From: Candidatus Pelagisphaera phototrophica
GTDB taxonomy: Bacteria > Verrucomicrobiota > Verrucomicrobiia > Opitutales > Opitutaceae
NCBI RefSeq assembly: GCF_014529625.1
Contig: NZ_CP076039.1
Coordinates: 3,782,001-3,846,000, forward strand
Reading direction: 5' to 3'
DNA length: 64,000 nt
Part shown: piece by piece, positions 1-64,000 of the stretch
Numbering within the stretch: position 1 is the first letter of the stretch
Layout: each line of letters begins with the position of its first letter
The notes under the pieces: model-generated
Database searches by the model: none
What the model was told of the DNA's origin: nothing
The model's input: the letters and a program-made list of their open reading frames with translations, nothing else
Translations under genes and position numbers: made by a program

Positions 1-330
1 GCCTGAGCGGTTGACGTTGATTATCAACTTCGCTCCTTCCCGATTATGGCAGATAAGCAAGATCCGCTTAAGATTCAAAACGATGTCGGTTACGTCTTCG
101 ACGATTCCATCAACGCTCTGAAATTCGTGGCTAACGCCATCGATCTTAATAGATGTTATGCCCGCTCCTTCTATAGAGCTTAGCAATACACGCCTCAAGG
201 AATTACCAATGGTATGCCCATATCCAGCCTCGAAAGGCTCGGCAATAAACTTGGCATATGTAGTCGAGGAACCTTCCTCCACTTTTACGAGACGATTAGG
301 GAGTTCGAACTTTCCGATACGTTTTGGCAT
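1..330 (-). CDS. rpoA: RNA polymerase alpha subunit, N-terminal part (partial)
   Basis: The first 110 codons of the alpha subunit are visible; the gene runs off the left edge. Read on the minus strand from the ATG at 330 the protein begins [14 protein letters not shown] and contains the alpha N-terminal-domain signature [20 protein letters not shown]. This domain dimerises and nucleates assembly of beta and beta-prime. The gene follows rpsD by 62 bp, the usual end of the alpha operon. No clear Shine-Dalgarno sequence precedes the start, which I chose by similarity to the family N-terminus. Identity is secure; only about a third of the protein is in view. Confidence 0.95.
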
Positions 331-392
331 TTCGCGGTATGGTCTGAGTACGGCTGAGCAGGATTAGTGAGAAACTGGTACTTAAAAAGTGA

Positions 393-1004
393 TTAGAAGC
401 GGCTGTAGAATTCTACAATGAGCTGTTCATTGATGGCTGGTTCCATTTCTTCGCGAGCTGGAAGGCGGCTTACTACACCCCGAAATGCCTCGTCGTTGCG
501 AGTCATCCAGTCCGGCACATTACGAAGACGAGTCGCTTCCAAATTACGAGTCGCCAACTGACGGGAAGATGTTCCGTTACGAACCTCGATCTCATCTCCT
601 GGCTTCACTTGAAAGCTTGGAATATCTACTTTTTGCCCGTTAACACGAATGTGACCGTGGTTTACGAACTGTCGGGCTGCTTGGCGAGATTTCGTGTAGC
701 CGAGCAGGTAAACCACGCTGTCTAGACGCGTTTCCAAAAGTTGAAGAAAGATAGTGCCCGTTACGCCCCGTTGTCCTTTTGCACGATCGAATGTGCGGCG
801 GAACTGCTTCTCCATCAGGCCATACATGAAACGCAGCTTTTGCTTTTCACTTAAACCGATCGAGTACTCAGATTGCTTGCGACGCAGGCGAGGACCGTGT
901 TGCCCTGGCGGATACGCACGCTTCTCCAATGATTTGTGGTTGCCGAAAATTGGCTGACCAAAACGTCTGCTGATTTTAACTGTTGGACCGGTGTAGCGAG
1001 CCAT
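393..1004 (-). CDS. rpsD: 30S ribosomal protein S4
   Basis: The product is 203 aa, the usual length for S4, a primary 16S rRNA binder that nucleates 30S assembly and in many bacteria also represses its own operon. It opens MARYTGPTVKISRRFGQPIFG and carries the S4 RNA-binding domain (LETRLDSVVYLLGYTKSRQ, then VNHGHIRVNGQKVDIPS) at about residues 93-155. The reading frame stays open for 26 codons upstream, but those overlap rpsK and do not look like S4, so I set the start at 1004. None of the four N-terminal zinc-ribbon cysteines of the zinc form is present. Confidence 0.97.
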   Translation of the reverse strand: MARYTGPTVKISRRFGQPIFGNHKSLEKRAYPPGQHGPRLRRKQSEYSIGLSEKQKLRFMYGLMEKQFRRTFDRAKGQRGVTGTIFLQLLETRLDSVVYLLGYTKSRQAARQFVNHGHIRVNGQKVDIPSFQVKPGDEIEVRNGTSSRQLATRNLEATRLRNVPDWMTRNDEAFRGVVSRLPAREEMEPAINEQLIVEFYSRF

Positions 1005-1051
1005 GGATCTTGTATATAAAGTTAGTAAATTAAAATTCGCCGATTTGGCTA

Positions 1052-1660
1052 CTAGACACGTCGGCGCTTTGGCGGCCGGCACCCATTATGAGGAATTGGA
1101 GTGGTATCTACGATAGAAGCGATTTCAAGGCCGAGTGATTGGAAGGCTCGAATCGCAGAATCGCGACCCATTCCCGGACCTTTGACGTGAATGATCACTT
1201 CCTTCAGACCGTGGGACATTGCTGCTTTCGCCGCGTTTTGCGTAACGACCTGAGCCGCGTAAGCGGTAGACTTGCGGGATCCTCGAAAATTCATCTTACC
1301 CGCACTCGCCCATGAAATCGTGTTACCTTTGGTATCTGTAATCGTAACGATGGTATTATTGAACGTAGCACTCACTTTGGCAATGCCAGTAGTAACGTTC
1401 TTGCTACCCTTGGCCTTGCGAATTTTGAGCTCTCCAATTTCTTCCTTGAGCAGATCCTGCGCAGTTGGCTGCTTTTTCACGCCACCTGGAGCAAGCTCCT
1501 CCTCCTTGGGAGCCACTTCGCCTTCCTCAGGCACTTCCGCAGTCTCTTTGGGGGTTTCCTTTTTAGAGGCTGGTGCCGCGTTTTCCTCCACGGGCACTTC
1601 CGCTTCCGGAGCCTTCGCTACCTTCTTTTCCTCTTCGGGTTGAGCTTCTTCTTCAGCCAT
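1052..1660 (-). CDS. rpsK: 30S ribosomal protein S11 with long acidic N-terminal extension
   Basis: The product is 202 aa, while typical S11 is about 129 aa. The last roughly 125 residues are ordinary S11 ([65 protein letters not shown]), the platform protein near the mRNA exit site. The first roughly 75 residues are low-complexity and rich in Glu, Ala, Pro and Lys, with no S11 similarity. The ATG at 1660 directly opens this extension and the intergenic space to rpsM is only 19 bp, so the extension appears genuinely translated. An internal start cannot be excluded because no methionine lies near the conserved boundary. Its role is unknown. Confidence 0.95.
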
Positions 1661-1679
1661 TTTAATTCGTTTTCAAAAA

Positions 1680-2051
1680 TTATTTGCGGAGACCACCAAC
1701 ACTGGCTGTCTTACCTTTGCGTGTACGAGCATTTGTCTTGGTGCGTTGCCCTCTTACTGGAAGACCCCTACGGTGGCGGAGGCCACGATAGCAATTGATC
1801 GCCTGAAGGCGTTTCATATTGGCCGCATGATCGCGACGTAGATCGCCCTCTACTAGGTAGCTGAGCTCGCTGATCTTCGACATTATGACGTTGATCTGCT
1901 CTTCATCCAAATCCTTGGCCCGCATGTCGGGATCAAGACCTGTTTGCTCTAAAATGATATCAGCACGCTTAGGCCCGATTCCATAGATGTAACGGAGCGA
2001 GTATGCGAGTTTCTTATTATTGGGAATGTCGACGCCTAGAATACGTGGCAT
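1680..2051 (-). CDS. rpsM: 30S ribosomal protein S13
   Basis: The product is 123 aa, of normal length. S13 sits in the 30S head and contacts 16S rRNA, the P-site tRNA and the large subunit. It begins [20 protein letters not shown], has the helix-two-turn-helix core ([20 protein letters not shown]) and ends with the family's basic tail ([20 protein letters not shown], then [13 protein letters not shown]). It follows secY after a 173-bp gap that lacks the rpmJ, infA, adk or map genes often found there, so it may begin a separate alpha-operon transcript. Confidence 0.97.
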
Positions 2052-2092
2052 TTTAGTTTAGCAAGTTGTTGATGTTAGAGTATATTGGTGAT

Positions 2093-2107
2093 TTCGAGAA
2101 TCTCGAA
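2093..2107. promoter_or_regulatory. 15-bp perfect palindrome in the secY-rpsM gap
   Basis: TTCGAGA-A-TCTCGAA is a perfect inverted repeat around one central base, 42 bp upstream of the rpsM start. One unpaired base is too few for an RNA hairpin, so if it is functional it is more likely a protein-binding site at the alpha-operon promoter. The rest of 2052-2224 shows no coding potential on either strand, and I found no rpmJ-like peptide. A chance palindrome remains quite possible. Confidence 0.3.
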
Positions 2108-2224
2108 GGAAAAGGAATGCGAAAAGCAACTAATGACCGATTTAATCCAATCTGTCCCCATCCAAGCGGCACACAGGAGGAAAAAGAGTGAGGTGATGAC
2201 CTTTCGTAAGCATAAAGTAAAGAT

Positions 2225-3733
2225 TTAATTTGATGATAATTGTAATACCCAAGCTACGATTCCGATCGCGAAAATAACGAGCAGCCAGAGGTACAACTTT
2301 CCAACGTTGTTCATGTCCGCCGCTCCAGCCAAACCAGTATCGAGACCCTTGGTATTGCCACGACTCTTGATTCTCCCTTTTTTGAGGAAGCCGTCGTAAT
2401 GGCGCTGCAGAAGATGCGTTTCTATCTGGCGCATGGTGTCAAGCATCACACCGACGGTGATCAACATACCTGTACCACCGAAGAAGATGGCTACCCGCAT
2501 GGGAATGTTGGCCTGAAACAACAAAATATCCGGGAAAATCGCGATAACGGTCAGAAAGATCGAGCCCGCTAAAGTCAGACGCGTCATGATGAAATCTAGA
2601 AACTTGGCTGTCGGAGCTCCTGGACGAACGCCCGGAACGTATCCACCGTACTTTTTCAAGTCATCCGCGATCTGGATGGGGCGAAACATCACGGACACCC
2701 AGAAATACGAGAAAAAGAGAATCATCAGCCCAAATATCGCGTAATAAGTGACGCTCCCATGAACCATGTAGTTGGCAATGTTGATTAACCATTGTTGATC
2801 AAGCCAGGCTCCCAACTGCGAGATAATCTGTTGTGGGAAAGCGAGGATCGCCGAGGCGAAAATCACGGGCATGACTCCCGAATAATTGACCTTTAACGGC
2901 ATAAAGGAGCTTTGGCCACCGTACACTTTTCTTCCCACTACCCGCTTGGCGTATTGAACGGGAATTTTGCGAACGGCTTGAATCACTGCGACAAGCCCAG
3001 CAGTAACGCCAAGCCCTAAAGCAATCATTCCTACTGCGTGGACAAAGGTAAGATTCTCTCCCGCTCCAACTGGACCGAAAAACAAGCCATAGGTCGCTTG
3101 AACCGCTCCTGGCAAGTCCGCCAGAATGCCGACTGTAATGAGAAGTGATATCCCATTACCAATTCCAGATTTTGTAATTTGCTCACCCAGCCACATCAGA
3201 AGGACCGTTCCTGCAGTAAGGAAAACCGTAGAGGTAATCAGGAACCAGGTTTTTCCAACAATTACGATATCACCGTACTCGGCCAACGAGTAGCCCGGAA
3301 ACAGTCGTCCCGGATTCTCGAGCGCTAGGATTAAAAGCACGGCCTGGACCGCACAAATGATCACCGTGGCGTAGCGTGTGTACTGGTTAAGCTTTTGACG
3401 GCCGGTTTCGCCCTCTTGCTGTAGACGAGCCAGAGCCGGGAAGACAGCCCCCATCAATTGAAAGATAATGGAAGCGGAGATGTAAGGCATGATGCCCAAA
3501 GCGAAAACGGCCCCCTTGAGAAGCGCTCCCCCTGTGAACATGTTGTACAGTCCAAGAAGACTACCAGCCCCTTGAGCGGTTTGATCGGCGAAAAATGCCT
3601 GTAGCGGCTGCGTATCCAATCCCGGAAGTGGAATATTAGCCCCAATTCGAGCAATGAAAAGCAATGACAGCGTCAAAAAGATACGCTGACGCAGCTCAGG
3701 GATTTTCAAGCAGTTGGTAAATGCGGATAGCAT
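2225..3733 (-). CDS. secY: Preprotein translocase subunit SecY
   Basis: This is the central channel of the SecYEG inner-membrane translocon. The product is 502 aa, longer than the roughly 440 aa typical of proteobacterial SecY. It begins MLSAFTNCLKIPELRQRIFL, followed by the plug and TM1 region (RIGANIPLPGLD). Other SecY hallmarks are LGIMPYISASIIFQLM, GIGNGISLLI, PVQYAKRV and the C-terminal cytoplasmic loop GVRPGAPTAKFLDFIMTRLT. About ten hydrophobic segments are evident. The extra length lies in periplasmic loops and in a tail that ends in one more hydrophobic stretch. It lies in the spc operon directly after rplO (23-bp gap). Confidence 0.97.
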   Translation of the reverse strand: MLSAFTNCLKIPELRQRIFLTLSLLFIARIGANIPLPGLDTQPLQAFFADQTAQGAGSLLGLYNMFTGGALLKGAVFALGIMPYISASIIFQLMGAVFPALARLQQEGETGRQKLNQYTRYATVIICAVQAVLLILALENPGRLFPGYSLAEYGDIVIVGKTWFLITSTVFLTAGTVLLMWLGEQITKSGIGNGISLLITVGILADLPGAVQATYGLFFGPVGAGENLTFVHAVGMIALGLGVTAGLVAVIQAVRKIPVQYAKRVVGRKVYGGQSSFMPLKVNYSGVMPVIFASAILAFPQQIISQLGAWLDQQWLINIANYMVHGSVTYYAIFGLMILFFSYFWVSVMFRPIQIADDLKKYGGYVPGVRPGAPTAKFLDFIMTRLTLAGSIFLTVIAIFPDILLFQANIPMRVAIFFGGTGMLITVGVMLDTMRQIETHLLQRHYDGFLKKGRIKSRGNTKGLDTGLAGAADMNNVGKLYLWLLVIFAIGIVAWVLQLSSN

Positions 3734-3756
3734 GCCTTCTCAGTCTAGGTGATTGA

Positions 3757-4239
3757 TTACTCGCTGGCTTCAGCGGCTATTTCAGCAGGATCTTCGAGAA
3801 CGACTGCTTCGCCTCCCGCCTTTTCTATCTTCGCTTTAGCCGAAGAACTAAATTTATCGGCCGTAATTTTTAAGGCTCTGCTCACTTCGCCTTCACCCAG
3901 AATCTTCAATGGATTGGAGTTCATGCGGACGAGTCCCGCTGTAGCGAGCAATTCCCTATTCACTTCCTTAATAGACTCGTCTAAACGAGCAAGTTCACCA
4001 ATGTTAACCGTTTCGTAGTAAGTCTTGAAATTCTTATTGTTGAACCCACGACGAGGAAGTTTCCGGAATAAAGGCATTTGACCGCCTTCGAATCCAATGC
4101 GGATACCGCCACCCGAACGAGCCGTCTGGCCTTTGCCACCTCGTCCAGACGTTTTACCGTGTCCGCCACCTTCACCACAGCCCACCCGCCTGCGACGGTG
4201 GACGGCTCCTTTAACATTTGAAAGATTGTGTAGTCTCAT
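3757..4239 (-). CDS. rplO: 50S ribosomal protein L15
   Basis: The product is 160 aa, close to the family norm with a slightly extended acidic C-terminus (EDPAEIAAEASE). The glycine-rich N-terminal RNA-binding arm is clear (RRRRVGCGEGGGHGKTSGRG, then GKGQTARSGG), followed by FEGGQMPLFRKLPRRGF. L15 is a late-assembly 23S rRNA binder. The gene lies 26 bp after rpsE. This spacing leaves no room for rpmD (L30), which many bacteria encode between S5 and L15. Confidence 0.96.
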   Translation of the reverse strand: MRLHNLSNVKGAVHRRRRVGCGEGGGHGKTSGRGGKGQTARSGGGIRIGFEGGQMPLFRKLPRRGFNNKNFKTYYETVNIGELARLDESIKEVNRELLATAGLVRMNSNPLKILGEGEVSRALKITADKFSSSAKAKIEKAGGEAVVLEDPAEIAAEASE

Positions 4240-4265
4240 GATTCGAGTCTTTTCTGAATTTTGGA

Positions 4266-4916
4266 TTAGGAACGAAGCGCTTTATAGTCTTCGAACGTTT
4301 TCAATTTCCGCAGGCCGTCAAGCGTGGCATTTACAACCGCGTTGGCGTTGTTCGAGCCCAACGACTTCGTCAAAACATTGTGTACCCCTGCTGCTTCAAG
4401 CACGGCACGAACACCACCACCGGCGATAATCCCTGTACCCGTCGTAGCGGGCCGCAAGAGAACTTTGCCACCATCGGCCTCGCCAAGAACTTCGTGTGGG
4501 ATAGTGTCACCCTTGAGCTTGATCGGCTCAAGATTTCTGCGAGCACCTTCACTCCCTTTCCGAATAGACTCGGGAACCTCGTTGGCCTTTCCATACCCCA
4601 CTCCGATCTTTCCGGCACGATCGCCGACAACGACGAGAGCAGAAAAGCTGAAACGACGTCCTCCTTTTACTACCTTCGCGCAACGGTTGATGAACACGAC
4701 CTTCTCGAAGATACCGTCATCCGGCTTCTCCTCTTCCCGCCGTCCACGGTTGCCGCCCCTGGACCCACGATTACCGCCTTGTCCACGGTTGCCGCCTTGT
4801 CCACGGTTGCCGCCAGAGCCACGATAGCCCCCACTGGGTCCATTGTTAGCGGGTGCTGCGCTCGCAGGAGCTTCGCTTGGGGTCGTACTGGGTGTTTGAT
4901 TTGTTTCTGTGCTCAT
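4266..4916 (-). CDS. rpsE: 30S ribosomal protein S5 with RG-repeat N-terminal extension
   Basis: The product is 216 aa, against about 166 aa for E. coli S5. Residues from about 65 onward are canonical S5 ([79 protein letters not shown]), covering the double-stranded RNA-binding fold and the C-terminal domain involved in decoding fidelity. The first roughly 60 residues are a Ser/Thr/Pro/Ala tract followed by Gly-Gly-Asn-Arg-Gly-Gln repeats that resemble the RGG boxes of RNA-binding proteins. The repeats come from an 18-bp DNA tandem array annotated separately. The ATG at 4916 is the only plausible start before the S5 core. Confidence 0.95.
4742..4816 (-). repeat. 18-bp tandem repeat encoding GGNRGQ-type hexapeptides
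   Basis: Four copies of an 18-bp unit lie at 4742-4759, 4763-4780, 4781-4798 and 4799-4816, the first two separated by three extra bases. They differ by a few substitutions. Read on the minus strand they encode the Gly/Asn/Arg-rich repeats of the S5 N-terminal tail. Because each unit is six codons, copy-number change would keep the reading frame and alter tail length. Confidence 0.85.
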
Positions 4917-4923
4917 AGGGCAA

Positions 4924-5286
4924 TTAGAATTCTAGGCCGGCCTCACGAGCGGCATCTGCAAAAGTTTTCACACATCCGTGGTACTTGCGCCCGTTGCGGT
5001 CGAATACCACCTTACTAATACCGGAATCCTTCGCCTTTTCGCCGAAGGACTTTCCAAGGGCACAAGCGCCGTCGTTATTGGCTTTCAAATTCTGCTCACG
5101 AAGCTCTTTCGCAACAGTTGATACAAACAATAGCGTCTTCCCTTCGTCATCATTGATAGCCTGGGCATAGATGTGCTTATTGCTGAAATGCACACTCAAC
5201 CGTGGACGCGCTGCGGTACCCGCAACCTTCTTACGGATGCGCCAGCGTCTCTTTTGTTCGAGCTCTCTCTTCTTTTGGATTTTCAT
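4924..5286 (-). CDS. rplR: 50S ribosomal protein L18
   Basis: The product is 120 aa, the normal length. L18 binds 5S rRNA together with L5 in the central protuberance. The basic N-terminal arm ([19 protein letters not shown]) is followed by [20 protein letters not shown] and the C-terminal motif [20 protein letters not shown], then AREAGLEF. The gene is separated from rpsE by 7 bp and from rplF by 46 bp in the spc operon. Confidence 0.97.
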
Positions 5287-5332
5287 TTCGAAATTCTTTT
5301 AAAGGTTATTCCTTACAGGTTATCGAACAGCG

Positions 5333-5872
5333 CTAAGCGACTGTCTTTCCTTCCTTGCGGATTTCATGCTGCCCAACGATGTGAACTCCTTTGCCCTTAT
5401 AGGGTTCAACCGGGTGATAGTGGCGGATCGATGCCGCCGCTTGTCCCACTATCTGCTTGTCGATTCCTTCGATCTTCAACTTCGTTCCATTATCCGTGAC
5501 CGTGATCGTCACACCATCTGGGATGTCGTAGTTGATATCGTGCGAGAATCCGAGCTTCAGCAAAAGAGTTTTCCCTTTCAGAGTGGCATTGTATCCAACA
5601 CCGCTGATCTCGATCTCTTTCGTAAAACCGTTAACAACCCCCTCAACCATTCCATTAACGATCGACCGAGAAGTCCCATACATGGCGTTGGCGAAACGGG
5701 TCTTGTTCGCTGGGGAAACTTTGATTTGCCCATCGTCGACCTCAAAAGAAACGTCGTTGACAAACTTCTTGGTCAGCTCTCCCTTCGGGCCCTTAAGCTT
5801 GATGGTCGAGCCATCGATTGATACGTCAACCTTTTCAGGTATCGTGATTGGTAGTTTTCCTATTCTGCTCAT
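5333..5872 (-). CDS. rplF: 50S ribosomal protein L6
   Basis: The product is 179 aa, normal for L6, which sits near the factor-binding site of the 50S subunit. It begins MSRIGKLPITIPEKVDVSID and retains the C-terminal signature (PVEPYKGKGVHIVGQHEIRK, then EGKTVA). Two repeated L6 folds are evident from the sequence pattern. The gene is 15 bp downstream of rpsH and clearly part of the same transcript. Confidence 0.97.
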   Translation of the reverse strand: MSRIGKLPITIPEKVDVSIDGSTIKLKGPKGELTKKFVNDVSFEVDDGQIKVSPANKTRFANAMYGTSRSIVNGMVEGVVNGFTKEIEISGVGYNATLKGKTLLLKLGFSHDINYDIPDGVTITVTDNGTKLKIEGIDKQIVGQAAASIRHYHPVEPYKGKGVHIVGQHEIRKEGKTVA

Positions 5873-5887
5873 TATTCGCGTCCTCTT

Positions 5888-6283
5888 CTACCAAACGTTG
5901 CAGACCATTTCACCGCCAAGCTTTTGACGACGAGCATCGCGATCCTTCATCATGCCTCTTGGCGTAGTGAGAATGCAGACACCTAGTCCATTGAGTACTC
6001 GTGGAATATCCGAGCTTTTAGAGTAAAGCCGAAGACCCGGGCGGCTAACCCGCTCCAGACCGTTAATTGAAGGCTCGCCGTTCACGTACTTGAGTTGAAC
6101 CACAAGGGTTTTGTGCCCTCTATCATCCTTCGCATCGGAAAAGTCTGAAATGAAGCCCTCCTCTTTTAAAATGCGGGCTATCTCTGCCTTCATTTTCGAA
6201 TGAGGAGAAACACATTCGTCTTTGCCGGCGCTCGATGCGTTGCGGATGCGAGTCAGAAAATCGCTGATTGGATCGGTATGCAT
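5888..6283 (-). CDS. rpsH: 30S ribosomal protein S8
   Basis: The product is 131 aa, normal for S8, a 16S rRNA central-domain binder and, in E. coli, the spc operon repressor. The N-terminal signature [20 protein letters not shown] and the C-terminal motif [20 protein letters not shown] are both intact. It follows rpsN after 92 bp, the widest spacing within the spc block here, and I see no recognisable structure in that gap. Confidence 0.97.
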
Positions 6284-6375
6284 GATTATTTAGTTTTTGA
6301 CCGGGTGATATCCACACTCCCGGGATGTGCGTTTGCACGAAATATTGATTAATGAAGAGTTTTGGGGTGACAAGC

Positions 6376-6681
6376 CTACCAAGAAGATTTGGTAACGCCA
6401 GGTATTTTTCCCTCTAAGGCGAGTTCTCTGAAAGTTAGACGGGACAACCCATAACGGCGAATGAATGCCCTCGGACGCCCTGTTACGTTACAGCGATTGC
6501 GGATTCTGATTTTAGAAGAGTCACGAGGCATCTTGGCTAGCTTGCGCTGCGCTTGGTAGAACTCTTCGTCTGTCGTGTCGGGACTAGAAAGGATCGCTTT
6601 GAGTTCAGCTCTCTTTGGACCGAGGCGCTCTACGAGGCGGCGGCGTTTTTCGTTACGTGCTACTGATGATTTCTTTGCCAT
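6376..6681 (-). CDS. rpsN: 30S ribosomal protein S14, zinc-independent long form
   Basis: The product is 101 aa, the long C-minus type. It has a single cysteine ([20 protein letters not shown]) rather than the four zinc-ligand cysteines of the short form. S14 assembles late in the 30S head. The motif [20 protein letters not shown] and the terminal TKSSW are typical. It follows rplE after only 6 bp. Confidence 0.97.
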
Positions 6682-6687
6682 GTTAAA

Positions 6688-7299
6688 TTACGCTGCGGTT
6701 TCGTCTTTTTCATTTTCGCTCTCGGTTGGAGCGTCGTCATTGCCATCTTGAGTCTCTCTCTTCCGGAAAGGCATTCCCAGTAGGTCGAGCAACTCGTAGC
6801 CCTCTTCATCCGTTTTTGCAGAGGTTACAATGGTAAGTTCCATTCCAGATTGCCGTTTGATTGAATCCACAGAGATTTCGGGGAAAATCGTGATGTCTGT
6901 GATCCCGAGAGAATAATTACCGTTTCCGTCAAACTTTTGCGGAATGCCACGAAAGTCGCGAATTGCGGGAAGGGATACCGCAACCAAGCGAAGGAGGAAA
7001 TCCCACATACGCTCGCCTCGCAGAGTAACCTTACAACCGATTGGCATTTCCTCCCGGAGTTTGAAATTCGCGATGCTCTTCTTCGCAAGGGTGCGAACAG
7101 GACTTTGCCCAGCAATAAGGCCCATGTTCTTCACAGCCTCTTCCATGACGCTTTTGTCGAGCAAAGCGCTCACGCCCATATTGAGAACCACTTTCTCAAT
7201 ACGTGGAATCTGGTACTTGTTCTTGTAACCGCGGGACTTATTAAGTCCTTCGACGACTGTCTTTTCGTAATGTTCTTTTAGAAAATTTTGAGAGCTCAT
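6688..7299 (-). CDS. rplE: 50S ribosomal protein L5
   Basis: The product is 203 aa, about 20 aa longer than usual because of an acidic, low-complexity C-terminal tail (DGNDDAPTESENEKDETAA). The core is standard L5: NKYQIPRIEKVVLNMGVSA, SIANFKLREEMPIGCKVTLR, FRGIPQKFDGNGNYSLGITD and ISVDSIKRQSGMELTIVTSA. L5 binds 5S rRNA and contacts the P-site tRNA. It is the third ribosomal protein in this window with a non-conserved charged tail (compare S11 and S5). Confidence 0.96.
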   Translation of the reverse strand: MSSQNFLKEHYEKTVVEGLNKSRGYKNKYQIPRIEKVVLNMGVSALLDKSVMEEAVKNMGLIAGQSPVRTLAKKSIANFKLREEMPIGCKVTLRGERMWDFLLRLVAVSLPAIRDFRGIPQKFDGNGNYSLGITDITIFPEISVDSIKRQSGMELTIVTSAKTDEEGYELLDLLGMPFRKRETQDGNDDAPTESENEKDETAA

Positions 7300-7349
7300 A
7301 GCTTCTGTTCGGATTTCCGACCCGGAACGGGTTCAGTTCTCTATGTAAT

Positions 7350-7607
7350 TTAGTCTTTCTTGGCCTGACGTTCGTCGAACTTCGACGCAAGCATCAGGTT
7401 TGAAATGTGAATGGACCCTTCGCGTTCCGCGATTTGTCCGTCGGGATTTTCTTCCGACTTCTTGAGATGGCGCTTGATCATCATAAGACCTTCAACAACT
7501 GCTCTATTTTTCGTGGTGCGAAGTTCTAGGATTTTGCCGCGCTTACCCTTTTCCTTGCCTGAAAGGATAACGACTTCGTCGCCCTGTTTTACATGTGTCT
7601 TAGCCAT
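7350..7607 (-). CDS. rplX: 50S ribosomal protein L24
   Basis: The product is 85 aa, on the short side but complete. L24 initiates 50S assembly. The KOW motif is at the N-terminus (VKQGDEVVILSGKEKGKRGK), followed by VVEGLMMIKRHLKKSEENPD and IHISNLMLASKF. Only 2 bp separate it from the rplN stop codon, so the two genes are probably translationally coupled. Confidence 0.96.
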   Translation of the reverse strand: MAKTHVKQGDEVVILSGKEKGKRGKILELRTTKNRAVVEGLMMIKRHLKKSEENPDGQIAEREGSIHISNLMLASKFDERQAKKD

Positions 7608-7609
7608 GA

Positions 7610-7975
7610 TTAAAGTACCTCCGGAGCTAGCGAGACAATCTTCATGAATTGTTTCGTGCGAAGTTCGCGAGCAACTGGCCCAAAAATGCGGGTGCCACGC
7701 GGGTTTCCATTGTTGTCGAGTATTACGATCGCATTGCTGTCGAAACGGAGGTAGCTACCGTCACGACGGCGAATTGGAGCCTTTGTCCGCACTACAACAG
7801 CTTTTACAACCGTACCTTTCTTAACAGACGAGTCTACGCTTGCCTCTTTGATATTGACGACGATGACGTCACCAATGTCGGCGGTCTTCTTGCGCTGACC
7901 CAAGCGGCGAATCATATGGGCCCGTTTGGCGCCTGTATTGTCTGCAATCTGCAGTTCTGAACGTAATTGAATCAT
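7610..7975 (-). CDS. rplN: 50S ribosomal protein L14
   Basis: The product is 121 aa, the standard length. L14 lies at the subunit interface. Characteristic segments are [51 protein letters not shown] and [14 protein letters not shown]. It is followed by rplX after 2 bp and preceded by rpsQ after 14 bp. Confidence 0.98.
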
Positions 7976-7989
7976 TTTTTTTCGCTCCT

Positions 7990-8307
7990 TTATTTAGCAG
8001 AAGCTGGTTCGATTTTCTCTACTTCCTCTTCTTTCAAGCCTCCTGCTACAGGTGCCCGATCTATAACCCGAACTAAACGCCAGCGTTTTAGGCGGCTAAT
8101 TGGACGTGTCTCCATAATTTCAACACGATCACCAAGACCAGCATTGTTGCTTTCGTCATGAACGTGAACAACTGTTTTTCGATTGATCACCTTGCGATAA
8201 CGAGGATGAGGAATCTTGTAACTGTAGGTAACCTTGATCGACTTGTCCCCGGAGGTTGAAGTCACGAACCCGATTAGGCTTTTTCTGCTATTGCGAGAGT
8301 TTTCCAT
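7990..8307 (-). CDS. rpsQ: 30S ribosomal protein S17
   Basis: The product is 105 aa, slightly longer than the roughly 85 aa of E. coli S17 because of a C-terminal extension ([17 protein letters not shown]). The OB-fold core is clear: [61 protein letters not shown]17 binds the 5' domain of 16S rRNA early in assembly. Confidence 0.96.
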
Positions 8308-8325
8308 GGCGTATCAGTTCTCTTG

Positions 8326-8532
8326 TTAGGCGGATTTCGATTCCGCCTGGATTTTTTCACTACGAATGGTTTCCATCCGTGCGATATCCCTGCGGCGCTG
8401 AGTCAGCTCCGCTGTATTTTCAACCTGTCCTGTCTGCTTACGCAGCTTCAATTCGAGAAGTTGATCACGCGTGTCGCGAATCGATTTCTCCAATTCTGGG
8501 AGCGAAAGTTCCTTGATGTCCTTTACCTTCAT
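8326..8532 (-). CDS. rpmC: 50S ribosomal protein L29
   Basis: The product is 68 aa, normal for L29, a two-helix protein beside the peptide exit tunnel. The pattern [20 protein letters not shown], then [20 protein letters not shown] is diagnostic. Position between rplP and rpsQ is the canonical one, with 21-bp and 18-bp gaps. Confidence 0.96.
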
Positions 8533-8553
8533 TTTTCCGGTTCCTTATTAGGA

Positions 8554-8976
8554 TCAATCCATGTTCTCACGTACAACGAAACGTGTCTTAAATGGGAGTT
8601 TCGTATCAGCCAAGCGCATCGCCTCACGAGCGATCGAAAGCGAAACCCCTGCTAGTTCGAACAATATCAAGCCAGGTTTAACGACCGCTACATAGTGATC
8701 AACAGGTCCCTTTCCTTTACCCATACGAGTTTCGAGAGGCTTCTTTGTGATCGGCTTGTGAGGGAATACTCGTATCCAGAGCTTTCCTTTACGTTTCATG
8801 TGACGCGTGATGGCGACACGAGCGGCTTCGATCTGATTACCGGTGAAATATCCACGACCCAACGCCTGAATGGCATAGTCGCCAAACGCCATAGAGTCGC
8901 CGCCCTTTGCGTTGCCGCGCATGCGGCCCTTCATGGACTTCCGGTATTTTGTACGTGATGGAGTGAGTGCTGGCAT
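8554..8976 (-). CDS. rplP: 50S ribosomal protein L16
   Basis: The product is 140 aa, normal for L16, which helps shape the A-site and peptidyl-transferase region. It begins [20 protein letters not shown] and contains [40 protein letters not shown] and [18 protein letters not shown]. The conserved arginine region targeted by the ribosomal oxygenase in other bacteria is present. Confidence 0.97.
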
Positions 8977-8993
8977 AGCTCAGTTTGAGATGT

Positions 8994-9620
8994 TTATTGT
9001 TCGTCCTTTTTGAAAACCCAGCACTTAACGCCAATAATGCCGTATACTGTTCTGGCTTCTGATGTACCGTAATCAATTTCTTCGCGCAATGTATGGAGAG
9101 GTACACTACCTTGGCGCTGAACTTCGGTACGAGCGATGTCCGCACCACCGAGTCTTCCACCGACCTGTACCTTAATGCCCTCCGCGCCTAGACTCATAGC
9201 GATTTGAACCGCCTTCTTCATAGCGCGCCTGAAGGAGATACGGCGTTCCAGCTGAAGAGCAACATTGTCCGCGACCAGTTTTGCTTCGAGCTCGGGCTTC
9301 TTTACCTCCTGAATATCGAGAAGGATCTCCCTACCCGTCATCACAGCTAGCTCTTCCTTTATCTTTTCGATCTCTTGGCCCTTCCGGCCGATAACGATCC
9401 CTGGACGAGCAGTGAAAATCTTAACACGGACCCGGGAAGACGCCCGTTCAATGAAGATACGAGGTACGGAAGCGTACTTCAGCTTCTCCATCAATTTCTC
9501 ACGAATGATGTAGTCCTCGTGTAGTGTCTTCGCGAATTCGTTCTTGGGTGCAAACCAACGTGATTGCCAGTTGCGATTAACTGCGAGACGAAAACCTATC
9601 GGATTTGTTTTTTGACCCAT
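8994..9620 (-). CDS. rpsC: 30S ribosomal protein S3
   Basis: The product is 208 aa. S3 lines the mRNA entry channel. It begins [20 protein letters not shown], has the KH domain with the GxxG loop ([20 protein letters not shown]) and the C-terminal motif [20 protein letters not shown]. It lacks the extra C-terminal tail of proteobacterial S3 and ends soon after the core fold ([16 protein letters not shown]). Confidence 0.97.
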
Positions 9621-9630
9621 ATGTCTGAAA

Positions 9631-9969
9631 TTAGTTAGCGTTGTCGGTTAGTACGATGCGGATATGCGACATGCGCTTCTTTCGTTTGGCAACCCCACCT
9701 CGAGCAGCTGCTTTGAAACGTTTAAGAGCCGGACCCATTTCGATGATCGCCTTATCAACGGTCAGATTGTCCGCAGACAAGTCGTGGTTGTTTTCAGCGT
9801 TCGCAATTGCTGATTGCAATGTCTTTGAAATCAGTGCCGCAGACTTTCGTGGAATAAACTTCAGCAGGTCGAGAGCTGCCGTGGCCTGTTTGCCGCGAAT
9901 GGCACGAGCTACCTCGTTCACCTTTTTCGGTGACATGCGTGCGTATTTGGTTAGCGCTTGTACTTCCAT
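9631..9969 (-). CDS. rplV: 50S ribosomal protein L22
   Basis: The product is 112 aa, the family norm, starting [21 protein letters not shown]22 lines the nascent-peptide tunnel; the extended beta hairpin region ([20 protein letters not shown]) is intact. The frame is open for 61 codons upstream, but those overlap rpsS and have no L22 similarity. A strong Shine-Dalgarno (GGGAGGT) ends 7 bases before the ATG at 9969 and decides the start. Confidence 0.97.
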
Positions 9970-9986
9970 TATATTACCTCCCTTGA

Positions 9987-10250
9987 TTATTTGCTGCCAC
10001 CGTGAGCCTTGAACATGCAGGACTGGGAGAACTCGCCGAGCTTGTGTCCCACCATGTTTTCCGTGACGTAGACGGGGATGAATGCCTTCCCGTTGTGTAC
10101 AGCAAAATTTAGACCCACGAAATCGGGTGTGATTGTAGAACGACGTGACCAAGTCTGAATTGGTTTGCGGTCATCCTTTCCCTTGGCGACCATGACCTTG
10201 TCTTCGAGGCTTGGGTCGATGAAATATCCTTTTTTAGCTGAACGAGCCAT
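9987..10250 (-). CDS. rpsS: 30S ribosomal protein S19
   Basis: The product is 87 aa, normal for S19 of the 30S head. It begins [20 protein letters not shown] and contains [40 protein letters not shown] and [17 protein letters not shown], the full signature. It follows rplB after 20 bp. Confidence 0.98.
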
Positions 10251-10270
10251 TATCTATATCGTAATAAAAA

Positions 10271-11122
10271 TTATCGTTTGAACTTGCGACCATTGCGACG
10301 GACCAAGATGAGACTGTTACTTTCTTTAGACTTGCGACGAGTGGGAAAACCCTTCGCTAACTGACCCCAAGGAGAAACGAGCATCTGGCGACCACCGCCA
10401 CCTTTACTCTTTGCTTCACCCCCACCATTGGGATGGTCCACCGGATTCATAACAACACCCCGAACCCGAGGACGCTTGCCCTTCCAACGGTTACGTCCCG
10501 CCTTTCCAATGACTACCTTTGAGTGCTCGGCGTTACTGACAGATCCAATAGTCGCGAGGCACTTCTTGCTCACCAAACGAATTTCACCCGAGGGCATTTT
10601 CAATTGAGCGTGACTCCCTTCAATATTAATCAGTTCGAGAGAATTGCCTGCTGAACGAGCGAGTTGGGCCCCTTTACCAGGAAGTAGTTCTACAGCGTGA
10701 AGGCGAGTCGAGGGAGGAATGAATTCCAGTGGCATGGTATTGCCAATATCAAAGCTGATCATATTCTGCGACGAAAAAATCTTGTCACCCACCTTCAATC
10801 CCTCAGGAGCTATGATGTATCGCTTTTCACCATCCGCATAGGCGACCAGAGCAATGTGAGACGTCCGGCCTGGATCGTATTCGATCGCCTGTACATTTGC
10901 GGGGATGTCGAATTTGTTGCGTCGAAAGTCCACGATTCTACGCAATCGCTTATGCCCACCTCCACGGCGGCGTGATGTCACGCGTCCGTAGCAATTGCGT
11001 CCCGCAGACTTGCTGTAAGAAGTAGTAAGCTTTTTCTCCGGACGCTTCTGCGTAATGTCTCTCTTCTGGAGCTCCGCAAAACGCAGAGACGGAGTGGTTG
11101 GTCTAAAACTTATAATAGCCAT
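10271..11122 (-). CDS. rplB: 50S ribosomal protein L2
   Basis: The product is 283 aa, slightly longer than the usual 275. L2 is needed for subunit association and peptidyl-transferase activity. The conserved active-region motif VRGVVMNPVDHPNGGGEAKS and the histidine within it are present, as are RKTGRNCYGRVTSRRRGGGH-like N-terminal residues (here SAGRNCYGRVTSRRRGGGHK) and the C-terminal PTRRKSKESNSLILVRRNGR. Confidence 0.98.
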   Translation of the reverse strand: MAIISFRPTTPSLRFAELQKRDITQKRPEKKLTTSYSKSAGRNCYGRVTSRRRGGGHKRLRRIVDFRRNKFDIPANVQAIEYDPGRTSHIALVAYADGEKRYIIAPEGLKVGDKIFSSQNMISFDIGNTMPLEFIPPSTRLHAVELLPGKGAQLARSAGNSLELINIEGSHAQLKMPSGEIRLVSKKCLATIGSVSNAEHSKVVIGKAGRNRWKGKRPRVRGVVMNPVDHPNGGGEAKSKGGGGRQMLVSPWGQLAKGFPTRRKSKESNSLILVRRNGRKFKR

Positions 11123-11140
11123 TATATGTATCCCCTTCGT

Positions 11141-11428
11141 TTATACGATTTCGATCGTATCACCTGTCTTCAAAGTGATGATCGCCTTCTTATAGTCGGA
11201 TTTATAGTTAGAGCGACCAGTCTTCCGGTTACGGGCCGGCTTGCCTTTTTGATTAATAACATTCACACGCGTCACCGAAACATCGAACACCTTTTCGACC
11301 GCGGCTTTAATAGCGTACTTGTTAGCGTCTTTGAATACCTCAAACGTGTACTGACCCACTTCAGCTGACTGGAGATTGGACTTCTCAGTCAAACGAAGAG
11401 ATTTTAAGATTTCGTCTGCTTGAATCAT
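11141..11428 (-). CDS. rplW: 50S ribosomal protein L23
   Basis: The product is 95 aa. L23 forms the exit-tunnel docking site for SRP and trigger factor. The motifs LTEKSNLQSAEVGQYTFEVF, then YAIKAAVEKVFDVSVTRVNV are typical. Its ATG overlaps the rplD stop codon in an ATGA arrangement (11425-11428), which implies translational coupling. Confidence 0.97.
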   Translation of the reverse strand: MIQADEILKSLRLTEKSNLQSAEVGQYTFEVFKDANKYAIKAAVEKVFDVSVTRVNVINQKGKPARNRKTGRSNYKSDYKKAIITLKTGDTIEIV

Positions 11429-12057
11429 TTCGAGCCTCCTTTCGAGCGGCCAAGAAGTACTTCCATCGCTTGACGCGTTACAACAATTGTTTGGAAATCT
11501 GCGAGATCGGTAACGCTTACAATCGCAGCCTCCTCAAGGATCACTCCACGCAAATTGCGTAGCGCTAACATTGAGGTATCGCTGAATTCCTTGTCTACCA
11601 CGAGAACGTTTCCTTCCGGGGCGATGCCTCGGATGACACCGGATGCCACACTCGTTTTCGCGGGAGCGATATCGAGGGCATCCACTACAACCAACGAGCC
11701 ATCACTCGCACGTTCAAACAACGCTCGATTAAAGGCGAGCTGACGAACCTTCTTGTTAATCTTCTTGGAGTAGTCACGTGGTTTCGGGCCGAATACGACC
11801 CCACCTCCAACCCATATCGGGGAGCGGCTACTTCCTGCACGGGCACGACCCGTTCCTTTTTGGCGCCATGGCTTCTTGCCACCGCCCCGAACCTCGCCAC
11901 GCGTTTTTGTATTCGCACTGCCTTGGCGAATATTGGCCGCTTGCGCGACGACTACTTCCTTCACTGCCTGGAGACCTTTACCGTCTTCGAAAACAGGGAT
12001 ATCGAAATCACCTTCTCCGTTCGCGGAGCCATCGTTGTTAAATACTTTCAACTTCAT
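11425..12057 (-). CDS. rplD: 50S ribosomal protein L4
   Basis: The product is 210 aa. L4 reaches into the exit tunnel and in E. coli also autoregulates the S10 operon. The tunnel loop is recognisable (TKTRGEVRGGGKKPWRQKGT, then GRARAGSSRSPIWVGGGVVF), followed by KPRDYSKKINKKVRQLAFNR. An upstream TTG would add two residues; I prefer the ATG at 12057 (MKLKVFNNDG). It overlaps rplW by four bases. Confidence 0.97.
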   Translation of the reverse strand: MKLKVFNNDGSANGEGDFDIPVFEDGKGLQAVKEVVVAQAANIRQGSANTKTRGEVRGGGKKPWRQKGTGRARAGSSRSPIWVGGGVVFGPKPRDYSKKINKKVRQLAFNRALFERASDGSLVVVDALDIAPAKTSVASGVIRGIAPEGNVLVVDKEFSDTSMLALRNLRGVILEEAAIVSVTDLADFQTIVVTRQAMEVLLGRSKGGSK

Positions 12058-12078
12058 GATCAATCAGTACTTCCCGCT

Positions 12079-12708
12079 TTATTTACCCTTAATCGCACTG
12101 CGAACGAGAATCGTGTCGCCATTGGCTCCAGGAATTCCGCCCTTTACGAGAATGAGGTTCTTTTCTGGATCGATCTTAACGACCTTCAGATTCTGAACCG
12201 TGCGCTGCCTTCCGCCCATGCGGCCCGGCATTTTTTGGTTTTTGAATACGTGACCCGGCCATTGGCAAAGGCCAATCGATCCGATACGACGGTGAAACAT
12301 AGAGCCGTGAGAAGCAGGTCCCCCTTTAACGTTGAAGCGCTTCATTACACCTTGGAATCCACGGCCTTTAGTAATTCCGATGATGTCGATCTTCTGGCCC
12401 TCTTCGAATTTCGTTACGTCGAGCACATCGCCAGAATTGTATTCCGGAGCGCTATCACAGCGTACCTCGCGAATGGCTCGTGGCGTGGCGGCACCGTTTT
12501 TCTTGGCATGTTTTTGCTCTGCCTTGCTCGCTCGCTTCTCCTTTTTGGTTTCGTAGCCGATCTGAATGGCATTGTATCCATCCGTTTCCACTGTCTTCAC
12601 CTGAAGAACAGGGCAAGGGCCTGCTTGAATCACTGTGACGGGAACTTGGACCGTTCCGTCATACAGTTGAGTCATGCCCAATTTTTTGCCTAAGAGTGTG
12701 TAGTTCAT
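12079..12708 (-). CDS. rplC: 50S ribosomal protein L3
   Basis: The product is 209 aa, normal for L3, an early 23S binder beside the peptidyl-transferase centre. It starts MNYTLLGKKLGMTQLYDG at 12708; the frame is open a little further but without similarity. The signature GRGFQGVMKRFNVKGGPASH, then GSMFHRRIGSIG and PGRMGGRQRTVQNLKVVKID is complete. The glutamine methylated by PrmB in other bacteria lies in the equivalent loop. Confidence 0.97.
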   Translation of the reverse strand: MNYTLLGKKLGMTQLYDGTVQVPVTVIQAGPCPVLQVKTVETDGYNAIQIGYETKKEKRASKAEQKHAKKNGAATPRAIREVRCDSAPEYNSGDVLDVTKFEEGQKIDIIGITKGRGFQGVMKRFNVKGGPASHGSMFHRRIGSIGLCQWPGHVFKNQKMPGRMGGRQRTVQNLKVVKIDPEKNLILVKGGIPGANGDTILVRSAIKGK

Positions 12709-12803
12709 ATTTCTAAGAGGTAGGTGGAGCATCTGCTCCGTTTTACTAGACCCACGTTAGCACCGGCAAATGCCAGCGAAAGTGTGATGCTGTATCCGTT
12801 GAT

Positions 12804-13112
12804 TTATACGTTAATGGTAATGTCCACTCCTGATGGAAGATTCAGCTTTTTAAGTTCGTCGACCGTTTGAGCAGTGGGCTCGATAATGTCCAACAAACGT
12901 TTGTGCGTACGGATTTCAAATTGCTCCATAGATTTCTTATCTACGTGAGGCGACTTGTTCACGGTGACTTTCTCGATGCGCGTCGGCAACGGTACAGGAC
13001 CGGAAACACGAGCGCCCGAGCGCTTGGCGGTATCCACAATCTCGGATGCGGACTGATCGATCACTCGATAGTCAAATCCTTGAAGTCTGATGCGTATTTT
13101 TTGTCCAGTCAT
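12804..13112 (-). CDS. rpsJ: 30S ribosomal protein S10 (NusE)
   Basis: The product is 102 aa. S10 acts in the 30S head and also as NusE in antitermination complexes with NusB and NusG. It begins [20 protein letters not shown] and has the signature [20 protein letters not shown], then [20 protein letters not shown]. The 95-bp gap to rplC is the place where many species carry an S10 leader, but I see no strong hairpin there. Confidence 0.98.
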
Positions 13113-13142
13113 GAAATTTCGGTTATTAAAATTCTTATGTCC

Positions 13143-15287
13143 CTATCTGGATGGGTCTTCGGTAAGCCTAGCGAGCACATTCGGTGGTACTTGCTCAAAG
13201 TGAGAGGTTTCCATGGAGTAACTAGCCCGTCCCTTTGAGAGTGAACGAACATCGGTTGAGTAACCAAACATGGTTTCGAGAGGTACAGCCGCATTGACGA
13301 TAGCCAAATCGTTCTTCGACTCCATATTTTGGATATGTCCACGTCGTCGATTCAGGTCGCCGATCACATCACCCTGATACTCATCTGGAGTCGAAACCTC
13401 CACTTTCATGATCGGTTCGAGGAGAATTGGGCCGGCGTTTTTCATCGCTTCCTTAAAAGCAAAGATACCCGCCATTTTAAATGCGATCTCAGATGAGTCC
13501 ACTTCATGAAACGAGCCGTCGATAATACGAGCTCTCCAATCGACTGCGGGGTATCCTGCAACCACACCATTGTTCGCTGCCTCTTTGATTCCGTCTTCGG
13601 TCGGTTTAATGAACTCTCTCGGAATGACGCCGCCCACAATTTCGTTAACCACTTCAAACCCTTTTCCCGTTTCTCGAGGCTCGAGTTTGATGACCACATG
13701 ACCATATTGGCCGCGTCCTCCTGATTGGCGTATAAACTTTCCCTCTCCCTCGGCGAAGCTAGAAATGGTTTCCCGATAGGCGATCTGAGGCTTTCCAGAC
13801 TGGGCCTTGACTTTAAACTCACGGAAGAGCCGGTCCCTAATGATCTCCAAGTGGAGCTCGCCCATACCCGAAATGATTGTTTGGCCGGTTTCCTGATCGG
13901 TCTTCACAACAAAAGTCGGGTCTTCTTCTGACAACCTCGCCAATCCGACAGAAAGTTTTTCCTGGTCCGCGGATGTTGCTGGCTCAATCGTCATCGAAAT
14001 GACAGGGTCCGGAAATGACGGCGGCTCGAGAGCCACATCGAGGTTTTTCGAAGTAAAGGTGTCACCCGTCCAAACATTCTTCAATCCGATCGCTGCACAG
14101 ATGTCTCCTGAACGAACACAATCCACATCATCACGGCTATCCGCCTTCATTATTAGGAGACGGCTTACTCGCTCCGATTTCCGAGTGCGAGGATTGTAAA
14201 GGATGTCCCCTTTCTTGATCGTCCCGCTATAAATACGAATGAATACGAGCTTTCCCACGTAGGGATCGCTCCAAAGCTTGAAAGCGAGTGCCGCTGAGGG
14301 ACCGTTGTCGTCAGGCTCGATAGAAACGGGCCTCTCCTTACCGTCTTGACCCTTAATAGGAGGCATGTCGATCGGGTTGGGCAGGTAGTTTACAACCGTA
14401 TCCAACATGCTCTGAACGCCTTTGTTTTTGAAAGCAGAACCGGGAATAACTCCCACAAAATTCAAAGATAGCGTCGCCTTCCGAATCGCTAAGACCAACT
14501 CGTGCTCGTCGATCTCTCCACCATTTAAATACTTTTCGGCAAGGGTGTCATCAAAGTCCGCGACTGCTTCGATCAGCGATTCCCGTAATTCCGTCGCTTC
14601 GCGAGCCATATCTCCCGGAATTTCACACTCGATCACGCTAACGCCCATCGCGTCTGACTCATCGAATTGAAAGGCCTTTTGGCAAACAAGATCAATCAGC
14701 CCCGTAAAGTGCTCCTCTGAACCGATATTGAGAAAAAGCGGGTGAGCATTCGCACCTAGCTTGGAACGCATATCCTCAACGACCCCGAGGAAATTTGCCC
14801 CGGTGCGATCCATTTTGTTCACAAACGCAATCCGCGGAACATGGTACTTGTCGGCTTGGCGCCAAACTGTCTCCGATTGGGGCTGGACTCCAGCGACCGC
14901 ACAGAATACCGCAACCGCTCCATCGAGTACACGCAATGAGCGTTCAACTTCAGCTGTGAAGTCGACGTGGCCGGGAGTATCTATGATGTTTATCTGGTGA
15001 TTGATCCCAGAGAACGGGCCGGATCGGCCTTCCCAGTTACAAGATATCGCAGCGGAAGTGATCGTAATACCGCGCTCACGTTCTTGTTCCATAAAGTCCG
15101 TGACGGCATTACCGTCATGGACTTCTCCTACCTTGTGAACGACTCCTGTATAATAGAGAATACGCTCAGTCGTGGTTGTCTTACCCGCATCGATATGCGC
15201 CGCAATACCTATATTGCGTGTCCACTCCATTGGCACTGGACGTCCAGAGCCATTTTTCGTGGAAATATCTGAGGGAGCTTCAACCAT
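13143..15287 (-). CDS. fusA: Elongation factor G
   Basis: The product is 714 aa. EF-G is the GTPase that translocates tRNA and mRNA and acts in ribosome recycling. The G1 motif [16 protein letters not shown] is at about residues 29-44, the switch region [17 protein letters not shown] follows, and [20 protein letters not shown] and [12 protein letters not shown] complete the G domain. The C-terminal domain IV and V motifs ([20 protein letters not shown], then [20 protein letters not shown]) are intact. The ATG at 15287 gives [10 protein letters not shown]; a TTG eight codons upstream is possible but less likely. It lies 30 bp after rpsG in the str operon. No tuf gene follows it; the window's only tuf lies upstream of secE. 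Confidence 0.97.
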
Positions 15288-15317
15288 TTTACAAAGAACA
15301 TAAGGGAGCAAAATCGA

Positions 15318-15791
15318 TCACCAGCGAAGGTGGGCGAATGCACGATTAGACTGTGCCATCTTGTGTGTGTCTTCCTTTTTCTTAACAACCCCGCCTGTAT
15401 TATTATACGCGTCGATTATTTCATTCGCGAGCGCGTCCTTCATCGGGATGCCCTTACGGGCGGCGGCAGCATTTACCATCCATCGCATGGCAAGGGATTC
15501 TTGGCGCTCGAACGGGATTTCTAAAGGCACCTGGTAGGTGGCCCCTCCAACACGCCGGCTTTTCACCTCTAAACGAGGCCGTGAGTTTTCGAGAGCTCCC
15601 AAAAGTAGATCCACTGGATCACCCTTTTCGAGCTTTTCGCTCACTTTCTCAAACGCAGCGTATACGATGCGCTCAGCCAAAGTCTTTTTCCCGTCACGCA
15701 TGACGGTGTTCACTAGGTGACCCACCAGAGTGCTCCCATAACGGGAATCCGGTTTGGTTAGGCGTTTAACTGCTCTTCTACGACGTGACAT
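15318..15791 (-). CDS. rpsG: 30S ribosomal protein S7
   Basis: The product is 157 aa. S7 nucleates 30S head assembly and contacts the E-site. It begins [20 protein letters not shown] and contains [40 protein letters not shown] and the C-terminal helix [20 protein letters not shown]. It is flanked by rpsL (19 bp) and fusA in the str operon. Confidence 0.98.
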
Positions 15792-15810
15792 TATCTAAAT
15801 AATTGAATTC

Positions 15811-16185
15811 TTATGCCTTAGGGCGCTTGACGCCGTACTTTGACCGGCTGCGTCGACGCTTCTCCACACCCATTGCATCCAAGGTACCGCGAACGATGTG
15901 ATAACGCACACCCGGTAAGTCCTTCACACGGCCGCCCCGTACAAGAACGATGCTGTGCTCCTGAAGGCTGTGTCCTTCATCAGGAATGTAGGCGATGACT
16001 TCGATGCCATTGGTCAAGCGTACTTTCGCCACTTTTCGGATGGCCGAATTTGGCTTTTTCGGCGTACGCGTCATGACTTGTACGCAAACGCCGCGTCTAA
16101 ACGGATTTGAGTCAAGCGCGGGTGACTTAGACTTGGTCCGGGCCACCTTGCGGCCTTTTCTGACAAGTTGATTAATGGTTGGCAT
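15811..16185 (-). CDS. rpsL: 30S ribosomal protein S12
   Basis: The product is 124 aa, normal for S12 at the decoding centre. It starts [20 protein letters not shown]. The streptomycin-relevant lysines are wild type by sequence: [20 protein letters not shown] and the second loop [16 protein letters not shown]. It is the first gene of the str operon here and is divergent from the nucleosidase/radical-SAM pair at 16415. Confidence 0.98.
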
Positions 16186-16212
16186 GATGAGAGATTTTTA
16201 GAAAGGAGCGTG

Positions 16213-16240
16213 AAGTTAGCTTAAGGCGTTACCTCGGCAA
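16213..16240 (-). promoter_or_regulatory. Possible promoter of the str operon
   Basis: On the minus strand a -35-like TTGCCG (16235-16240) and a -10-like TAACTT (16213-16218) are separated by 16 bp, 27 bp upstream of the rpsL start. Both hexamers match consensus at about four of six positions. The placement is sensible because rpsL opens a new transcription unit after the rpoC terminator and an inserted divergent gene pair. The match is weak. Confidence 0.3.
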
Positions 16241-16414
16241 GTATTTTCTGCCGAAAAACGAGTAAAAAGCATACCCTGCCAAAATTTGGCCTGATATGCT
16301 TGAAAATCGGGCGAGCCTCTTGAGGGAAACTCCATAGTTTATCAGCTTCGATAAAATTGAGAGTTTTGCGTATTGCCGATTCGTCCCAATGACATCAAGG
16401 TAAAAACGAAGAAT

Positions 16415-17236
16415 ATGGAACAATTCGTGCTCGCCCTTCATTGCGAAGCAAAACCGATCATCCAGCACTACCGCATGAAACTATGCGGCAAGCACGGTCA
16501 GGCCCAATTTTTCGAGGGCGAAACAGCTCGGCTGGCTGTGACTGGAGTTGGCTCGTTATCGAGCACGATCGCAACAACCGCAATGGGAGAAAGATTCCCT
16601 TCAAATGATTCAACCTGGCTGAATATCGGCATTTGCGGCGGGGAAGACTTAGCGATTGGCGAGGCATTCATCGGAAACAAGATCACTTCTGACTATTCAC
16701 GCGACGTATTCTATCCTCAACTTGTGGGAAAATCCCCTTGGCCTGGGATCGAAATCAAAACCCTAAATGCCCCATCGAACCGCTATGAAACCAATCGGGT
16801 GTTCGACATGGAGGCATTCGGCTTTTACACCGCCGCTCTAACATTCGCCTCTTCCGAACGCGTTCAGTGTATCAAGATCATTTCGGACAACTCTGATTCT
16901 CCCACAGGCGCTCATTTCAACAAGACGGAAATCTCAAGTCTGATTGCTTCACAGATCCCAAAAATCGATAGTTTTCTGGAGAATACAGGCTTTTCGAAAG
17001 CTGAATACTACATGAAAGGCTGGGCGAATGATCTGCTGACTACGGCGAAAACCCGCTATTCCTTTACGGAAACAGAGAGGCACCAATTATCCAGTCGGAT
17101 ACGCCAGTTGGATGCTCTCCTTGACCTAGAGGAAGGCCTATGCCTGCAGCTCCTCTTGAACAGCCCAAAGAAAGGCAAATTCCTCCAACAACTTCAGTTC
17201 AAAATCGACCAAGTGTCTCCACAGCGAGTCTGCTAA
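16415..17236 (+). CDS. MTA/SAH nucleosidase-like protein (nucleoside phosphorylase superfamily)
   Basis: The product is 273 aa from the ATG at 16415. The first roughly 170 residues resemble 5'-methylthioadenosine/S-adenosylhomocysteine nucleosidases. Glu11 sits in an N-terminal ALHCEAKP segment, Glu123 in the DMEAFGFY motif and Asp148 in KIISDNSD, matching the glutamate, second glutamate and aspartate of the MTAN active site. The remaining roughly 100 residues are a helical C-terminal extension not seen in ordinary MTAN. The stop codon overlaps the start of the radical SAM gene (TAATG, 17234-17238), so the two are coupled. Inference: the enzyme may cleave the 5'-deoxyadenosine or related nucleosides made by its partner. 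Substrate is unproven. Confidence 0.75.
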   Translation: MEQFVLALHCEAKPIIQHYRMKLCGKHGQAQFFEGETARLAVTGVGSLSSTIATTAMGERFPSNDSTWLNIGICGGEDLAIGEAFIGNKITSDYSRDVFYPQLVGKSPWPGIEIKTLNAPSNRYETNRVFDMEAFGFYTAALTFASSERVQCIKIISDNSDSPTGAHFNKTEISSLIASQIPKIDSFLENTGFSKAEYYMKGWANDLLTTAKTRYSFTETERHQLSSRIRQLDALLDLEEGLCLQLLLNSPKKGKFLQQLQFKIDQVSPQRVC

Positions 17237-18225
17237 TGTTTGATCGCATATACATAGAAGAAGCGGTTCAAAACCATCCGCGAACGCTGGAGATTCTAAA
17301 GCGCTACGATCGTGCCGAACGAATCGATTGTGGACGATACAGCGAGGTCTTTAATCCTAAGAGACAGAGCTTCCGTCTCCAAAAACAGAATCCGGCTCTC
17401 ATACTAGCGGCAAAGCACGGAAACCGAGTTCTCCCTACTCCACCCGAATACGGCCTTGGAGCTGACCAGCATTACTATTTTTCGCACATGCTTAATTGCC
17501 TGTACGATTGCCGCTACTGCTTCCTCCAAGGAATGTACCAATCGGCTAACTATGTTCTTTTCGTAAACTATGAGGATTTCGTAAATGAGATCAAAGCCAC
17601 TCTCGACGAGGATCCTTCCAAGCAGTGCTTCTTTTTTAGTGGATACGATTGTGACAGTCTGGCCATGGACAAGGTCACTGGTTTCACAAACGTTTTCCTT
17701 CCGTTCTTTGCCCAACACAAAAATGCTTGGCTAGAACTCCGCACAAAAAGCGTTAACATTTCTTCCCTTCTGGAACGAGAACCTATTCCAAATGTAGTAG
17801 CTGCTTACAGTTTAAACCCTGAACCAGTAGCGGATTCACTCGAACACAGAGCTCCCCTAATCAAGACACGTCTATCTGCGCTGAAAAAACTAGCTGAAGC
17901 AGGATGGGAAATTGGACTTCGTTTTGATCCGCTCATTCACTTCGAAAACGGTATTCAAAAATATAGCCAATTCATCGATCAGGTTTTCGATTCAGTTCCT
18001 CCCGTATACATCCACTCCGTAACGCTTGGAACCTTTCGTTCCCCCAAAAACGTCCTTAAAAAGATGGAGTCGCTGTATCCGAAAGAACCTTTGTTCATGG
18101 GCAATCTTCAACTAAAGAATGGAGCCATTGGCTACGAGGAAGCGATCGAACAAGCTCTATTCAGCAGCGTGGAAGAAAAGATTCTTCAATACATCCCCCC
18201 ATTTAAGTACTTTCCCTGCCAGTAG
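17236..18225 (+). CDS. Spore photoproduct lyase-family radical SAM protein
   Basis: The product is 329 aa from the ATG at 17236. The radical SAM cluster motif is C88-x3-C92-x2-C95 in NCLYDCRYCFLQG, the spacing of the superfamily. Upstream residues TPPEYGLGADQHYYFSHMLN match the lead-in of spore photoproduct lyase. Cys139, in SGYDCDSLAMDKVTG, falls where SPL has its hydrogen-donor cysteine. SPL reverses the thymine dimer found in spore DNA; no sporulation genes are seen here, so the substrate in this organism is unknown. It is translationally coupled to the nucleosidase-like gene and the pair is inserted between rpoC and rpsL on the opposite strand. Family assignment is firm, function is not. 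Confidence 0.82.
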   Translation: MFDRIYIEEAVQNHPRTLEILKRYDRAERIDCGRYSEVFNPKRQSFRLQKQNPALILAAKHGNRVLPTPPEYGLGADQHYYFSHMLNCLYDCRYCFLQGMYQSANYVLFVNYEDFVNEIKATLDEDPSKQCFFFSGYDCDSLAMDKVTGFTNVFLPFFAQHKNAWLELRTKSVNISSLLEREPIPNVVAAYSLNPEPVADSLEHRAPLIKTRLSALKKLAEAGWEIGLRFDPLIHFENGIQKYSQFIDQVFDSVPPVYIHSVTLGTFRSPKNVLKKMESLYPKEPLFMGNLQLKNGAIGYEEAIEQALFSSVEEKILQYIPPFKYFPCQ

Positions 18226-18264
18226 GATGCCTAGTTCGAGAAATTGAACGCCGGTATCTCCAGA

Positions 18265-18295
18265 ACAAAAAAGCCGCGACACTCGGTCGCGGCTT
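18265..18295 (-). terminator. Intrinsic terminator after rpoC
   Basis: AAGCCGCGAC (18271-18280) and GTCGCGGCTT (18286-18295) form a perfect 10-bp GC-rich stem with a 5-base loop. On the minus strand the stem runs into a T-tract (18265-18272), 27 bp downstream of the rpoC stop codon. It closes the rpoBC transcript and separates it from rpsL. The plus strand side lacks a T-run, so it probably does not end the radical SAM transcript efficiently. Confidence 0.9.
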
Positions 18296-18321
18296 GAAAG
18301 TTTATCTTCGTTCTCGAGAAG

Positions 18322-22470
<4,149 letters not shown>

Positions 22471-22494
22471 TATTTGTTCCTAGTTAAATTTATT

Positions 22495-25400
22495 CTACTT
22501 GTACTCCAGTTCGCTTTGACGACCTAGTTTGACATCCAAACCGAGCGACTGTATTTCTTTAATCAGTACATTAAATGACTCCGGCGTTCCTGCCTGAAGA
22601 GTCGAATCACCCTTTACAAGAGATTCGTAAATCTTGGTACGACCTTGAACATCATCGGATTTGACTGTGAGAAGCTCTTGAAGAGTATAGGCCGCTCCAT
22701 AGGCTTCGAGAGCCCAGACCTCCATTTCTCCGAAACGCTGGCCACCGTACTGAGCTTTACCACCCAGTGGTTGCTGAGTAACCAATGAATAAGGACCAAC
22801 CGCACGAGCATGGATCTTATGAGAAACCAAGTGATTCAGTTTCATCATATAAACCCAGCCTACGACCACTTCCTGATCTAGCTTCTCTCCAGAGCGGCCA
22901 TCGTAAAGGACACTCTTACCTGTCGTTGGCAATCCAGCATCCGCCAAGTGCTGACGAACGGTAACTTCTGGAATACCATCAAAGACCGGCGTCGAAACCT
23001 TCATTCCCAGCACTTTACAGGCCCAGCCCATGTGGGTTTCCAAAACCTGTCCGACATTCATTCGGGAGGGAACCCCCAACGGATTTAGACAGATTTGAAT
23101 CGGAGTGCCATCGGGAAGATAGGGCATGTCTTCCTCAGGAACGATCTTCGCGACAACACCTTTGTTACCGTGACGCCCTGCCATTTTGTCACCTACCTTA
23201 AGTTTTTCCTTGGTAGCGATATAGACCTTAACCTGCTTGATCACACCTTGTGTAGAATCATCACCGGTTTCAATATTAGCAGTCTTTCGCTCGCGATCGG
23301 ATTCCAACTCATCGAACTTACCTTGATAAGAACTGATGATCTCCATGATCTTTATACGAACTGGCGAGGGATCGATTTCTACGTGCTTGGAGACAGCGGC
23401 CAGTTTACGAAGAAGTGTTTTCGTGATCTTGCGATTCGCAGGGATGATGATTTCGCCGTTCTGGCCATTGACCACATCCAATGGAATTTTCTCCCCCAAA
23501 AGAATGTTAGACAGCGCTTCGGTCAGTCCCTCGCGAAGCTTATCCATCTGAGTCTTGTATTCCTCATTGATCTGCTTCACCTGACGACGTCGATCCGAAG
23601 GGCTCAAACGTTCGCGTTCGTAGTCAATACGACTCGAAACTTTCACGTCCATTATGATACCTTCAACACCTGATGGCACGACGAGAGAGGTATCTTTAAC
23701 ATCCGCGGCCTTTTCACCAAAGATGGCGCGCAGCAGCTTCTCTTCCGGAGCGAGTTCAGTCTCGCTCTTAGGTGTAATTTTACCCACCAGAATATCACCT
23801 GGATGCACTTCAGCCCCGACGCGAATAACCCCGTCGTGATTCAGGTTCCGCAGAGCTTCCTCCCCGACGTTCGGAATGTCTCGAGTGATTTCTTCCGGTC
23901 CGAGCTTCGTGTCTCGAGCAGTTACTTCAAATTCAGCTACGTGGATCGAAGTGTAGATGTCATCCTTCAGTACTTTTTCAGATATAAGAATAGCATCCTC
24001 AAAGTTGTATCCGTTCCACGGCATGAACGCCACCAGGATATTTCGGCCGAGAGCTAGCTCACCCTGTTGAGTGCAGGGGCCGTCCGCTACGATGTCGCCC
24101 GCTTTGACTGGCTGACCCTTGGAAACAATCGGTTTCTGGTTAAAGCAGGTGCCCGCATTGGACCGCATAAACTTACGCAGTTCAATTACATGAACACCGT
24201 TTGCATCATCCGATACAGGTTTGCTAAAAAAGTGCTCCGGTAAATTTCCATCGTCTGTAATGACAATCTTGTTTGCGTCCACAGAAGCCACGATTCCATC
24301 GTGATCTGTCACGCATACCGTCTTCGAGTCACGAGCAACGCGCTCTTCGATTCCAGTTCCCACCAATGGAGAATCCGCTTTTAGAAGTGGAACCCCTTGA
24401 CGTTGCATGTTTGAACCCATGAGGGCTCGGTTAGCATCGTCATGCTCGAGGAAAGGAATCAGTCCTGCCGCAACCGATACGAGCTGCTTAGGCGAAACGT
24501 CCATGAAATTGACTTGTTCCTTGTCGACCTCGAGAAACTCTCCGCTTTGACGAACCGTCACTTTGCCAACAAAATTACCTTTGTCGTCCAGTTCAGAATT
24601 AGCCTGGGCAATGATCTTGCCTTCTTCCTGGTCCGCATTAAGATAGCGAATTTCCTCTGATACTCTGCCCTTCTCGACTACACGGTATGGGGTTTCGATA
24701 AAGCCAAACTCGTTGACGCGAGCAAATGTTGAGAGCGAATTGATAAGACCGATATTGGGTCCTTCAGGCGTCTCAATAGGACAAATACGACCGTAGTGAG
24801 AAGGATGCACGTCGCGCACTTCGAATCCCGCACGTTCACGATTCAAACCACCTGGCCCAAGAGCGGATAGACGCCTTTTGTGCGTCAGTTCAGCCAATGG
24901 ATTGATTTGGTCCATAAACTGGGACAACTGGCTGCGCGCAAAGAAATCGCGAATTACCGTCGTCAGCGCTTTAGGATTAATCAGCTTCTGTGGTGTTATC
25001 GAATCAACACTTTGATCATAGAGGGTCATGCGCTCGCGCACAAGACGCTCTGTACGAGAAAGACCGAGACGACACTGGTTGGCGAGAAGTTCACCAACGG
25101 TTCGCACACGACGACTTCCCAAGTGATCGATATCATCCAGATAACCTTCGCCACCTTTGAGCTTAATCAGGTACTTTGTGGCGAGCACAATGTCATCGCC
25201 TTCCAACGTTCGCTGCTCGACATCAACATCCATCTCTAGCTTTTGATTAATCTTGTAGCGGCCAACGCGTCCAAGATCGTAGCGCTTGGGATCAAAGAAA
25301 AGCCGCTTCAACAACGCCTTCGCATTTGCCGTCGTCGGTGGTTCACCCGGGCGAAGACGCTTGTAGATTTCCTTGAGAGCCTCTTCCTCGTTTTGGGTAG

Positions 25401-26268
25401 TGTCCTTCTTGAGAGCTCTAACGATTGCCCCTTCATCCGATGAAGTGTCTATGATCTTCAGTGCGGGAATACCATGAGACTCAAACTCTCTTACAATCGC
25501 TTTTGTTAACGGCTCAAAAGCACGGGCGATGACCACTCCTTTTTCCGCGTCAACGGCATCCTCAACCAAGACATACTGACTGACATTCTCCTTGGACATG
25601 GCTTCGCCTACCGGCATCTCCTCGATCGAATAGAATAGATTGAGAATATCGATGTCCGAGCTGTACCCTACCGCTCTTAATAGAGTTGTAATAAGGAACT
25701 TGCGACGACGACGACGGCGGTCGAGATAAACGTAGAGCAGATCATTATTGTCGAACTGCACTTCAAGCCAAGTACCACGATCGGGAATCACCCGATAGGA
25801 ATGAAGTAGCTTACCGTTAGTATGCGGCGTCACTTCATAGCAAATCCCAGGGGAACGGTGTAACTGGCTAACAACCACGCGCTCGGCGCCGTTAATAATG
25901 AACGACCCCCGGCTTGTAACCATGGGCATCTCACCCATGTAAATTTCTTCATCCTTGAGGTTGTCTTCTTCACGCAAACGAAGCTTAACGTACAGGGGAA
26001 CCGAATAAGTGATGCCCTCACGGATACACTCAATTTCGGTCGCCTTCGGGTCTCCAATCGTGTAAGAAACGAATTCCAGAACAAGACGCCCATCATAGCT
26101 TTCGATGGGGAAGACTTCGCGAAAGACAGCCTCGATACCGTCGTTCTTTCGTTCGAGTATCGGGGTGTCCTTCTGCAGAAAATCCAGGTAGGAGTTGATC
26201 TGAATTTCAATCAGATTTGGTGGACTTAGAGTGTCCTTGAGTTTTCCGAAATTGATGCGGTCGGCCAT
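22495..26268 (-). CDS. rpoB: RNA polymerase beta subunit
   Basis: The product is 1257 aa, shorter than E. coli beta (1342). Standard motifs are present: [60 protein letters not shown], the [15 protein letters not shown] segment and the C-terminal [20 protein letters not shown]. In the rifampicin cluster the residues aligned with E. coli Asn518 and Ser522 are Ile and Ala, while the main contact residues (equivalents of Gln513, Asp516, His526, Ser531) are conserved. It begins 161 bp after rplL with a strong hairpin in between. Confidence 0.97.
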
Positions 26269-26364
26269 GGCGATTTCTTGCGTGAAAAGCTAGATTAGAT
26301 GCGTGATTATGTTGGAAAAACAGTCGAGAAAAGATGGATTCCCGGCTGGCATTTAGAGACAGGA

Positions 26365-26394
26365 AAGACAGGCGCACGAAAACGCGCCTGTCTT
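26365..26394 (-). terminator. Hairpin between rplL and rpoB (probable attenuator)
   Basis: AAGACAGGCGC (26365-26375) and GCGCCTGTCTT (26384-26394) form a perfect 11-bp stem with an 8-base loop. It lies 35 bp after rplL and about 96 bp before rpoB. The downstream T-tract on the minus strand is short and interrupted (TCTTTCC), so partial rather than full termination is expected. An attenuator between rplL and rpoB is well known in E. coli, where it lowers polymerase relative to ribosomal protein output. The same role is inferred here. Confidence 0.75.
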
Positions 26395-26429
26395 ACTGAG
26401 AAAGCTGTTTGGAACAGTACTGAGCAATG

Positions 26430-26819
26430 TTATTTGAGTTCTACCTTTGCGCCAGCAGCTTCGAGCTTGGATTTGATTTCTGCAGCTTCGTCCTTGGAAG
26501 CGGCTTCTTTGACTGTCTTCGGAGCACCCTCAACGAGGTCCTTAGCGTCCTTCAGGCCAAGACCGGTGATCGCACGCACTTCCTTGATCACATTGATCTT
26601 CTTAGCGCCGGCCTCGGCGAGGATAACGTCGAATTCAGTCTTTTCTTCTGCGGCTTCAGCGGCTTCTCCTCCACCTGCGCCAGGAGCAGCAGCTACGGCT
26701 ACGGGAGCAGCGGCACTAACGCCCCACTTTTCTTCCAGGTCTTTAACGAGTCCGGCAATATCTAGCACGGACTGGTTGCTAAGCCACTCGATTACGTCTT
26801 CTTTTTTTAGGTCTGCCAT
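26430..26819 (-). CDS. rplL: 50S ribosomal protein L7/L12
   Basis: The product is 129 aa. L7/L12 forms the mobile stalk that recruits translational GTPases. The N-terminal dimerisation helix is followed by an Ala/Gly/Pro/Val hinge ([20 protein letters not shown]) and the C-terminal factor-binding domain ([60 protein letters not shown]). It follows rplJ after 120 bp. Confidence 0.98.
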
Positions 26820-26939
26820 TTTATTTTTGATCGGCTAGTTTGGTATTCCTCTTTTAAGGCCAAATCCGGCCCTAGCCTGTATCTTTAGTTATTTGGTTTT
26901 TGTGAGACGAAGGCACCCAAGCCCCCGAAATGATAAAAG

Positions 26940-27458
26940 TTAGTTTCCGCCCTCCGCGTCGACTTTCGCCTGAAGAACATTGAGAACGTTCTGTGGAACC
27001 GCATTGATGACGAACACCAACTGCTGCCCAGGTTGACTGAGCAAGCCAAGGAGTTGGGCACGAAGCGCTTCGATCGAAGGCAACTTAGAAAGAGCGACTA
27101 CCTCGTCACTCCCCAGTCGCTGGTTGCTGAGAACACCCACCTTGACTTCAATTTTTTCCTCTTTCGCAAAGAATTTAGTCAACACCTTGGCGACACCGGA
27201 AGGATTTTTACCTCCAATCACAATCGCATTCTGACCCGTAAGGTGGTCATCAAGCTCGGGGAACCCACGGCCTTTCGCGGCCACTTTGAGTATGTTGTTT
27301 TTGATGACATGAAATTCAGCCTCTTCTGCTGCGAGTTGTCCACGTAGACTCGCAATATCAGGAACAGTCGCACGCTCATAGTCGGCAACAAATACGTAAT
27401 CAGATTTGTCGAGATGAGAATTTATCTCATCTACTAGAAATTGTTTTTCCGGTCTCAT
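26940..27458 (-). CDS. rplJ: 50S ribosomal protein L10
   Basis: The product is 172 aa. L10 anchors L7/L12 dimers to 23S rRNA and, in many bacteria, represses rplJL translation. The N-terminal domain has MRPEKQFLVDEINSHLDKSD, YVFVADYERATVPDIASLRG and FHVIKNNILKVAAKGRGFPE; a C-terminal helix that would bind L12 follows. It lies 23 bp after rplA. Confidence 0.96.
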   Translation of the reverse strand: MRPEKQFLVDEINSHLDKSDYVFVADYERATVPDIASLRGQLAAEEAEFHVIKNNILKVAAKGRGFPELDDHLTGQNAIVIGGKNPSGVAKVLTKFFAKEEKIEVKVGVLSNQRLGSDEVVALSKLPSIEALRAQLLGLLSQPGQQLVFVINAVPQNVLNVLQAKVDAEGGN

Positions 27459-27481
27459 TGTGTAACGTTTCTAGTTAAATT

Positions 27482-28174
27482 TTAGTATTTCGAATATTCG
27501 GATCCCGCTATTTTCAAGCCCGGGGTCATCGTGCCGGAGATACTCGCACTTCGAATGTACCGACCTTTGAAGCCTGCTGGCCTAGCTTTGCCGATCGCAT
27601 CCAAAATCGCGTTTACGTTTTCAGCGATTTGCTCTTTTGAGAAGGATCGTTTTCCAACGCCTACTCCCAAGGTAGCGCTCTTATCCAACTTGAACTCCAC
27701 TCGACCAGCCATCACTTCCTTAATCGCTTTATCGATATCTGGCGAGACCGTGCCTGCCTTTGGGTTTGGCATCAGGCCTTTTGGACCGAGAACACGGGCG
27801 ATCTTACGAACCTCCTTCATGGCATCCGGTGTCGCGACCGCCACATCAAAATCAACCCAGCCTCCTTGGACCTTTTCGATCATGTCTTCCAGTCCCGCTT
27901 CCGTCGCTCCCGCAGCTTTCGCTGCTTCAACATCGGAAGTGAATGCCAAGACACGAACCGTCTTTCCACTCCCGTGAGGCAACATCACCGTTCCACGAAC
28001 CATTTCTTCCCCCTTACGTGGATCAACGAGAAGCTTCATAGAAAGCTCCACAGTCTCGTCGAATTTCGCCTTGGGAAATTTCGCCAAAGTTTCGACAGCC
28101 TCTTCGACCGTATATTCTTTACTTAAATCGGCGGCCTCTTGCGCCGCTCGAAAACGTTTAGTCAGTTTAACCAT
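27482..28174 (-). CDS. rplA: 50S ribosomal protein L1
   Basis: The product is 230 aa. L1 forms the mobile stalk near the E-site and often represses the rplKA mRNA. Signature segments are FPKAKFDETVELSMKLLVDP, MLPHGSGKTVRVLAFTSDVE and ARVLGPKGLMPNPKAGTVSP, then VEFKLDKSATLGVGVGKRSF. The gene follows rplK after 64 bp; I could not identify an L1-binding mimic in that gap by eye. Confidence 0.97.
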   Translation of the reverse strand: MVKLTKRFRAAQEAADLSKEYTVEEAVETLAKFPKAKFDETVELSMKLLVDPRKGEEMVRGTVMLPHGSGKTVRVLAFTSDVEAAKAAGATEAGLEDMIEKVQGGWVDFDVAVATPDAMKEVRKIARVLGPKGLMPNPKAGTVSPDIDKAIKEVMAGRVEFKLDKSATLGVGVGKRSFSKEQIAENVNAILDAIGKARPAGFKGRYIRSASISGTMTPGLKIAGSEYSKY

Positions 28175-28238
28175 TTATTACTCCTTACAGTTCACACGCC
28201 TTTCGGCTCCTGCTTCATGGGTTTATATTTAATGAAAA

Positions 28239-28664
28239 TTAGTCGACGACCTCTATGCCCATCGATCGGGCCGTTCCTGCAATAATGCGTGACGCCATTT
28301 CGGGATCATTCGCATTGAGATCCGCCTTTTTCGTCTCAACGATTTCCAGTATCTGCTTTTTCGTGACCTTACCAACCTTGTCGCGATTCGGTACACCTGA
28401 ACCTTTGGCAAGACCAGCTGCCTTCTTCAGCAGCACAGCCGCAGGCGGGGACTTCAAAACGAAGCTGAATGACTTGTCTTGGTAGACTGAGATTACTACT
28501 GGGAGAATCGTTCCCGCTTGGGCCTGGGTCTTCGCATTATACTCCTTGCAAAAGGCCATAATGTTGACCCCAGCAGCACCCAGCGCAGGACCCACAGGAG
28601 GAGCTGGATTGGCACCGCCAGCAGGCAGTTGCAGACGAATAGTTCCGGTTATTTTCTTTGCCAT
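28239..28664 (-). CDS. rplK: 50S ribosomal protein L11
   Basis: The product is 141 aa. L11 lies at the GTPase-associated centre and is the thiostrepton and stringent-response contact. It contains [40 protein letters not shown] and the C-terminal RNA-binding domain ([17 protein letters not shown]). It is followed by rplA and preceded by nusG after 9 bp. Confidence 0.98.
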
Positions 28665-28673
28665 CTGATAATT

Positions 28674-29249
28674 CTAGCTAGTTATGCGTTCGACTTGCCA
28701 ATACTCCAACTCCACTGGCGTGAAACGGCCAAAAATGGAAACGGATACCTTGAGCTTGCCTTTTTCCGGATCAATTTCGTCGATCCGGCCATTGAGATTA
28801 AGAAAAGGTCCATCGGTAATTTTCACTTCCTCACCGACTTCGTATTGTATTTTCGGAGTCTCCTTGCCTGAAGCCGCTTCTATCTGGCTCAGGATCGTAT
28901 CGATCTCCGACTTTTTGAGAGGGGCCGGCCGATCGCCGCCCACGAAATTGATGACACCCGCTGTCTCCCGCACGAAATACCAAGGCTTGTTTAGCAATTT
29001 GCCATCGTTATCATAGAGCCGCATGCGCACGAAGGCGTATCCGGGATAAAACTTGCGGGTTATCTGAGTCTTTTTGCCATTCTTTACCTCTACAACATTT
29101 TCAGTCGGAACAAGGACCTCGAAAACGTAGTCCTCCATTTCCTCCTCGACAATAAACTTGTCCAGGTATCGCTTCACTTTTCCTTCCTGATTGGAAAGTG
29201 TCTGGATTACGTACCATTCCCCGAGGTCTTTTGCTCTTGTTTCAGTCAT
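28674..29249 (-). CDS. nusG: Transcription elongation/antitermination factor NusG
   Basis: The product is 191 aa from the ATG at 29249. NusG binds RNA polymerase and couples it to S10 or Rho. The N-terminal domain begins GEWYVIQTLSNQEGKVKRYL and includes KFYPGYAFVRMRLYDNDGKL; the C-terminal KOW domain is GEEVKITDGPFLNLNGRIDE. An in-frame ATG eight codons upstream at 29273 overlaps the end of secE; neither start has a good Shine-Dalgarno, and I prefer the downstream one by family length. Confidence 0.95.
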   Translation of the reverse strand: MTETRAKDLGEWYVIQTLSNQEGKVKRYLDKFIVEEEMEDYVFEVLVPTENVVEVKNGKKTQITRKFYPGYAFVRMRLYDNDGKLLNKPWYFVRETAGVINFVGGDRPAPLKKSEIDTILSQIEAASGKETPKIQYEVGEEVKITDGPFLNLNGRIDEIDPEKGKLKVSVSIFGRFTPVELEYWQVERITS

Positions 29250-29260
29250 CGCTTCAGAGC

Positions 29261-29464
29261 TTAGCGCATCCATCCAGTGAAAAGATTCACCACGTTTGCC
29301 AAAGAGAAATCCGCCACTGCAATGAAGAGCCCCAGGATGGCGACTGAAATTAGAACGACGATCGTATGATCGCGGAGCTCAGTCCGCGTTGGCCACGAGG
29401 CTTTGTGCAATTCACTCCAGGTTTCGCTGGCGAACAGGCGGATGTTGCGGAAAGGATTTTTCAT
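29261..29464 (-). CDS. secE: Preprotein translocase subunit SecE
   Basis: The product is 67 aa, the short single-span form of SecE that clamps SecY. It has the conserved amphipathic segment SETWSELHKASWPTRTELRD and one C-terminal membrane helix (TIVVLISVAILGLFIAVADF). The frame extends upstream into the tRNA-Trp gene, so the ATG at 29464 (MKNPFRNIRLF) is the real start. It precedes nusG by 11 bp, the conserved pairing. Confidence 0.95.
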   Translation of the reverse strand: MKNPFRNIRLFASETWSELHKASWPTRTELRDHTIVVLISVAILGLFIAVADFSLANVVNLFTGWMR

Positions 29465-29481
29465 TAAACGAGTTTCGAGAA

Positions 29482-29557
29482 TGGCAGGGCAGGAGGGACT
29501 CGAACCCCCAACCAATGGTTTTGGAGACCACTACTCTACCAATTGAGCTACTACCCT
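29482..29557 (-). tRNA. tRNA-Trp (anticodon CCA)
   Basis: A 76-nt cloverleaf on the minus strand begins AGGGTAG and ends CTGCCCTG-CCA, with the CCA tail encoded. The anticodon loop CTCCAAA gives anticodon CCA. The acceptor, D and T arms (GGGGGTTCGAGTCCCTC) pair well. It sits between tuf and secE, a conserved neighbourhood in many bacteria. Confidence 0.97.
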
Positions 29558-29569
29558 ATAACCTTAAAT

Positions 29570-29614
29570 TTAAAAAACAGAATTGCCGAAACCCCATTAC
29601 GCGGGTTCCGGCAA
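29570..29614 (-). terminator. Intrinsic terminator after tuf
   Basis: On the minus strand TTGCCGGAACCC pairs with GGGTTTCGGCAA (outer limits 29583-29614) in a 12-bp stem with one G-T wobble and an 8-base loop. A run of six T residues follows at about 29573-29578. It lies 24 bp downstream of the tuf stop codon and just before tRNA-Trp, so the tRNA and secE-nusG are either served by read-through or by a promoter I cannot see. Confidence 0.85.
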
Positions 29615-29638
29615 GAAAAACAAACTGTAACGTTTCGC

Positions 29639-30829
<1,191 letters not shown>

Positions 30830-30844
30830 TTTTGGTTGTTAGTT

Positions 30845-30882
30845 ATTTATGTTAAGTAAAATTATTTGTGTTAAGTAAAATT
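30845..30882 (-). repeat. Two tandem 19-bp repeats in the tuf leader
   Basis: Positions 30845-30863 and 30864-30882 are direct repeats of 19 bp differing at one base. They are AT-rich and end 16 bp upstream of the tuf start, so they form most of the mRNA leader between the processed tRNA-Thr 3' end and tuf. They contain no obvious hairpin or ribosome-binding motif. They may be a binding site or a recent slippage duplication. Confidence 0.8.
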
Positions 30883-30928
30883 GAACTTTAAGCTTCCGAC
30901 ACCTCCAAAATAAAGGTCCTCGCTCGCA

Positions 30929-31004
<76 letters not shown>

Positions 31005-31039
31005 CTTTCCAAGTGGTGTGTGTCGAAAAAAGAAGCAAA

Positions 31040-31068
31040 AAGATGCCTAAGCCAAAATTTCCCGTCAA
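31040..31068 (-). promoter_or_regulatory. Candidate promoter of tRNA-Thr and tuf
   Basis: On the minus strand a -35 TTGACG (31063-31068) and a -10-like CATCTT (31040-31045) are separated by exactly 17 bp, about 36 bp upstream of the mature tRNA-Thr. The -35 box is close to consensus; the -10 is weaker. No other good pair occurs between the tRNA and the end of the next operon. Confidence 0.45.
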
Positions 31069-31097
31069 CTGAAATTTTAATAAATATTCACCCTTCT

Positions 31098-31841
31098 TCA
31101 CCGAGCGACTTTGACATGAAAAAAACCGTTGGTCAGCAAGCCTTTAGGAAGCAATTGAAGGACGATTAGGTTGCTCAATTGACTGTCGGCCTCTGAATTT
31201 CCTGCGGATTGATCAATAGATGGACGGCCAACCTGAAAGGAATCAACTACTTGAACAATAAATGAGGCGATGCCCCAGCTTCCCGGTATTTTCAGAATTT
31301 CATCCGCTACATTGTTATAGAACGTCTCTTCAAACACCGTTGCACCATCCCGCATTCGGACTACTTCAAGGTCTACGCCTTCTCTTGCCAGACTCTGGGT
31401 ATTCGCAGCGACTCTACCGAGTTGCCGGGTTGTCTGTAAGGGAAAGCCCAGTATCGTGTCTTTGGCAGAACCGGCTGGGCTCCACGTGTTTCCATAAACT
31501 GAGACAAACTCTCCATCCTCGGAGCCATAGATCGGCTGGTAATCAACAAAGATCTCCAAATCCGCCTCCACATAATCGCCTACACGATCAAAGTTGGCGG
31601 TATTCCAAGGGGTTGGTTGCATCAAGGGCTTAGGGTCGAACAACTCGATCTGCTGCTGCATTGTTAACGAAAGATCCCCTGAATCTGATCCGATGTAGGC
31701 TACTTTAGCAGCCTCTTTCCTCTTCTTCGGGCCGACTTCAACATCTCCAGGCGCAAGCAACGCCAGGCTCCAAAAAATGCCAATGTGAAGGATTCCGCCT
31801 ACAGCCACACCGACGATCCATCTGGAAGTTGACCGTCTCAT
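31098..31841 (-). CDS. Membrane-anchored protein in TonB position of an ExbB/ExbD operon
   Basis: The product is 247 aa. A short basic N-terminus is followed by one membrane helix (about residues 8-29, WIVGVAVGGILHIGIFWSLA), then a periplasmic region. This is the topology of TonB or TolA, and the gene directly follows exbD with an ATGA overlap (31838-31841). The periplasmic part has no recognised TonB C-terminal motif and no proline-rich spacer. Part of it (EVVRMRDGATVFEETFYNNV) could be a small folded domain. I infer an energy-transducing partner of the neighbouring ExbB/ExbD, but family membership is not shown by sequence. Confidence 0.6.
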   Translation of the reverse strand: MRRSTSRWIVGVAVGGILHIGIFWSLALLAPGDVEVGPKKRKEAAKVAYIGSDSGDLSLTMQQQIELFDPKPLMQPTPWNTANFDRVGDYVEADLEIFVDYQPIYGSEDGEFVSVYGNTWSPAGSAKDTILGFPLQTTRQLGRVAANTQSLAREGVDLEVVRMRDGATVFEETFYNNVADEILKIPGSWGIASFIVQVVDSFQVGRPSIDQSAGNSEADSQLSNLIVLQLLPKGLLTNGFFHVKVAR

Positions 31842-32299
31842 GGATTACCACCACCCAGTAAATCCGTCACCATCTCTGGATTTTCGGTCGCCCATTGGAT
31901 ATTACGATACCCTGCCGACTCAGCGATTTCCAGTATTGAGGTGAAAGTCTGAGCCGATACTGAGCCATCAATCCGGATGAGCAAAGACACGTTTTCAGAA
32001 ATTTCGCCCCGAATCCGAAGCATCTTCTCCAAAGTCTCCAATTTGAGGAGACGGTCTTCGAAGTAGATTTGCTCCTCTCCGCTCACCTCGTCCACAGACA
32101 TTACCTCGAGTCTCTGGGCAACCGAAGACTGAATGTGGTTTGCACGCGGCAAATCGATACTAATACCCGGAGCAATTACAAAATTGGAGCCGTAAAGCGT
32201 AGCGAAGAGGCCAATTACACATAGGTCGAAAAACGGCCAGAAATTGAGGCTCACAGCTTTGGGGACTTCACTCTTCAGATTTAGAGTCAACAGTCTCAT
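31838..32299 (-). CDS. ExbD/TolR-family transport protein
   Basis: The product is 153 aa. ExbD/TolR proteins form the proton-conducting stator with ExbB/TolQ. After a cytoplasmic N-terminus there is one membrane helix (LNFWPFFDLCVIGLFATLYG) containing the conserved Asp in FFDLC, then a periplasmic domain ending DLLGGGNP. I set the start at the ATG at 32299, preceded at good spacing by GAGGAGG. This start lies inside the end of exbB, giving a 32-bp overlap. Its stop overlaps the start of the next gene. Confidence 0.85.
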   Translation of the reverse strand: MRLLTLNLKSEVPKAVSLNFWPFFDLCVIGLFATLYGSNFVIAPGISIDLPRANHIQSSVAQRLEVMSVDEVSGEEQIYFEDRLLKLETLEKMLRIRGEISENVSLLIRIDGSVSAQTFTSILEIAESAGYRNIQWATENPEMVTDLLGGGNP

Positions 32300-32975
32300 T
32301 AACGCCCTCCTCTGTTGATATATTGGCATTCGCTTTGATCTCCACAAAGGTCAGTAGAAGTTCGCTACCCAGCCACTCCATCTCCTGAACTATTGAGTGA
32401 ATTCTCCCGACCAAGAAGTGGTGGCCCAAAATGCACACCGCGCTGAGAGCCAGTCCCGTCGCAGTCGAGATAAGGGCTTGCCACATGCTCCCGCTAAGAA
32501 ACCCAGCGTTTAGGTAAACACCTTGCTCCTCGTACTGGGAAAATGCGTCTATCAAGCCAATCAGCGTTCCCAAAAGCCCGAAAATCGGGGCTGCATGCGC
32601 TATTGCATACAAAGCTCCAATTCGCCGCTTAATAGGCCCCAACTCCACAACAGCAGCCTCTCTTACGGATTCGCGAATCTCTTCATCAGACTTTCGAAAC
32701 GACATCAATCCCGCCTTCACCATCGCGGCCGCAGGACCGGGAGTGTCCTGGCAAACGGTCAATGCCTCAACGAGTCTACCTTTCTTGAGCGTATTTTCAA
32801 TTCCCGCCAGGAACTCTCGTGACCGAATTTGGTTTCGGTGCAGGAAAAGTACCCTTTCAATGAATACAGCCAGGGCAGCAAGGCTCATTAAGAACATGGG
32901 CCACATAACGATGCCGCCTTGCTGAAATTTATCAAACAACTCTATGTGTATCGAATCTATGGTAGCGAAATACAT
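32268..32975 (-). CDS. ExbB/TolQ/MotA-family proton channel protein
   Basis: The product is 235 aa. Three membrane segments are apparent: near residues 22-40 (IVMWPMFLMSLAALAVFIER), about 120-142 (YAIAHAAPIFGLLGTLIGLI) and about 160-185 (MWQALISTATGLALSAVCIL). The MotA/TolQ/ExbB signature GLLGTLIGLIDAF and the ALISTATGLALS segment are clear. The protein pairs with ExbD in a proton-motive-force-driven motor. The gene lies 9 bp after the TPR protein gene, in a four-gene operon. Confidence 0.88.
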   Translation of the reverse strand: MYFATIDSIHIELFDKFQQGGIVMWPMFLMSLAALAVFIERVLFLHRNQIRSREFLAGIENTLKKGRLVEALTVCQDTPGPAAAMVKAGLMSFRKSDEEIRESVREAAVVELGPIKRRIGALYAIAHAAPIFGLLGTLIGLIDAFSQYEEQGVYLNAGFLSGSMWQALISTATGLALSAVCILGHHFLVGRIHSIVQEMEWLGSELLLTFVEIKANANISTEEGVNETVDSKSEE

Positions 32976-32984
32976 ATACCTAAT

Positions 32985-35642
32985 TTACTGAACACTAGCG
33001 ACTGGAGAACGCCCTCTCAATTGCTCTATACGAGCTCTGGCAAGTTCGGAACCAACTAGCCCAAGAAGTTCGATTTTCTCGTAGAATTCAACAGCTGTAT
33101 CCAGATTCGATTCATTCTCAAATATCTCCGCCAGCTCAAACATCGATCTCGAAAGCCAGTACCTTCCCTTTTTGCCAAGGCTCTGTATACCTTCCTCCTT
33201 CAGAACGAACAGGTCATACAGATCCCAATAGGCCGCTTTCGCCTTTAACTTCTCCCCTTGGGTCTCCCAGGCAGTTCCAATCTTGTAGCCGGCCTCCACT
33301 CTAAGTTCGATGGGCACATTCGGGAGATCCATTAGCAATTCCAGTCTCGAAATGCCCGCTTCGAATTTACTCGGATCCTCACTGGCTCTGGCAATCAGAG
33401 TATCCGCGAGAGAAATTTGCGCCCAATAACGGTCCGGCCGGTCGCGGTAAGTATTTTCCAAGGACTCGTAAACAACCTCAGCCGTTTCGAACTTGTTGAG
33501 CCGGCGAGCTAGATTTCCTTGCTTCAATCTAGCATAATACACCAAATCCGATTCCGGATAGTCCCGGGTAATCCTGTCCAGCAACTCCAACGCCTGATTC
33601 AGGTACTCACCCTGTCCTCGCTTTTCTGCATTCAGCGCAATTTCGTATAGAGCGAGCGGGGCGAACTTACTGTGAGGATTATCTGTAACCAGAACATTCA
33701 GCAACTGCGAGGATTCAACCAAAAGGTCCTGGTCTGCCAGATGCCGCGCCTCTACGAGGTAAGATCTTTCGGCCGACTCGGAACCGCCGAACTCGTTGCG
33801 AACTCGCGCCAAAATAGCCAGTCCTTCCTCAATTTGGTCCGACTTCAAAAGCGATTCTGCTAGTGTAAGCAGAGCATCGGACTCAACTTGATTGACGAAT
33901 TCCGGGTCCTCCACGTCTTCAAGTAAGTCCCCCAAAACCGCTGTCAGCCGATCTACCCAAGTGCGCGTCTCGCCATACAACCCGGACTCGTAGGAGAGTT
34001 TCGAACCGAGCCAGAGCATCTTCATCTGCAGACTCAAGCTCAATCCTTCAAGGCTAACGAAGGAGTTTATCCTCTCATAGGCTTCTATGGATTCCTGACG
34101 CAGCCGCATTTGCTTAATGAGCATCCATTCCGCTTGCCAGATCTCCACTGGTGACGATTTTCTACTGAGCTCAGGATTGTCTAGTACTCGCTTCGCTTCA
34201 TCGAATTCGTTGGCATTCAAGTGCGAAAGCACGAGTTGGAAAAAAACCTGGCTGAATTCCTGTTCCTCCAAATCTCCTTCCAGTGCCACCCTGTAGGCAT
34301 CTGCAGCATCTGAAAAATCTCCCTCGCTATCCGCCTGGTCTCCCGCCCTAAAGTAACAGTCCGCGATTAGTATGTTCAGCCGATCAACATCCAGCTTGTC
34401 TGCGAATCTTGATTTCAACTGAGTAAGAAAGCTCGCAGCCGTCCGGAACCGATTCCGTTGCCAGGCGGAAGAGGCCAACAATGTGAGCATTCCTTGGTTG
34501 TATTCTGAATCTGGATATAGATCCACAATTCTTTTCCCGTCGTCCTCTAATCTTGTATGATCCTCATTCTGAAACCCATCGATACTCCGGTAGTAAAGTG
34601 CCTCAGCTGTCATCGGATGGCCTTGTGAAGTCGCAATAATCTCGTCAAGCGTCTCACGCATAATTCGCTTAATTCCATCAGGACCATTCAAGCCTTCTGA
34701 CACTAGATTCTGCAGGGCGATGCGCTGTAGCTTCAAATCACTTCCTTCGATCGCCAAACCCTTAGCCGCATTTTGACCCAGGCTTGAGTCCAACCCAGCA
34801 ATAAGAATCTGGAGAAGCTGTATGCCGTCTTTAATTTCAGCATACGTTTCCGGAATTTCAGAAAAGGCAGTACTCAATACTTCTATCGCTTCGTCAGCTC
34901 TGTTCTCATTTTGAAGCGACACTGCCAGGAGTTGGGCATACCTAAAACCGGTTTCGGAGCCTCGAGATCGTTCATAGGCTACCTCTAAATCCTCTAAAGA
35001 CAACTGATCGCTCGCAAACTCTAATTGAAAGCGAAAGGTTAGAAATCCGATCTGCGCATACAAGGAAGGAGCCGTGCGTTGCGCAACATTTCCAGCCTCT
35101 TCAAACTCTATCTCAGATCCGCCGTAGTCACCCGAAGTGAGATCGAGCCAGCCGTGGATCAACGCCAGCCAAGCAAGCTCCCCTCCTTCTAGATCCGATG
35201 ACTGCACAGATTCCAGATATCGGGAGGCAGACGATGCGTTCTTGCGGGACAACGCTATGAGAGCTTTGCGAAGATCCACCGAGCTGGTGTTTGATGGTTC
35301 CTGACCAATTTCTTCCAGGGCAGCCTCCGCATCAGATAAGCGGTCTGTTGCCAGCATGGCATCAGCTCTAATCAACCGAAGCTTATTACGCAAATTTCGG
35401 TCGGTGATTCTCTCGTCCTGCAAGGCGGTCCGTGCATATTCAGAAGCCAACTCGTAGAGACCCGCCTCCAAAGCTCTCTCGGCACTTTTGGCTTTCCAGA
35501 ACACATCCCCAATACCGGAAAGCTCACTCGAGATATTGTTTGATAGCGGAATCTGATCCACTTGACCTCTCAAGCCATGGAGCGCAAGCAACCAGGCAAA
35601 ACAAAAGGCTAGTGATCGGAGACTATGGATCGATCGGATCAT
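32985..35642 (-). CDS. Large secreted TPR-repeat protein
   Basis: The product is 885 aa. It begins with a signal peptide (basic MIRSIHSLR, hydrophobic core SLAFCFAWLLALHG, likely cleavage near residue 26). The remainder is almost entirely helical repeats of TPR type, for example YRVALEGDLEEQEFSQVFFQ, VLVTDNPHSKFAPLALYEIA, RITRDYPESDLVYYARLKQG and YESLENTYRDRPDRYWAQIS. Such proteins act as periplasmic or outer-membrane scaffolds. It heads the operon with exbB, exbD and the TonB-position gene, which suggests the scaffold works with the energised complex. Cargo and partners are unknown. Confidence 0.75.
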   Translation of the reverse strand: MIRSIHSLRSLAFCFAWLLALHGLRGQVDQIPLSNNISSELSGIGDVFWKAKSAERALEAGLYELASEYARTALQDERITDRNLRNKLRLIRADAMLATDRLSDAEAALEEIGQEPSNTSSVDLRKALIALSRKNASSASRYLESVQSSDLEGGELAWLALIHGWLDLTSGDYGGSEIEFEEAGNVAQRTAPSLYAQIGFLTFRFQLEFASDQLSLEDLEVAYERSRGSETGFRYAQLLAVSLQNENRADEAIEVLSTAFSEIPETYAEIKDGIQLLQILIAGLDSSLGQNAAKGLAIEGSDLKLQRIALQNLVSEGLNGPDGIKRIMRETLDEIIATSQGHPMTAEALYYRSIDGFQNEDHTRLEDDGKRIVDLYPDSEYNQGMLTLLASSAWQRNRFRTAASFLTQLKSRFADKLDVDRLNILIADCYFRAGDQADSEGDFSDAADAYRVALEGDLEEQEFSQVFFQLVLSHLNANEFDEAKRVLDNPELSRKSSPVEIWQAEWMLIKQMRLRQESIEAYERINSFVSLEGLSLSLQMKMLWLGSKLSYESGLYGETRTWVDRLTAVLGDLLEDVEDPEFVNQVESDALLTLAESLLKSDQIEEGLAILARVRNEFGGSESAERSYLVEARHLADQDLLVESSQLLNVLVTDNPHSKFAPLALYEIALNAEKRGQGEYLNQALELLDRITRDYPESDLVYYARLKQGNLARRLNKFETAEVVYESLENTYRDRPDRYWAQISLADTLIARASEDPSKFEAGISRLELLMDLPNVPIELRVEAGYKIGTAWETQGEKLKAKAAYWDLYDLFVLKEEGIQSLGKKGRYWLSRSMFELAEIFENESNLDTAVEFYEKIELLGLVGSELARARIEQLRGRSPVASVQ

Positions 35643-35718
35643 GGGGCTTTAGATTCGAGAACTTCTTTCAGGTTCGAAAACACATCGAATTGAGGAATCC
35701 AGCAACCACTGAAACCAA

Positions 35719-36111
35719 CTAGATATGGCGCGAATCCGCTTCGTTTTTTTCGGTATACCCTGAATCCTGGCGCTCGTGATTCACCTTGTTTTTAGCAATA
35801 TAGGCTTTGAATACGTCATCCGCCGTCATTCCCAAAGTCTGGGCGAGGGATACCAGAAAGTGGAACAGATCAACGACCTCCACCTTCGCGTTCTGATGGT
35901 CGAATTCCTGGTACTTCGCCCACCATTTCCAAGGCACAGAGTCCGTCAATTCCGCAAGTTCCTGCTGCATCGCCCGTGTGTAATTCAAAATCCACTTAGT
36001 CTTCTCATCGTCGTCGATGTCCCTGAGATTCACCCCTATTCGGGAGTTCAGTTCTTCCTGCATTTCAAATATTTGCGTGAGCTTGTCCATGTATTGACCG
36101 CTAGCTTCCAT
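35719..36111 (-). CDS. All-alpha dUTPase / MazG-like nucleotide pyrophosphatase
   Basis: The product is 130 aa from the ATG at 36111 (MEASGQYMDKLTQIFEMQEE); the MDK methionine seven codons later is an alternative. It resembles the dimeric, all-helical dUTPase family: a first metal motif QQELAELTDSVPWKWWAKYQ and a second motif AKVEVVDLFHFLVSLAQTLG supply the E-x2-E and E-x2-D ligands. The family hydrolyses dUTP (and often dCTP) to keep uracil out of DNA. It is 76 bp upstream of the TPR operon on the same strand. I see no sign of degeneration. Confidence 0.8.
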   Translation of the reverse strand: MEASGQYMDKLTQIFEMQEELNSRIGVNLRDIDDDEKTKWILNYTRAMQQELAELTDSVPWKWWAKYQEFDHQNAKVEVVDLFHFLVSLAQTLGMTADDVFKAYIAKNKVNHERQDSGYTEKNEADSRHI

Positions 36112-36368
36112 TGTCCTATCAGGCAAGCCAATAGGCCAAAGATCTGAGCCACAATTTCAACCCAAAGGGCTGAAACGATCCCTTGACTGAGGACGAACCA
36201 ACTCAATCTCGAAGGAATAAAGATTGAATAATCCGCTATATTCGTAAAGTACCCATCTTTCGCGGCGAAAACAAATGACCCTTCACGACGCAGGGATACG
36301 CCGCAGAAATCAGGAAATACCTAAGCTCGATCGACGCTAGAATTCCGATCGAAGTAAATGAAACAACA

Positions 36369-37280
36369 ATGTCCGAAAACGAAGAAATAAACGATGGAAA
36401 TAAAGAAGGCGAAACGCTAGAGACTAAGCATCAAGGAGTTACAATTAGCGCCTCTGAATCGCCAAAAAGCGACAAGCCTTCCCAGCCATCCCCCAAAAAA
36501 CCAACCATCCTGTATGGAACTCGAAAACGCCGGCCAGGCGCCCAAACACCGTCGGCCGCCAAAACCTTAGATCAAATCCGTGGAGCTTACGACGATGACG
36601 ATATCATCGAAATCGACGACCTCCCTACGAGATCGACAGCTCCAGCGGCTCTTGTCGAGAACGACCGCCCGCCTGAACGCAAACGACGCGAGCGACCTGA
36701 GCAGAGAATTGAACCCGTAAGGGACGATTCTTCCTCAGAAGAGAATACACTTTCCCCAGTGTCTGAAGTTGAGGCCTATCCAGCAGATGCAAAGGATTCC
36801 GATGAAAATCAGGAATCCAGCCGACCAAGGCGATTTGCTGAAGTAGATGAGTCCAAACGGACCGGCTCACGCCAGATCGAAGAGTTCAGCCCATCGAAGG
36901 ACGGCAAACGAGCTGCACCTGAAAAGCGGGTTCTCTCCAAGGATCGGATTTCAGATGCTCCCGTTGCTAACGAGAAAAGGGGTTTCTTTGCCTGGCTGAA
37001 ATCTCTTTTTGCTAGCGAGCCGGATCAGCCGCAAGAACGGCGAAAAGGCCGCCCGAATAATCGCAAACCCAACCAAAAACGTCGCGGTGGACAAAACCGC
37101 CGTAGAGGCGCCCGCCCGCAAAGGGAAGGTTCCGGTGAAGGGCAAGAAGGTCGTCGTCGACGTCGAAACCGGCGCCCTCGCGGCGAAGGCGAGAATAGCG
37201 AAGGCAACCGGCAGGGCGGTAACCGCCAAAGACGACGCAGGCGGCCACAGGGTGAACGAAGAAAAACGCCTTCAGAATAG
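36369..37280 (+). CDS. Intrinsically disordered Arg/Gly-rich protein of unknown function
   Basis: The product is 303 aa with no recognisable fold. The N-terminal 190 residues are rich in Glu, Asp, Ser, Lys and Pro. A short hydrophobic motif follows (RGFFAWLKSLFASEPDQPQE, about residue 203). The last 85 residues are strongly basic and rich in Arg, Gly, Asn and Gln (GQNRRRGARPQREGSGEGQE; RRQGGNRQRRRRRPQGERRK-like). The layout resembles the disordered tails of RNase E and other RNA-degradation scaffolds. The amphipathic patch could bind membrane or a partner. I infer RNA binding only from composition. It ends in a strong terminator. Confidence 0.6.
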   Translation: MSENEEINDGNKEGETLETKHQGVTISASESPKSDKPSQPSPKKPTILYGTRKRRPGAQTPSAAKTLDQIRGAYDDDDIIEIDDLPTRSTAPAALVENDRPPERKRRERPEQRIEPVRDDSSSEENTLSPVSEVEAYPADAKDSDENQESSRPRRFAEVDESKRTGSRQIEEFSPSKDGKRAAPEKRVLSKDRISDAPVANEKRGFFAWLKSLFASEPDQPQERRKGRPNNRKPNQKRRGGQNRRRGARPQREGSGEGQEGRRRRRNRRPRGEGENSEGNRQGGNRQRRRRRPQGERRKTPSE

Positions 37281-37293
37281 CCCGAAAAATTCG

Positions 37294-37328
37294 AACCCCG
37301 CTCCTCAACCTGAGGTGCGGGGTTTTCC
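37294..37328 (+). terminator. Intrinsic terminator after the Arg-rich protein gene
   Basis: AACCCCGC (37294-37301) pairs with GCGGGGTT (37317-37324), with an inner CCTC/GAGG stem (37303-37306 and 37312-37315) after one T-T mismatch. A TTTTCC tract follows. It lies 14 bp after the stop codon at 37280 and well before the ruvB start. Confidence 0.88.
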
Positions 37329-37402
37329 TTTCCTTGCACTTGCTCTTATCCCAAAGCTCCATCTTACTTTTAAAAATCGAGCCTTCGAATGACATCTACC
37401 CG

Positions 37403-38446
37403 ATGAGCGAACCAACACACACCGGAACTGACTTCTACGCAAACGCGCTCGAATCTCCGCTAAATAGTCAAACCGAGTCCGTGCTTCGGCCCCACTCCTT
37501 CCAAGACTTCGTCGGCCAGTCCAAAACCATCGAGCGTCTCAAAATCATGTCAGGCGCCGCTCGAAAACGGAACGAGCCATTAAATCACCTATTACTCAGC
37601 GGCCCTCCTGGTCTCGGCAAGACCAGCTTGTCATTTATCCTTGGTGCTGAAATGGGGACCAATGTAAGGGTTACCTCAGGTCCCGTAATTGAAAAGGCCA
37701 GCGATCTCGCGGGAATGCTTACCAATTTGCAGGAAGGCGACATCCTCTTCATCGATGAGATTCATAGACTTCCAAAAACCGTAGAGGAGTACCTGTATTC
37801 AGCGATGGAGGACTACCGAATCGACATCATGATCGACCAAGGCCCAAACGCCCGATCCGTGAGGCTTAACATACCCAAGTTCACATTGGTAGGGGCCACC
37901 ACGCGCAGCGGTCTCCTCACAGCCCCACTTCGTAGTCGCTTCACTCTCCAAACGCGACTCGACTACTACAATACGGACCAGCTATTGAGTATCGTGAACC
38001 GAAGCTGCGATCTTCTAAATATCGCCGTAGAAGGTGAAGGGAGTGCCGAAATCGCGAGCCGCTCGAGAGGGACGCCACGAATCGCCAATAACCTCGTGTA
38101 TTTTGTTCGAGACTACGCAGAAGAAAAAGGCGACGGGGTGATTACCCGGGACATCGCTCGCAAAGCACTCGAATTGCTCGAGATAGATCGACATGGCTTG
38201 GACGAAATGGACAAGCGGATCCTAACTACGATTGCCAAGACCTACAAAGGTGGTCCCGTTGGATTGAGCACTATTGCCGTCGCTGTGGGGGAGGAACGAG
38301 ACACCTTGGAAGAAGTTCATGAACCCTATCTAATCCAGAATGGGTTTCTGCAAAGAACTCCACAGGGAAGAATTATCACGGGTAAAGGCTATGAGGCAAT
38401 TGGGCTAGAGGACAAATCCGTTCCCAGTACACCAAATCTACTCTGA
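37403..38446 (+). CDS. ruvB: Holliday junction branch migration ATPase RuvB
   Basis: The product is 347 aa from the ATG at 37403; the longer open frame overlaps the upstream terminator. RuvB drives branch migration with RuvA. The AAA+ core has Walker A GPPGLGKT at residues 67-74, Walker B ILFIDEIHRLPKTVEEYLYS, the sensor region FTLVGATTRSGLLTAPLRSR and the arginine-finger region RGTPRIANNLV, with a C-terminal winged helix (GLSTIAVAVGEERDTLEEVH, then EPYLIQNGFLQRTPQGR). ruvA and ruvC are not adjacent. Confidence 0.96.
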   Translation: MSEPTHTGTDFYANALESPLNSQTESVLRPHSFQDFVGQSKTIERLKIMSGAARKRNEPLNHLLLSGPPGLGKTSLSFILGAEMGTNVRVTSGPVIEKASDLAGMLTNLQEGDILFIDEIHRLPKTVEEYLYSAMEDYRIDIMIDQGPNARSVRLNIPKFTLVGATTRSGLLTAPLRSRFTLQTRLDYYNTDQLLSIVNRSCDLLNIAVEGEGSAEIASRSRGTPRIANNLVYFVRDYAEEKGDGVITRDIARKALELLEIDRHGLDEMDKRILTTIAKTYKGGPVGLSTIAVAVGEERDTLEEVHEPYLIQNGFLQRTPQGRIITGKGYEAIGLEDKSVPSTPNLL

Positions 38447-38518
38447 ACTTAGCGGGATTACGCCTTGCATTAGTCACGACGACATCTTTCAATGATGGCC
38501 TTAATTAGTTGGGGAACC

Positions 38519-38542
38519 GCTTGAAATGGCGCGTTTTCAAGC
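38519..38542 (+). promoter_or_regulatory. Hairpin in the leader of the RNA-binding protein gene
   Basis: GCTTGAAA (38519-38526) and TTTCAAGC (38535-38542) form an 8-bp stem with an 8-base loop, 60 bp upstream of the RRM-protein start. There is no T-tract after it, so it is not an obvious terminator for ruvB. Related glycine-rich RRM proteins in other bacteria are often cold-induced through their leader RNA; that role is only a possibility here. Confidence 0.4.
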
Positions 38543-38602
38543 AGTAATGATGGAGGCGCCAGCTATCTGCTCTGCATATTTAGAAAAGGCGCTTTCTCAA
38601 AA

Positions 38603-39073
38603 ATGGATATATATGTAGGCAATCTGTCATTCGACGCATCGGAAGATGATGTACGTGGAGCGTTCGCGACCTTCGGTACAGTCGAATCTGTAAAAATGAT
38701 CATGGATCGCGAAACCGGAAGACCACGTGGGTTCGCATTTGTAAACATGACGGGATCGGACGAAGCGAATACCGCGATCGAATCGCTAAACGGAAGTGAA
38801 CTATTAGGTCGCGAACTCCGAGTTCGCGAAGCAACTCCTAGACCGGAACGTCCACGTGGCGGCGGTGCTGGGGGCGGAGGCTATCGCGGTGGCGGTGGCG
38901 GAGGCTACGGCGGTGGCGGAGGCTACGGCGGTGGCGGTGGCGGTGGCGGAGGCTACGGCGGTGGCGGTGGCGGTGGCGGAGGCTACGGTGGCAGTGGTGG
39001 CAGTGGCTATCGCGGCGGCGGCGGAAAGGGATCCCGAAGGGGAGATCGACGCCAGCAGCGCGACGGCTTTTAA
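38603..39073 (+). CDS. Glycine-rich RRM RNA-binding protein
   Basis: The product is 156 aa. One RNA recognition motif fills residues 1-80, with RNP2 IYVGNL (residues 3-8) and RNP1 RGFAFVNM (residues 42-49), including the aromatic residues that stack on RNA. Residues 85-140 are a Gly-Gly-Gly-Tyr repeat tail and the last 15 are Arg/Lys-rich. This architecture matches the plant-like glycine-rich RNA-binding proteins of cyanobacteria and many other bacteria, often involved in cold stress or RNA chaperoning. A strong terminator follows, so the gene is probably monocistronic. Confidence 0.9.
   Translation: MDIYVGNLSFDASEDDVRGAFATFGTVESVKMIMDRETGRPRGFAFVNMTGSDEANTAIESLNGSELLGRELRVREATPRPERPRGGGAGGGGYRGGGGGGYGGGGGYGGGGGGGGGYGGGGGGGGGYGGSGGSGYRGGGGKGSRRGDRRQQRDGF
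38860..39030 (+). repeat. Degenerate tandem repeat encoding poly-GGGY tail
   Basis: Short GGCGGT and GGAGGCTAC units are repeated imperfectly through this stretch, producing long glycine runs interrupted by Tyr. The unit length varies, but the frame is kept. Slippage would change tail length without breaking the protein. Confidence 0.85.
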
Positions 39074-39101
39074 ATCTGAAAAGCTAACGATAAAATTTTC
39101 T

Positions 39102-39132
39102 ACCCGCTCTTTTTTTAAAGGGCGGGTTTTTT
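39102..39132 (+). terminator. Intrinsic terminator after the RRM-protein gene
   Basis: ACCCGCTCTTT (39102-39112) pairs with AAAGGGCGGGT (39117-39127) in an 11-bp stem with one G-T wobble and a 4-base loop, followed by a T-tract. It starts 28 bp after the stop codon at 39073. Confidence 0.92.
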
Positions 39133-39212
39133 ATATTCCCATCCAATGGTAGAGCGTTTCAAAACACATCCCTTCCTTTGCCACTCGAGAGATAACCCGA
39201 CAACGTTAATTA

Positions 39213-40031
39213 CTATTCGTCAACAGTCTCAATCACTTTCAACTCGCCCGACTTAACCTCACCGGATCCGACATGCGTATTCACTTTGCACAGGTCACTA
39301 TCTAAATTCGTCCCAAAGTAGTTTGCCGTGCCCCGACTCAAAGCAAAGTGCATTTCATCAAAGCCTTGCTTCACCGTATCCAGGCTTAACCTAGTGGTCC
39401 AAAGCAGCTTCTTTTCTCCTGTTTTACGCAGCAACTGCCAATCGAATGCGGACAGAATCATAAAATACCGCTCATTCTGAAGAATTTCCTGAAGTTCAAA
39501 TTGGTCCTGAGTTCCCAAGTCTTTTCTCCTCAAGGCTCGATCAAATCCAATAAGTGCCGCATTACTTTGCTCACTGTAATTATACCCTCCCTATTCAAGG
39601 ACAGAACCGGGTATCCCATCGAGAAAGGAGTCGGATGCTTCGCCTTCTTCACCCGTCTCTTCCTCGACGTCGGTCGGAAAAAGCTCGTCAAAGTCAGCTT
39701 GTATCTGGGTCACTCCCCAATTCACGATTATTAGAAGGTCACCCTCTTCCTTAGCCTGTGCCGGGTAGTGGTCTCTAGACCTGAGCTGCTCAGCCAAATT
39801 CTCAGCCACTTCGATGAAGGGGACGTCGCTCAATGACTTGTCACTAATTTACCCACCAATCTTTTTACCCTGAACAAGGTGATACGTTTCCGGGACAAGC
39901 CCTTCATCCGTCTCTTTCGACTTGAGGTAATTCTCTTCGGCAAAGGAATCCACAAGTACACGGGCTCTTCTCTCCGCAGCGAACAAATCAAAGCTCAGAA
40001 AAGCAGAACCAAAAACCAGAACTGCCTTCAA
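39213..40031 (-). pseudogene. Secreted-protein gene interrupted by two in-frame stop codons
   Basis: Three adjacent open stretches lie in one continuous minus-strand frame, separated only by TAA (39849-39851) and TAG (39591-39593). Reading through them gives a coherent roughly 270-aa protein. It has a signal-like N-terminus (KAVLVFGSAFLSFDLFAAER), then DSFAEENYL and VPETYHLVQG before the first stop, EEGDLLIIVNWGVTQIQADF between the stops, and GFDRALRRKDLGTQDQFELQ, LQNERYFMILSAFDWQLLRK and EKKLLWTTRLSLD after the second. No frameshift is needed. The start is also doubtful: a TTG at 40031 lies only four codons after an in-frame stop. A similar secreted family seems familiar from Opitutia, but its function is unknown to me. 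Confidence 0.75.
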
Positions 40032-40260
40032 CCAGCGGGATTAGCACTCAATCTTCTTTCACGCGGCATAAAATAAAAGACTTAAACTAGCTCTAAGCGT
40101 TTTCGGCCTAAATCAATTAAATCAGATGGGATCCCCATCGAAAAGCGCCCAATAAACGTGACCCACCATGACTCTCTTATTCCGCCAAAGCAGCTTGGCA
40201 GCTCTCTAAAAAAGTTGAGGCAATCATCGGATGTGGCCGAGGTTCGCGGAGAATTCGAAA

Positions 40261-41244
40261 TTATTCCTCGAGCCCAATTCTCTCGAGAATTCGCTGCAGG
40301 TCGTCATTCCCCGTGTATTCGATGACGATTTTGCCCTTCTTCGGGTGATGCTTTAAAGCGACCTTTGAACTCAGATAAGACATCAAGCGCTTTTCAATAT
40401 CTTCAACCGCGGCCAACTCTACTTCGGGAATGTCCCGCGTCGGGCTTGACTTGAATTTACTCGATTTGCGAATCGATTGCACGAGATCTTCCGAACCACG
40501 GACACTAACGCCCTCTTCAATGATTCTCCGGGCTAGCAGCGATTGTTCCTGCTTGCTTTCGAGGCCCAGAAGCACCTTTGCATGGCCTGTTGATAGCATC
40601 TGAGATGAAAGATACCCGCGAACCTCTCCCGGTAAAGAGAGCAAACGAAGCGAATTCGCAATCGTTGCCCGCCCTCTTCCGACACGCTCTGCGACCTGCT
40701 CTTGAGTTAAGTCAAAATCCCGGACCAAACTCGCAAAGCCCATAGCCTCTTCGATGGGATTCAGATTCTCGCGCTGCAAATTCTCGATCAAGGCCATCGA
40801 AGCGGCGGACGAATCCCCCGCTTCCAGAATCCTAGCCGGAATTGACTTGAGTTTCAGAAGCTGAAACGCCCTCCAACGACGCTCGCCAGCAATCAGTTGA
40901 TAAGATCCATTTACCTCCCGGACCACAATCGGTTGGATCAACCCTTCACTCTGAATACTCTCCGCGAGGTCCACCAACTGGCTCTTTTCGAACTCTTTTC
41001 GTGGCTGGTAAGGATTAGGCTCGATTTTCCCTATCGGCAACTCCAAGAATTCGGGGCTGGCTCCCTCCACGGCAAACCCTTTTTTCGTAGCCCGCTTGGC
41101 ATCCGTGTTCCCTGCTGACGATTTCGCAGCCGCAGTTGCGGCCTTCTTAGCGACCGTTTTTTTTGCCGCCAGACCGGAGTTTCCGGACCCTCCGGAGATG
41201 AGGCCCGCAAGGCCTTTACCGAGTCGAGATTTGGGTTTCGCCAT
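40261..41244 (-). CDS. parB: Chromosome-partitioning protein ParB
   Basis: The product is 327 aa. ParB binds parS sites and spreads as a CTP-dependent clamp. The N-terminal ParA-interacting segment is PKSRLGKGLAGLISG. A Lys/Ala-rich linker at about residues 27-56 follows. The CTP-binding domain has GKIEPNPYQPRKEF and GERRWRA (residues 120-126), the helix-turn-helix lies near TQEQVAERVGRGRATIANSL, and the C-terminal dimerisation domain ends DDLQRILERIGLEE. No parA is adjacent: the upstream gene is a LysM protein. I saw no consensus parS palindrome in the window by eye. Confidence 0.93.
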   Translation of the reverse strand: MAKPKSRLGKGLAGLISGGSGNSGLAAKKTVAKKAATAAAKSSAGNTDAKRATKKGFAVEGASPEFLELPIGKIEPNPYQPRKEFEKSQLVDLAESIQSEGLIQPIVVREVNGSYQLIAGERRWRAFQLLKLKSIPARILEAGDSSAASMALIENLQRENLNPIEEAMGFASLVRDFDLTQEQVAERVGRGRATIANSLRLLSLPGEVRGYLSSQMLSTGHAKVLLGLESKQEQSLLARRIIEEGVSVRGSEDLVQSIRKSSKFKSSPTRDIPEVELAAVEDIEKRLMSYLSSKVALKHHPKKGKIVIEYTGNDDLQRILERIGLEE

Positions 41245-41258
41245 AAGCTAAAGAGAAT

Positions 41259-41885
41259 TTACTGGTGGGGTATGAACAGCGTTCGACCAACCTGCAAGTA
41301 TTTGGGGTGGGAAATCTCATTGGCATTTTGGATCCAATCCCTCGTCGAGCCAAATTTGGTGGCGATCCCGGAAATCGTGTCCCCACTACGCACCGTGTAG
41401 GTTGTTCCTGTCTTGGGGAAATTGTCGTGAAACGAAGTCAAAACATCCGGATCCGGTTTAACTTGTAGAGGAGGTAACCCACCGATGCTCTTTTTAACGC
41501 TATCCACGAAGCTCGTTATCTGTTCGGTTACCTGTAAAACGATCTCGCTTTTCATCTTTTCGTCCCTCAATTCCAATGAAGTAACCGCCTTGGCAATGGC
41601 TTGATTCAACTGCCCAACCGTCGCGAGCTGGCCCATGCTGCTGTCTATACGCGTCTCGTAAGTACCGACTTGCTGCCGAAGTTGATTGTTCTCTCTGCGC
41701 ATACTATCAACCTCGACTCGCATCGATCTAATCGATTCCTCTAGAATCCGAATATCTTCAACCAAGTTAGCCACTTGGTACGCCAAATTACTGGTCTGGG
41801 CGAAAACAGAGAAGTGTCCAAAAAGCAGACTTAGGAATCCAGCCCAGACAATTCGTGCTAGTTTGCCATTAACAATTCCGCCCAT
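41259..41885 (-). CDS. Secreted coiled-coil LysM protein
   Basis: The product is 208 aa from the ATG at 41885. A signal peptide (KLARIVWAGFLSLLFGHFSV, cleavage near FAQ) is followed by a coiled-coil region (EDIRILEESIRSMRVEVDSM, then RRENNQLRQQVGTYETR). One C-terminal LysM domain follows, with YTVRSGDTISGIATKFGSTR and YLQVGRTLFIPHQ, for peptidoglycan binding. It is 14 bp upstream of parB. The role is probably cell-wall or envelope organisation. An ATG 13 codons further upstream is possible but would spoil the signal peptide. Confidence 0.8.
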   Translation of the reverse strand: MGGIVNGKLARIVWAGFLSLLFGHFSVFAQTSNLAYQVANLVEDIRILEESIRSMRVEVDSMRRENNQLRQQVGTYETRIDSSMGQLATVGQLNQAIAKAVTSLELRDEKMKSEIVLQVTEQITSFVDSVKKSIGGLPPLQVKPDPDVLTSFHDNFPKTGTTYTVRSGDTISGIATKFGSTRDWIQNANEISHPKYLQVGRTLFIPHQ

Positions 41886-41963
41886 TTCGAAATGGTGGAA
41901 AAAATGAGTCCGGAAAACAAGCATCAACCCCTGTCTGAATGGGAAACAATTGTTAAGCTACCT

Positions 41964-42944
41964 TCAAAAATACTGCTTCGACACCAAACTTGCCATTTCC
42001 ACGGATTCCAGAACGGTCCCCACAGGCAGCTCAAAACCTCGAACAAAACTGGCCGCACCGAGCATTTTCCCACCAGGTCGCTGTAATTGCTTGAGGTACA
42101 ATGCGCCTGTCCCGCAGGCCACTGCCAAACCTTCCGCCTCCAAACTGATCACCTGACCCGCTGAAGCCTCAAGTTCTAGTGCACCGTGGTCGGCTAAGCC
42201 GACTTTTATAACCGAGTCGCCATATCTGAATCGAGTTCCTGGCCAGGGAAACAGAGCATTAACTCTCTTGGCAACTTCCTCCGCAGGGCGTCTAAAATCG
42301 AGTCCTCCATCTGCCTTAGTCAACTTTCGCACATAGGAGACCCTGTTTTCGTCCTGTGGATTTGGCATCGCACCGCCCGAAAAAACGAGGGGCAAACACC
42401 TTTCCAACAAAGGCAGGCAGGCTCGGGAAAGTTTGGTTTCCAAAGTCAAGGCCGTATCCAAATGTTCGATATTCACTTTTTCTACATCAAGAACGGGCCC
42501 TGCATCCATTTCTTTAACGACTTTCATGAAACTTACCCCCGTTTCTAGGTCACCAGAAGCAATAGCGGATTGAATGGGAGCAGCTCCACGATATCTAGGA
42601 AGTATCGAAGTATGCAAATTCCAAATTCCCAAAGGAGGTGTATCAATCAATACTTGGGGCAATAAGTGACCATAAGCCATAACAAGGATCGTATCTGCGT
42701 TGATCGCTTCGATTTCATACCTCACCGATTGATCCACACGATACGGTTGAAAAACGGGGACACCATTCTCCCGTGCCCACAATTTGATGGCATTAGCCTC
42801 TATCCGTTTTCCTCTCCCTCTAGGTTTATCAGGTTGGGTGTACACTGCTGACAGACCAATGCTTCCACAACTCCCGTCCAAAATCGCGTTCAACGCAGGA
42901 AGCGCTATTGAATCCGATCCCATGAATATTAGCTTTTGCCTCAT
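41964..42944 (-). CDS. fmt: Methionyl-tRNA formyltransferase
   Basis: The product is 326 aa. Fmt formylates initiator Met-tRNA using 10-formyl-tetrahydrofolate. It begins MRQKLIFMGSDSIALPALNA, has the catalytic segment GIWNLHTSILPRYRGAAPIQ with the conserved Asn and His, and ETGVSFMKVVKEMDAGPVLD. The C-terminal OB-like domain has FPWPGTRF. I set the start at 42944; the frame extends 11 codons upstream without similarity. No def gene is adjacent. It lies 59 bp downstream of der. Confidence 0.95.
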   Translation of the reverse strand: MRQKLIFMGSDSIALPALNAILDGSCGSIGLSAVYTQPDKPRGRGKRIEANAIKLWARENGVPVFQPYRVDQSVRYEIEAINADTILVMAYGHLLPQVLIDTPPLGIWNLHTSILPRYRGAAPIQSAIASGDLETGVSFMKVVKEMDAGPVLDVEKVNIEHLDTALTLETKLSRACLPLLERCLPLVFSGGAMPNPQDENRVSYVRKLTKADGGLDFRRPAEEVAKRVNALFPWPGTRFRYGDSVIKVGLADHGALELEASAGQVISLEAEGLAVACGTGALYLKQLQRPGGKMLGAASFVRGFELPVGTVLESVEMASLVSKQYF

Positions 42945-43003
42945 GCTTCTATTCAACCCGACCCTAATCCAAAACAACTCGTCAATCTATAAGTGAATTC
43001 CAC

Positions 43004-44416
43004 TTAATCAGTTTTCACATACGGATTCTTCTTGTTCACGAGATCAAATACTACAGGGCAACCCTCAAGTTTGAACGCATCAACTACCGCCGCTTGCATG
43101 TAGCGCTTGTAGGAATCGTTTAACTTTTTGGCCTGGTTGCAAAACACCTTTATCCGATAAGGGCGATTCGCGATATGTACTGCATAATATATACGAAAGC
43201 GACGACCGTCGACTTTTGGTGCCGGCATACGATCCGCTAATTTATAAAGCATACTATTCAATCTGCCCGTGGAAATCTTTTTTTCCGTACGCTTGTCCAT
43301 CTGGCGGGCATCGTAAAGCATCTTTTCAATGTCGATGTTTTCTAGAGCCGATACAAATCTTATGGGGGAACCCGGTGTAAAGAAAATCTCCCTACGAAGC
43401 CCTTTCTCGAAAGCCTTTCTAAATTCACTCTCGGTTTCAAACCCGTCTATTTCGCCCTTCTCCCAGGCCTCTAAAGCCAAATCCCATTTGTTGACCACAA
43501 TAACGATCGGCTTGTTGAGCTTAGATGCCTCGCCCGCAATCGCTTTGTCTTGATGGGTCGGACCTTCCTTCGCATCGAGCACCATAAATACAACGTCCAC
43601 ATCTCGAATCGCATCAAGAGAACGAACTCGTGAGAAATATTCCACCGATGAGCTGAGCTTGGTTTTCTTTCGAATTCCTGCGGTGTCGGTCATAATAAAA
43701 TGCCAGTCTTCACCACGCTTAGACCTCCAGGTGAAAGGCGTTTCAATGGAATCTCGAGTCGTGCCAGGAATGTCACTAACGATGAACCGCTCTGACTTGA
43801 CGAGACAATTGCTCAATGAGGACTTTCCTACATTTGGGCGACCAATAAAACAAACTCGAATCTTTTTCCGGCCATCGTCGACTTTGGGTTCGGGAGGTCC
43901 CGCGATTTCATCACGTTTCGCTAATACAAGAGAACGTAAACTCGAGATCCCCCTGTCATGCTCAGCCGAAACGAGGTACGGTTTGCCAAGGCCAAGCGAG
44001 AAGAACTCGTTTATCTCGATCTCTGTGTCTGCCTTATCGACTTTATTGACGACCAGTCCTACCGGTTTTTTATTCCGGCGCAGGATTTCCGCCATTTCCA
44101 AGTCCAGAGGAACCAGACCCTCTCGGCCGTCCACAACCATCAAAACGTAGTCCGCCGTATCGATCGAAAATGCGATCTGGCCTTCAACCGCATCAACCAG
44201 CCGCTCAGGTGTATCGCTCATCCCCGGCACTAGACCCATCCCCCCTGTATCCATCAACGAATAGCCGTCTTCATCAATATCGAAGGTCAAAATATCTCGG
44301 GTCACTCCCGGCATATCATGGACAATGGATACACGTCTCCCAATCATCCGGTTGAAAAGTCGGCTTTTACCAACATTCGGACGTCCGACGATCGCGACAG
44401 TAAAGTGTGATGACAT
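43004..44416 (-). CDS. der: Ribosome-associated GTPase Der (EngA)
   Basis: The product is 470 aa. Der has two tandem GTPase domains and a KH-like C-terminal domain and acts in 50S assembly. The first G1 motif is GRPNVGKSRLFN at residue 11 with switch GVTRDILTFDID and DTGGMGL; the second is GRPNVGKSSLSN near residue 195 with DTAGIRKKTKLS and NKWDLA. The KH-like region ends CPVVFDLVNKKNPYVKTD. Slightly longer than the usual 440-490 aa range average but within it. Confidence 0.96.
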   Translation of the reverse strand: MSSHFTVAIVGRPNVGKSRLFNRMIGRRVSIVHDMPGVTRDILTFDIDEDGYSLMDTGGMGLVPGMSDTPERLVDAVEGQIAFSIDTADYVLMVVDGREGLVPLDLEMAEILRRNKKPVGLVVNKVDKADTEIEINEFFSLGLGKPYLVSAEHDRGISSLRSLVLAKRDEIAGPPEPKVDDGRKKIRVCFIGRPNVGKSSLSNCLVKSERFIVSDIPGTTRDSIETPFTWRSKRGEDWHFIMTDTAGIRKKTKLSSSVEYFSRVRSLDAIRDVDVVFMVLDAKEGPTHQDKAIAGEASKLNKPIVIVVNKWDLALEAWEKGEIDGFETESEFRKAFEKGLRREIFFTPGSPIRFVSALENIDIEKMLYDARQMDKRTEKKISTGRLNSMLYKLADRMPAPKVDGRRFRIYYAVHIANRPYRIKVFCNQAKKLNDSYKRYMQAAVVDAFKLEGCPVVFDLVNKKNPYVKTD

Positions 44417-44484
44417 AATAGATATTCTATGTATACAAAGCAGCGAGTAGAGAATTCTACTGGTTGCTACCCTTGTTAAATTTT

Positions 44485-45690
44485 CTAGATCGAAGCGCTC
44501 GCTGCAACCGCTCTCTCAGCACCTAAAGACGCGACGAAGCGCTCGATTCGGTTGCAAGCTTCCAATAGGTCCTCATAGCCTGATGCAAAGCTGCAACGCG
44601 CAAATCCTTCCCCAAATTCGCCAAACGCACTCCCCGGAACCATGGCCACTTTCTCTTTTTCCAAAAGCTGCTTGGCGAATTCGACTGATGAAAGCCCCGT
44701 CGATTCGATGTTTGGGAAAGCGTAAAACGTCGCTTGAGGCAAATGACAAGTAAGCCCCATCTCATTGAATCTACGAACAACCAAATCTCGACGACGACGA
44801 TATTGTTGCTTCATTTTTTGAACACCGTCGTACCCATTTCGCAACGCCTCTACCGCCGCGTCTTGGGCGATTATGGACGCGCACATCATCGAGTACTGAT
44901 GCACCTTCATCATTGCTTCAATCAAAACCGCAGGAGCGCAAGCATAACCCAGGCGCCACCCGGTCATCGCCCAGGCCTTAGAGCAACCGTGAAGGAAAAT
45001 CGTTCGCTCCTTCATCCCCGGAAAATTCACTATGCTTACATGCTCACCGTCGTAGGTGAGTTCCGCATAAATCTCATCGCTGATTACAACAAGGTCTTTT
45101 TCCACCGCAAATCGGGCGATCTCTTCGAGTTCGTCCCGCTCAGCAACACCACCCGTCGGATTGCAAGGCAAGTTAATGATCAGGGCCTTGCATCCGGGCA
45201 CCCACGATTTTTTCACCTCCGCTGCCTTTATCGTAAAGGCGGACTCCGCGTCCGTCTTGATCGGAATACCAATCCCATGGGCCAGCATTACCGTCGGATG
45301 ATAAGACACAAAGCAGGGGTCCTGGTAGAGAACCTTGTCTCCCGGATTAAGGATGGCTCGCAACGCGATATCCATCGCTTCAGAAACACCAACGGTGACA
45401 ATAACTTCGCTCTTCGGATCGTATTTAATATTAAAATACTTATCTATATAATCCGAAATTGCCCGACGCAACTCGAGCGTCCCGAGATTTGACGTATAAA
45501 AAGTACGGCCCTTTTCAATCGAGTAAATCGCAGCCTCTCTGATATGCCAAGGTGTCGTAAAGTCAGGCTCGCCAATTCCAAGGGAAATGACGTCTTCCAT
45601 TCCCGCGACAAGCTCAAAGAAGTCTCGGATACCCGAACGAGGAAGTCCGGTGACATGATCGGCAACAAAACGGTTTTCTGAGTTTTCCAC
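44485..45690 (-). CDS. PLP-dependent class I/II aminotransferase
   Basis: The product is 401 aa of fold-type I. The PLP lysine is Lys238 in HGCSKAWAMTGWRLGY; upstream are ISLGIGEPDFTTPWHIREAA, INLPCNPTGG and VVISDEIYAELTYDG, and the C-terminal arginine region VAMVPGSAFGEFGEGFARCS. This pattern matches aspartate/alanine-type aminotransferases, but the substrate cannot be told. It is followed by der and preceded, after 89 bp, by an Lrp-family regulator on the same strand that may control it. Confidence 0.9.
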   Translation of the reverse strand: MENSENRFVADHVTGLPRSGIRDFFELVAGMEDVISLGIGEPDFTTPWHIREAAIYSIEKGRTFYTSNLGTLELRRAISDYIDKYFNIKYDPKSEVIVTVGVSEAMDIALRAILNPGDKVLYQDPCFVSYHPTVMLAHGIGIPIKTDAESAFTIKAAEVKKSWVPGCKALIINLPCNPTGGVAERDELEEIARFAVEKDLVVISDEIYAELTYDGEHVSIVNFPGMKERTIFLHGCSKAWAMTGWRLGYACAPAVLIEAMMKVHQYSMMCASIIAQDAAVEALRNGYDGVQKMKQQYRRRRDLVVRRFNEMGLTCHLPQATFYAFPNIESTGLSSVEFAKQLLEKEKVAMVPGSAFGEFGEGFARCSFASGYEDLLEACNRIERFVASLGAERAVAASASI

Positions 45691-45779
45691 GAATAAATTG
45701 AGTTTAAGCTAGGTCAAGGGCGACACCATGGATCGGAACCCCATGGGCTCATCCAAAGTTCTTCTGGCTAGCAACGGTT

Positions 45780-46262
45780 CTACGGCGAAACATCCAAGCG
45801 ATCCTTGTCCTCCTTGGGCTGCTCAATCAGGAAGCCTTGCTCTTTGTACCCTCTCAACATGAAATGCGTCGCCGTTGAAACAATCCCTTCAATCGTCGAT
45901 AGCCGTTCCGAAACAAACGAGGCCACTTTGTGGAGCGTAGATTGTCGCACGACTACGAGAAGATCATAGGATCCAGACATTAGGTAACAGGATTCCACTT
46001 CATCAAATCGAGCTATTCTTTGAGCCAAACGATTGAACCCGCCCTCTCTCTCTGGGGTAATTTTCACTTCAATCACCCCACGAACGGTCATTTCCGCATC
46101 TGCCTCTGGATTCAACACCGGGATCCAGCCCAGCAAAACGCCTTTTTCCTTCAATGTTGATAGCTGTTCCTTCAAAAGGTCTTCGGACATGCCAAGAATT
46201 TCAGCCATCTGGCTCTCGTTCAGACGCTCTCCTTCAGTAAGAAGCTTTAATACCTCGTTCAT
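45780..46262 (-). CDS. Lrp/AsnC-family transcriptional regulator
   Basis: The product is 160 aa from the ATG at 46262. The N-terminal winged helix-turn-helix (LNESQMAEILGMSEDLLKEQ) is followed by an Lrp-type ligand-sensing RAM domain (AEMTVRGVIEVKITPEREGG, then FDEVESCYLMSGSYDLLVVV). Lrp-family proteins typically sense an amino acid and regulate its metabolism. The neighbouring aminotransferase gene is the natural candidate target. A TTG four codons upstream is an unlikely start. Confidence 0.88.
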   Translation of the reverse strand: MNEVLKLLTEGERLNESQMAEILGMSEDLLKEQLSTLKEKGVLLGWIPVLNPEADAEMTVRGVIEVKITPEREGGFNRLAQRIARFDEVESCYLMSGSYDLLVVVRQSTLHKVASFVSERLSTIEGIVSTATHFMLRGYKEQGFLIEQPKEDKDRLDVSP

Positions 46263-46367
46263 GATGGCCGACAAAATGCACGCTCCTGAAATAATATCCA
46301 GCCGTAAATCGAATCACGCCCATCGAAAGCTTTACGCCTTGAAACAATCTTCCCAATATCTCCATCC

Positions 46368-47762
46368 ATGTTTGAAAGCCTAACCGACAAACTGTCTCAC
46401 GCCATGCGCCAACTTCGCGGTACGGCGAAGCTGAGCGAGGAAAATATGTCCGAAGCTCTGAAGGAGGTGCGCGCCGCCCTCCTTTCCGCCGACGTCCACT
46501 TCAAAGTCGCGCGGGAGTTTATTGAAACCGTTAAGGAAAAGTGCGTCGGACAAGAAGTCCTGAAGTCGGTTACTCCGAGCCAACAGATCATCAAGATCAT
46601 CAACGACGAGTTGGTTAGACTCTTAGGTGAGGGTGAAACGGAGCTGTCAACCAATCGGCCCCTCAAAATATTGATGGTGGGTCTGCAAGGAGGGGGAAAG
46701 ACAACCACCTCTGCCAAGATCGCGAAGTTTCTCAAAAAAGAGGGCTACAATCCTCTTTTAGTTGCCTGCGACATCTATCGTCCCGCTGCGATCGACCAGC
46801 TTGAATCCGTCGGTGAACAGATTGGCGTTCCTGTATTTTCAGATAGATCATCGCCCGACGTTCCTCTGATTGGCGAAAACGCGCTAAAGCAGAGCCAAAT
46901 TGAAGGACGTGACCTGATCATTTTCGATACCGCAGGACGGCTCCAAATTGACGCCCCACTGATCGAGGAAATCAAGGAACTCAAACGACGCATTCAACCC
47001 GACGAAGTCATTCTGGTCGCGGATGGAGCGATCGGTCAGGAAGCAATTAATGTGGCCGAGTCCTTCCACGAAGCAGTCGAGCTAACGGGGATCGCCATGA
47101 CAAAACTCGATGGAGACGCCCGGGGTGGCGCGGCTCTCTCGATGAAGCAAATCACCAACGTTCCGATCAAATTTGCAGGTACCGGCGAGAAGCTGGAGGA
47201 CTTCGATCTTTTCCATGCCGACCGGATGGCTTCACGGATTCTCGGGATGGGCGACGTGGTTTCGCTCGTCGAAAAGGCCCAAGAATCGATCGACGAGAAA
47301 GAGGCGGAGAGAATGGCCGGCCGCATGATGGCTGCCGATTTTAATTTCGAAGATATGCTCAACCAGTTCAGCCAAGTCAAAAAACTGGGCTCAATGCAGT
47401 CAATTATGGGAATGATGCCAGGTATGAGCGGAATGAAAATGGACGACAAAGCGGAAAATCAGATGAAGCAGTCCGAAGCGATCATTCTCTCCATGACGCT
47501 ACAAGAACGTCGCTCGCCTAATGTCCTCAACGCCAGCCGCCGCAATCGTATTGCCAAAGGTTCCGGAGTCAAAATCAGCCAGGTCAATCAGCTCATCAAG
47601 CAGCACATGCAGATGAAGAAGATGATGAAAAAGCTTAACGGGGGCGGGAAAATGAAGAAAATGATGAAGCAAATGAAAGCTCAAGGCATGGACCCTTCTC
47701 AAATGGCCGGTGGCGACCTGGGTAGTGGGCTGGGCGGCTTTAAAGGAAAGCTTCCTTTTTAA
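46368..47762 (+). CDS. ffh: Signal recognition particle protein Ffh (SRP54)
   Basis: The product is 464 aa. Ffh binds signal sequences and SRP RNA for co-translational targeting. The N domain (residues 1-85) is followed by the G domain with [10 protein letters not shown] at 105-114, [32 protein letters not shown] and [14 protein letters not shown]. The M domain is methionine-rich ([30 protein letters not shown]), giving the flexible signal-binding pocket. ffs (SRP RNA) is not in the window. The gene is divergent from the Lrp regulator, sharing a 105-bp intergenic space. Confidence 0.95.
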
Positions 47763-47840
47763 AGGCAGCTCAACTGGTTCGGCTGAAACAAAAAGTTGGT
47801 AGAATAAAACCTGCTCTCTGCCTTCTACGCTATTTCGAAC

Positions 47841-48461
47841 CTATTTCTGGTTTTGCAGTGCCTCTAGTTCCTTCTGCTGCTTCTCCCTTTTGGCTCTGGA
47901 GCTCTGAAGCGAGCTAATCAGCTTATCAAAGGCTCCTGCGATCTGTCCGGCATTGAAATTCGCCGAACGTCCAGGATCTCCCGCGGAAACGGGCCGGTCA
48001 TACTGGCCTGACATGAACTCTTGGTCATTCCTCATCGTCACCATCATTTCGTGGGCCGCATCAGGATCAAGATCGGCGATTCTTTCGAGCCGGCGTCTTG
48101 GTTTAGGATCTAAGACTTCCATAAGTTCTCTCTGCAGCTTGATATCATCCCCGCCGACATTTAATGTCTTCAGTGTTACCAATTCCATCTCTTCCGAGTT
48201 TAGATGAGCGGGCAGACCCTCACTCATCTTCTCGTTTTGAGCTTTGGACTCCTTATAGAGTTTCTTGATCTCCGTTTCGTCGAAAATGGTCGTCCTGCTA
48301 ATCTTCACCTTGTCGATCGAAGCCGGCTCCGCCTTCTGCTCAGCATTGGCCTCTTGTATCTCCCCAATTCTTGGCTTGGCAGTTTCATCAGCTACACCCA
48401 GAGGGCTGACAGCGAGACTTAATCCTAAAGTAGTGAAAAACAGAAGTGATCGGGAGGTCAT
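47841..48461 (-). CDS. Hypothetical secreted protein
   Basis: The product is 206 aa. A signal peptide (RSLLFFTTLGLSLAVSPLGV, cleavage near residue 23) precedes a charged, mainly helical protein with no recognised domain. The C-terminal half has a coiled-coil-like stretch (SSLQSSRAKREKQQKELEAL). It is convergent with ffh. I cannot assign a function. It lies about 60 bp upstream of trpF on the same strand, without evident operon linkage. Confidence 0.5.
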   Translation of the reverse strand: MTSRSLLFFTTLGLSLAVSPLGVADETAKPRIGEIQEANAEQKAEPASIDKVKISRTTIFDETEIKKLYKESKAQNEKMSEGLPAHLNSEEMELVTLKTLNVGGDDIKLQRELMEVLDPKPRRRLERIADLDPDAAHEMMVTMRNDQEFMSGQYDRPVSAGDPGRSANFNAGQIAGAFDKLISSLQSSRAKREKQQKELEALQNQK

Positions 48462-48523
48462 AAGAAAAGAAGCTACTTTGACCCGTTACTCTAGCCCGTT
48501 TTGAGGCTATGGCGAAACAAAAA

Positions 48524-49171
48524 TCATGTGTTTTGCAGCATAATTCTGACCTGTTCCAACTTATTTAGATCCTTCAACCCGGGAGATTTCTCAACCCCAC
48601 TGTTCAAATCGACCTGCTTCGCTCCGGTTTTCTCAATGGCTTCGCGGACATTGCCCGGATTCAAGCCACCCGCCAGAACCCAATTCTTATCGGGGGACTT
48701 TCTCGACACTTGTTCGAAACCTTCCCAATCGCCAACTTTGCCTGTTCCGCCGAAAGCACCTTTCTGGTAGGTATCCCAAAGAAAGGTATTTGCGTAAGCT
48801 ATAAGGGTTTCATCAAATTCCTCCTCTGGACCCACTTTTTGGGCTAACCAAAGCTTTTCCGGAGTCACTTGCCTTGACCACTCCTCGATCTGCTGCCGAT
48901 AAGGCCCTGTTAATGGAAAGTGGATTTGATAGTAATCGAATCCTGCCTGCAGGAGAGCATTGAGCTGGTCCGCATCAGGTACAACCGTAACCGCCACTTT
49001 TGGCAAATCCGGTAATTCTGATTGAAACGTTTGGTACTCGTTCAAAGCGAGACATCGAGGCGACTTAGGATAGAAAATAAATCCAAGGAAGTCCGCTCCC
49101 ATTGCAGCCGCATTTTTCGCATCACTCAGTCGCGTCAAACCGCAAACTTTGATTTTTACAACTCCTACCAT
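48524..49171 (-). CDS. trpF: Phosphoribosylanthranilate isomerase
   Basis: The product is 215 aa from the ATG at 49171. TrpF isomerises PRA to CdRP in tryptophan synthesis. It has the N-terminal KVCGLTRLSDAKNAAAMGAD with the catalytic cysteine, GFIFYPKSPRCL, the central FDYYQIHF strand and LAGGLNPGNVREAIEKTGAK, then QVDLNSGVEKSPGLKD with the general-acid aspartate. It follows a DegT aminotransferase gene by 4 bp in an apparent operon. No other trp gene is near. Confidence 0.92.
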   Translation of the reverse strand: MVGVVKIKVCGLTRLSDAKNAAAMGADFLGFIFYPKSPRCLALNEYQTFQSELPDLPKVAVTVVPDADQLNALLQAGFDYYQIHFPLTGPYRQQIEEWSRQVTPEKLWLAQKVGPEEEFDETLIAYANTFLWDTYQKGAFGGTGKVGDWEGFEQVSRKSPDKNWVLAGGLNPGNVREAIEKTGAKQVDLNSGVEKSPGLKDLNKLEQVRIMLQNT

Positions 49172-49175
49172 CCGC

Positions 49176-50276
49176 TCAACCGACAAATTGGTTAATCTTC
49201 TCGATCACATAATCAACTTCCCCATCCTTTAATTCAGGAACGATTGGCAGACTCAGACAATTGCGAGCCAGATTCTCCGAAATAGGAAAATCTCCTTCTT
49301 TGTAACCTAAATAGGAAAAACAGGGCTGCAAATGCAACGGATAGGGGTACACGATATCGGTTCCAATTCCATTATCTGCTAGGTAGGTCTTCAATTGGTC
49401 ACGCTCCGGGTGCTGAATTGTGAACATGTGATACACCGACTCCCCCCACTCAACAACTGCCGGAAGCTTGATTCGGAGGTTTTTGATTTCCTTTCCATAG
49501 CGACTCGCAATCAGCTGCCGCCGCTTCGTTTTCTCCGCCAAACTCGGGAGCTTAACGTTTAGGGACGCCGCCTGCAACCCTTCCATCCGGTTGTTGTATC
49601 CAACGAAGTGATTCAGATAGCGTTCTTTAGAACCGTGGGCTCTCAACACTTCGATTTGGTCGAGTAATGCGGAGTCACCTGACGTCACACATCCCCCTTC
49701 GCCCAATCCACCGAGATTTTTAGTCGGATAAAAAGAAAACGCTCCCGCATCGCCAATCTCCCCTACGGGTCTTCCTCGGTAAGTTGCCAAATGAGCTTGG
49801 GCTGCGTCCTCGACTAACTTGATTCTTTTTGAACGCGCGATCTCCAATATGGGATCCATGTCAGCCGATTGACCAAACAAATGCGTCACAACAATCGCCC
49901 TAGTTTTGTCCGTAATAGCAGCCTCAATACGATTTGGATCCAATGTATACGACTCGGGATCGATATCCACAAAAACGGCTCGGGCTCCAACATATTGGGC
50001 GAACCATGCCGATGCGATAAAGGTAAACGCGGGAACAATAACCTCATCTCCTCGACCGATACCCATGGCACAAGCGATCAAATGCAGTGCTTCGGTCCCA
50101 CTGCCTAGACCCACGCAACGGGACACCCCTTGCGCTTTTCCGAATTCCAATTCGAATTGCGCGACATCCTTTCCAAGACAGAACCCACCATGCTCTATGG
50201 TGCTCGCAAATGCCTCCAAAAGCTCCGCTTTGATCGGATCGTGAGCCCGTTTGAGGTTAATAAAGGGTACTTTCAT
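49176..50276 (-). CDS. DegT/DnrJ/EryC1/StrS-family aminotransferase
   Basis: The product is 366 aa from the ATG at 50276. Fold-type I sugar aminotransferase: the PLP lysine is Lys186 in SFYPTKNLGGLGEGG, with FINLKRAHDPIKAELLEAF at the N-terminus, GLGSGTEALHLIACAMGI and LVEDAAQAHLATYRGRPVGE. Family members make amino sugars for polysaccharide or lipid; the substrate here is unknown. The start is 2 bp after the cobA-hemD stop. An in-frame TTG two codons upstream is less likely. Confidence 0.9.
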   Translation of the reverse strand: MKVPFINLKRAHDPIKAELLEAFASTIEHGGFCLGKDVAQFELEFGKAQGVSRCVGLGSGTEALHLIACAMGIGRGDEVIVPAFTFIASAWFAQYVGARAVFVDIDPESYTLDPNRIEAAITDKTRAIVVTHLFGQSADMDPILEIARSKRIKLVEDAAQAHLATYRGRPVGEIGDAGAFSFYPTKNLGGLGEGGCVTSGDSALLDQIEVLRAHGSKERYLNHFVGYNNRMEGLQAASLNVKLPSLAEKTKRRQLIASRYGKEIKNLRIKLPAVVEWGESVYHMFTIQHPERDQLKTYLADNGIGTDIVYPYPLHLQPCFSYLGYKEGDFPISENLARNCLSLPIVPELKDGEVDYVIEKINQFVG

Positions 50277-50278
50277 GT

Positions 50279-51811
50279 TCAATTCGATTCCTTCCCGAAG
50301 TTCCGTACAAGTTCCTCAACCAGACTATCAAGGCTGGCTTCCTTCGCCTGGAAATTTCTAGGCACTCCAAGCCGCTCCATACTAGCGCTCGTGATGGGGC
50401 CAATACTCACAGTCTTGGGTCGAATCGCATCGGCGCTTAAAACCAAGTCTTTCGCTTGATCCACAAAAGATTTCACGCCCGATGAACTAGTGAAAAGTAT
50501 GGCATCTGCTCCTTGCTCTCTGAACGCTTTCGCAGCTGGATCGCTGGAGAGATCCGTTGGATCCGTACGATAGACTTCAAATCGATCAACGATCGCCCTC
50601 GCCTCTTCCAACTTCTTCAATAGGACATCTCTACCCAAATTCCCCGTAACCAATAGCACTTTCGCGCTATCCAAACTTTCCGTCGCCACGAGAGCGTCTG
50701 CCAGGCTCTCTGCATTCGCCTCCTCTGGTATCAGATCTGTGGCTACGTAGAACTTGCTGATTTCCTTGGCTGTTGACTTGCCAACGGCTGCTATACGAAT
50801 AAAGCCTAAGGACCGTATATCGTCGAATTTTTCGAAGAACGTATCGAAAAAATGCCGTACGCCATTGGGGCTCGAGAAAACAATCCAGTCATAGCTGGCA
50901 AGTTCAGCAAACACGTCGTCTCGAGTCTGCTCATTTACGTTTCTGGAAATAGAAATCAAAGGCAGGCCGATCACCTCCGCTCCCAGTTTCTCCAGTTTTT
51001 CACTCAACTCACTCGCCTGTCCCTGACTTCGTGTCACAACGAAGCGCCGTCCTTGCAGAGGCTGTGACTCAAACCATGATATTTCGTCTCCCATTCCAGC
51101 ATTCTCTCCTATAATTATGACGGCAGGTGATTTCAATTTAAACTCCTTGGCGTCACCACAAATTGTGCCCAAACTCCCCCGACACACACGCTGGCAGCCC
51201 AACGTCGCCCACTCAACACAGGCAACAGCCGTATCGCTCTCAAATCCAGCATCCATCAGACTGGCTGCTATTAGCTCCAGTCTTGAAATTCCCATGTAAA
51301 CACAGACCGTACTATTCACCCGAGGAATGTTGGCCCAGTCCACCGAGATCTCTGGTTTTTCCGGGTCCTCGTGCCCCGTCACAATCACAAGGGTCGAACT
51401 CGAGTTTCGCTGCGTCAGAGGAGTCCCGCTAAAGGCTCCCGCCCCAATGGCAGCAGTTATTCCTGGAACGATCTCGAAATAGACCCCCTCTTGGCGCAAA
51501 AACAAAGCTTCCTCACTGCCACGACCAAAAATAAAAGGATCACCTCCTTTAAGCCGCACCACAAGCTTCCCCTCCCTCGCCTTTGCAACAATCAACGATT
51601 GGATCTCAGCTTGGGGAACTGAATGACAGCCCGACTTTTTGCCCACAAAAATCTGTTCGCATTTCTCCTTTTGCAAGGCAAGTACCGCGGGATGTACAAG
51701 CGAGTCGTAAATGAGCGTGTCGCAGGACTCAATGAGCTCCTTTGCTCTTACTGTTATCAAGCCAGGATTGCCAGGACCGGCACCAACCAAATAGACTGAC
51801 CCCTTAGGCAT
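50279..51811 (-). CDS. cobA: Fused uroporphyrinogen-III methyltransferase / uroporphyrinogen-III synthase
   Basis: The product is 510 aa with two enzymes in one chain. Residues 1-245 are SAM-dependent uroporphyrinogen-III C-methyltransferase (VYLVGAGPGNPGLITVRAKE, VVRLKGGDPFIFGRGSEEAL, VPGITAAIGAGAFSGTPLTQ), giving precorrin-2. Residues 255-510 are uroporphyrinogen-III synthase HemD (FVVTRSQGQASELSEKLEKL, DWIVFSSPNGVRHFF, LFTSSSGVKSFV). The fusion links siroheme/cobalamin and heme branches. It overlaps hemC by 8 bp. Confidence 0.93.
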   Translation of the reverse strand: MPKGSVYLVGAGPGNPGLITVRAKELIESCDTLIYDSLVHPAVLALQKEKCEQIFVGKKSGCHSVPQAEIQSLIVAKAREGKLVVRLKGGDPFIFGRGSEEALFLRQEGVYFEIVPGITAAIGAGAFSGTPLTQRNSSSTLVIVTGHEDPEKPEISVDWANIPRVNSTVCVYMGISRLELIAASLMDAGFESDTAVACVEWATLGCQRVCRGSLGTICGDAKEFKLKSPAVIIIGENAGMGDEISWFESQPLQGRRFVVTRSQGQASELSEKLEKLGAEVIGLPLISISRNVNEQTRDDVFAELASYDWIVFSSPNGVRHFFDTFFEKFDDIRSLGFIRIAAVGKSTAKEISKFYVATDLIPEEANAESLADALVATESLDSAKVLLVTGNLGRDVLLKKLEEARAIVDRFEVYRTDPTDLSSDPAAKAFREQGADAILFTSSSGVKSFVDQAKDLVLSADAIRPKTVSIGPITSASMERLGVPRNFQAKEASLDSLVEELVRNFGKESN

Positions 51812-52679
51812 GACCTAATTCGAGCTGCTGAATTAGCTGATCTGCTATTTCAGTCGGTTTTTCCTTAGCGTACTGAATGGGAATCGATCTGGATACCCTA
51901 CCACAATCCTTGTGATAGATTCGCAGTTTCCCGTCGGAGTAATTTACTGCGAACGCAACCTGGCAACCCCCTCCAAGACGTTTCATAAACGCTCTCTCTA
52001 GACCTACTGCAATGCTCGTAGATGAGTCAAGAGCCCGTTCGTACTCCGGCACATCGCTCGTACGACACTGAATAGCTACCGCCGCTTGCCCAACCGCGGG
52101 AACACAATCATCCAAGCCAAGCTTAACAAACTCTGTTCCTTCCGACCCAACGATTCCCAGTCTCTTAAGACCGGCTGCCGCCAGTACCGTTGCATCTGCA
52201 TAGCCTTCCGCTATTTTATTCAAACGCGTATCCACATTTCCGCGAATTTCGATGAATTCAGCCTTCGGATACAGGAATCTCAATTGGATCCGGCGACGCG
52301 GACTTCCGGTTGCAATCACCTTTGGTATTTCTATCCCCTTTTTCAATACTAGCACGTCTTCCGGGCTCTCTCGCGGCAGAAACCCGGCAATAGAAAGTCC
52401 TTTCGGCATTTCGGAAGGGAGGTCTTTTGCGCTGTGAACCGCAAAATCAGCTCGCTTCTCGAGTAGCGCATCTTCCAGCTCTTTCGTAAACAGCCCTTTT
52501 CCTCCCTCCTTTTCCAAAGACCATTCCCGCTGCCTGTCCCCTGTCGTGACCATTTTTTCGACGCGGTACACCGTTCCAGGGATTGCTTGCTCAAAACAAG
52601 CCACTGCCATTTCCGCCTGCTTCAGAGCGAGAGGGCTTTTCCGGGTCGCCACAACAAACTCTTTAGCTGGCTGTATCAT
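51804..52679 (-). CDS. hemC: Hydroxymethylbilane synthase (porphobilinogen deaminase)
   Basis: The product is 291 aa. HemC polymerises porphobilinogen on a dipyrromethane cofactor held by the cysteine in KRLGGGCQVAFAV. Substrate-binding segments are TRKSPLALKQAEMAVACF, KELEDALLEKRADFAVHSAK with DLPSEMP, TGSPRRRIQLRFLYPKAEFI and VDTRLNKI. It overlaps the cobA-hemD gene by 8 bp and lies 52 bp after ilvN, and so probably belongs to the same operon as both. Confidence 0.96.
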   Translation of the reverse strand: MIQPAKEFVVATRKSPLALKQAEMAVACFEQAIPGTVYRVEKMVTTGDRQREWSLEKEGGKGLFTKELEDALLEKRADFAVHSAKDLPSEMPKGLSIAGFLPRESPEDVLVLKKGIEIPKVIATGSPRRRIQLRFLYPKAEFIEIRGNVDTRLNKIAEGYADATVLAAAGLKRLGIVGSEGTEFVKLGLDDCVPAVGQAAVAIQCRTSDVPEYERALDSSTSIAVGLERAFMKRLGGGCQVAFAVNYSDGKLRIYHKDCGRVSRSIPIQYAKEKPTEIADQLIQQLELGHA

Positions 52680-52731
52680 GGCTGAAGGAATCTATTTAAA
52701 AGGCGTTCTAGCAGAGTAACTGCCAGAAAGT

Positions 52732-53202
52732 TTAGCGGTGCATCGCTAGATTGCCAGTACGGCCTAGCTCTATGATACCGAACTTCTCGATCAGGTTCAG
52801 AAATGCAGTAATCTTGCCTTCGTCTCCGGTAAGCTCCGCCACCAAATCCTCATGTTGTACACTTATGATATTTGCCCGAAACAATTCGCATATCTGGATG
52901 AGTTCCGATCGATTTTCCGCACTCACCTTTATTTTCACTAGAATCAATTCGCGCGAAACCGCTTGGCCCTTTTTGAAGTCGTGAACTTCTATAACGTTTA
53001 TCAGCTTTTTGAGCTGCTTAGTGATCTGGTCTAACACCGAATCATCGCCTCGAACCACTGCCGTGACTCTAGATACTTTTGGGTCGTGCGTCGGCGCGAC
53101 ATTCAACGTATGAATGTTAAAGCCACGGCCGCTAAACAGACCCGAAATGCGAGCCAAAACACCGAATTTATTTTCTACGAGAACGGAGATAGTGTGTCTC
53201 AT
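52732..53202 (-). CDS. ilvN: Acetolactate synthase regulatory (small) subunit
   Basis: The product is 156 aa. The N-terminal ACT domain (ISVLVENKFGVLARISGLFS, then GRGFNIHTLNVAPT) is the valine-sensing module, followed by the second alpha-beta domain (LILVKIKVSAENRSELIQIC). The catalytic subunit (ilvB) is not visible, and the gene starts a transcription unit that continues into hemC. A candidate promoter lies 29 bp upstream. Confidence 0.93.
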   Translation of the reverse strand: MRHTISVLVENKFGVLARISGLFSGRGFNIHTLNVAPTHDPKVSRVTAVVRGDDSVLDQITKQLKKLINVIEVHDFKKGQAVSRELILVKIKVSAENRSELIQICELFRANIISVQHEDLVAELTGDEGKITAFLNLIEKFGIIELGRTGNLAMHR

Positions 53203-53230
53203 TGATTATACTGATTAAAATTAAAACGCC

Positions 53231-53259
53231 TTCATAGACAGCCCCACGGTGTCATGCAA
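53231..53259 (-). promoter_or_regulatory. Candidate promoter upstream of ilvN
   Basis: On the minus strand TTGCAT (53254-53259) and TATGAA (53231-53236) are separated by 17 bp, 29 bp before the ilvN start. Each hexamer is only a partial consensus match. Tight placement ahead of the first gene of the run makes it plausible. Confidence 0.35.
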
Positions 53260-53376
53260 GGGGGATTTGCATAAGTCTCACGCTCTCGTTCCCGCCTCTG
53301 ACGTTACCCTGTTTTTTGTACAATTTTGCCTTGCCAAGGCCAATTGAATTCATCCTTATCTTCTGCCTTTTACGAT

Positions 53377-53453
<77 letters not shown>

Positions 53454-53579
53454 CTGTTAAGCTCCTGAATATCAGATTTATGGGGATATTTGCATCGAAG
53501 TCCTTTTGTCTAAACTATGCCAACATAGGACAAATACCCGAGTAAAACTCCACTAAAAACTATTCTGTGAACGTTACCT

Positions 53580-53611
53580 TCCAACGGAGGCAGCTCACTT
53601 GAACCGTTGGA
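53580..53611. repeat. 8-bp inverted repeat with 16-base spacer
   Basis: TCCAACGG (53580-53587) and CCGTTGGA (53604-53611) are exact inverted copies. They lie in the 272-bp stretch between tRNA-Val and the lipoprotein gene, which otherwise has no gene I can support. They could be a hairpin in a leader RNA or a recombination site; there is no T-tract. Confidence 0.5.
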
Positions 53612-53725
53612 GTGTACCAGCCGACAACAGCGGGTCGGGGGCGGCAGCCGTATTGCAATTATTATGTATCAACTGCCCCCAAAAAATTGTCGCCCTTTGG
53701 GCCAATCTCTGCCCCAATCATCATC

Positions 53726-54130
53726 ATGAAATTACTCCCCATCCTACTCGCCCTCAGTTGCCTTATATTTGCTGGCTGTCAGACTGCACAGAAATTAGCT
53801 GAGACCCAATCAGCCCAAATCCCCGAGGCGGATGAAGAACCGCTCGGTGGCCATTTCCTGATTAAATTTGTTAACCCTTTAAACGGGGCGGAAGTGAGCT
53901 CGGAATTACGGCTCAACGAAGAGGGTGAAGGATTTTCGGGCGCGATTATTTTTCCACAAGGCAAGGTGCCACTCAAAAACGTAGCCCTTGAAACTGATGG
54001 ATCGGTAGCTGCAAATTTTATATACAGTGGTTATTCTTTTGATCTCAAAGCTGTCATCGATGGGGATAGCATCATGGGAGTGTTTAGTGGTCCGCGGAAA
54101 ATCAGCTTCAGTGGATCGCGATTAGATTAG
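53726..54130 (+). CDS. Small putative lipoprotein
   Basis: The product is 134 aa from the ATG at 53726. A signal peptide KLLPILLALSCLIFAGC ends in a lipobox (IFAGC), so the mature protein is probably lipid-anchored at Cys18. The mature part is predicted to be mostly beta strand (VNPLNGAEVSSELRLNEEGE; ETDGSVAANFIYSGYSFDLK) with no recognised family. The frame extends further upstream but without a plausible start. It may be cargo of the decayed element next to tRNA-Val. Confidence 0.65.
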   Translation: MKLLPILLALSCLIFAGCQTAQKLAETQSAQIPEADEEPLGGHFLIKFVNPLNGAEVSSELRLNEEGEGFSGAIIFPQGKVPLKNVALETDGSVAANFIYSGYSFDLKAVIDGDSIMGVFSGPRKISFSGSRLD

Positions 54131-54172
54131 TGTTTCAAAGCCATCCTAATCTACCTTTTAAGCACCATAACT

Positions 54173-55090
54173 ATGATCCATTCAATAATTTATATCGCCG
54201 CTCTCTTCTGGGGCATCTCATCAATAGCGACAGAAGGCTTTGCCCAGCGCAGAGCAGCGGATCAGGCTCCTAGAATAGAGCCTACGGTATCAAACGTTTC
54301 CTATGGTGAACATGAGCGTCACGTTCTGGACTTCTACAAAGCGGAGTCCTCATCACCTGCCCCGTTGGTTCTGTACATCCACGGAGGCGGTTTCGTGAGA
54401 GGAAGCAAGGACACTGTAAATCAGGAGACACTCAAGCAACTTCTTGACGCGGGGATTTCGGTGGCTGCCATCCACTACCGTCTGGCTGGCGAAGTGCCGC
54501 TTCCGGCTGCCCATAAGGACGCTCAGCGGGCGATTCAGACCTTGCGGTCCAAAGCGGACAAGTGGAACGTCGACAAAACCCAGGTAGGTGCCTTCGGTGG
54601 CTCTTCAGGTGCGCAGTTGTCCATGTGGCTGGCTTACCAGGATGATCAGGCCGATCCTGAAAGCAGTGACCCCATAGCCCGCGAATCCACGCGCTTAGCC
54701 TACGTGGCGCCGCTGAGCGGCCAGACAACGAATGACTTCGATTGGTGGCTTAATAATATACCTGGCTATGATGAATTACATCGGGCCAAAGCCGAAATTT
54801 TCGGAACGAATGACAAAGAAAAAATAGCCCTAATCGCCGAGAAGATTTCGGCCATTAACCTTGCGTCGGCCGACGACCCTCCCACTTACATGAGTTATCG
54901 CATGGCGCCTGGAGATCCGATTCCTGAAGGCGACCAGGCCACGGGTTGGAAAGTTCACCATGTTAGCTTCGGAATCACTTTGAAAAAGAAGCTCGACGCC
55001 TTGGGGGTCGAGAATTACCTCAACTATCCAAACGCCGATTCAAAGTACAAATCGGAAGCGGCGTTTTTTATAGACAAATTTGGCAAATAA
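54173..55090 (+). CDS. Secreted alpha/beta-hydrolase (esterase/lipase family)
   Basis: The product is 305 aa with an N-terminal signal peptide (IIYIAALFWGISSIATEGFA). The oxyanion motif His70-Gly-Gly-Gly and the nucleophile Ser144 in FGGSSGAQ match the hormone-sensitive-lipase / BD-FAE type of esterase. A catalytic aspartate and histidine are likely in SADDPPTYMSY and WKVHHVSFG, which sit in the expected order. It follows the lipoprotein gene by 42 bp. The substrate is unknown. Confidence 0.8.
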   Translation: MIHSIIYIAALFWGISSIATEGFAQRRAADQAPRIEPTVSNVSYGEHERHVLDFYKAESSSPAPLVLYIHGGGFVRGSKDTVNQETLKQLLDAGISVAAIHYRLAGEVPLPAAHKDAQRAIQTLRSKADKWNVDKTQVGAFGGSSGAQLSMWLAYQDDQADPESSDPIARESTRLAYVAPLSGQTTNDFDWWLNNIPGYDELHRAKAEIFGTNDKEKIALIAEKISAINLASADDPPTYMSYRMAPGDPIPEGDQATGWKVHHVSFGITLKKKLDALGVENYLNYPNADSKYKSEAAFFIDKFGK

Positions 55091-55099
55091 GGACCAAAG

Positions 55100-55499
55100 G
55101 ATGGAGATAATCTAGCACCTTCAGCAACTGCCTCCACTGCATCATCACGCGTTTCATCATACCCTTCTTCTATTTCCCTCCAGTGCCACAAGACCAGCTC
55201 TATTGCATCCTTTGCTAAGGGTTCAGTGATGGTCTGTTGTCTTTGAGAGAGACAAGAAAGCCAGCAAGACGTACAGCGTGTTCCCTGCCACGTCTCACAA
55301 ACTGCTTTATGTCGCCATGATGGAAGGTTTCTTTATCAAGGTCGTTTGAGAACTTTCGGAACACCTCCTTGACTTCGGGACTGCACATAATGACCGTCTC
55401 GTTTTCCTTAGGAACTTTCCCATTCACGAAGGCTATTTGCCAGCAAGCGTATCGAAGGAGGGATGAGAAACCCGCAAAGGGTTCGGCGAAGCGACTCAA
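55100..55499 (-). pseudogene. Frameshifted relic of a DUF3987-like protein
   Basis: The minus strand from about 55470 reads a fragment (NETVIMCSPEVKEVFRKFSN; REHAVRLAGFLVSLKDN) that ends at a stop at 55215. Switching to the next frame just before that stop, the reading continues coherently (RQQTITEPLAKDAIELVLWH, then WREIEEGYDETRDDAVEAVA) down to about 55100, where it runs into the end of the esterase gene. EHAVRLAG and AIELVLWHW are typical of the helical C-terminal part of DUF3987 proteins, which occur on integrated elements. Intact N-terminal motifs are absent. Assignment is by eye and moderate. Confidence 0.55.
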
Positions 55500-55540
55500 G
55501 GAGCGAAGATGGGATGGAGCGAAGTGTTTGTCCGGAGGAC

Positions 55541-55560
55541 TTGAACCTTTCGAGGTTCAA
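55541..55560. repeat. Perfect 8-bp hairpin with TTCG loop
   Basis: TTGAACCT (55541-55548) and AGGTTCAA (55553-55560) are exact inverted copies around TTCG, giving a very stable RNA stem-loop. It abuts the degenerate tRNA 3'-end copy. It has no T-tract and is probably not a terminator. The GGTTCAATCC run resembles a tRNA T-arm, so it may be part of a decayed tRNA. Confidence 0.6.
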
Positions 55561-55565
55561 TCCAA

Positions 55566-55584
55566 TCCCTACTCGTGCACCACT
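55566..55584 (+). repeat. Degenerate copy of the tRNA-Val 3' end (candidate attachment site)
   Basis: This 19-base stretch matches tRNA-Val and its flank at 53437-53455 at 17 of 19 positions, including the encoded CCA and the two bases after it. The two copies bracket about 2.1 kb of non-core content (lipoprotein, esterase, DUF3987-like relic), the layout expected for an element integrated into a tRNA gene. No integrase is visible between them. Confidence 0.6.
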
Positions 55585-55804
55585 TTCCGTCGGCCGATTT
55601 TCTTTAATCTGAAAGTTTCTTCCAGCCAACGACCCCACAGGAACCTCAATAGCTTTGGCGAATCCACCTAGGTAGCTATGACGGAATAACACGAAAGTTT
55701 TGCGCGAGGTACTCGCAATCATCAGTTTTAATCCAACCCTTCCTCCCGAATCATTGCCATCTCCAAGGCATCAGCGAGATCGACGACTTGATTCTCTCCA
55801 GCAC

Positions 55805-56266
55805 CTAAAAACGCGACGCATCTGGTTCTACGGCCGGTTTGGTTGCTGGAACAATTTCCCTCGGTTCGTTTTTCGATTTGAGCGAGACGCCAAATTTGAT
55901 CCTAGCGTCATCCATACTAAAAAAATAGTACCGCTTGCCAATCGCACTATAGAGCTCATTGAACTGCAGGTTCCCATCGTACAGATAAAGAATCCCTTCG
56001 ATACTCACGAAACTGCTTTCTGAAGGAAATTTGAAGGACCGTTTATTGGGAGGATTCTCTAATAAATAGTAGACACGGCCACTGATCGCGATGGCAGGAG
56101 CATTGAACGCGTCTCTATGATAGACCCCTTCCAGTCTAGCCTTCTGCCCAATGAGTTTGCCTAAATCCGCTTCGGATGCATAAGGAACTATGTCTGTCTG
56201 GGCAATGAGGCTAGAAAAGCAAAGGGTTATCATTCCCCCAACCAGGACCAAGATTCGCAAACTCAT
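55805..56266 (-). CDS. Hypothetical secreted protein
   Basis: The product is 153 aa. It has a signal peptide (ILVLVGGMITLCFSSLIAQT, cleavage near residue 22). The mature part looks like a small beta-rich domain (KARLEGVYHRDAFNAPAIAI; SSFVSIEGILYLYDGNLQFN). I do not recognise a family. It lies 68 bp downstream of asd on the same strand. Confidence 0.5.
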   Translation of the reverse strand: MSLRILVLVGGMITLCFSSLIAQTDIVPYASEADLGKLIGQKARLEGVYHRDAFNAPAIAISGRVYYLLENPPNKRSFKFPSESSFVSIEGILYLYDGNLQFNELYSAIGKRYYFFSMDDARIKFGVSLKSKNEPREIVPATKPAVEPDASRF

Positions 56267-56334
56267 GTGACCTTACTATTTAGTATTCCGTGACCTCGGC
56301 AACTCGATATTTCACCCGGGACAATGCAACTTGC

Positions 56335-57336
56335 TCATCCTTCGCAGAGGCACTCAGCGATCTGTATCGCATTCAGCGCGGCCCCTTTCCAGAGCTGATC
56401 TCCTACCACCCAGTAGGCCAGCCCATTTTCAAAGGCGAGGTCCTTGCGAAAACGACCCACTCCACAAGCCTCCTTTTCCGCATAATCGAGCGGCATCGGA
56501 TACCTTCCGTTTTCTGGGTCATCCACCAACTCAATGCCGGGAGCTGACTCGATGGCTGCTCTCGCTTCCTCGACAGAGACCTCTTTTTCAAATTCAGCAT
56601 TCACCGAAACCGAATGCGAGCGCATTACCGGAATCCTAACACAAGTGCAGGACGCTATCAGATCAGGCAAATCCATGATCTTCCGGCTCTCATTCAACAT
56701 CTTCATCTCCTCCTTAGTATATCCAGAATCAAGGAACGAATCGACATGCGGCAACGCATTCAGAGCTATCTGGTCAGGATAGGCCTCCACTGCAACCGCT
56801 TCTCCGCGGGAGATCTGGTCCATTTGGTTTTTTAGTTCCTCCATCGCCGCGACCCCGCTTCCACTGACCGCTTGGTAGGTTGAGGTTATCAAGCGCTTCA
56901 ATCCAAAACGCTGATGCAGCGGAAAAGTCGCCATTAAGGTGATCGCGGTTGTACAGTTAGGATTCGCGATAATTCCCTCATGCTCCCTTGCCGCTGCCGC
57001 ATTGATTTCCGGTATGACGAGAGGGACGTTCGAATCCATCCTGAAAGCCGAACTATTGTCGATCGCTACGACACCCGCTGCTGCCGCTGCGGGGCAAAGT
57101 GCCTTTGATAAAGTTCCACTCGCAGAAAATATCGCGAAGTCCAGTCCATCGAAACACGACTCGGTCGCCTCTTCAATAATGACAGACTCCCCCAATGCTG
57201 ACACGCGCTTGCCAGCAGAGCGGCTCGACGAGAAGAGTCTCAACTCATCCAGCGGAAACTTTCTGTTCTCCAAGAGGGAAATCAGCTCCTGGCCGACCGC
57301 ACCGGTCGCGCCCACAATACCTACTTTGTAACCCAT
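56335..57336 (-). CDS. asd: Aspartate-semialdehyde dehydrogenase
   Basis: The product is 333 aa. Asd makes aspartate semialdehyde for lysine/diaminopimelate, threonine and methionine. The NADPH motif GIVGATGAVGQELISLLE is at the N-terminus. The catalytic cysteine is Cys128 in IIANPNCTTAITLM. STYQAVSGSGVAAMEELKNQ and the substrate-site segment RIPVMRSHSVSVNAEFEKEV complete the signature. It is divergent from the L,D-transpeptidase gene across a 115-bp space. Confidence 0.96.
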   Translation of the reverse strand: MGYKVGIVGATGAVGQELISLLENRKFPLDELRLFSSSRSAGKRVSALGESVIIEEATESCFDGLDFAIFSASGTLSKALCPAAAAAGVVAIDNSSAFRMDSNVPLVIPEINAAAAREHEGIIANPNCTTAITLMATFPLHQRFGLKRLITSTYQAVSGSGVAAMEELKNQMDQISRGEAVAVEAYPDQIALNALPHVDSFLDSGYTKEEMKMLNESRKIMDLPDLIASCTCVRIPVMRSHSVSVNAEFEKEVSVEEARAAIESAPGIELVDDPENGRYPMPLDYAEKEACGVGRFRKDLAFENGLAYWVVGDQLWKGAALNAIQIAECLCEG

Positions 57337-57451
57337 TGTACTAAATTTATCTAAAATTTCTATCCGATCCCCCGCCTTCGATGGAAACGAATGGACCCGC
57401 TCGAATCATTCAATCAACTCTGGACGGTTACCGATCGACCATACTCTCCAA

Positions 57452-57991
57452 ATGATTCCCGAATTTAATCAGCGATACACCGATAAGGTTGAAGCGCTAA
57501 ATATCAAGCTCTCAGCGCGACGCTTGCTGGTATCAATCGAAAAGCAGACCCTGTACCTTCTCGAAAACAACCAGACTCTCATCGAATACAAGGTGTCTAC
57601 CGGACTAAAACCACCTTCCAATATTGACGGTTCTGGAGGGACGCCTTTGGGCCTGCATCGAATTCGCGATAAAATCGGAAACGGAGCCGTGCTGGGCGAA
57701 GTCTTCAAAGGGCGGGTAAGCATCGGCAAACGCTATCAGGATCTCGACCCCGCGGACCAGAAACCTAACTTGATTACCACTCGGATCCTCTGGCTAGAGG
57801 GACTTGAGCCGGGCTTCAACAAAGGAGAGGACTGCGACTCCTACTCGAGGTTCATATACATCCACGGCACAAACCATGAAAACAGGATTGGTCGCCCTGC
57901 CAGTGGGGGCTGCATTCAACTATCAAACATCGACATGCTGACTCTTTACAATTCTGTGGAAGCCGGTGACCATGTTTTCATATGCGAGTGA
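57452..57991 (+). CDS. L,D-transpeptidase (YkuD fold) without signal peptide
   Basis: The product is 179 aa. A YkuD catalytic domain fills most of it: RRLLVSIEKQTLYLLENNQT, GTPLGLHRIRDKIG and the active-site motif IYIHGTN (residues 136-142) followed by Ser151-Gly-Gly-Cys154. Cys154 is the predicted nucleophile. YkuD enzymes cross-link peptidoglycan or attach lipoproteins in the periplasm, so the lack of any signal peptide or membrane anchor is odd. The N-terminal ATG is the first in frame. Alternatively it acts as a cytoplasmic peptidoglycan-precursor or fragment enzyme. Confidence 0.85.
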   Translation: MIPEFNQRYTDKVEALNIKLSARRLLVSIEKQTLYLLENNQTLIEYKVSTGLKPPSNIDGSGGTPLGLHRIRDKIGNGAVLGEVFKGRVSIGKRYQDLDPADQKPNLITTRILWLEGLEPGFNKGEDCDSYSRFIYIHGTNHENRIGRPASGGCIQLSNIDMLTLYNSVEAGDHVFICE

Positions 57992-58074
57992 AATAGCTAC
58001 TGGAAGGCATCGGGGTTATTTGTCTCGGCGATAGCACCTCGTGAACAGAGTAAACATCCGGACATTAATATTCT

Positions 58075-60174
58075 ATGATTTCGCCTAACGAGGGTGCAGA
58101 AAGCCGCTCGCCGTCCCCTTACTTGCCCGATATCGTTGCGCACGTTTTCAACGAAAAGGGCTGGCTGCAGTCCTCTCTCTCTCTCGAGCATCGCCCTGAA
58201 CAAAGTTCTATGGCCAAAGCGGTAAGCTTATCCATGCAGGAAGACCAACCGCTTGTCTTTGAGGCAGGAACCGGTGTCGGGAAGAGCCTTGCTTATCTGA
58301 TTCCAGGAGTCATCCACTCTATCGATTCAAAAAGACCCTGTATCGTTTCCTCCAATACGATTGCCCTACAGGAGCAGATCGAAAGAAACGACTTGCCGAT
58401 TTGCCGCACTCTATTTCGCAAAGTTCCCGAACTTGAAAAGTATGCCGAATTTCGTTCTGTCATCCTTGTGGGGAAAGGAAATTATCTCTGCCCTACCCGC
58501 CTTGCCAACGCAATTGCTAACAAGACGGAACTATTCCCAAACGATGAGATTGATGAGCTGAAACGGATCGCGGACTGGTCGCAAAACACTAAATCGGGCC
58601 TGCGCCAAGATATGAATCCGATTCCCAACTACGATGTGTGGGAAATGGTCAATGCCGAAGGTTCAGCCTGTAATCGAAAGAACTGCAACTCAAACACCTG
58701 CTACTACCAAAAGGCTCGGGCTGAAATGCGTAAAGCCCAAGTGGTCATCGTAAACCACAGTTTGCTCTTTGCGCTTCTGAGTGCCGGAGGTCTGGCTCCC
58801 AACGCCAAGGGAATTCTCCTTCCTGAAGACTTTCTTATTATTGACGAGGCGCATACAACTGCCGAAGTGGCGACTGAACACTTCGGAGCTCGTATCAGTT
58901 CCTATGGTCTCGATCGTCAACTTAAGAGTCTGTTTAATCCGAAACGAAAGTCAGGTGTCGTCCGCAAGTGGGCTCACCCTAGACAGCTTCAAGCTATCGT
59001 AGACGCACAAGAAGCTTCGCAGGAATTTTTTGGATACATTGCGGCTACTCGACTGTCTCAACGCGCTATTGCCCGCATTTCAGAGCCTGACTGGTGCGAG
59101 CCCACCATTGTTTCTCCGCTTAAAGCAGTGGTTCAAGTTATGGATGGCATACTTTCGAAGATCGAAGACGGGGCGATGCACGACGAGCTCAAGGACCAGA
59201 GAAACCGAGTGCACAGCTACTACGCAGGAATCCGACGTTTCATCGACCTAGCAGAAGAGGATCATGTCCACTGGATTGAACGAAGTGGCCGGAGAAATCA
59301 GATTGTCACATTGCGCACCGCGCCCATTGAGATCGCTCCCTACCTCCGTGAAGAATTGTTTGGCGAAGATCGCTCAGTGGTCCTTACCAGCGCTACGCTC
59401 TCGATCGCGCAAGACTTAGTCCCTTTTCAATTAAAAGTCGGTGCCGAAGGCAAAACCTCCCACCGAGTCGAATCGCCCTTCGACTACGAGGCCAATACCC
59501 GGATCTACGTTGCGAGCGATATTCCTGCTCCCACCCCCGAAGAAGCGAAACTGGCAATCGAGACACTGATCGACTACATCAAATTCTGCGTGGATCGTGT
59601 AGCGGGGGGTACGCTTGTCCTCTTCACGAACTACTCAGACCTCAGGAAGGCCGGTGATGTGCTTGAATCTCACTTTCTCGATTCCGGTCGCGCATTCTTT
59701 GCCCAAGGACAAGGACTCAATCGATCCGAACTTTCCGCCGGTCTGCGAAACTCTGGTAATGGCGTTCTCTTTGGAACCGACAGCTTCTGGACCGGCGTAG
59801 ACGTTCCTGGACCCGCTCTGTCACAAGTCATACTGACGCGGCTCCCATTCGATGTTCCCACCCACCCCATCGCTGAAGCGAAGTCCGAGCGGATCAAAGA
59901 ACAAGGTGGAAATCCATTCGCAGAAATGACGTTGCCAGAGGCTCTAATTAAGTTCCGACAGGGCATCGGCAGACTGATACGAAAAAAAGACGACCAGGGA
60001 ATCATCACGATTCTAGATTCCCGCGTACTGCAAAAATCTTATGGTCGCCAATTCTTGCAGAGTTTACCAAAGTCCAAGTTCATTCGCATGAACCAATCAG
60101 ATCGCGAAGATCGTTTTCGCGACATTGATGAATCTATCTCTCCAACCCTTCGTAGAATCCCGCCCCGCCCATGA
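58075..60174 (+). CDS. XPD/DinG-family DNA helicase
   Basis: The product is 699 aa, a superfamily 2 helicase. Walker A is EAGTGVGKS near residues 63-71, the DEAH box is IIDEAH at 255-260, and motif VI QGIGRLIRKKDDQGIITILD is C-terminal. Four cysteines sit between Walker A and DEAH at 139, 199, 204 and 209 (NYLCPTRL; SACNRKNCNSNTCY), the expected [4Fe-4S] ligands of XPD/DinG enzymes. Such helicases resolve R-loops, G4 or damaged forks. Which subfamily cannot be said from the sequence. Confidence 0.92.
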   Translation: MISPNEGAESRSPSPYLPDIVAHVFNEKGWLQSSLSLEHRPEQSSMAKAVSLSMQEDQPLVFEAGTGVGKSLAYLIPGVIHSIDSKRPCIVSSNTIALQEQIERNDLPICRTLFRKVPELEKYAEFRSVILVGKGNYLCPTRLANAIANKTELFPNDEIDELKRIADWSQNTKSGLRQDMNPIPNYDVWEMVNAEGSACNRKNCNSNTCYYQKARAEMRKAQVVIVNHSLLFALLSAGGLAPNAKGILLPEDFLIIDEAHTTAEVATEHFGARISSYGLDRQLKSLFNPKRKSGVVRKWAHPRQLQAIVDAQEASQEFFGYIAATRLSQRAIARISEPDWCEPTIVSPLKAVVQVMDGILSKIEDGAMHDELKDQRNRVHSYYAGIRRFIDLAEEDHVHWIERSGRRNQIVTLRTAPIEIAPYLREELFGEDRSVVLTSATLSIAQDLVPFQLKVGAEGKTSHRVESPFDYEANTRIYVASDIPAPTPEEAKLAIETLIDYIKFCVDRVAGGTLVLFTNYSDLRKAGDVLESHFLDSGRAFFAQGQGLNRSELSAGLRNSGNGVLFGTDSFWTGVDVPGPALSQVILTRLPFDVPTHPIAEAKSERIKEQGGNPFAEMTLPEALIKFRQGIGRLIRKKDDQGIITILDSRVLQKSYGRQFLQSLPKSKFIRMNQSDREDRFRDIDESISPTLRRIPPRP

Positions 60175-60211
60175 GTTCCCAGTCATTCAGCTGGAACAAT
60201 CGTAGAATACA

Positions 60212-60523
60212 ATGAAGTCCGAGAAATTCAAAGAGCTCCTCGCCGCAAATCCTGAAAACGAATTGTTCCGTTTTTCGCTCGGCCAATCGCTTATGGATGA
60301 GGGAAATCCCAACGAGGCGCTTCCTCTGTTCGAAAAGTGCCAGCAAAAGAAGCCGGATTGGATGATGGCTTCGATTCTCAAAGCTAAATGCCAAATAGCT
60401 CTGGAAAGAATGGAGGAGGCAAGGGTTGAACTAAATCAAGCCCTCAAACTCGCAATTGAGCAAGAGCATGAGGCACCGGAAGCCGAAATTAGAAAGCTCC
60501 TTGCCGCTATATCCCAAAATTGA
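60212..60523 (+). CDS. Small TPR-like protein
   Basis: The product is 103 aa with two to three helical TPR-like repeats (FRFSLGQSLMDEGNPNEALP; ILKAKCQIALERMEEARVEL). No signal peptide is visible. It lies 37 bp after the helicase gene on the same strand and may share its transcript. Function is unknown; the repeats suggest a binding role. Confidence 0.6.
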   Translation: MKSEKFKELLAANPENELFRFSLGQSLMDEGNPNEALPLFEKCQQKKPDWMMASILKAKCQIALERMEEARVELNQALKLAIEQEHEAPEAEIRKLLAAISQN

Positions 60524-60637
60524 CTCTTCTATTAGGGTTCCGGCCGGGGGGATAATCCATCGGAACATCTAAACCAGATCTAAAGGAAACTTGACTTGAC
60601 TTAGATTTGGAGCATTTTTCCTCCCTTTCCAACGGTT

Positions 60638-60712
<75 letters not shown>

Positions 60713-60836
60713 CCGTTTCGCCATCTGGGCCACGCACGGATGTCGCCAAATTGGAAATCCCAAAAATCGATCATTACGAGATACGTAGCGTTTCCGCCTC
60801 GCTTGAAAAACGAAGTAAGGTCAGACGCGCAATAGT

Positions 60837-61727
60837 CTACAGAGCCAACTCGCCCTGAGAATACCGCTTTTTTGCTTCTTTCAGATGCGTTTTCATCTCC
60901 ATCTCTTCAAGAATTTTGAAAAGGCTTGTTGGGTCGACTACACCCGACGGAATAAACTCCGGCCCGCAATCCGGATCAAAAGTAATAATCTTCCGGTTAA
61001 TCGCTAGTTGTTCACTCATCGTCGGAACAATCTCCTGAAATCGAACTGGCTTTAGGCTACTTGAATTACTGGCAACTCCTTCGATATCATCGTATTCATT
61101 CAACCACTTCACAGCGGTCTTCGGACCCACACCAGGAATTCCGGGAATATTGTCCGACGTATCTCCGATGAGTGACAAATAGTCTGCTATTTGGTTCGTT
61201 TTTACTCCAAACTTAGTTTCCACACCTTCTGGATCAATCACTCGCCAGCCCAGTCTTGGATTCGCAGTGGGAGGCGGCAGCAGCATGTGGATTCGATCTG
61301 TCACCGATTGGGCAAAATCCTTGTCGGCACTCACTATCATCACACGGGCATCCTCTTCCCTGGAACATAATCGATTCGCATAAGCAGCGAGGATGTCATC
61401 GGACTCGACCCCGTATTCTTCGTATATCCCATACCCCATCGCTTGCGTGAGAGCCTTGATAATCGGAACCTGCTTCTCAAAATCCTCGGGAGTTTCACCT
61501 CGATTCGCCTTGTATTCAGGTAATAATGCCAGCTTCGCTAGGGCTCCTCCAAGGTCGAAGAAGACGATCGTCTCATCTGGCTTCTGATCGTCCACGAGCT
61601 TCCACATCGAGCGAACCCAACCGTAGAGCGCATTCGTTGGAAATCCGTCGGAACGGGCTAATTCATGAACGGCATAATAGGCGCGAAACGCCATATTGAA
61701 TCCGTCAACGAGCAAGTATTTTGGCAT
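60837..61727 (-). CDS. Stand-alone 5'-3' exonuclease (PolA N-terminal-domain family)
   Basis: The product is 296 aa. It matches the 5' nuclease domain of DNA polymerase [50 protein letters not shown] and the H3TH element [20 protein letters not shown]. The acidic metal-binding residues in these motifs are kept. No polymerase domain follows, so it is an independent flap/5' exonuclease for repair or primer removal. The start at 61727 ([10 protein letters not shown]) is preferred over a longer frame. It lies 79 bp after the secretin gene on the same strand. Confidence 0.9.
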
Positions 61728-61805
61728 AACGCAATCCTCGCGCATCCGCACGAGGAAGGGCAAATATCAAATGTGGAATAACTGGGATGCCTATCAGTCG
61801 GCGGG

Positions 61806-64000
61806 CTACTGACTCCGCGACTCGCTTCCGCCCGGAGTTACAATTGTCGGATTCTGGAAGAGTGCCCCTGGCTGTACCCCTCGAAGCGTTTGACGCTTGG
61901 GCGATCCACCAGGACTAACCAGATTTGCCGTAACGAATATCAGTAAATTCCGCTTGGAGGACGCCTCACCTTCAGAGCGGAAGAACCGCCCGAAAAATGG
62001 CATGTCTCCAAGAAAAGGAACTTTGTCTTTAACTGTGATCACGTCTTCACGCGTTAAACCACCCATTACCACGGTTGCCCCATCCCAAATGGTAACTTTG
62101 GTTGAGACTTCCCTCACCGCGAAAATCGGTTGATAGAAACCAGAGGGAACTTTCACTGTGCGGTCCGCAGTCAATGCGACGCTCGGCCCGCCGTACTCGA
62201 CGAATCCTTCAAATTCGGTCACGCTCGGGTTGAGCTCCAAAGTAATACTGTAATCATCCTCTTCAACGATTGGCGTTACCGAGAGTTCGACTCCGATATT
62301 TCTAGTTTCGAAATCTTCTGGCGTACCAGGTGTAATCGTTACTCCAGCAGCGCCTCCACCGTTGATACTACCACTGGTATTACCAACATTACTCTCAGTA
62401 TCCGTGTAGCGGGTCGGGTAACGAAACTCCTGGCTAACGTTTATTTCCGCCTGGTTTCCGGAAAGCACGGTTACTTTAGGAGCGCTTAACAGATCGGATC
62501 CGGAAGTCTGGGAAAGTGCGCGAACGGCAACGTCCACGCTCATTTTTCCGATGTCCCCAAAAATTCGTGTCAAAGGCTCACTGCCTACCCCAAGAGGCAC
62601 GCCACCTGGAATATCCGGAGGCGTAATCCGCTCGACTTCCAGTCCGTCGATCAAAATCGCACTCGATACATTTGAGGGGGAACTTGTATCAGAGAGACTT
62701 CTAAGTGAACTCCGGTAGTCCTCACCCGTTCCATTTGGATTACCACTTGTTCTGCTATCGTCATGGGTCAGTATCCAATTAAATCCCAATTCTTCGATCG
62801 TCCCTTCTTGAACCTCGAGGAACTTAGCTTCAATTTCGACCTGCTTAACATCGGTATACCGATTCAGTATATTTCGGATTCGCTCCAGGTTTCGCGTGGA
62901 TTGGGTCACAATCATCGCCGATCCGTCGTAAGCCATTGTGCTACCTTCGGTGCTACTGAAATCTACCCCCGCCTGCTGCAAGAAATTTTGAATGGTGAAT
63001 GCATCGCTCGCCATTCCTCTTGCAGGTGATGATGTGCCACCACCAGAAGCGAATGGATCCGCATCAAACGCGCTTTCAGTCGAAGAACCCGACAATCCAG
63101 TCATCCGAATTACAGTGGACCGGGAAACGGGGAATACTTCTGTATTCAGATTTCGATTCTCACCTCCTGGTCGCAGAACTACCGCATCTTCCTGGATTTC
63201 GTACTGAAAGCCAACAGAGTCGACAATGAAATCCAATATTCGCCTCAGCGACAAATGGCGGAGCGTGATGTTCACGGTAGGATTGATCCGCTCTGGATCT
63301 AGGAGCACGAGATTTACACCGGGTGCTCCTATATCTGTGTTATCAAAATCCTCGGAAATCGCGCTTAGCGTATTCACCGCTTGGTTAAGAGGGACTTCAG
63401 TAAAATTGACATTCGCTATGACAATCCGGTCCAGCTTCTGCAGCAATGGAGCAGGGCCTAACACCGTTGGGTTCACATCTGGACGCTCTTCGTAAATACC
63501 CGGACGTTGCCAGGCGCTAGAGACTTCTTCCAAAAGCTGTTCCCTCGACTTCAGTTTATTTAGGTAAGCCAATGACTGTCTTTCTTGAGAGATCTTCACA
63601 AGGAAGCTTTTCGCCATCGCGCTATTGGGATCTAGTGCTTCGATTTGCTTGAAGGAAGACTCCGCTCCGTCGATATCGCCTGCGATGAACTGGCTCCGGC
63701 CGCGCAGTGACAATGCTTCAATCTCTTGCTGAAGATTGACGAAATCTGGACTGATCTGGTCGATAGGCAAAAGTCCATTTGAGGAATCGGCGGCGGACAC
63801 ACGCCGGGCATCGCTCGTCGATTGCTTTCTCAAGATCTCCCGCTGATCGCGCTTAAGCTCATCAATCAGCGTTTGCGTTAATGGATTTGGCTCCAGCATT
63901 CCTATCGCGCTACCAATGGTTTTGAGAGCGAGCGGAAAGTCACCGCGCTTACTTTGTCTTAAAGCGATTTCACGAATTTCTCGAGCACTCACCATTGATT
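61806..64000 (-). CDS. Type IV pilus / type II secretion secretin, Amuc_1098-like (partial)
   Basis: At least 731 codons are visible; the frame is still open at the right edge and no signal peptide is seen, so the N-terminus is missing. A helical, TPR-like N-terminal region (SLRGRSQFIAGDIDGAESSF) is followed by secretin N-domains (VPLNQAVNTLSAISEDFDNT; LSLRRILDFIVDSVGFQYEI) and the C-terminal secretin barrel (RALSQTSGSDLLSAPKVTVL; VMGGLTREDVITVKDKVPFL; GDMPFFGRFFRSEGEASSKR). These proteins form the outer-membrane pore of pili. The resemblance to the Akkermansia secretin is by memory and moderate. Confidence 0.85.
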   Translation of the reverse strand, partial: SMVSAREIREIALRQSKRGDFPLALKTIGSAIGMLEPNPLTQTLIDELKRDQREILRKQSTSDARRVSAADSSNGLLPIDQISPDFVNLQQEIEALSLRGRSQFIAGDIDGAESSFKQIEALDPNSAMAKSFLVKISQERQSLAYLNKLKSREQLLEEVSSAWQRPGIYEERPDVNPTVLGPAPLLQKLDRIVIANVNFTEVPLNQAVNTLSAISEDFDNTDIGAPGVNLVLLDPERINPTVNITLRHLSLRRILDFIVDSVGFQYEIQEDAVVLRPGGENRNLNTEVFPVSRSTVIRMTGLSGSSTESAFDADPFASGGGTSSPARGMASDAFTIQNFLQQAGVDFSSTEGSTMAYDGSAMIVTQSTRNLERIRNILNRYTDVKQVEIEAKFLEVQEGTIEELGFNWILTHDDSRTSGNPNGTGEDYRSSLRSLSDTSSPSNVSSAILIDGLEVERITPPDIPGGVPLGVGSEPLTRIFGDIGKMSVDVAVRALSQTSGSDLLSAPKVTVLSGNQAEINVSQEFRYPTRYTDTESNVGNTSGSINGGGAAGVTITPGTPEDFETRNIGVELSVTPIVEEDDYSITLELNPSVTEFEGFVEYGGPSVALTADRTVKVPSGFYQPIFAVREVSTKVTIWDGATVVMGGLTREDVITVKDKVPFLGDMPFFGRFFRSEGEASSKRNLLIFVTANLVSPGGSPKRQTLRGVQPGALFQNPTIVTPGGSESRSQ

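Follow-up and report, generated by a model that had tools for sequence, protein, structure and literature searches.

A conserved pair of nucleosidase-like and spore photoproduct lyase-like radical SAM genes points to an undescribed joint reaction

Spore photoproduct lyase (SPL) abstracts hydrogen rather than adding a radical, and the hydrogen-donor role is presumably that of Cys140 of the solved enzyme. Nucleosidases of the MTAN (Pfs) type cleave, among others, free 5′-deoxyadenosine, and futalosine hydrolase takes off the base in the menaquinone route. HpnA of the hopanoid route is an SDR-type enzyme. According to the available part of the source, that route uses HpnH to add a 5′-deoxyadenosyl radical and HpnG to remove adenine, with HpnA as sugar epimerase and HpnB as glycosyltransferase (PMC12583986). 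Likewise from a partial text, SplB-like photolyases occur in SOS neighbourhoods with ImuB-C and DUF4130 (PMC3765255). The gene pair considered here resembles the latter in that a radical SAM gene of SPL type keeps conserved neighbours, but its partners are others, and that part of the source does not mention a nucleosidase (PMC3765255). Together with its partners, the pair offers a set of enzyme classes similar to HpnH, HpnG, HpnA and HpnB as they appear in the available text (PMC12583986); unlike in the hopanoid route, however, the radical SAM partner belongs to the SPL family. The pair also differs from the locus of B. velezensis, where splB adjoins a SplA-domain gene and not a nucleosidase gene.

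The window, that is, the whole 64,000-nucleotide stretch of Candidatus Pelagisphaera phototrophica DNA analysed, contains a nucleosidase-like gene (NUC) followed by an SPL-like radical SAM gene, both on the plus strand between rpsL and rpoC. An earlier note had described a TAATG-overlapped pair on the strand opposite rpsL and rpoC, and both ORFs were found where it had placed them; a longer reading of NUC would begin with a TTG at 16373. In the following list, A1 denotes the alignment of 25 intact NUC sequences and A2 that of 30 SPL-like sequences; L023 and L078 were left out of A2, and both were restored in the 32-row residue count.

15811-16185, minus strand: rpsL, flanking the pair
16415-17236, plus strand: NUC, MTAN-fold nucleosidase-like gene (ORF, 273 aa)
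16445-16447, plus strand: Glu11 codon (MTAN Glu12 equivalent), invariant in the 25 sequences of A1
16811-16813, plus strand: Glu133 codon, in DMEA (MTAN Glu174 equivalent), invariant in the 25 sequences of A1
16886-16888, plus strand: Asp158 codon, in SD (MTAN Asp197 equivalent), invariant in the 25 sequences of A1
16916-17233, plus strand: C-terminal helical region including domain X, residues 168-273 (AF2 helices; similarity to the type-2 SPL-like N terminus)
17234-17238, plus strand: TAATG stop/start overlap with the geometry of translational coupling (sequence read directly)
17236-18225, plus strand: SPL-like radical SAM gene (ORF, 329 aa, its ATG being that of TAATG)
17497-17520, plus strand: CX3CX2C (Cys88, Cys92, Cys95), without variation across the 30 A2 sequences
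17644-17646, plus strand: Tyr137 codon, opposite the hydrogen-donor cysteine of SPL in the alignment (31 of 32 rows have Tyr, and L023 has Glu)
17650-17652, plus strand: Cys139 codon (Cys in 23, Thr in 5, Ala in 2, Gly in 1 and Ser in 1 of 32 rows)
18322-22470, minus strand: rpoC, flanking the pair on the other side

Of 24 pairs encoded as separate genes (the window counted; starts inferred), 23 have a spacing of −20 to +32 bp between NUC and SPL, and in the remaining one the two genes are 2874 bp apart. The GC content of the pair (0.45-0.48, versus 0.47-0.52 in the surroundings) shows no clear anomaly, and recent foreign DNA was rejected as an explanation. The gene trees, which bear on the direction of transfer, have a weakly supported backbone.

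The AF2 model of NUC (pLDDT 75.6, pTM 0.63) has the MTAN fold (VIA-align Z 18.0, 191 aligned residues, rmsd 3.5), and profile A1 retrieves MTANs in the PDB at 9e-11. In the profile search against the PDB, Glu11, Glu133 and Asp158 align with the E, MEA and SD of MTAN; the kinds of catalytic residue proposed previously, and the position of Glu11, were thus right, while the numbers Glu123 and Asp148 were off by ten. The catalytic glutamates are spaced 122 residues apart, compared with 162 in E. coli MTAN, and Lys154, also invariant in A1, presumably occupies the place of MTAN Arg193. NUC shares its fold and the Glu/Glu/Asp set with MTAN and with futalosine hydrolase (MqnB/CT263), but differs from them in the shorter stretch between the glutamates, in its C-terminal domain X and in falling under every curated cut-off shown: it matches 0 Pfam families, the gathering cut-off of PF01048 not being reached, and scores 19.7 bits against the 124.7 required by TIGR03664 (fut_nucase). 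Among five NUC proteins scanned, four had futalosine hydrolase as their top named profile, each with a score far under the cut-off, and the compact CT263 is among the structural matches of the model. Similarity to HpnG is weak: of three NUC proteins, one matches at 3.9e-5, and the fusion protein described below has no match. NUC probably cuts adenine off nucleosides. Two described pathways were considered and rejected: the futalosine menaquinone pathway, MqnE (TIGR03700) being over cut-off in 0 of the 12 pair genomes searched, and the hopanoid pathway, HpnH (TIGR03470) reaching at best 30.2 bits, against a cut-off of 225, in the window genome, to which this search was confined.

The C-terminal part of NUC is modelled as helices at residues 170-214, 219-235, 238-249 and 253-271. 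The helical extension of some 100 residues noticed before is therefore real, but smaller than was thought: its first ~25 residues align with the last helix of MTAN (the aligned model range ends at 191-198), and the part beyond MTAN amounts to about 75-80 aa, from near residue 195. Domain X resembles the N terminus of a second type of SPL-like protein, type 2 (hhalign score 27.5, P 3.2e-4, probability 39%), a score reached by none of 100 column shuffles. The domain was probably relocated between NUC and SPL-like proteins, and the order NUC-X-SPL is preserved although X switches protein. Lying between both catalytic parts, X would probably dock NUC to the SPL-like enzyme or hold a common substrate.

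At two loci, L083 (G342) and L062, the catalytic core of NUC is lost and its place before SPL is kept. L083 has a 220-aa ORF for which the NUC profile is not significant and which matches the X profile (26.9 bits, E 2.2e-8); at L062 the X profile gives just 9.6 bits. Judging from these genes, nucleosidase activity is dispensable at both loci, which weakens two readings discussed below, adenosyl transfer and the clearance of 5′-deoxyadenosine. Alternatively, NUC with its domain X may mainly serve to bind or dock the SPL-like enzyme, or that enzyme's substrate, nucleosidase activity being secondary. L083, and more weakly L062, would fit, as they keep the position and X and not the catalytic residues, and so would the type-2 proteins, in which X belongs to the SPL-like partner. 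The invariance of Glu11, Glu133 and Asp158 in the 25 intact NUC proteins argues against such a role, which we consider improbable.

The SPL-like protein exceeds the gathering cut-off of PF20903 (75.7 versus 27 bits, E 3.9e-21), and the best PDB match of its AF2 model (pLDDT 84.6) is the SPL structure 4fhg, presumably from G. thermodenitrificans (E 5.5e-20, TM 0.82). It has in common with SplB (PF20903, TIGR04070) the full-length fold, the N-terminal domain, the YC of the motif and the CX3CX2C, which had been reported before as such and by homology would bind a 4Fe-4S cluster. In contrast to SplB, identity in the fold match is 18%, the score against the TIGR04070 equivalog model is 88 bits with a cut-off of 400, and Tyr137 stands at the place of the hydrogen-donor cysteine. 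The earlier note had assigned that place to Cys139. This cysteine is present, but it lies two residues off, aligns with a Ser, and is replaced by Thr in the Fusobacterium fusion, so that a lyase with SPL's hydrogen donor is not what the alignment shows; it shows a putative enzyme without that cysteine. Mutants of SPL Cys140 are themselves named among the structure-search results for the model. Repair of thymine dimers of the spore-photoproduct type by a vegetative bacterium, NUC being an accessory, would account for the PF20903 match and for the nearness of the model to SPL. Yet the tyrosine, the low TIGR04070 score and the recurrent partners NUC, SDR and GT2, which are not repair genes, make this reading an improbable one as well.

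Strong NUC matches were found in 44 of the 48 gammaproteobacterial genomes with an SPL-like gene and in none of the 226 without (274 genomes; Fisher 1e-46). The 48 include 10 weaker SPL matches, which are excluded in a set of 38. Among phylum relatives, the same 5 of 288 genomes carry both genes, four of nine SPL matches (E 1e-9 to 1e-12, no NUC) having been dropped before the counts. Five weak NUC matches (G298, G369, G394, G511 and G552; E 3e-11 to 9e-9) were also dropped, because all are canonical MTANs at the same places. Exceptions are G350, without any NUC, and L023, also without NUC. A Fusobacterium vincentii record encodes NUC-X-SPL as a single 623-aa protein, and the NUC and SPL distances are correlated (Mantel r 0.72, 0 of 2000 permutations). 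That an ordinary nucleosidase gene and an unrelated radical SAM gene happen to be neighbours by chance, in favour of which nothing was found, is refuted by these counts, by the fusion and by co-divergence, and deserves next to no credence. The pair is a conserved unit found across very different bacteria, namely Gammaproteobacteria, Verrucomicrobiota and a Fusobacterium. Rare co-occurrence elsewhere, which would have spoken against the two-gene functional unit proposed earlier, was thus not observed, and no description of such a unit was found in the literature searched. The conserved pair and the fusion point to a joint reaction not yet described, and away from DNA repair of the spore type.

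Viral carriage and anti-phage defence were considered too and rejected: profile A2 gives just three distant matches (20-30% identity) in viral contigs, and PADLOC profiles give 0 families for either protein at E<=1. Two fecal scaffolds labelled 'Bacteriophage sp.' (L062, L063) carry the family and look bacterial by eye.

Of the 33 carrier loci scanned, 26 have a family SDR (>240 bits), and 12 of 31 loci have a GT2 cluster. In type-2 genomes GT2, NUC and SDR are clustered, with SPL unlinked or, in L089, on the other strand, and a GT2-looking ORF lies directly upstream of NUC in five of eight type-2 loci; the arrangement is as for a metabolic pathway. In the window's genus the best SDR scores are 120-128 bits (G000 and G286); since three family members reach 268-355 bits in the same search and the window genome only 120, the SDR is taken as absent there. 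G046 and G126 reach 154 and 146 bits and are ambiguous. No GT2 adjoins the pair in the window. The clustering of NUC with SDR and GT2 even where SPL is unlinked might suggest that NUC works on some other purine nucleoside or nucleotide, the SPL-like enzyme and SDR processing the sugar or base product in a salvage or biosynthetic route unrelated to 5′-deoxyadenosyl. Lys154, at the presumed place of MTAN Arg193, and the shortened stretch between the glutamates would agree with this; the strict co-occurrence with the SPL-like gene and the fusion would not, and we hold it to be unlikely.

The main rival to the reading that we favour is the clearance of a by-product, an amended form of the self-clearing unit of the earlier note. 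With SPL's hydrogen-donor cysteine lost, SAM would not be regenerated and 5′-deoxyadenosine would be released at each turnover; NUC would destroy this inhibitor, and the lyase would act on a lesion or modification of nucleic acid. Full-length SPL homology and fold, the lost cysteine, and the MTAN fold and catalytic triad of NUC all agree with it; fusion would aid local removal, and loss of the NUC core at L083 and L062 would be easier to bear for a helper. Moreover, canonical MTAN is over cut-off in none of the 31 pair-bearing genomes, and in 0 of the 48 SPL-like gammaproteobacteria versus 22 of the 226 others (Fisher p 0.02). However, 204 of these 226 lack both a strong NUC and an over-cut-off canonical MTAN, which also led us to reject NUC as a general MTAN substitute, and an MTAP-type match (E<=0.001) is present in 30 of the 31 genomes with the pair, over cut-off in 14 of them. 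Clearance also leaves unexplained why GT2 and SDR remain beside NUC in genomes where SPL is not linked to them; such partners are more suggestive of a pathway for biosynthesis or modification. Nor is there a hint of SOS control, rejected here since 24 loci, inspected over as much as 1500 bp ahead of NUC (less where the contig is shorter), contain no exact LexA-like box CTGTN8ACAG. Clearance is thus a possible but rather doubtful account, and not the favoured one.

Our preference, held tentatively and at less than even confidence, goes to radical adenosyl transfer and subsequent loss of adenine, on the pattern of HpnH/HpnG or MqnE/MqnB. The SPL-family enzyme would form a 5′-deoxyadenosyl radical and attach it to an unsaturated acceptor; the coupled NUC would then hydrolyse the N-glycosidic bond of the adduct, so that adenine leaves and the ribosyl group stays, and in many bacteria SDR and the GT2 glycosyltransferase may process the product further. 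We counted in support the co-occurrence, the fusion, the Mantel correlation, the order around X, the SDR and GT2 partners, the futalosine hydrolase profile, the glutamate spacing and the CT263 match. Against adenosyl transfer stand the full-length homology to SPL, a hydrogen-abstracting enzyme, the loss of the NUC core at L083 and L062 and its absence in G350 and L023, the window's genus with no family SDR and no GT2 beside the pair, and the NUC part of the fusion, for which the top profile is MTAN and not futalosine hydrolase. The catalytic residues do not discriminate between the readings, because MTANs also cleave free 5′-deoxyadenosine. The analogy with the hopanoid route, as far as the available text describes it, was counted as further support (PMC12583986).

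It is tempting to speculate, although we think it unlikely, that this is a third, independent natural route of adenosylation by radical and removal of adenine, built on the SPL fold. Here 5′-deoxyadenosyl would be added to the C5=C6 bond of a pyrimidine, free or in nucleic acid, NUC would leave a ribosylated base, SDR and GT2 would elaborate it to a hypermodified nucleoside, and X would pass the substrate between the active sites.

Sequence annotation places these proteins under 'spore photoproduct lyase' and under no family or an unnamed nucleosidase, which would mislead toward DNA repair. The pair, the fusion and the relocated X provide an experimental handle: the sign to seek is an adduct that carries adenine, or else accumulating 5′-deoxyadenosine. 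If the adenosylation reading is true, the SPL fold would have been turned from repair to synthesis, in a small pathway common to Gammaproteobacteria, Verrucomicrobiota and a Fusobacterium.

The earlier note placed a TAATG-sharing pair between rpsL and rpoC, consisting of an MTAN-fold nucleosidase-like gene (NUC) and a spore-photoproduct-lyase-like radical SAM gene (SPL-like). Both are present as claimed, in the following arrangement.

15811-16185, - strand, rpsL, flanking the pair
16415-17236, + strand, NUC, 273 aa, sharing TAATG with the SPL-like gene
17236-18225, + strand, SPL-like radical SAM gene, 329 aa, sharing TAATG with NUC
18322-22470, - strand, rpoC, flanking the pair

Besides the window's genome (G000; 4.09 Mb, a single contig), the order rpsL-NUC-SPL-rpoC is found in four MAG contigs that carry the name Opitutaceae or Opitutales (L016, L018, L019 and L020); contig L017 starts within NUC. 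The spacing of separate-gene pairs, with the window counted and starts inferred, is -20 to +32 bp in 23 of 24. Adjacency of the two families in related genomes, which had been proposed as a check, was found in both the phylum and the gammaproteobacterial samples. Among 288 genomes of the phylum, five carry a strong SPL and four more a weak one; NUC occurs in exactly the five strong-SPL genomes, adjacent to SPL in four. The only split pair of the five is that of G046, with 2.9 kb between the genes; an opposite-strand ORF that by eye looks like an ABC-F-type ATPase lies there (9140-10741 of L031, G046:C1:1149000-1168000). The window's family has the pair in 2 of 22 listed genomes, both of the window's genus.

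The gammaproteobacterial sample comprised 274 genomes around G288, the genome of locus L021, which was chosen for having the pair and is counted in. An SPL-like gene was detected at E<=1e-10 in 48, namely 38 full-length family members (one of them, in G561, a contig-edge piece only) and 10 weaker ones, 27-30% identical. NUC was matched at E<=1e-38 in 36/38 and 8/10 of these, respectively, and in 0/226 others (Fisher p 1e-46). Match coordinates put NUC upstream of SPL by at most ~65 bp in 32 of the 38; it lies elsewhere or on a different contig in G540, G470 (where it holds an in-frame TAG), G444 and G367, and the same scan gave no NUC match in G342 and G350. Fisher p-values from this sample overstate independence, because it contains many draft genomes and its members share ancestry; but the SPL-like/NUC family is patchy across genomes, and the protein distances of the two are correlated over 25 pairs (Mantel r 0.72, 0/2000 permutations).

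No Pfam family was found for NUC, and NCBIfam returned futalosine hydrolase and nucleosidase models only, all sub-threshold. The family profile (25 rows) reached PDB MTANs at 9e-11, and an AF2 model built from 8 input sequences (pLDDT 75.6, pTM 0.63; residues 91-112, 116-122 and 162-165 poor) matched MTANs with Z up to 18.0 over 191 aligned residues. The structural matches also include the compact CT263 (Z 16.5 over 175 of 188 residues), whose catalytic Asp161 is taken from PDB titles. Glu11, Glu133 and Asp158 are invariant in the alignment, and 122 residues separate the glutamates, fewer than the 162 between Glu12 and Glu174 of E. coli MTAN. Past residue 195, NUC has ~75-80 extra helical residues, here called domain X.

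The SPL-like protein matches PF20903 at 75.7 bits, and its five significant PDB sequences are every one SPL. SPL is likewise the best match of its AF2 model (pLDDT 84.6; TM 0.82), with PFL-activating enzyme and MqnE far behind, and the cluster motif is invariant across 30 aligned family members (without L023 and L078). Cys139 had been assigned to the SPL hydrogen-donor position, which did not hold: against solved SPL and B. velezensis SplB that place is occupied by Tyr137 (a tyrosine in 31 of the 32 rows, the outlier L023 having Glu), and Cys139 falls opposite a serine. Residue 139 is Cys in 23 rows, Thr in 5, Ala in 2, Gly in 1 and Ser in 1; the cysteine is common in the gammaproteobacterial/Opitutales clade and absent from a Fusobacterium fusion and other NUC-keeping members. 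The four proteins shown from type-2 genomes, which carry an extra stretch on the SPL-like N terminus, have Gln at the Tyr137 place. Loss of the donor cysteine is not unique to this family, since a Deinococcus TIGR03886 protein also lacks it; a Granulicella one has it. The outlier L023 (JAKPUX010000025.1, 5968-7050) is a lone divergent SPL-like gene, with GELSDSL in place of the family GYDCDSL, in a genome from which NUC is absent. A third SPL-like type (373 aa) occurs in L104 and L107, in genomes without strong NUC (G366, G494), adjoining an ORF that by eye resembles an aldo/keto reductase.

In L061, a Fusobacterium vincentii record (NZ_CP084075.1, 2.1 Mb, filed as a plasmid, although its size suggests a chromosome), the module is a single 623-aa protein in the order NUC-X-SPL. 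The eight type-2 genomes have a short NUC (189-232 aa) without X, and an SPL-like protein with an added N-terminal stretch, encoded on another contig in seven and nearby on the opposite strand in G524. Profile comparison of this stretch with X scored 27.5 (P 3.2e-4; hhalign's own probability 15-39% depending on mode); none of 100 column shuffles was as high (maximum 15.8), the reversed control gave 9.7 and other portions of the same proteins 9.4-13.4. This suggests that the two are related, on good if not conclusive grounds. In L083 (G342), a 220-aa ORF between GT2 and SPL occupies NUC's place, from 665 to 3 bases ahead of the SPL match start; the NUC catalytic motifs are missing from it, and domain X is retained, scoring 26.9 bits (E 2.2e-8, small set). 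L062 holds a 160-aa remnant (7514-7996) with weak X (9.6 bits) and a BLASTP match to the fusion at 1e-7. X thus appears to be no less a part of the SPL-like enzyme than of NUC, and NUC catalysis can be lost. L062 and L063 (MT835514.1, MT835770.1) are fecal 'Bacteriophage sp.' scaffolds carrying the module, with neighbours that by eye look bacterial, not phage.

An SDR with intact Ser/Tyr/Lys accompanies 26/33 scanned loci, which were picked as carriers, so that this is no population rate; it lies directly after SPL in 18, after a type-2 NUC in 7 and upstream in 1. The GT2 cluster spans 12/31 loci, and 5/8 type-2 loci have an ORF with a GT2-looking N terminus directly upstream of NUC. Neither SDR nor GT2 adjoins the pair in the window's genus, and the family SDR was not found in G000, G286 or G291 (best 120, 128 and 120 bits, respectively). 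With these partners absent there, the core of the unit is NUC plus SPL-like.

We found no description of such a unit in the open-access papers searched; subscription papers lay outside this scope, so this is not proof. NUC might serve to clear 5'-deoxyadenosine, an inhibitory by-product (PMC8102628). This main rival, which we rate somewhat less likely than our first choice below, fits a little with the distribution of canonical MTAN, which exceeds the cut-off in 22/274 gammaproteobacteria and in 0/48 with SPL-like genes (Fisher p 0.02, subject to the caveat given above), and in 0/31 pair-bearing genomes. Against it, both strong NUC and canonical MTAN are lacking from 204/226 SPL-less gammaproteobacterial genomes. 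True SPL regenerates SAM, so clearance would be sensible only if the SPL-like enzyme does not. An MTAP-type match (E<=0.001) is present in 30/31 pair-bearing genomes. G000 has a PNP over the cut-off; its MTAP relative falls short (153 of 275 bits), as does, by a little, an MTAN relative (64 of 73.8 bits; likely signal peptide by eye). It also has one further phosphorylase-superfamily protein. At G000:C1:3139269-3141068 two phosphorylase-superfamily genes adjoin each other, and by eye one of them has a likely signal peptide; ~8 kb from them is another MTAN-like gene, also with a probable signal peptide.

Menaquinone synthesis, with MqnE and MqnB, offers a second radical SAM plus nucleosidase route, beside that of HpnH and HpnG, in which the 5'-deoxyadenosyl group ends up in the product; in both, the two enzymes are paired because this group enters the product. 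According to PMC12583986, diploptene receives the group from HpnH, and adenine is taken off by HpnG, a putative phosphorylase; two other members of the hopanoid set there, whose roles are uncertain, are an epimerase and a glycosyltransferase, enzyme classes that resemble the SDR and GT2 of our loci. Any model that makes NUC activity indispensable is weakened by the two loci from which the NUC core has been lost. Given the Hpn-like enzyme set, the absence of the donor cysteine and a NUC that resembles futalosine hydrolase, our tentative first choice, possible rather than probable, is that the SPL-like enzyme would adenosylate a substrate and NUC would then depurinate the product.
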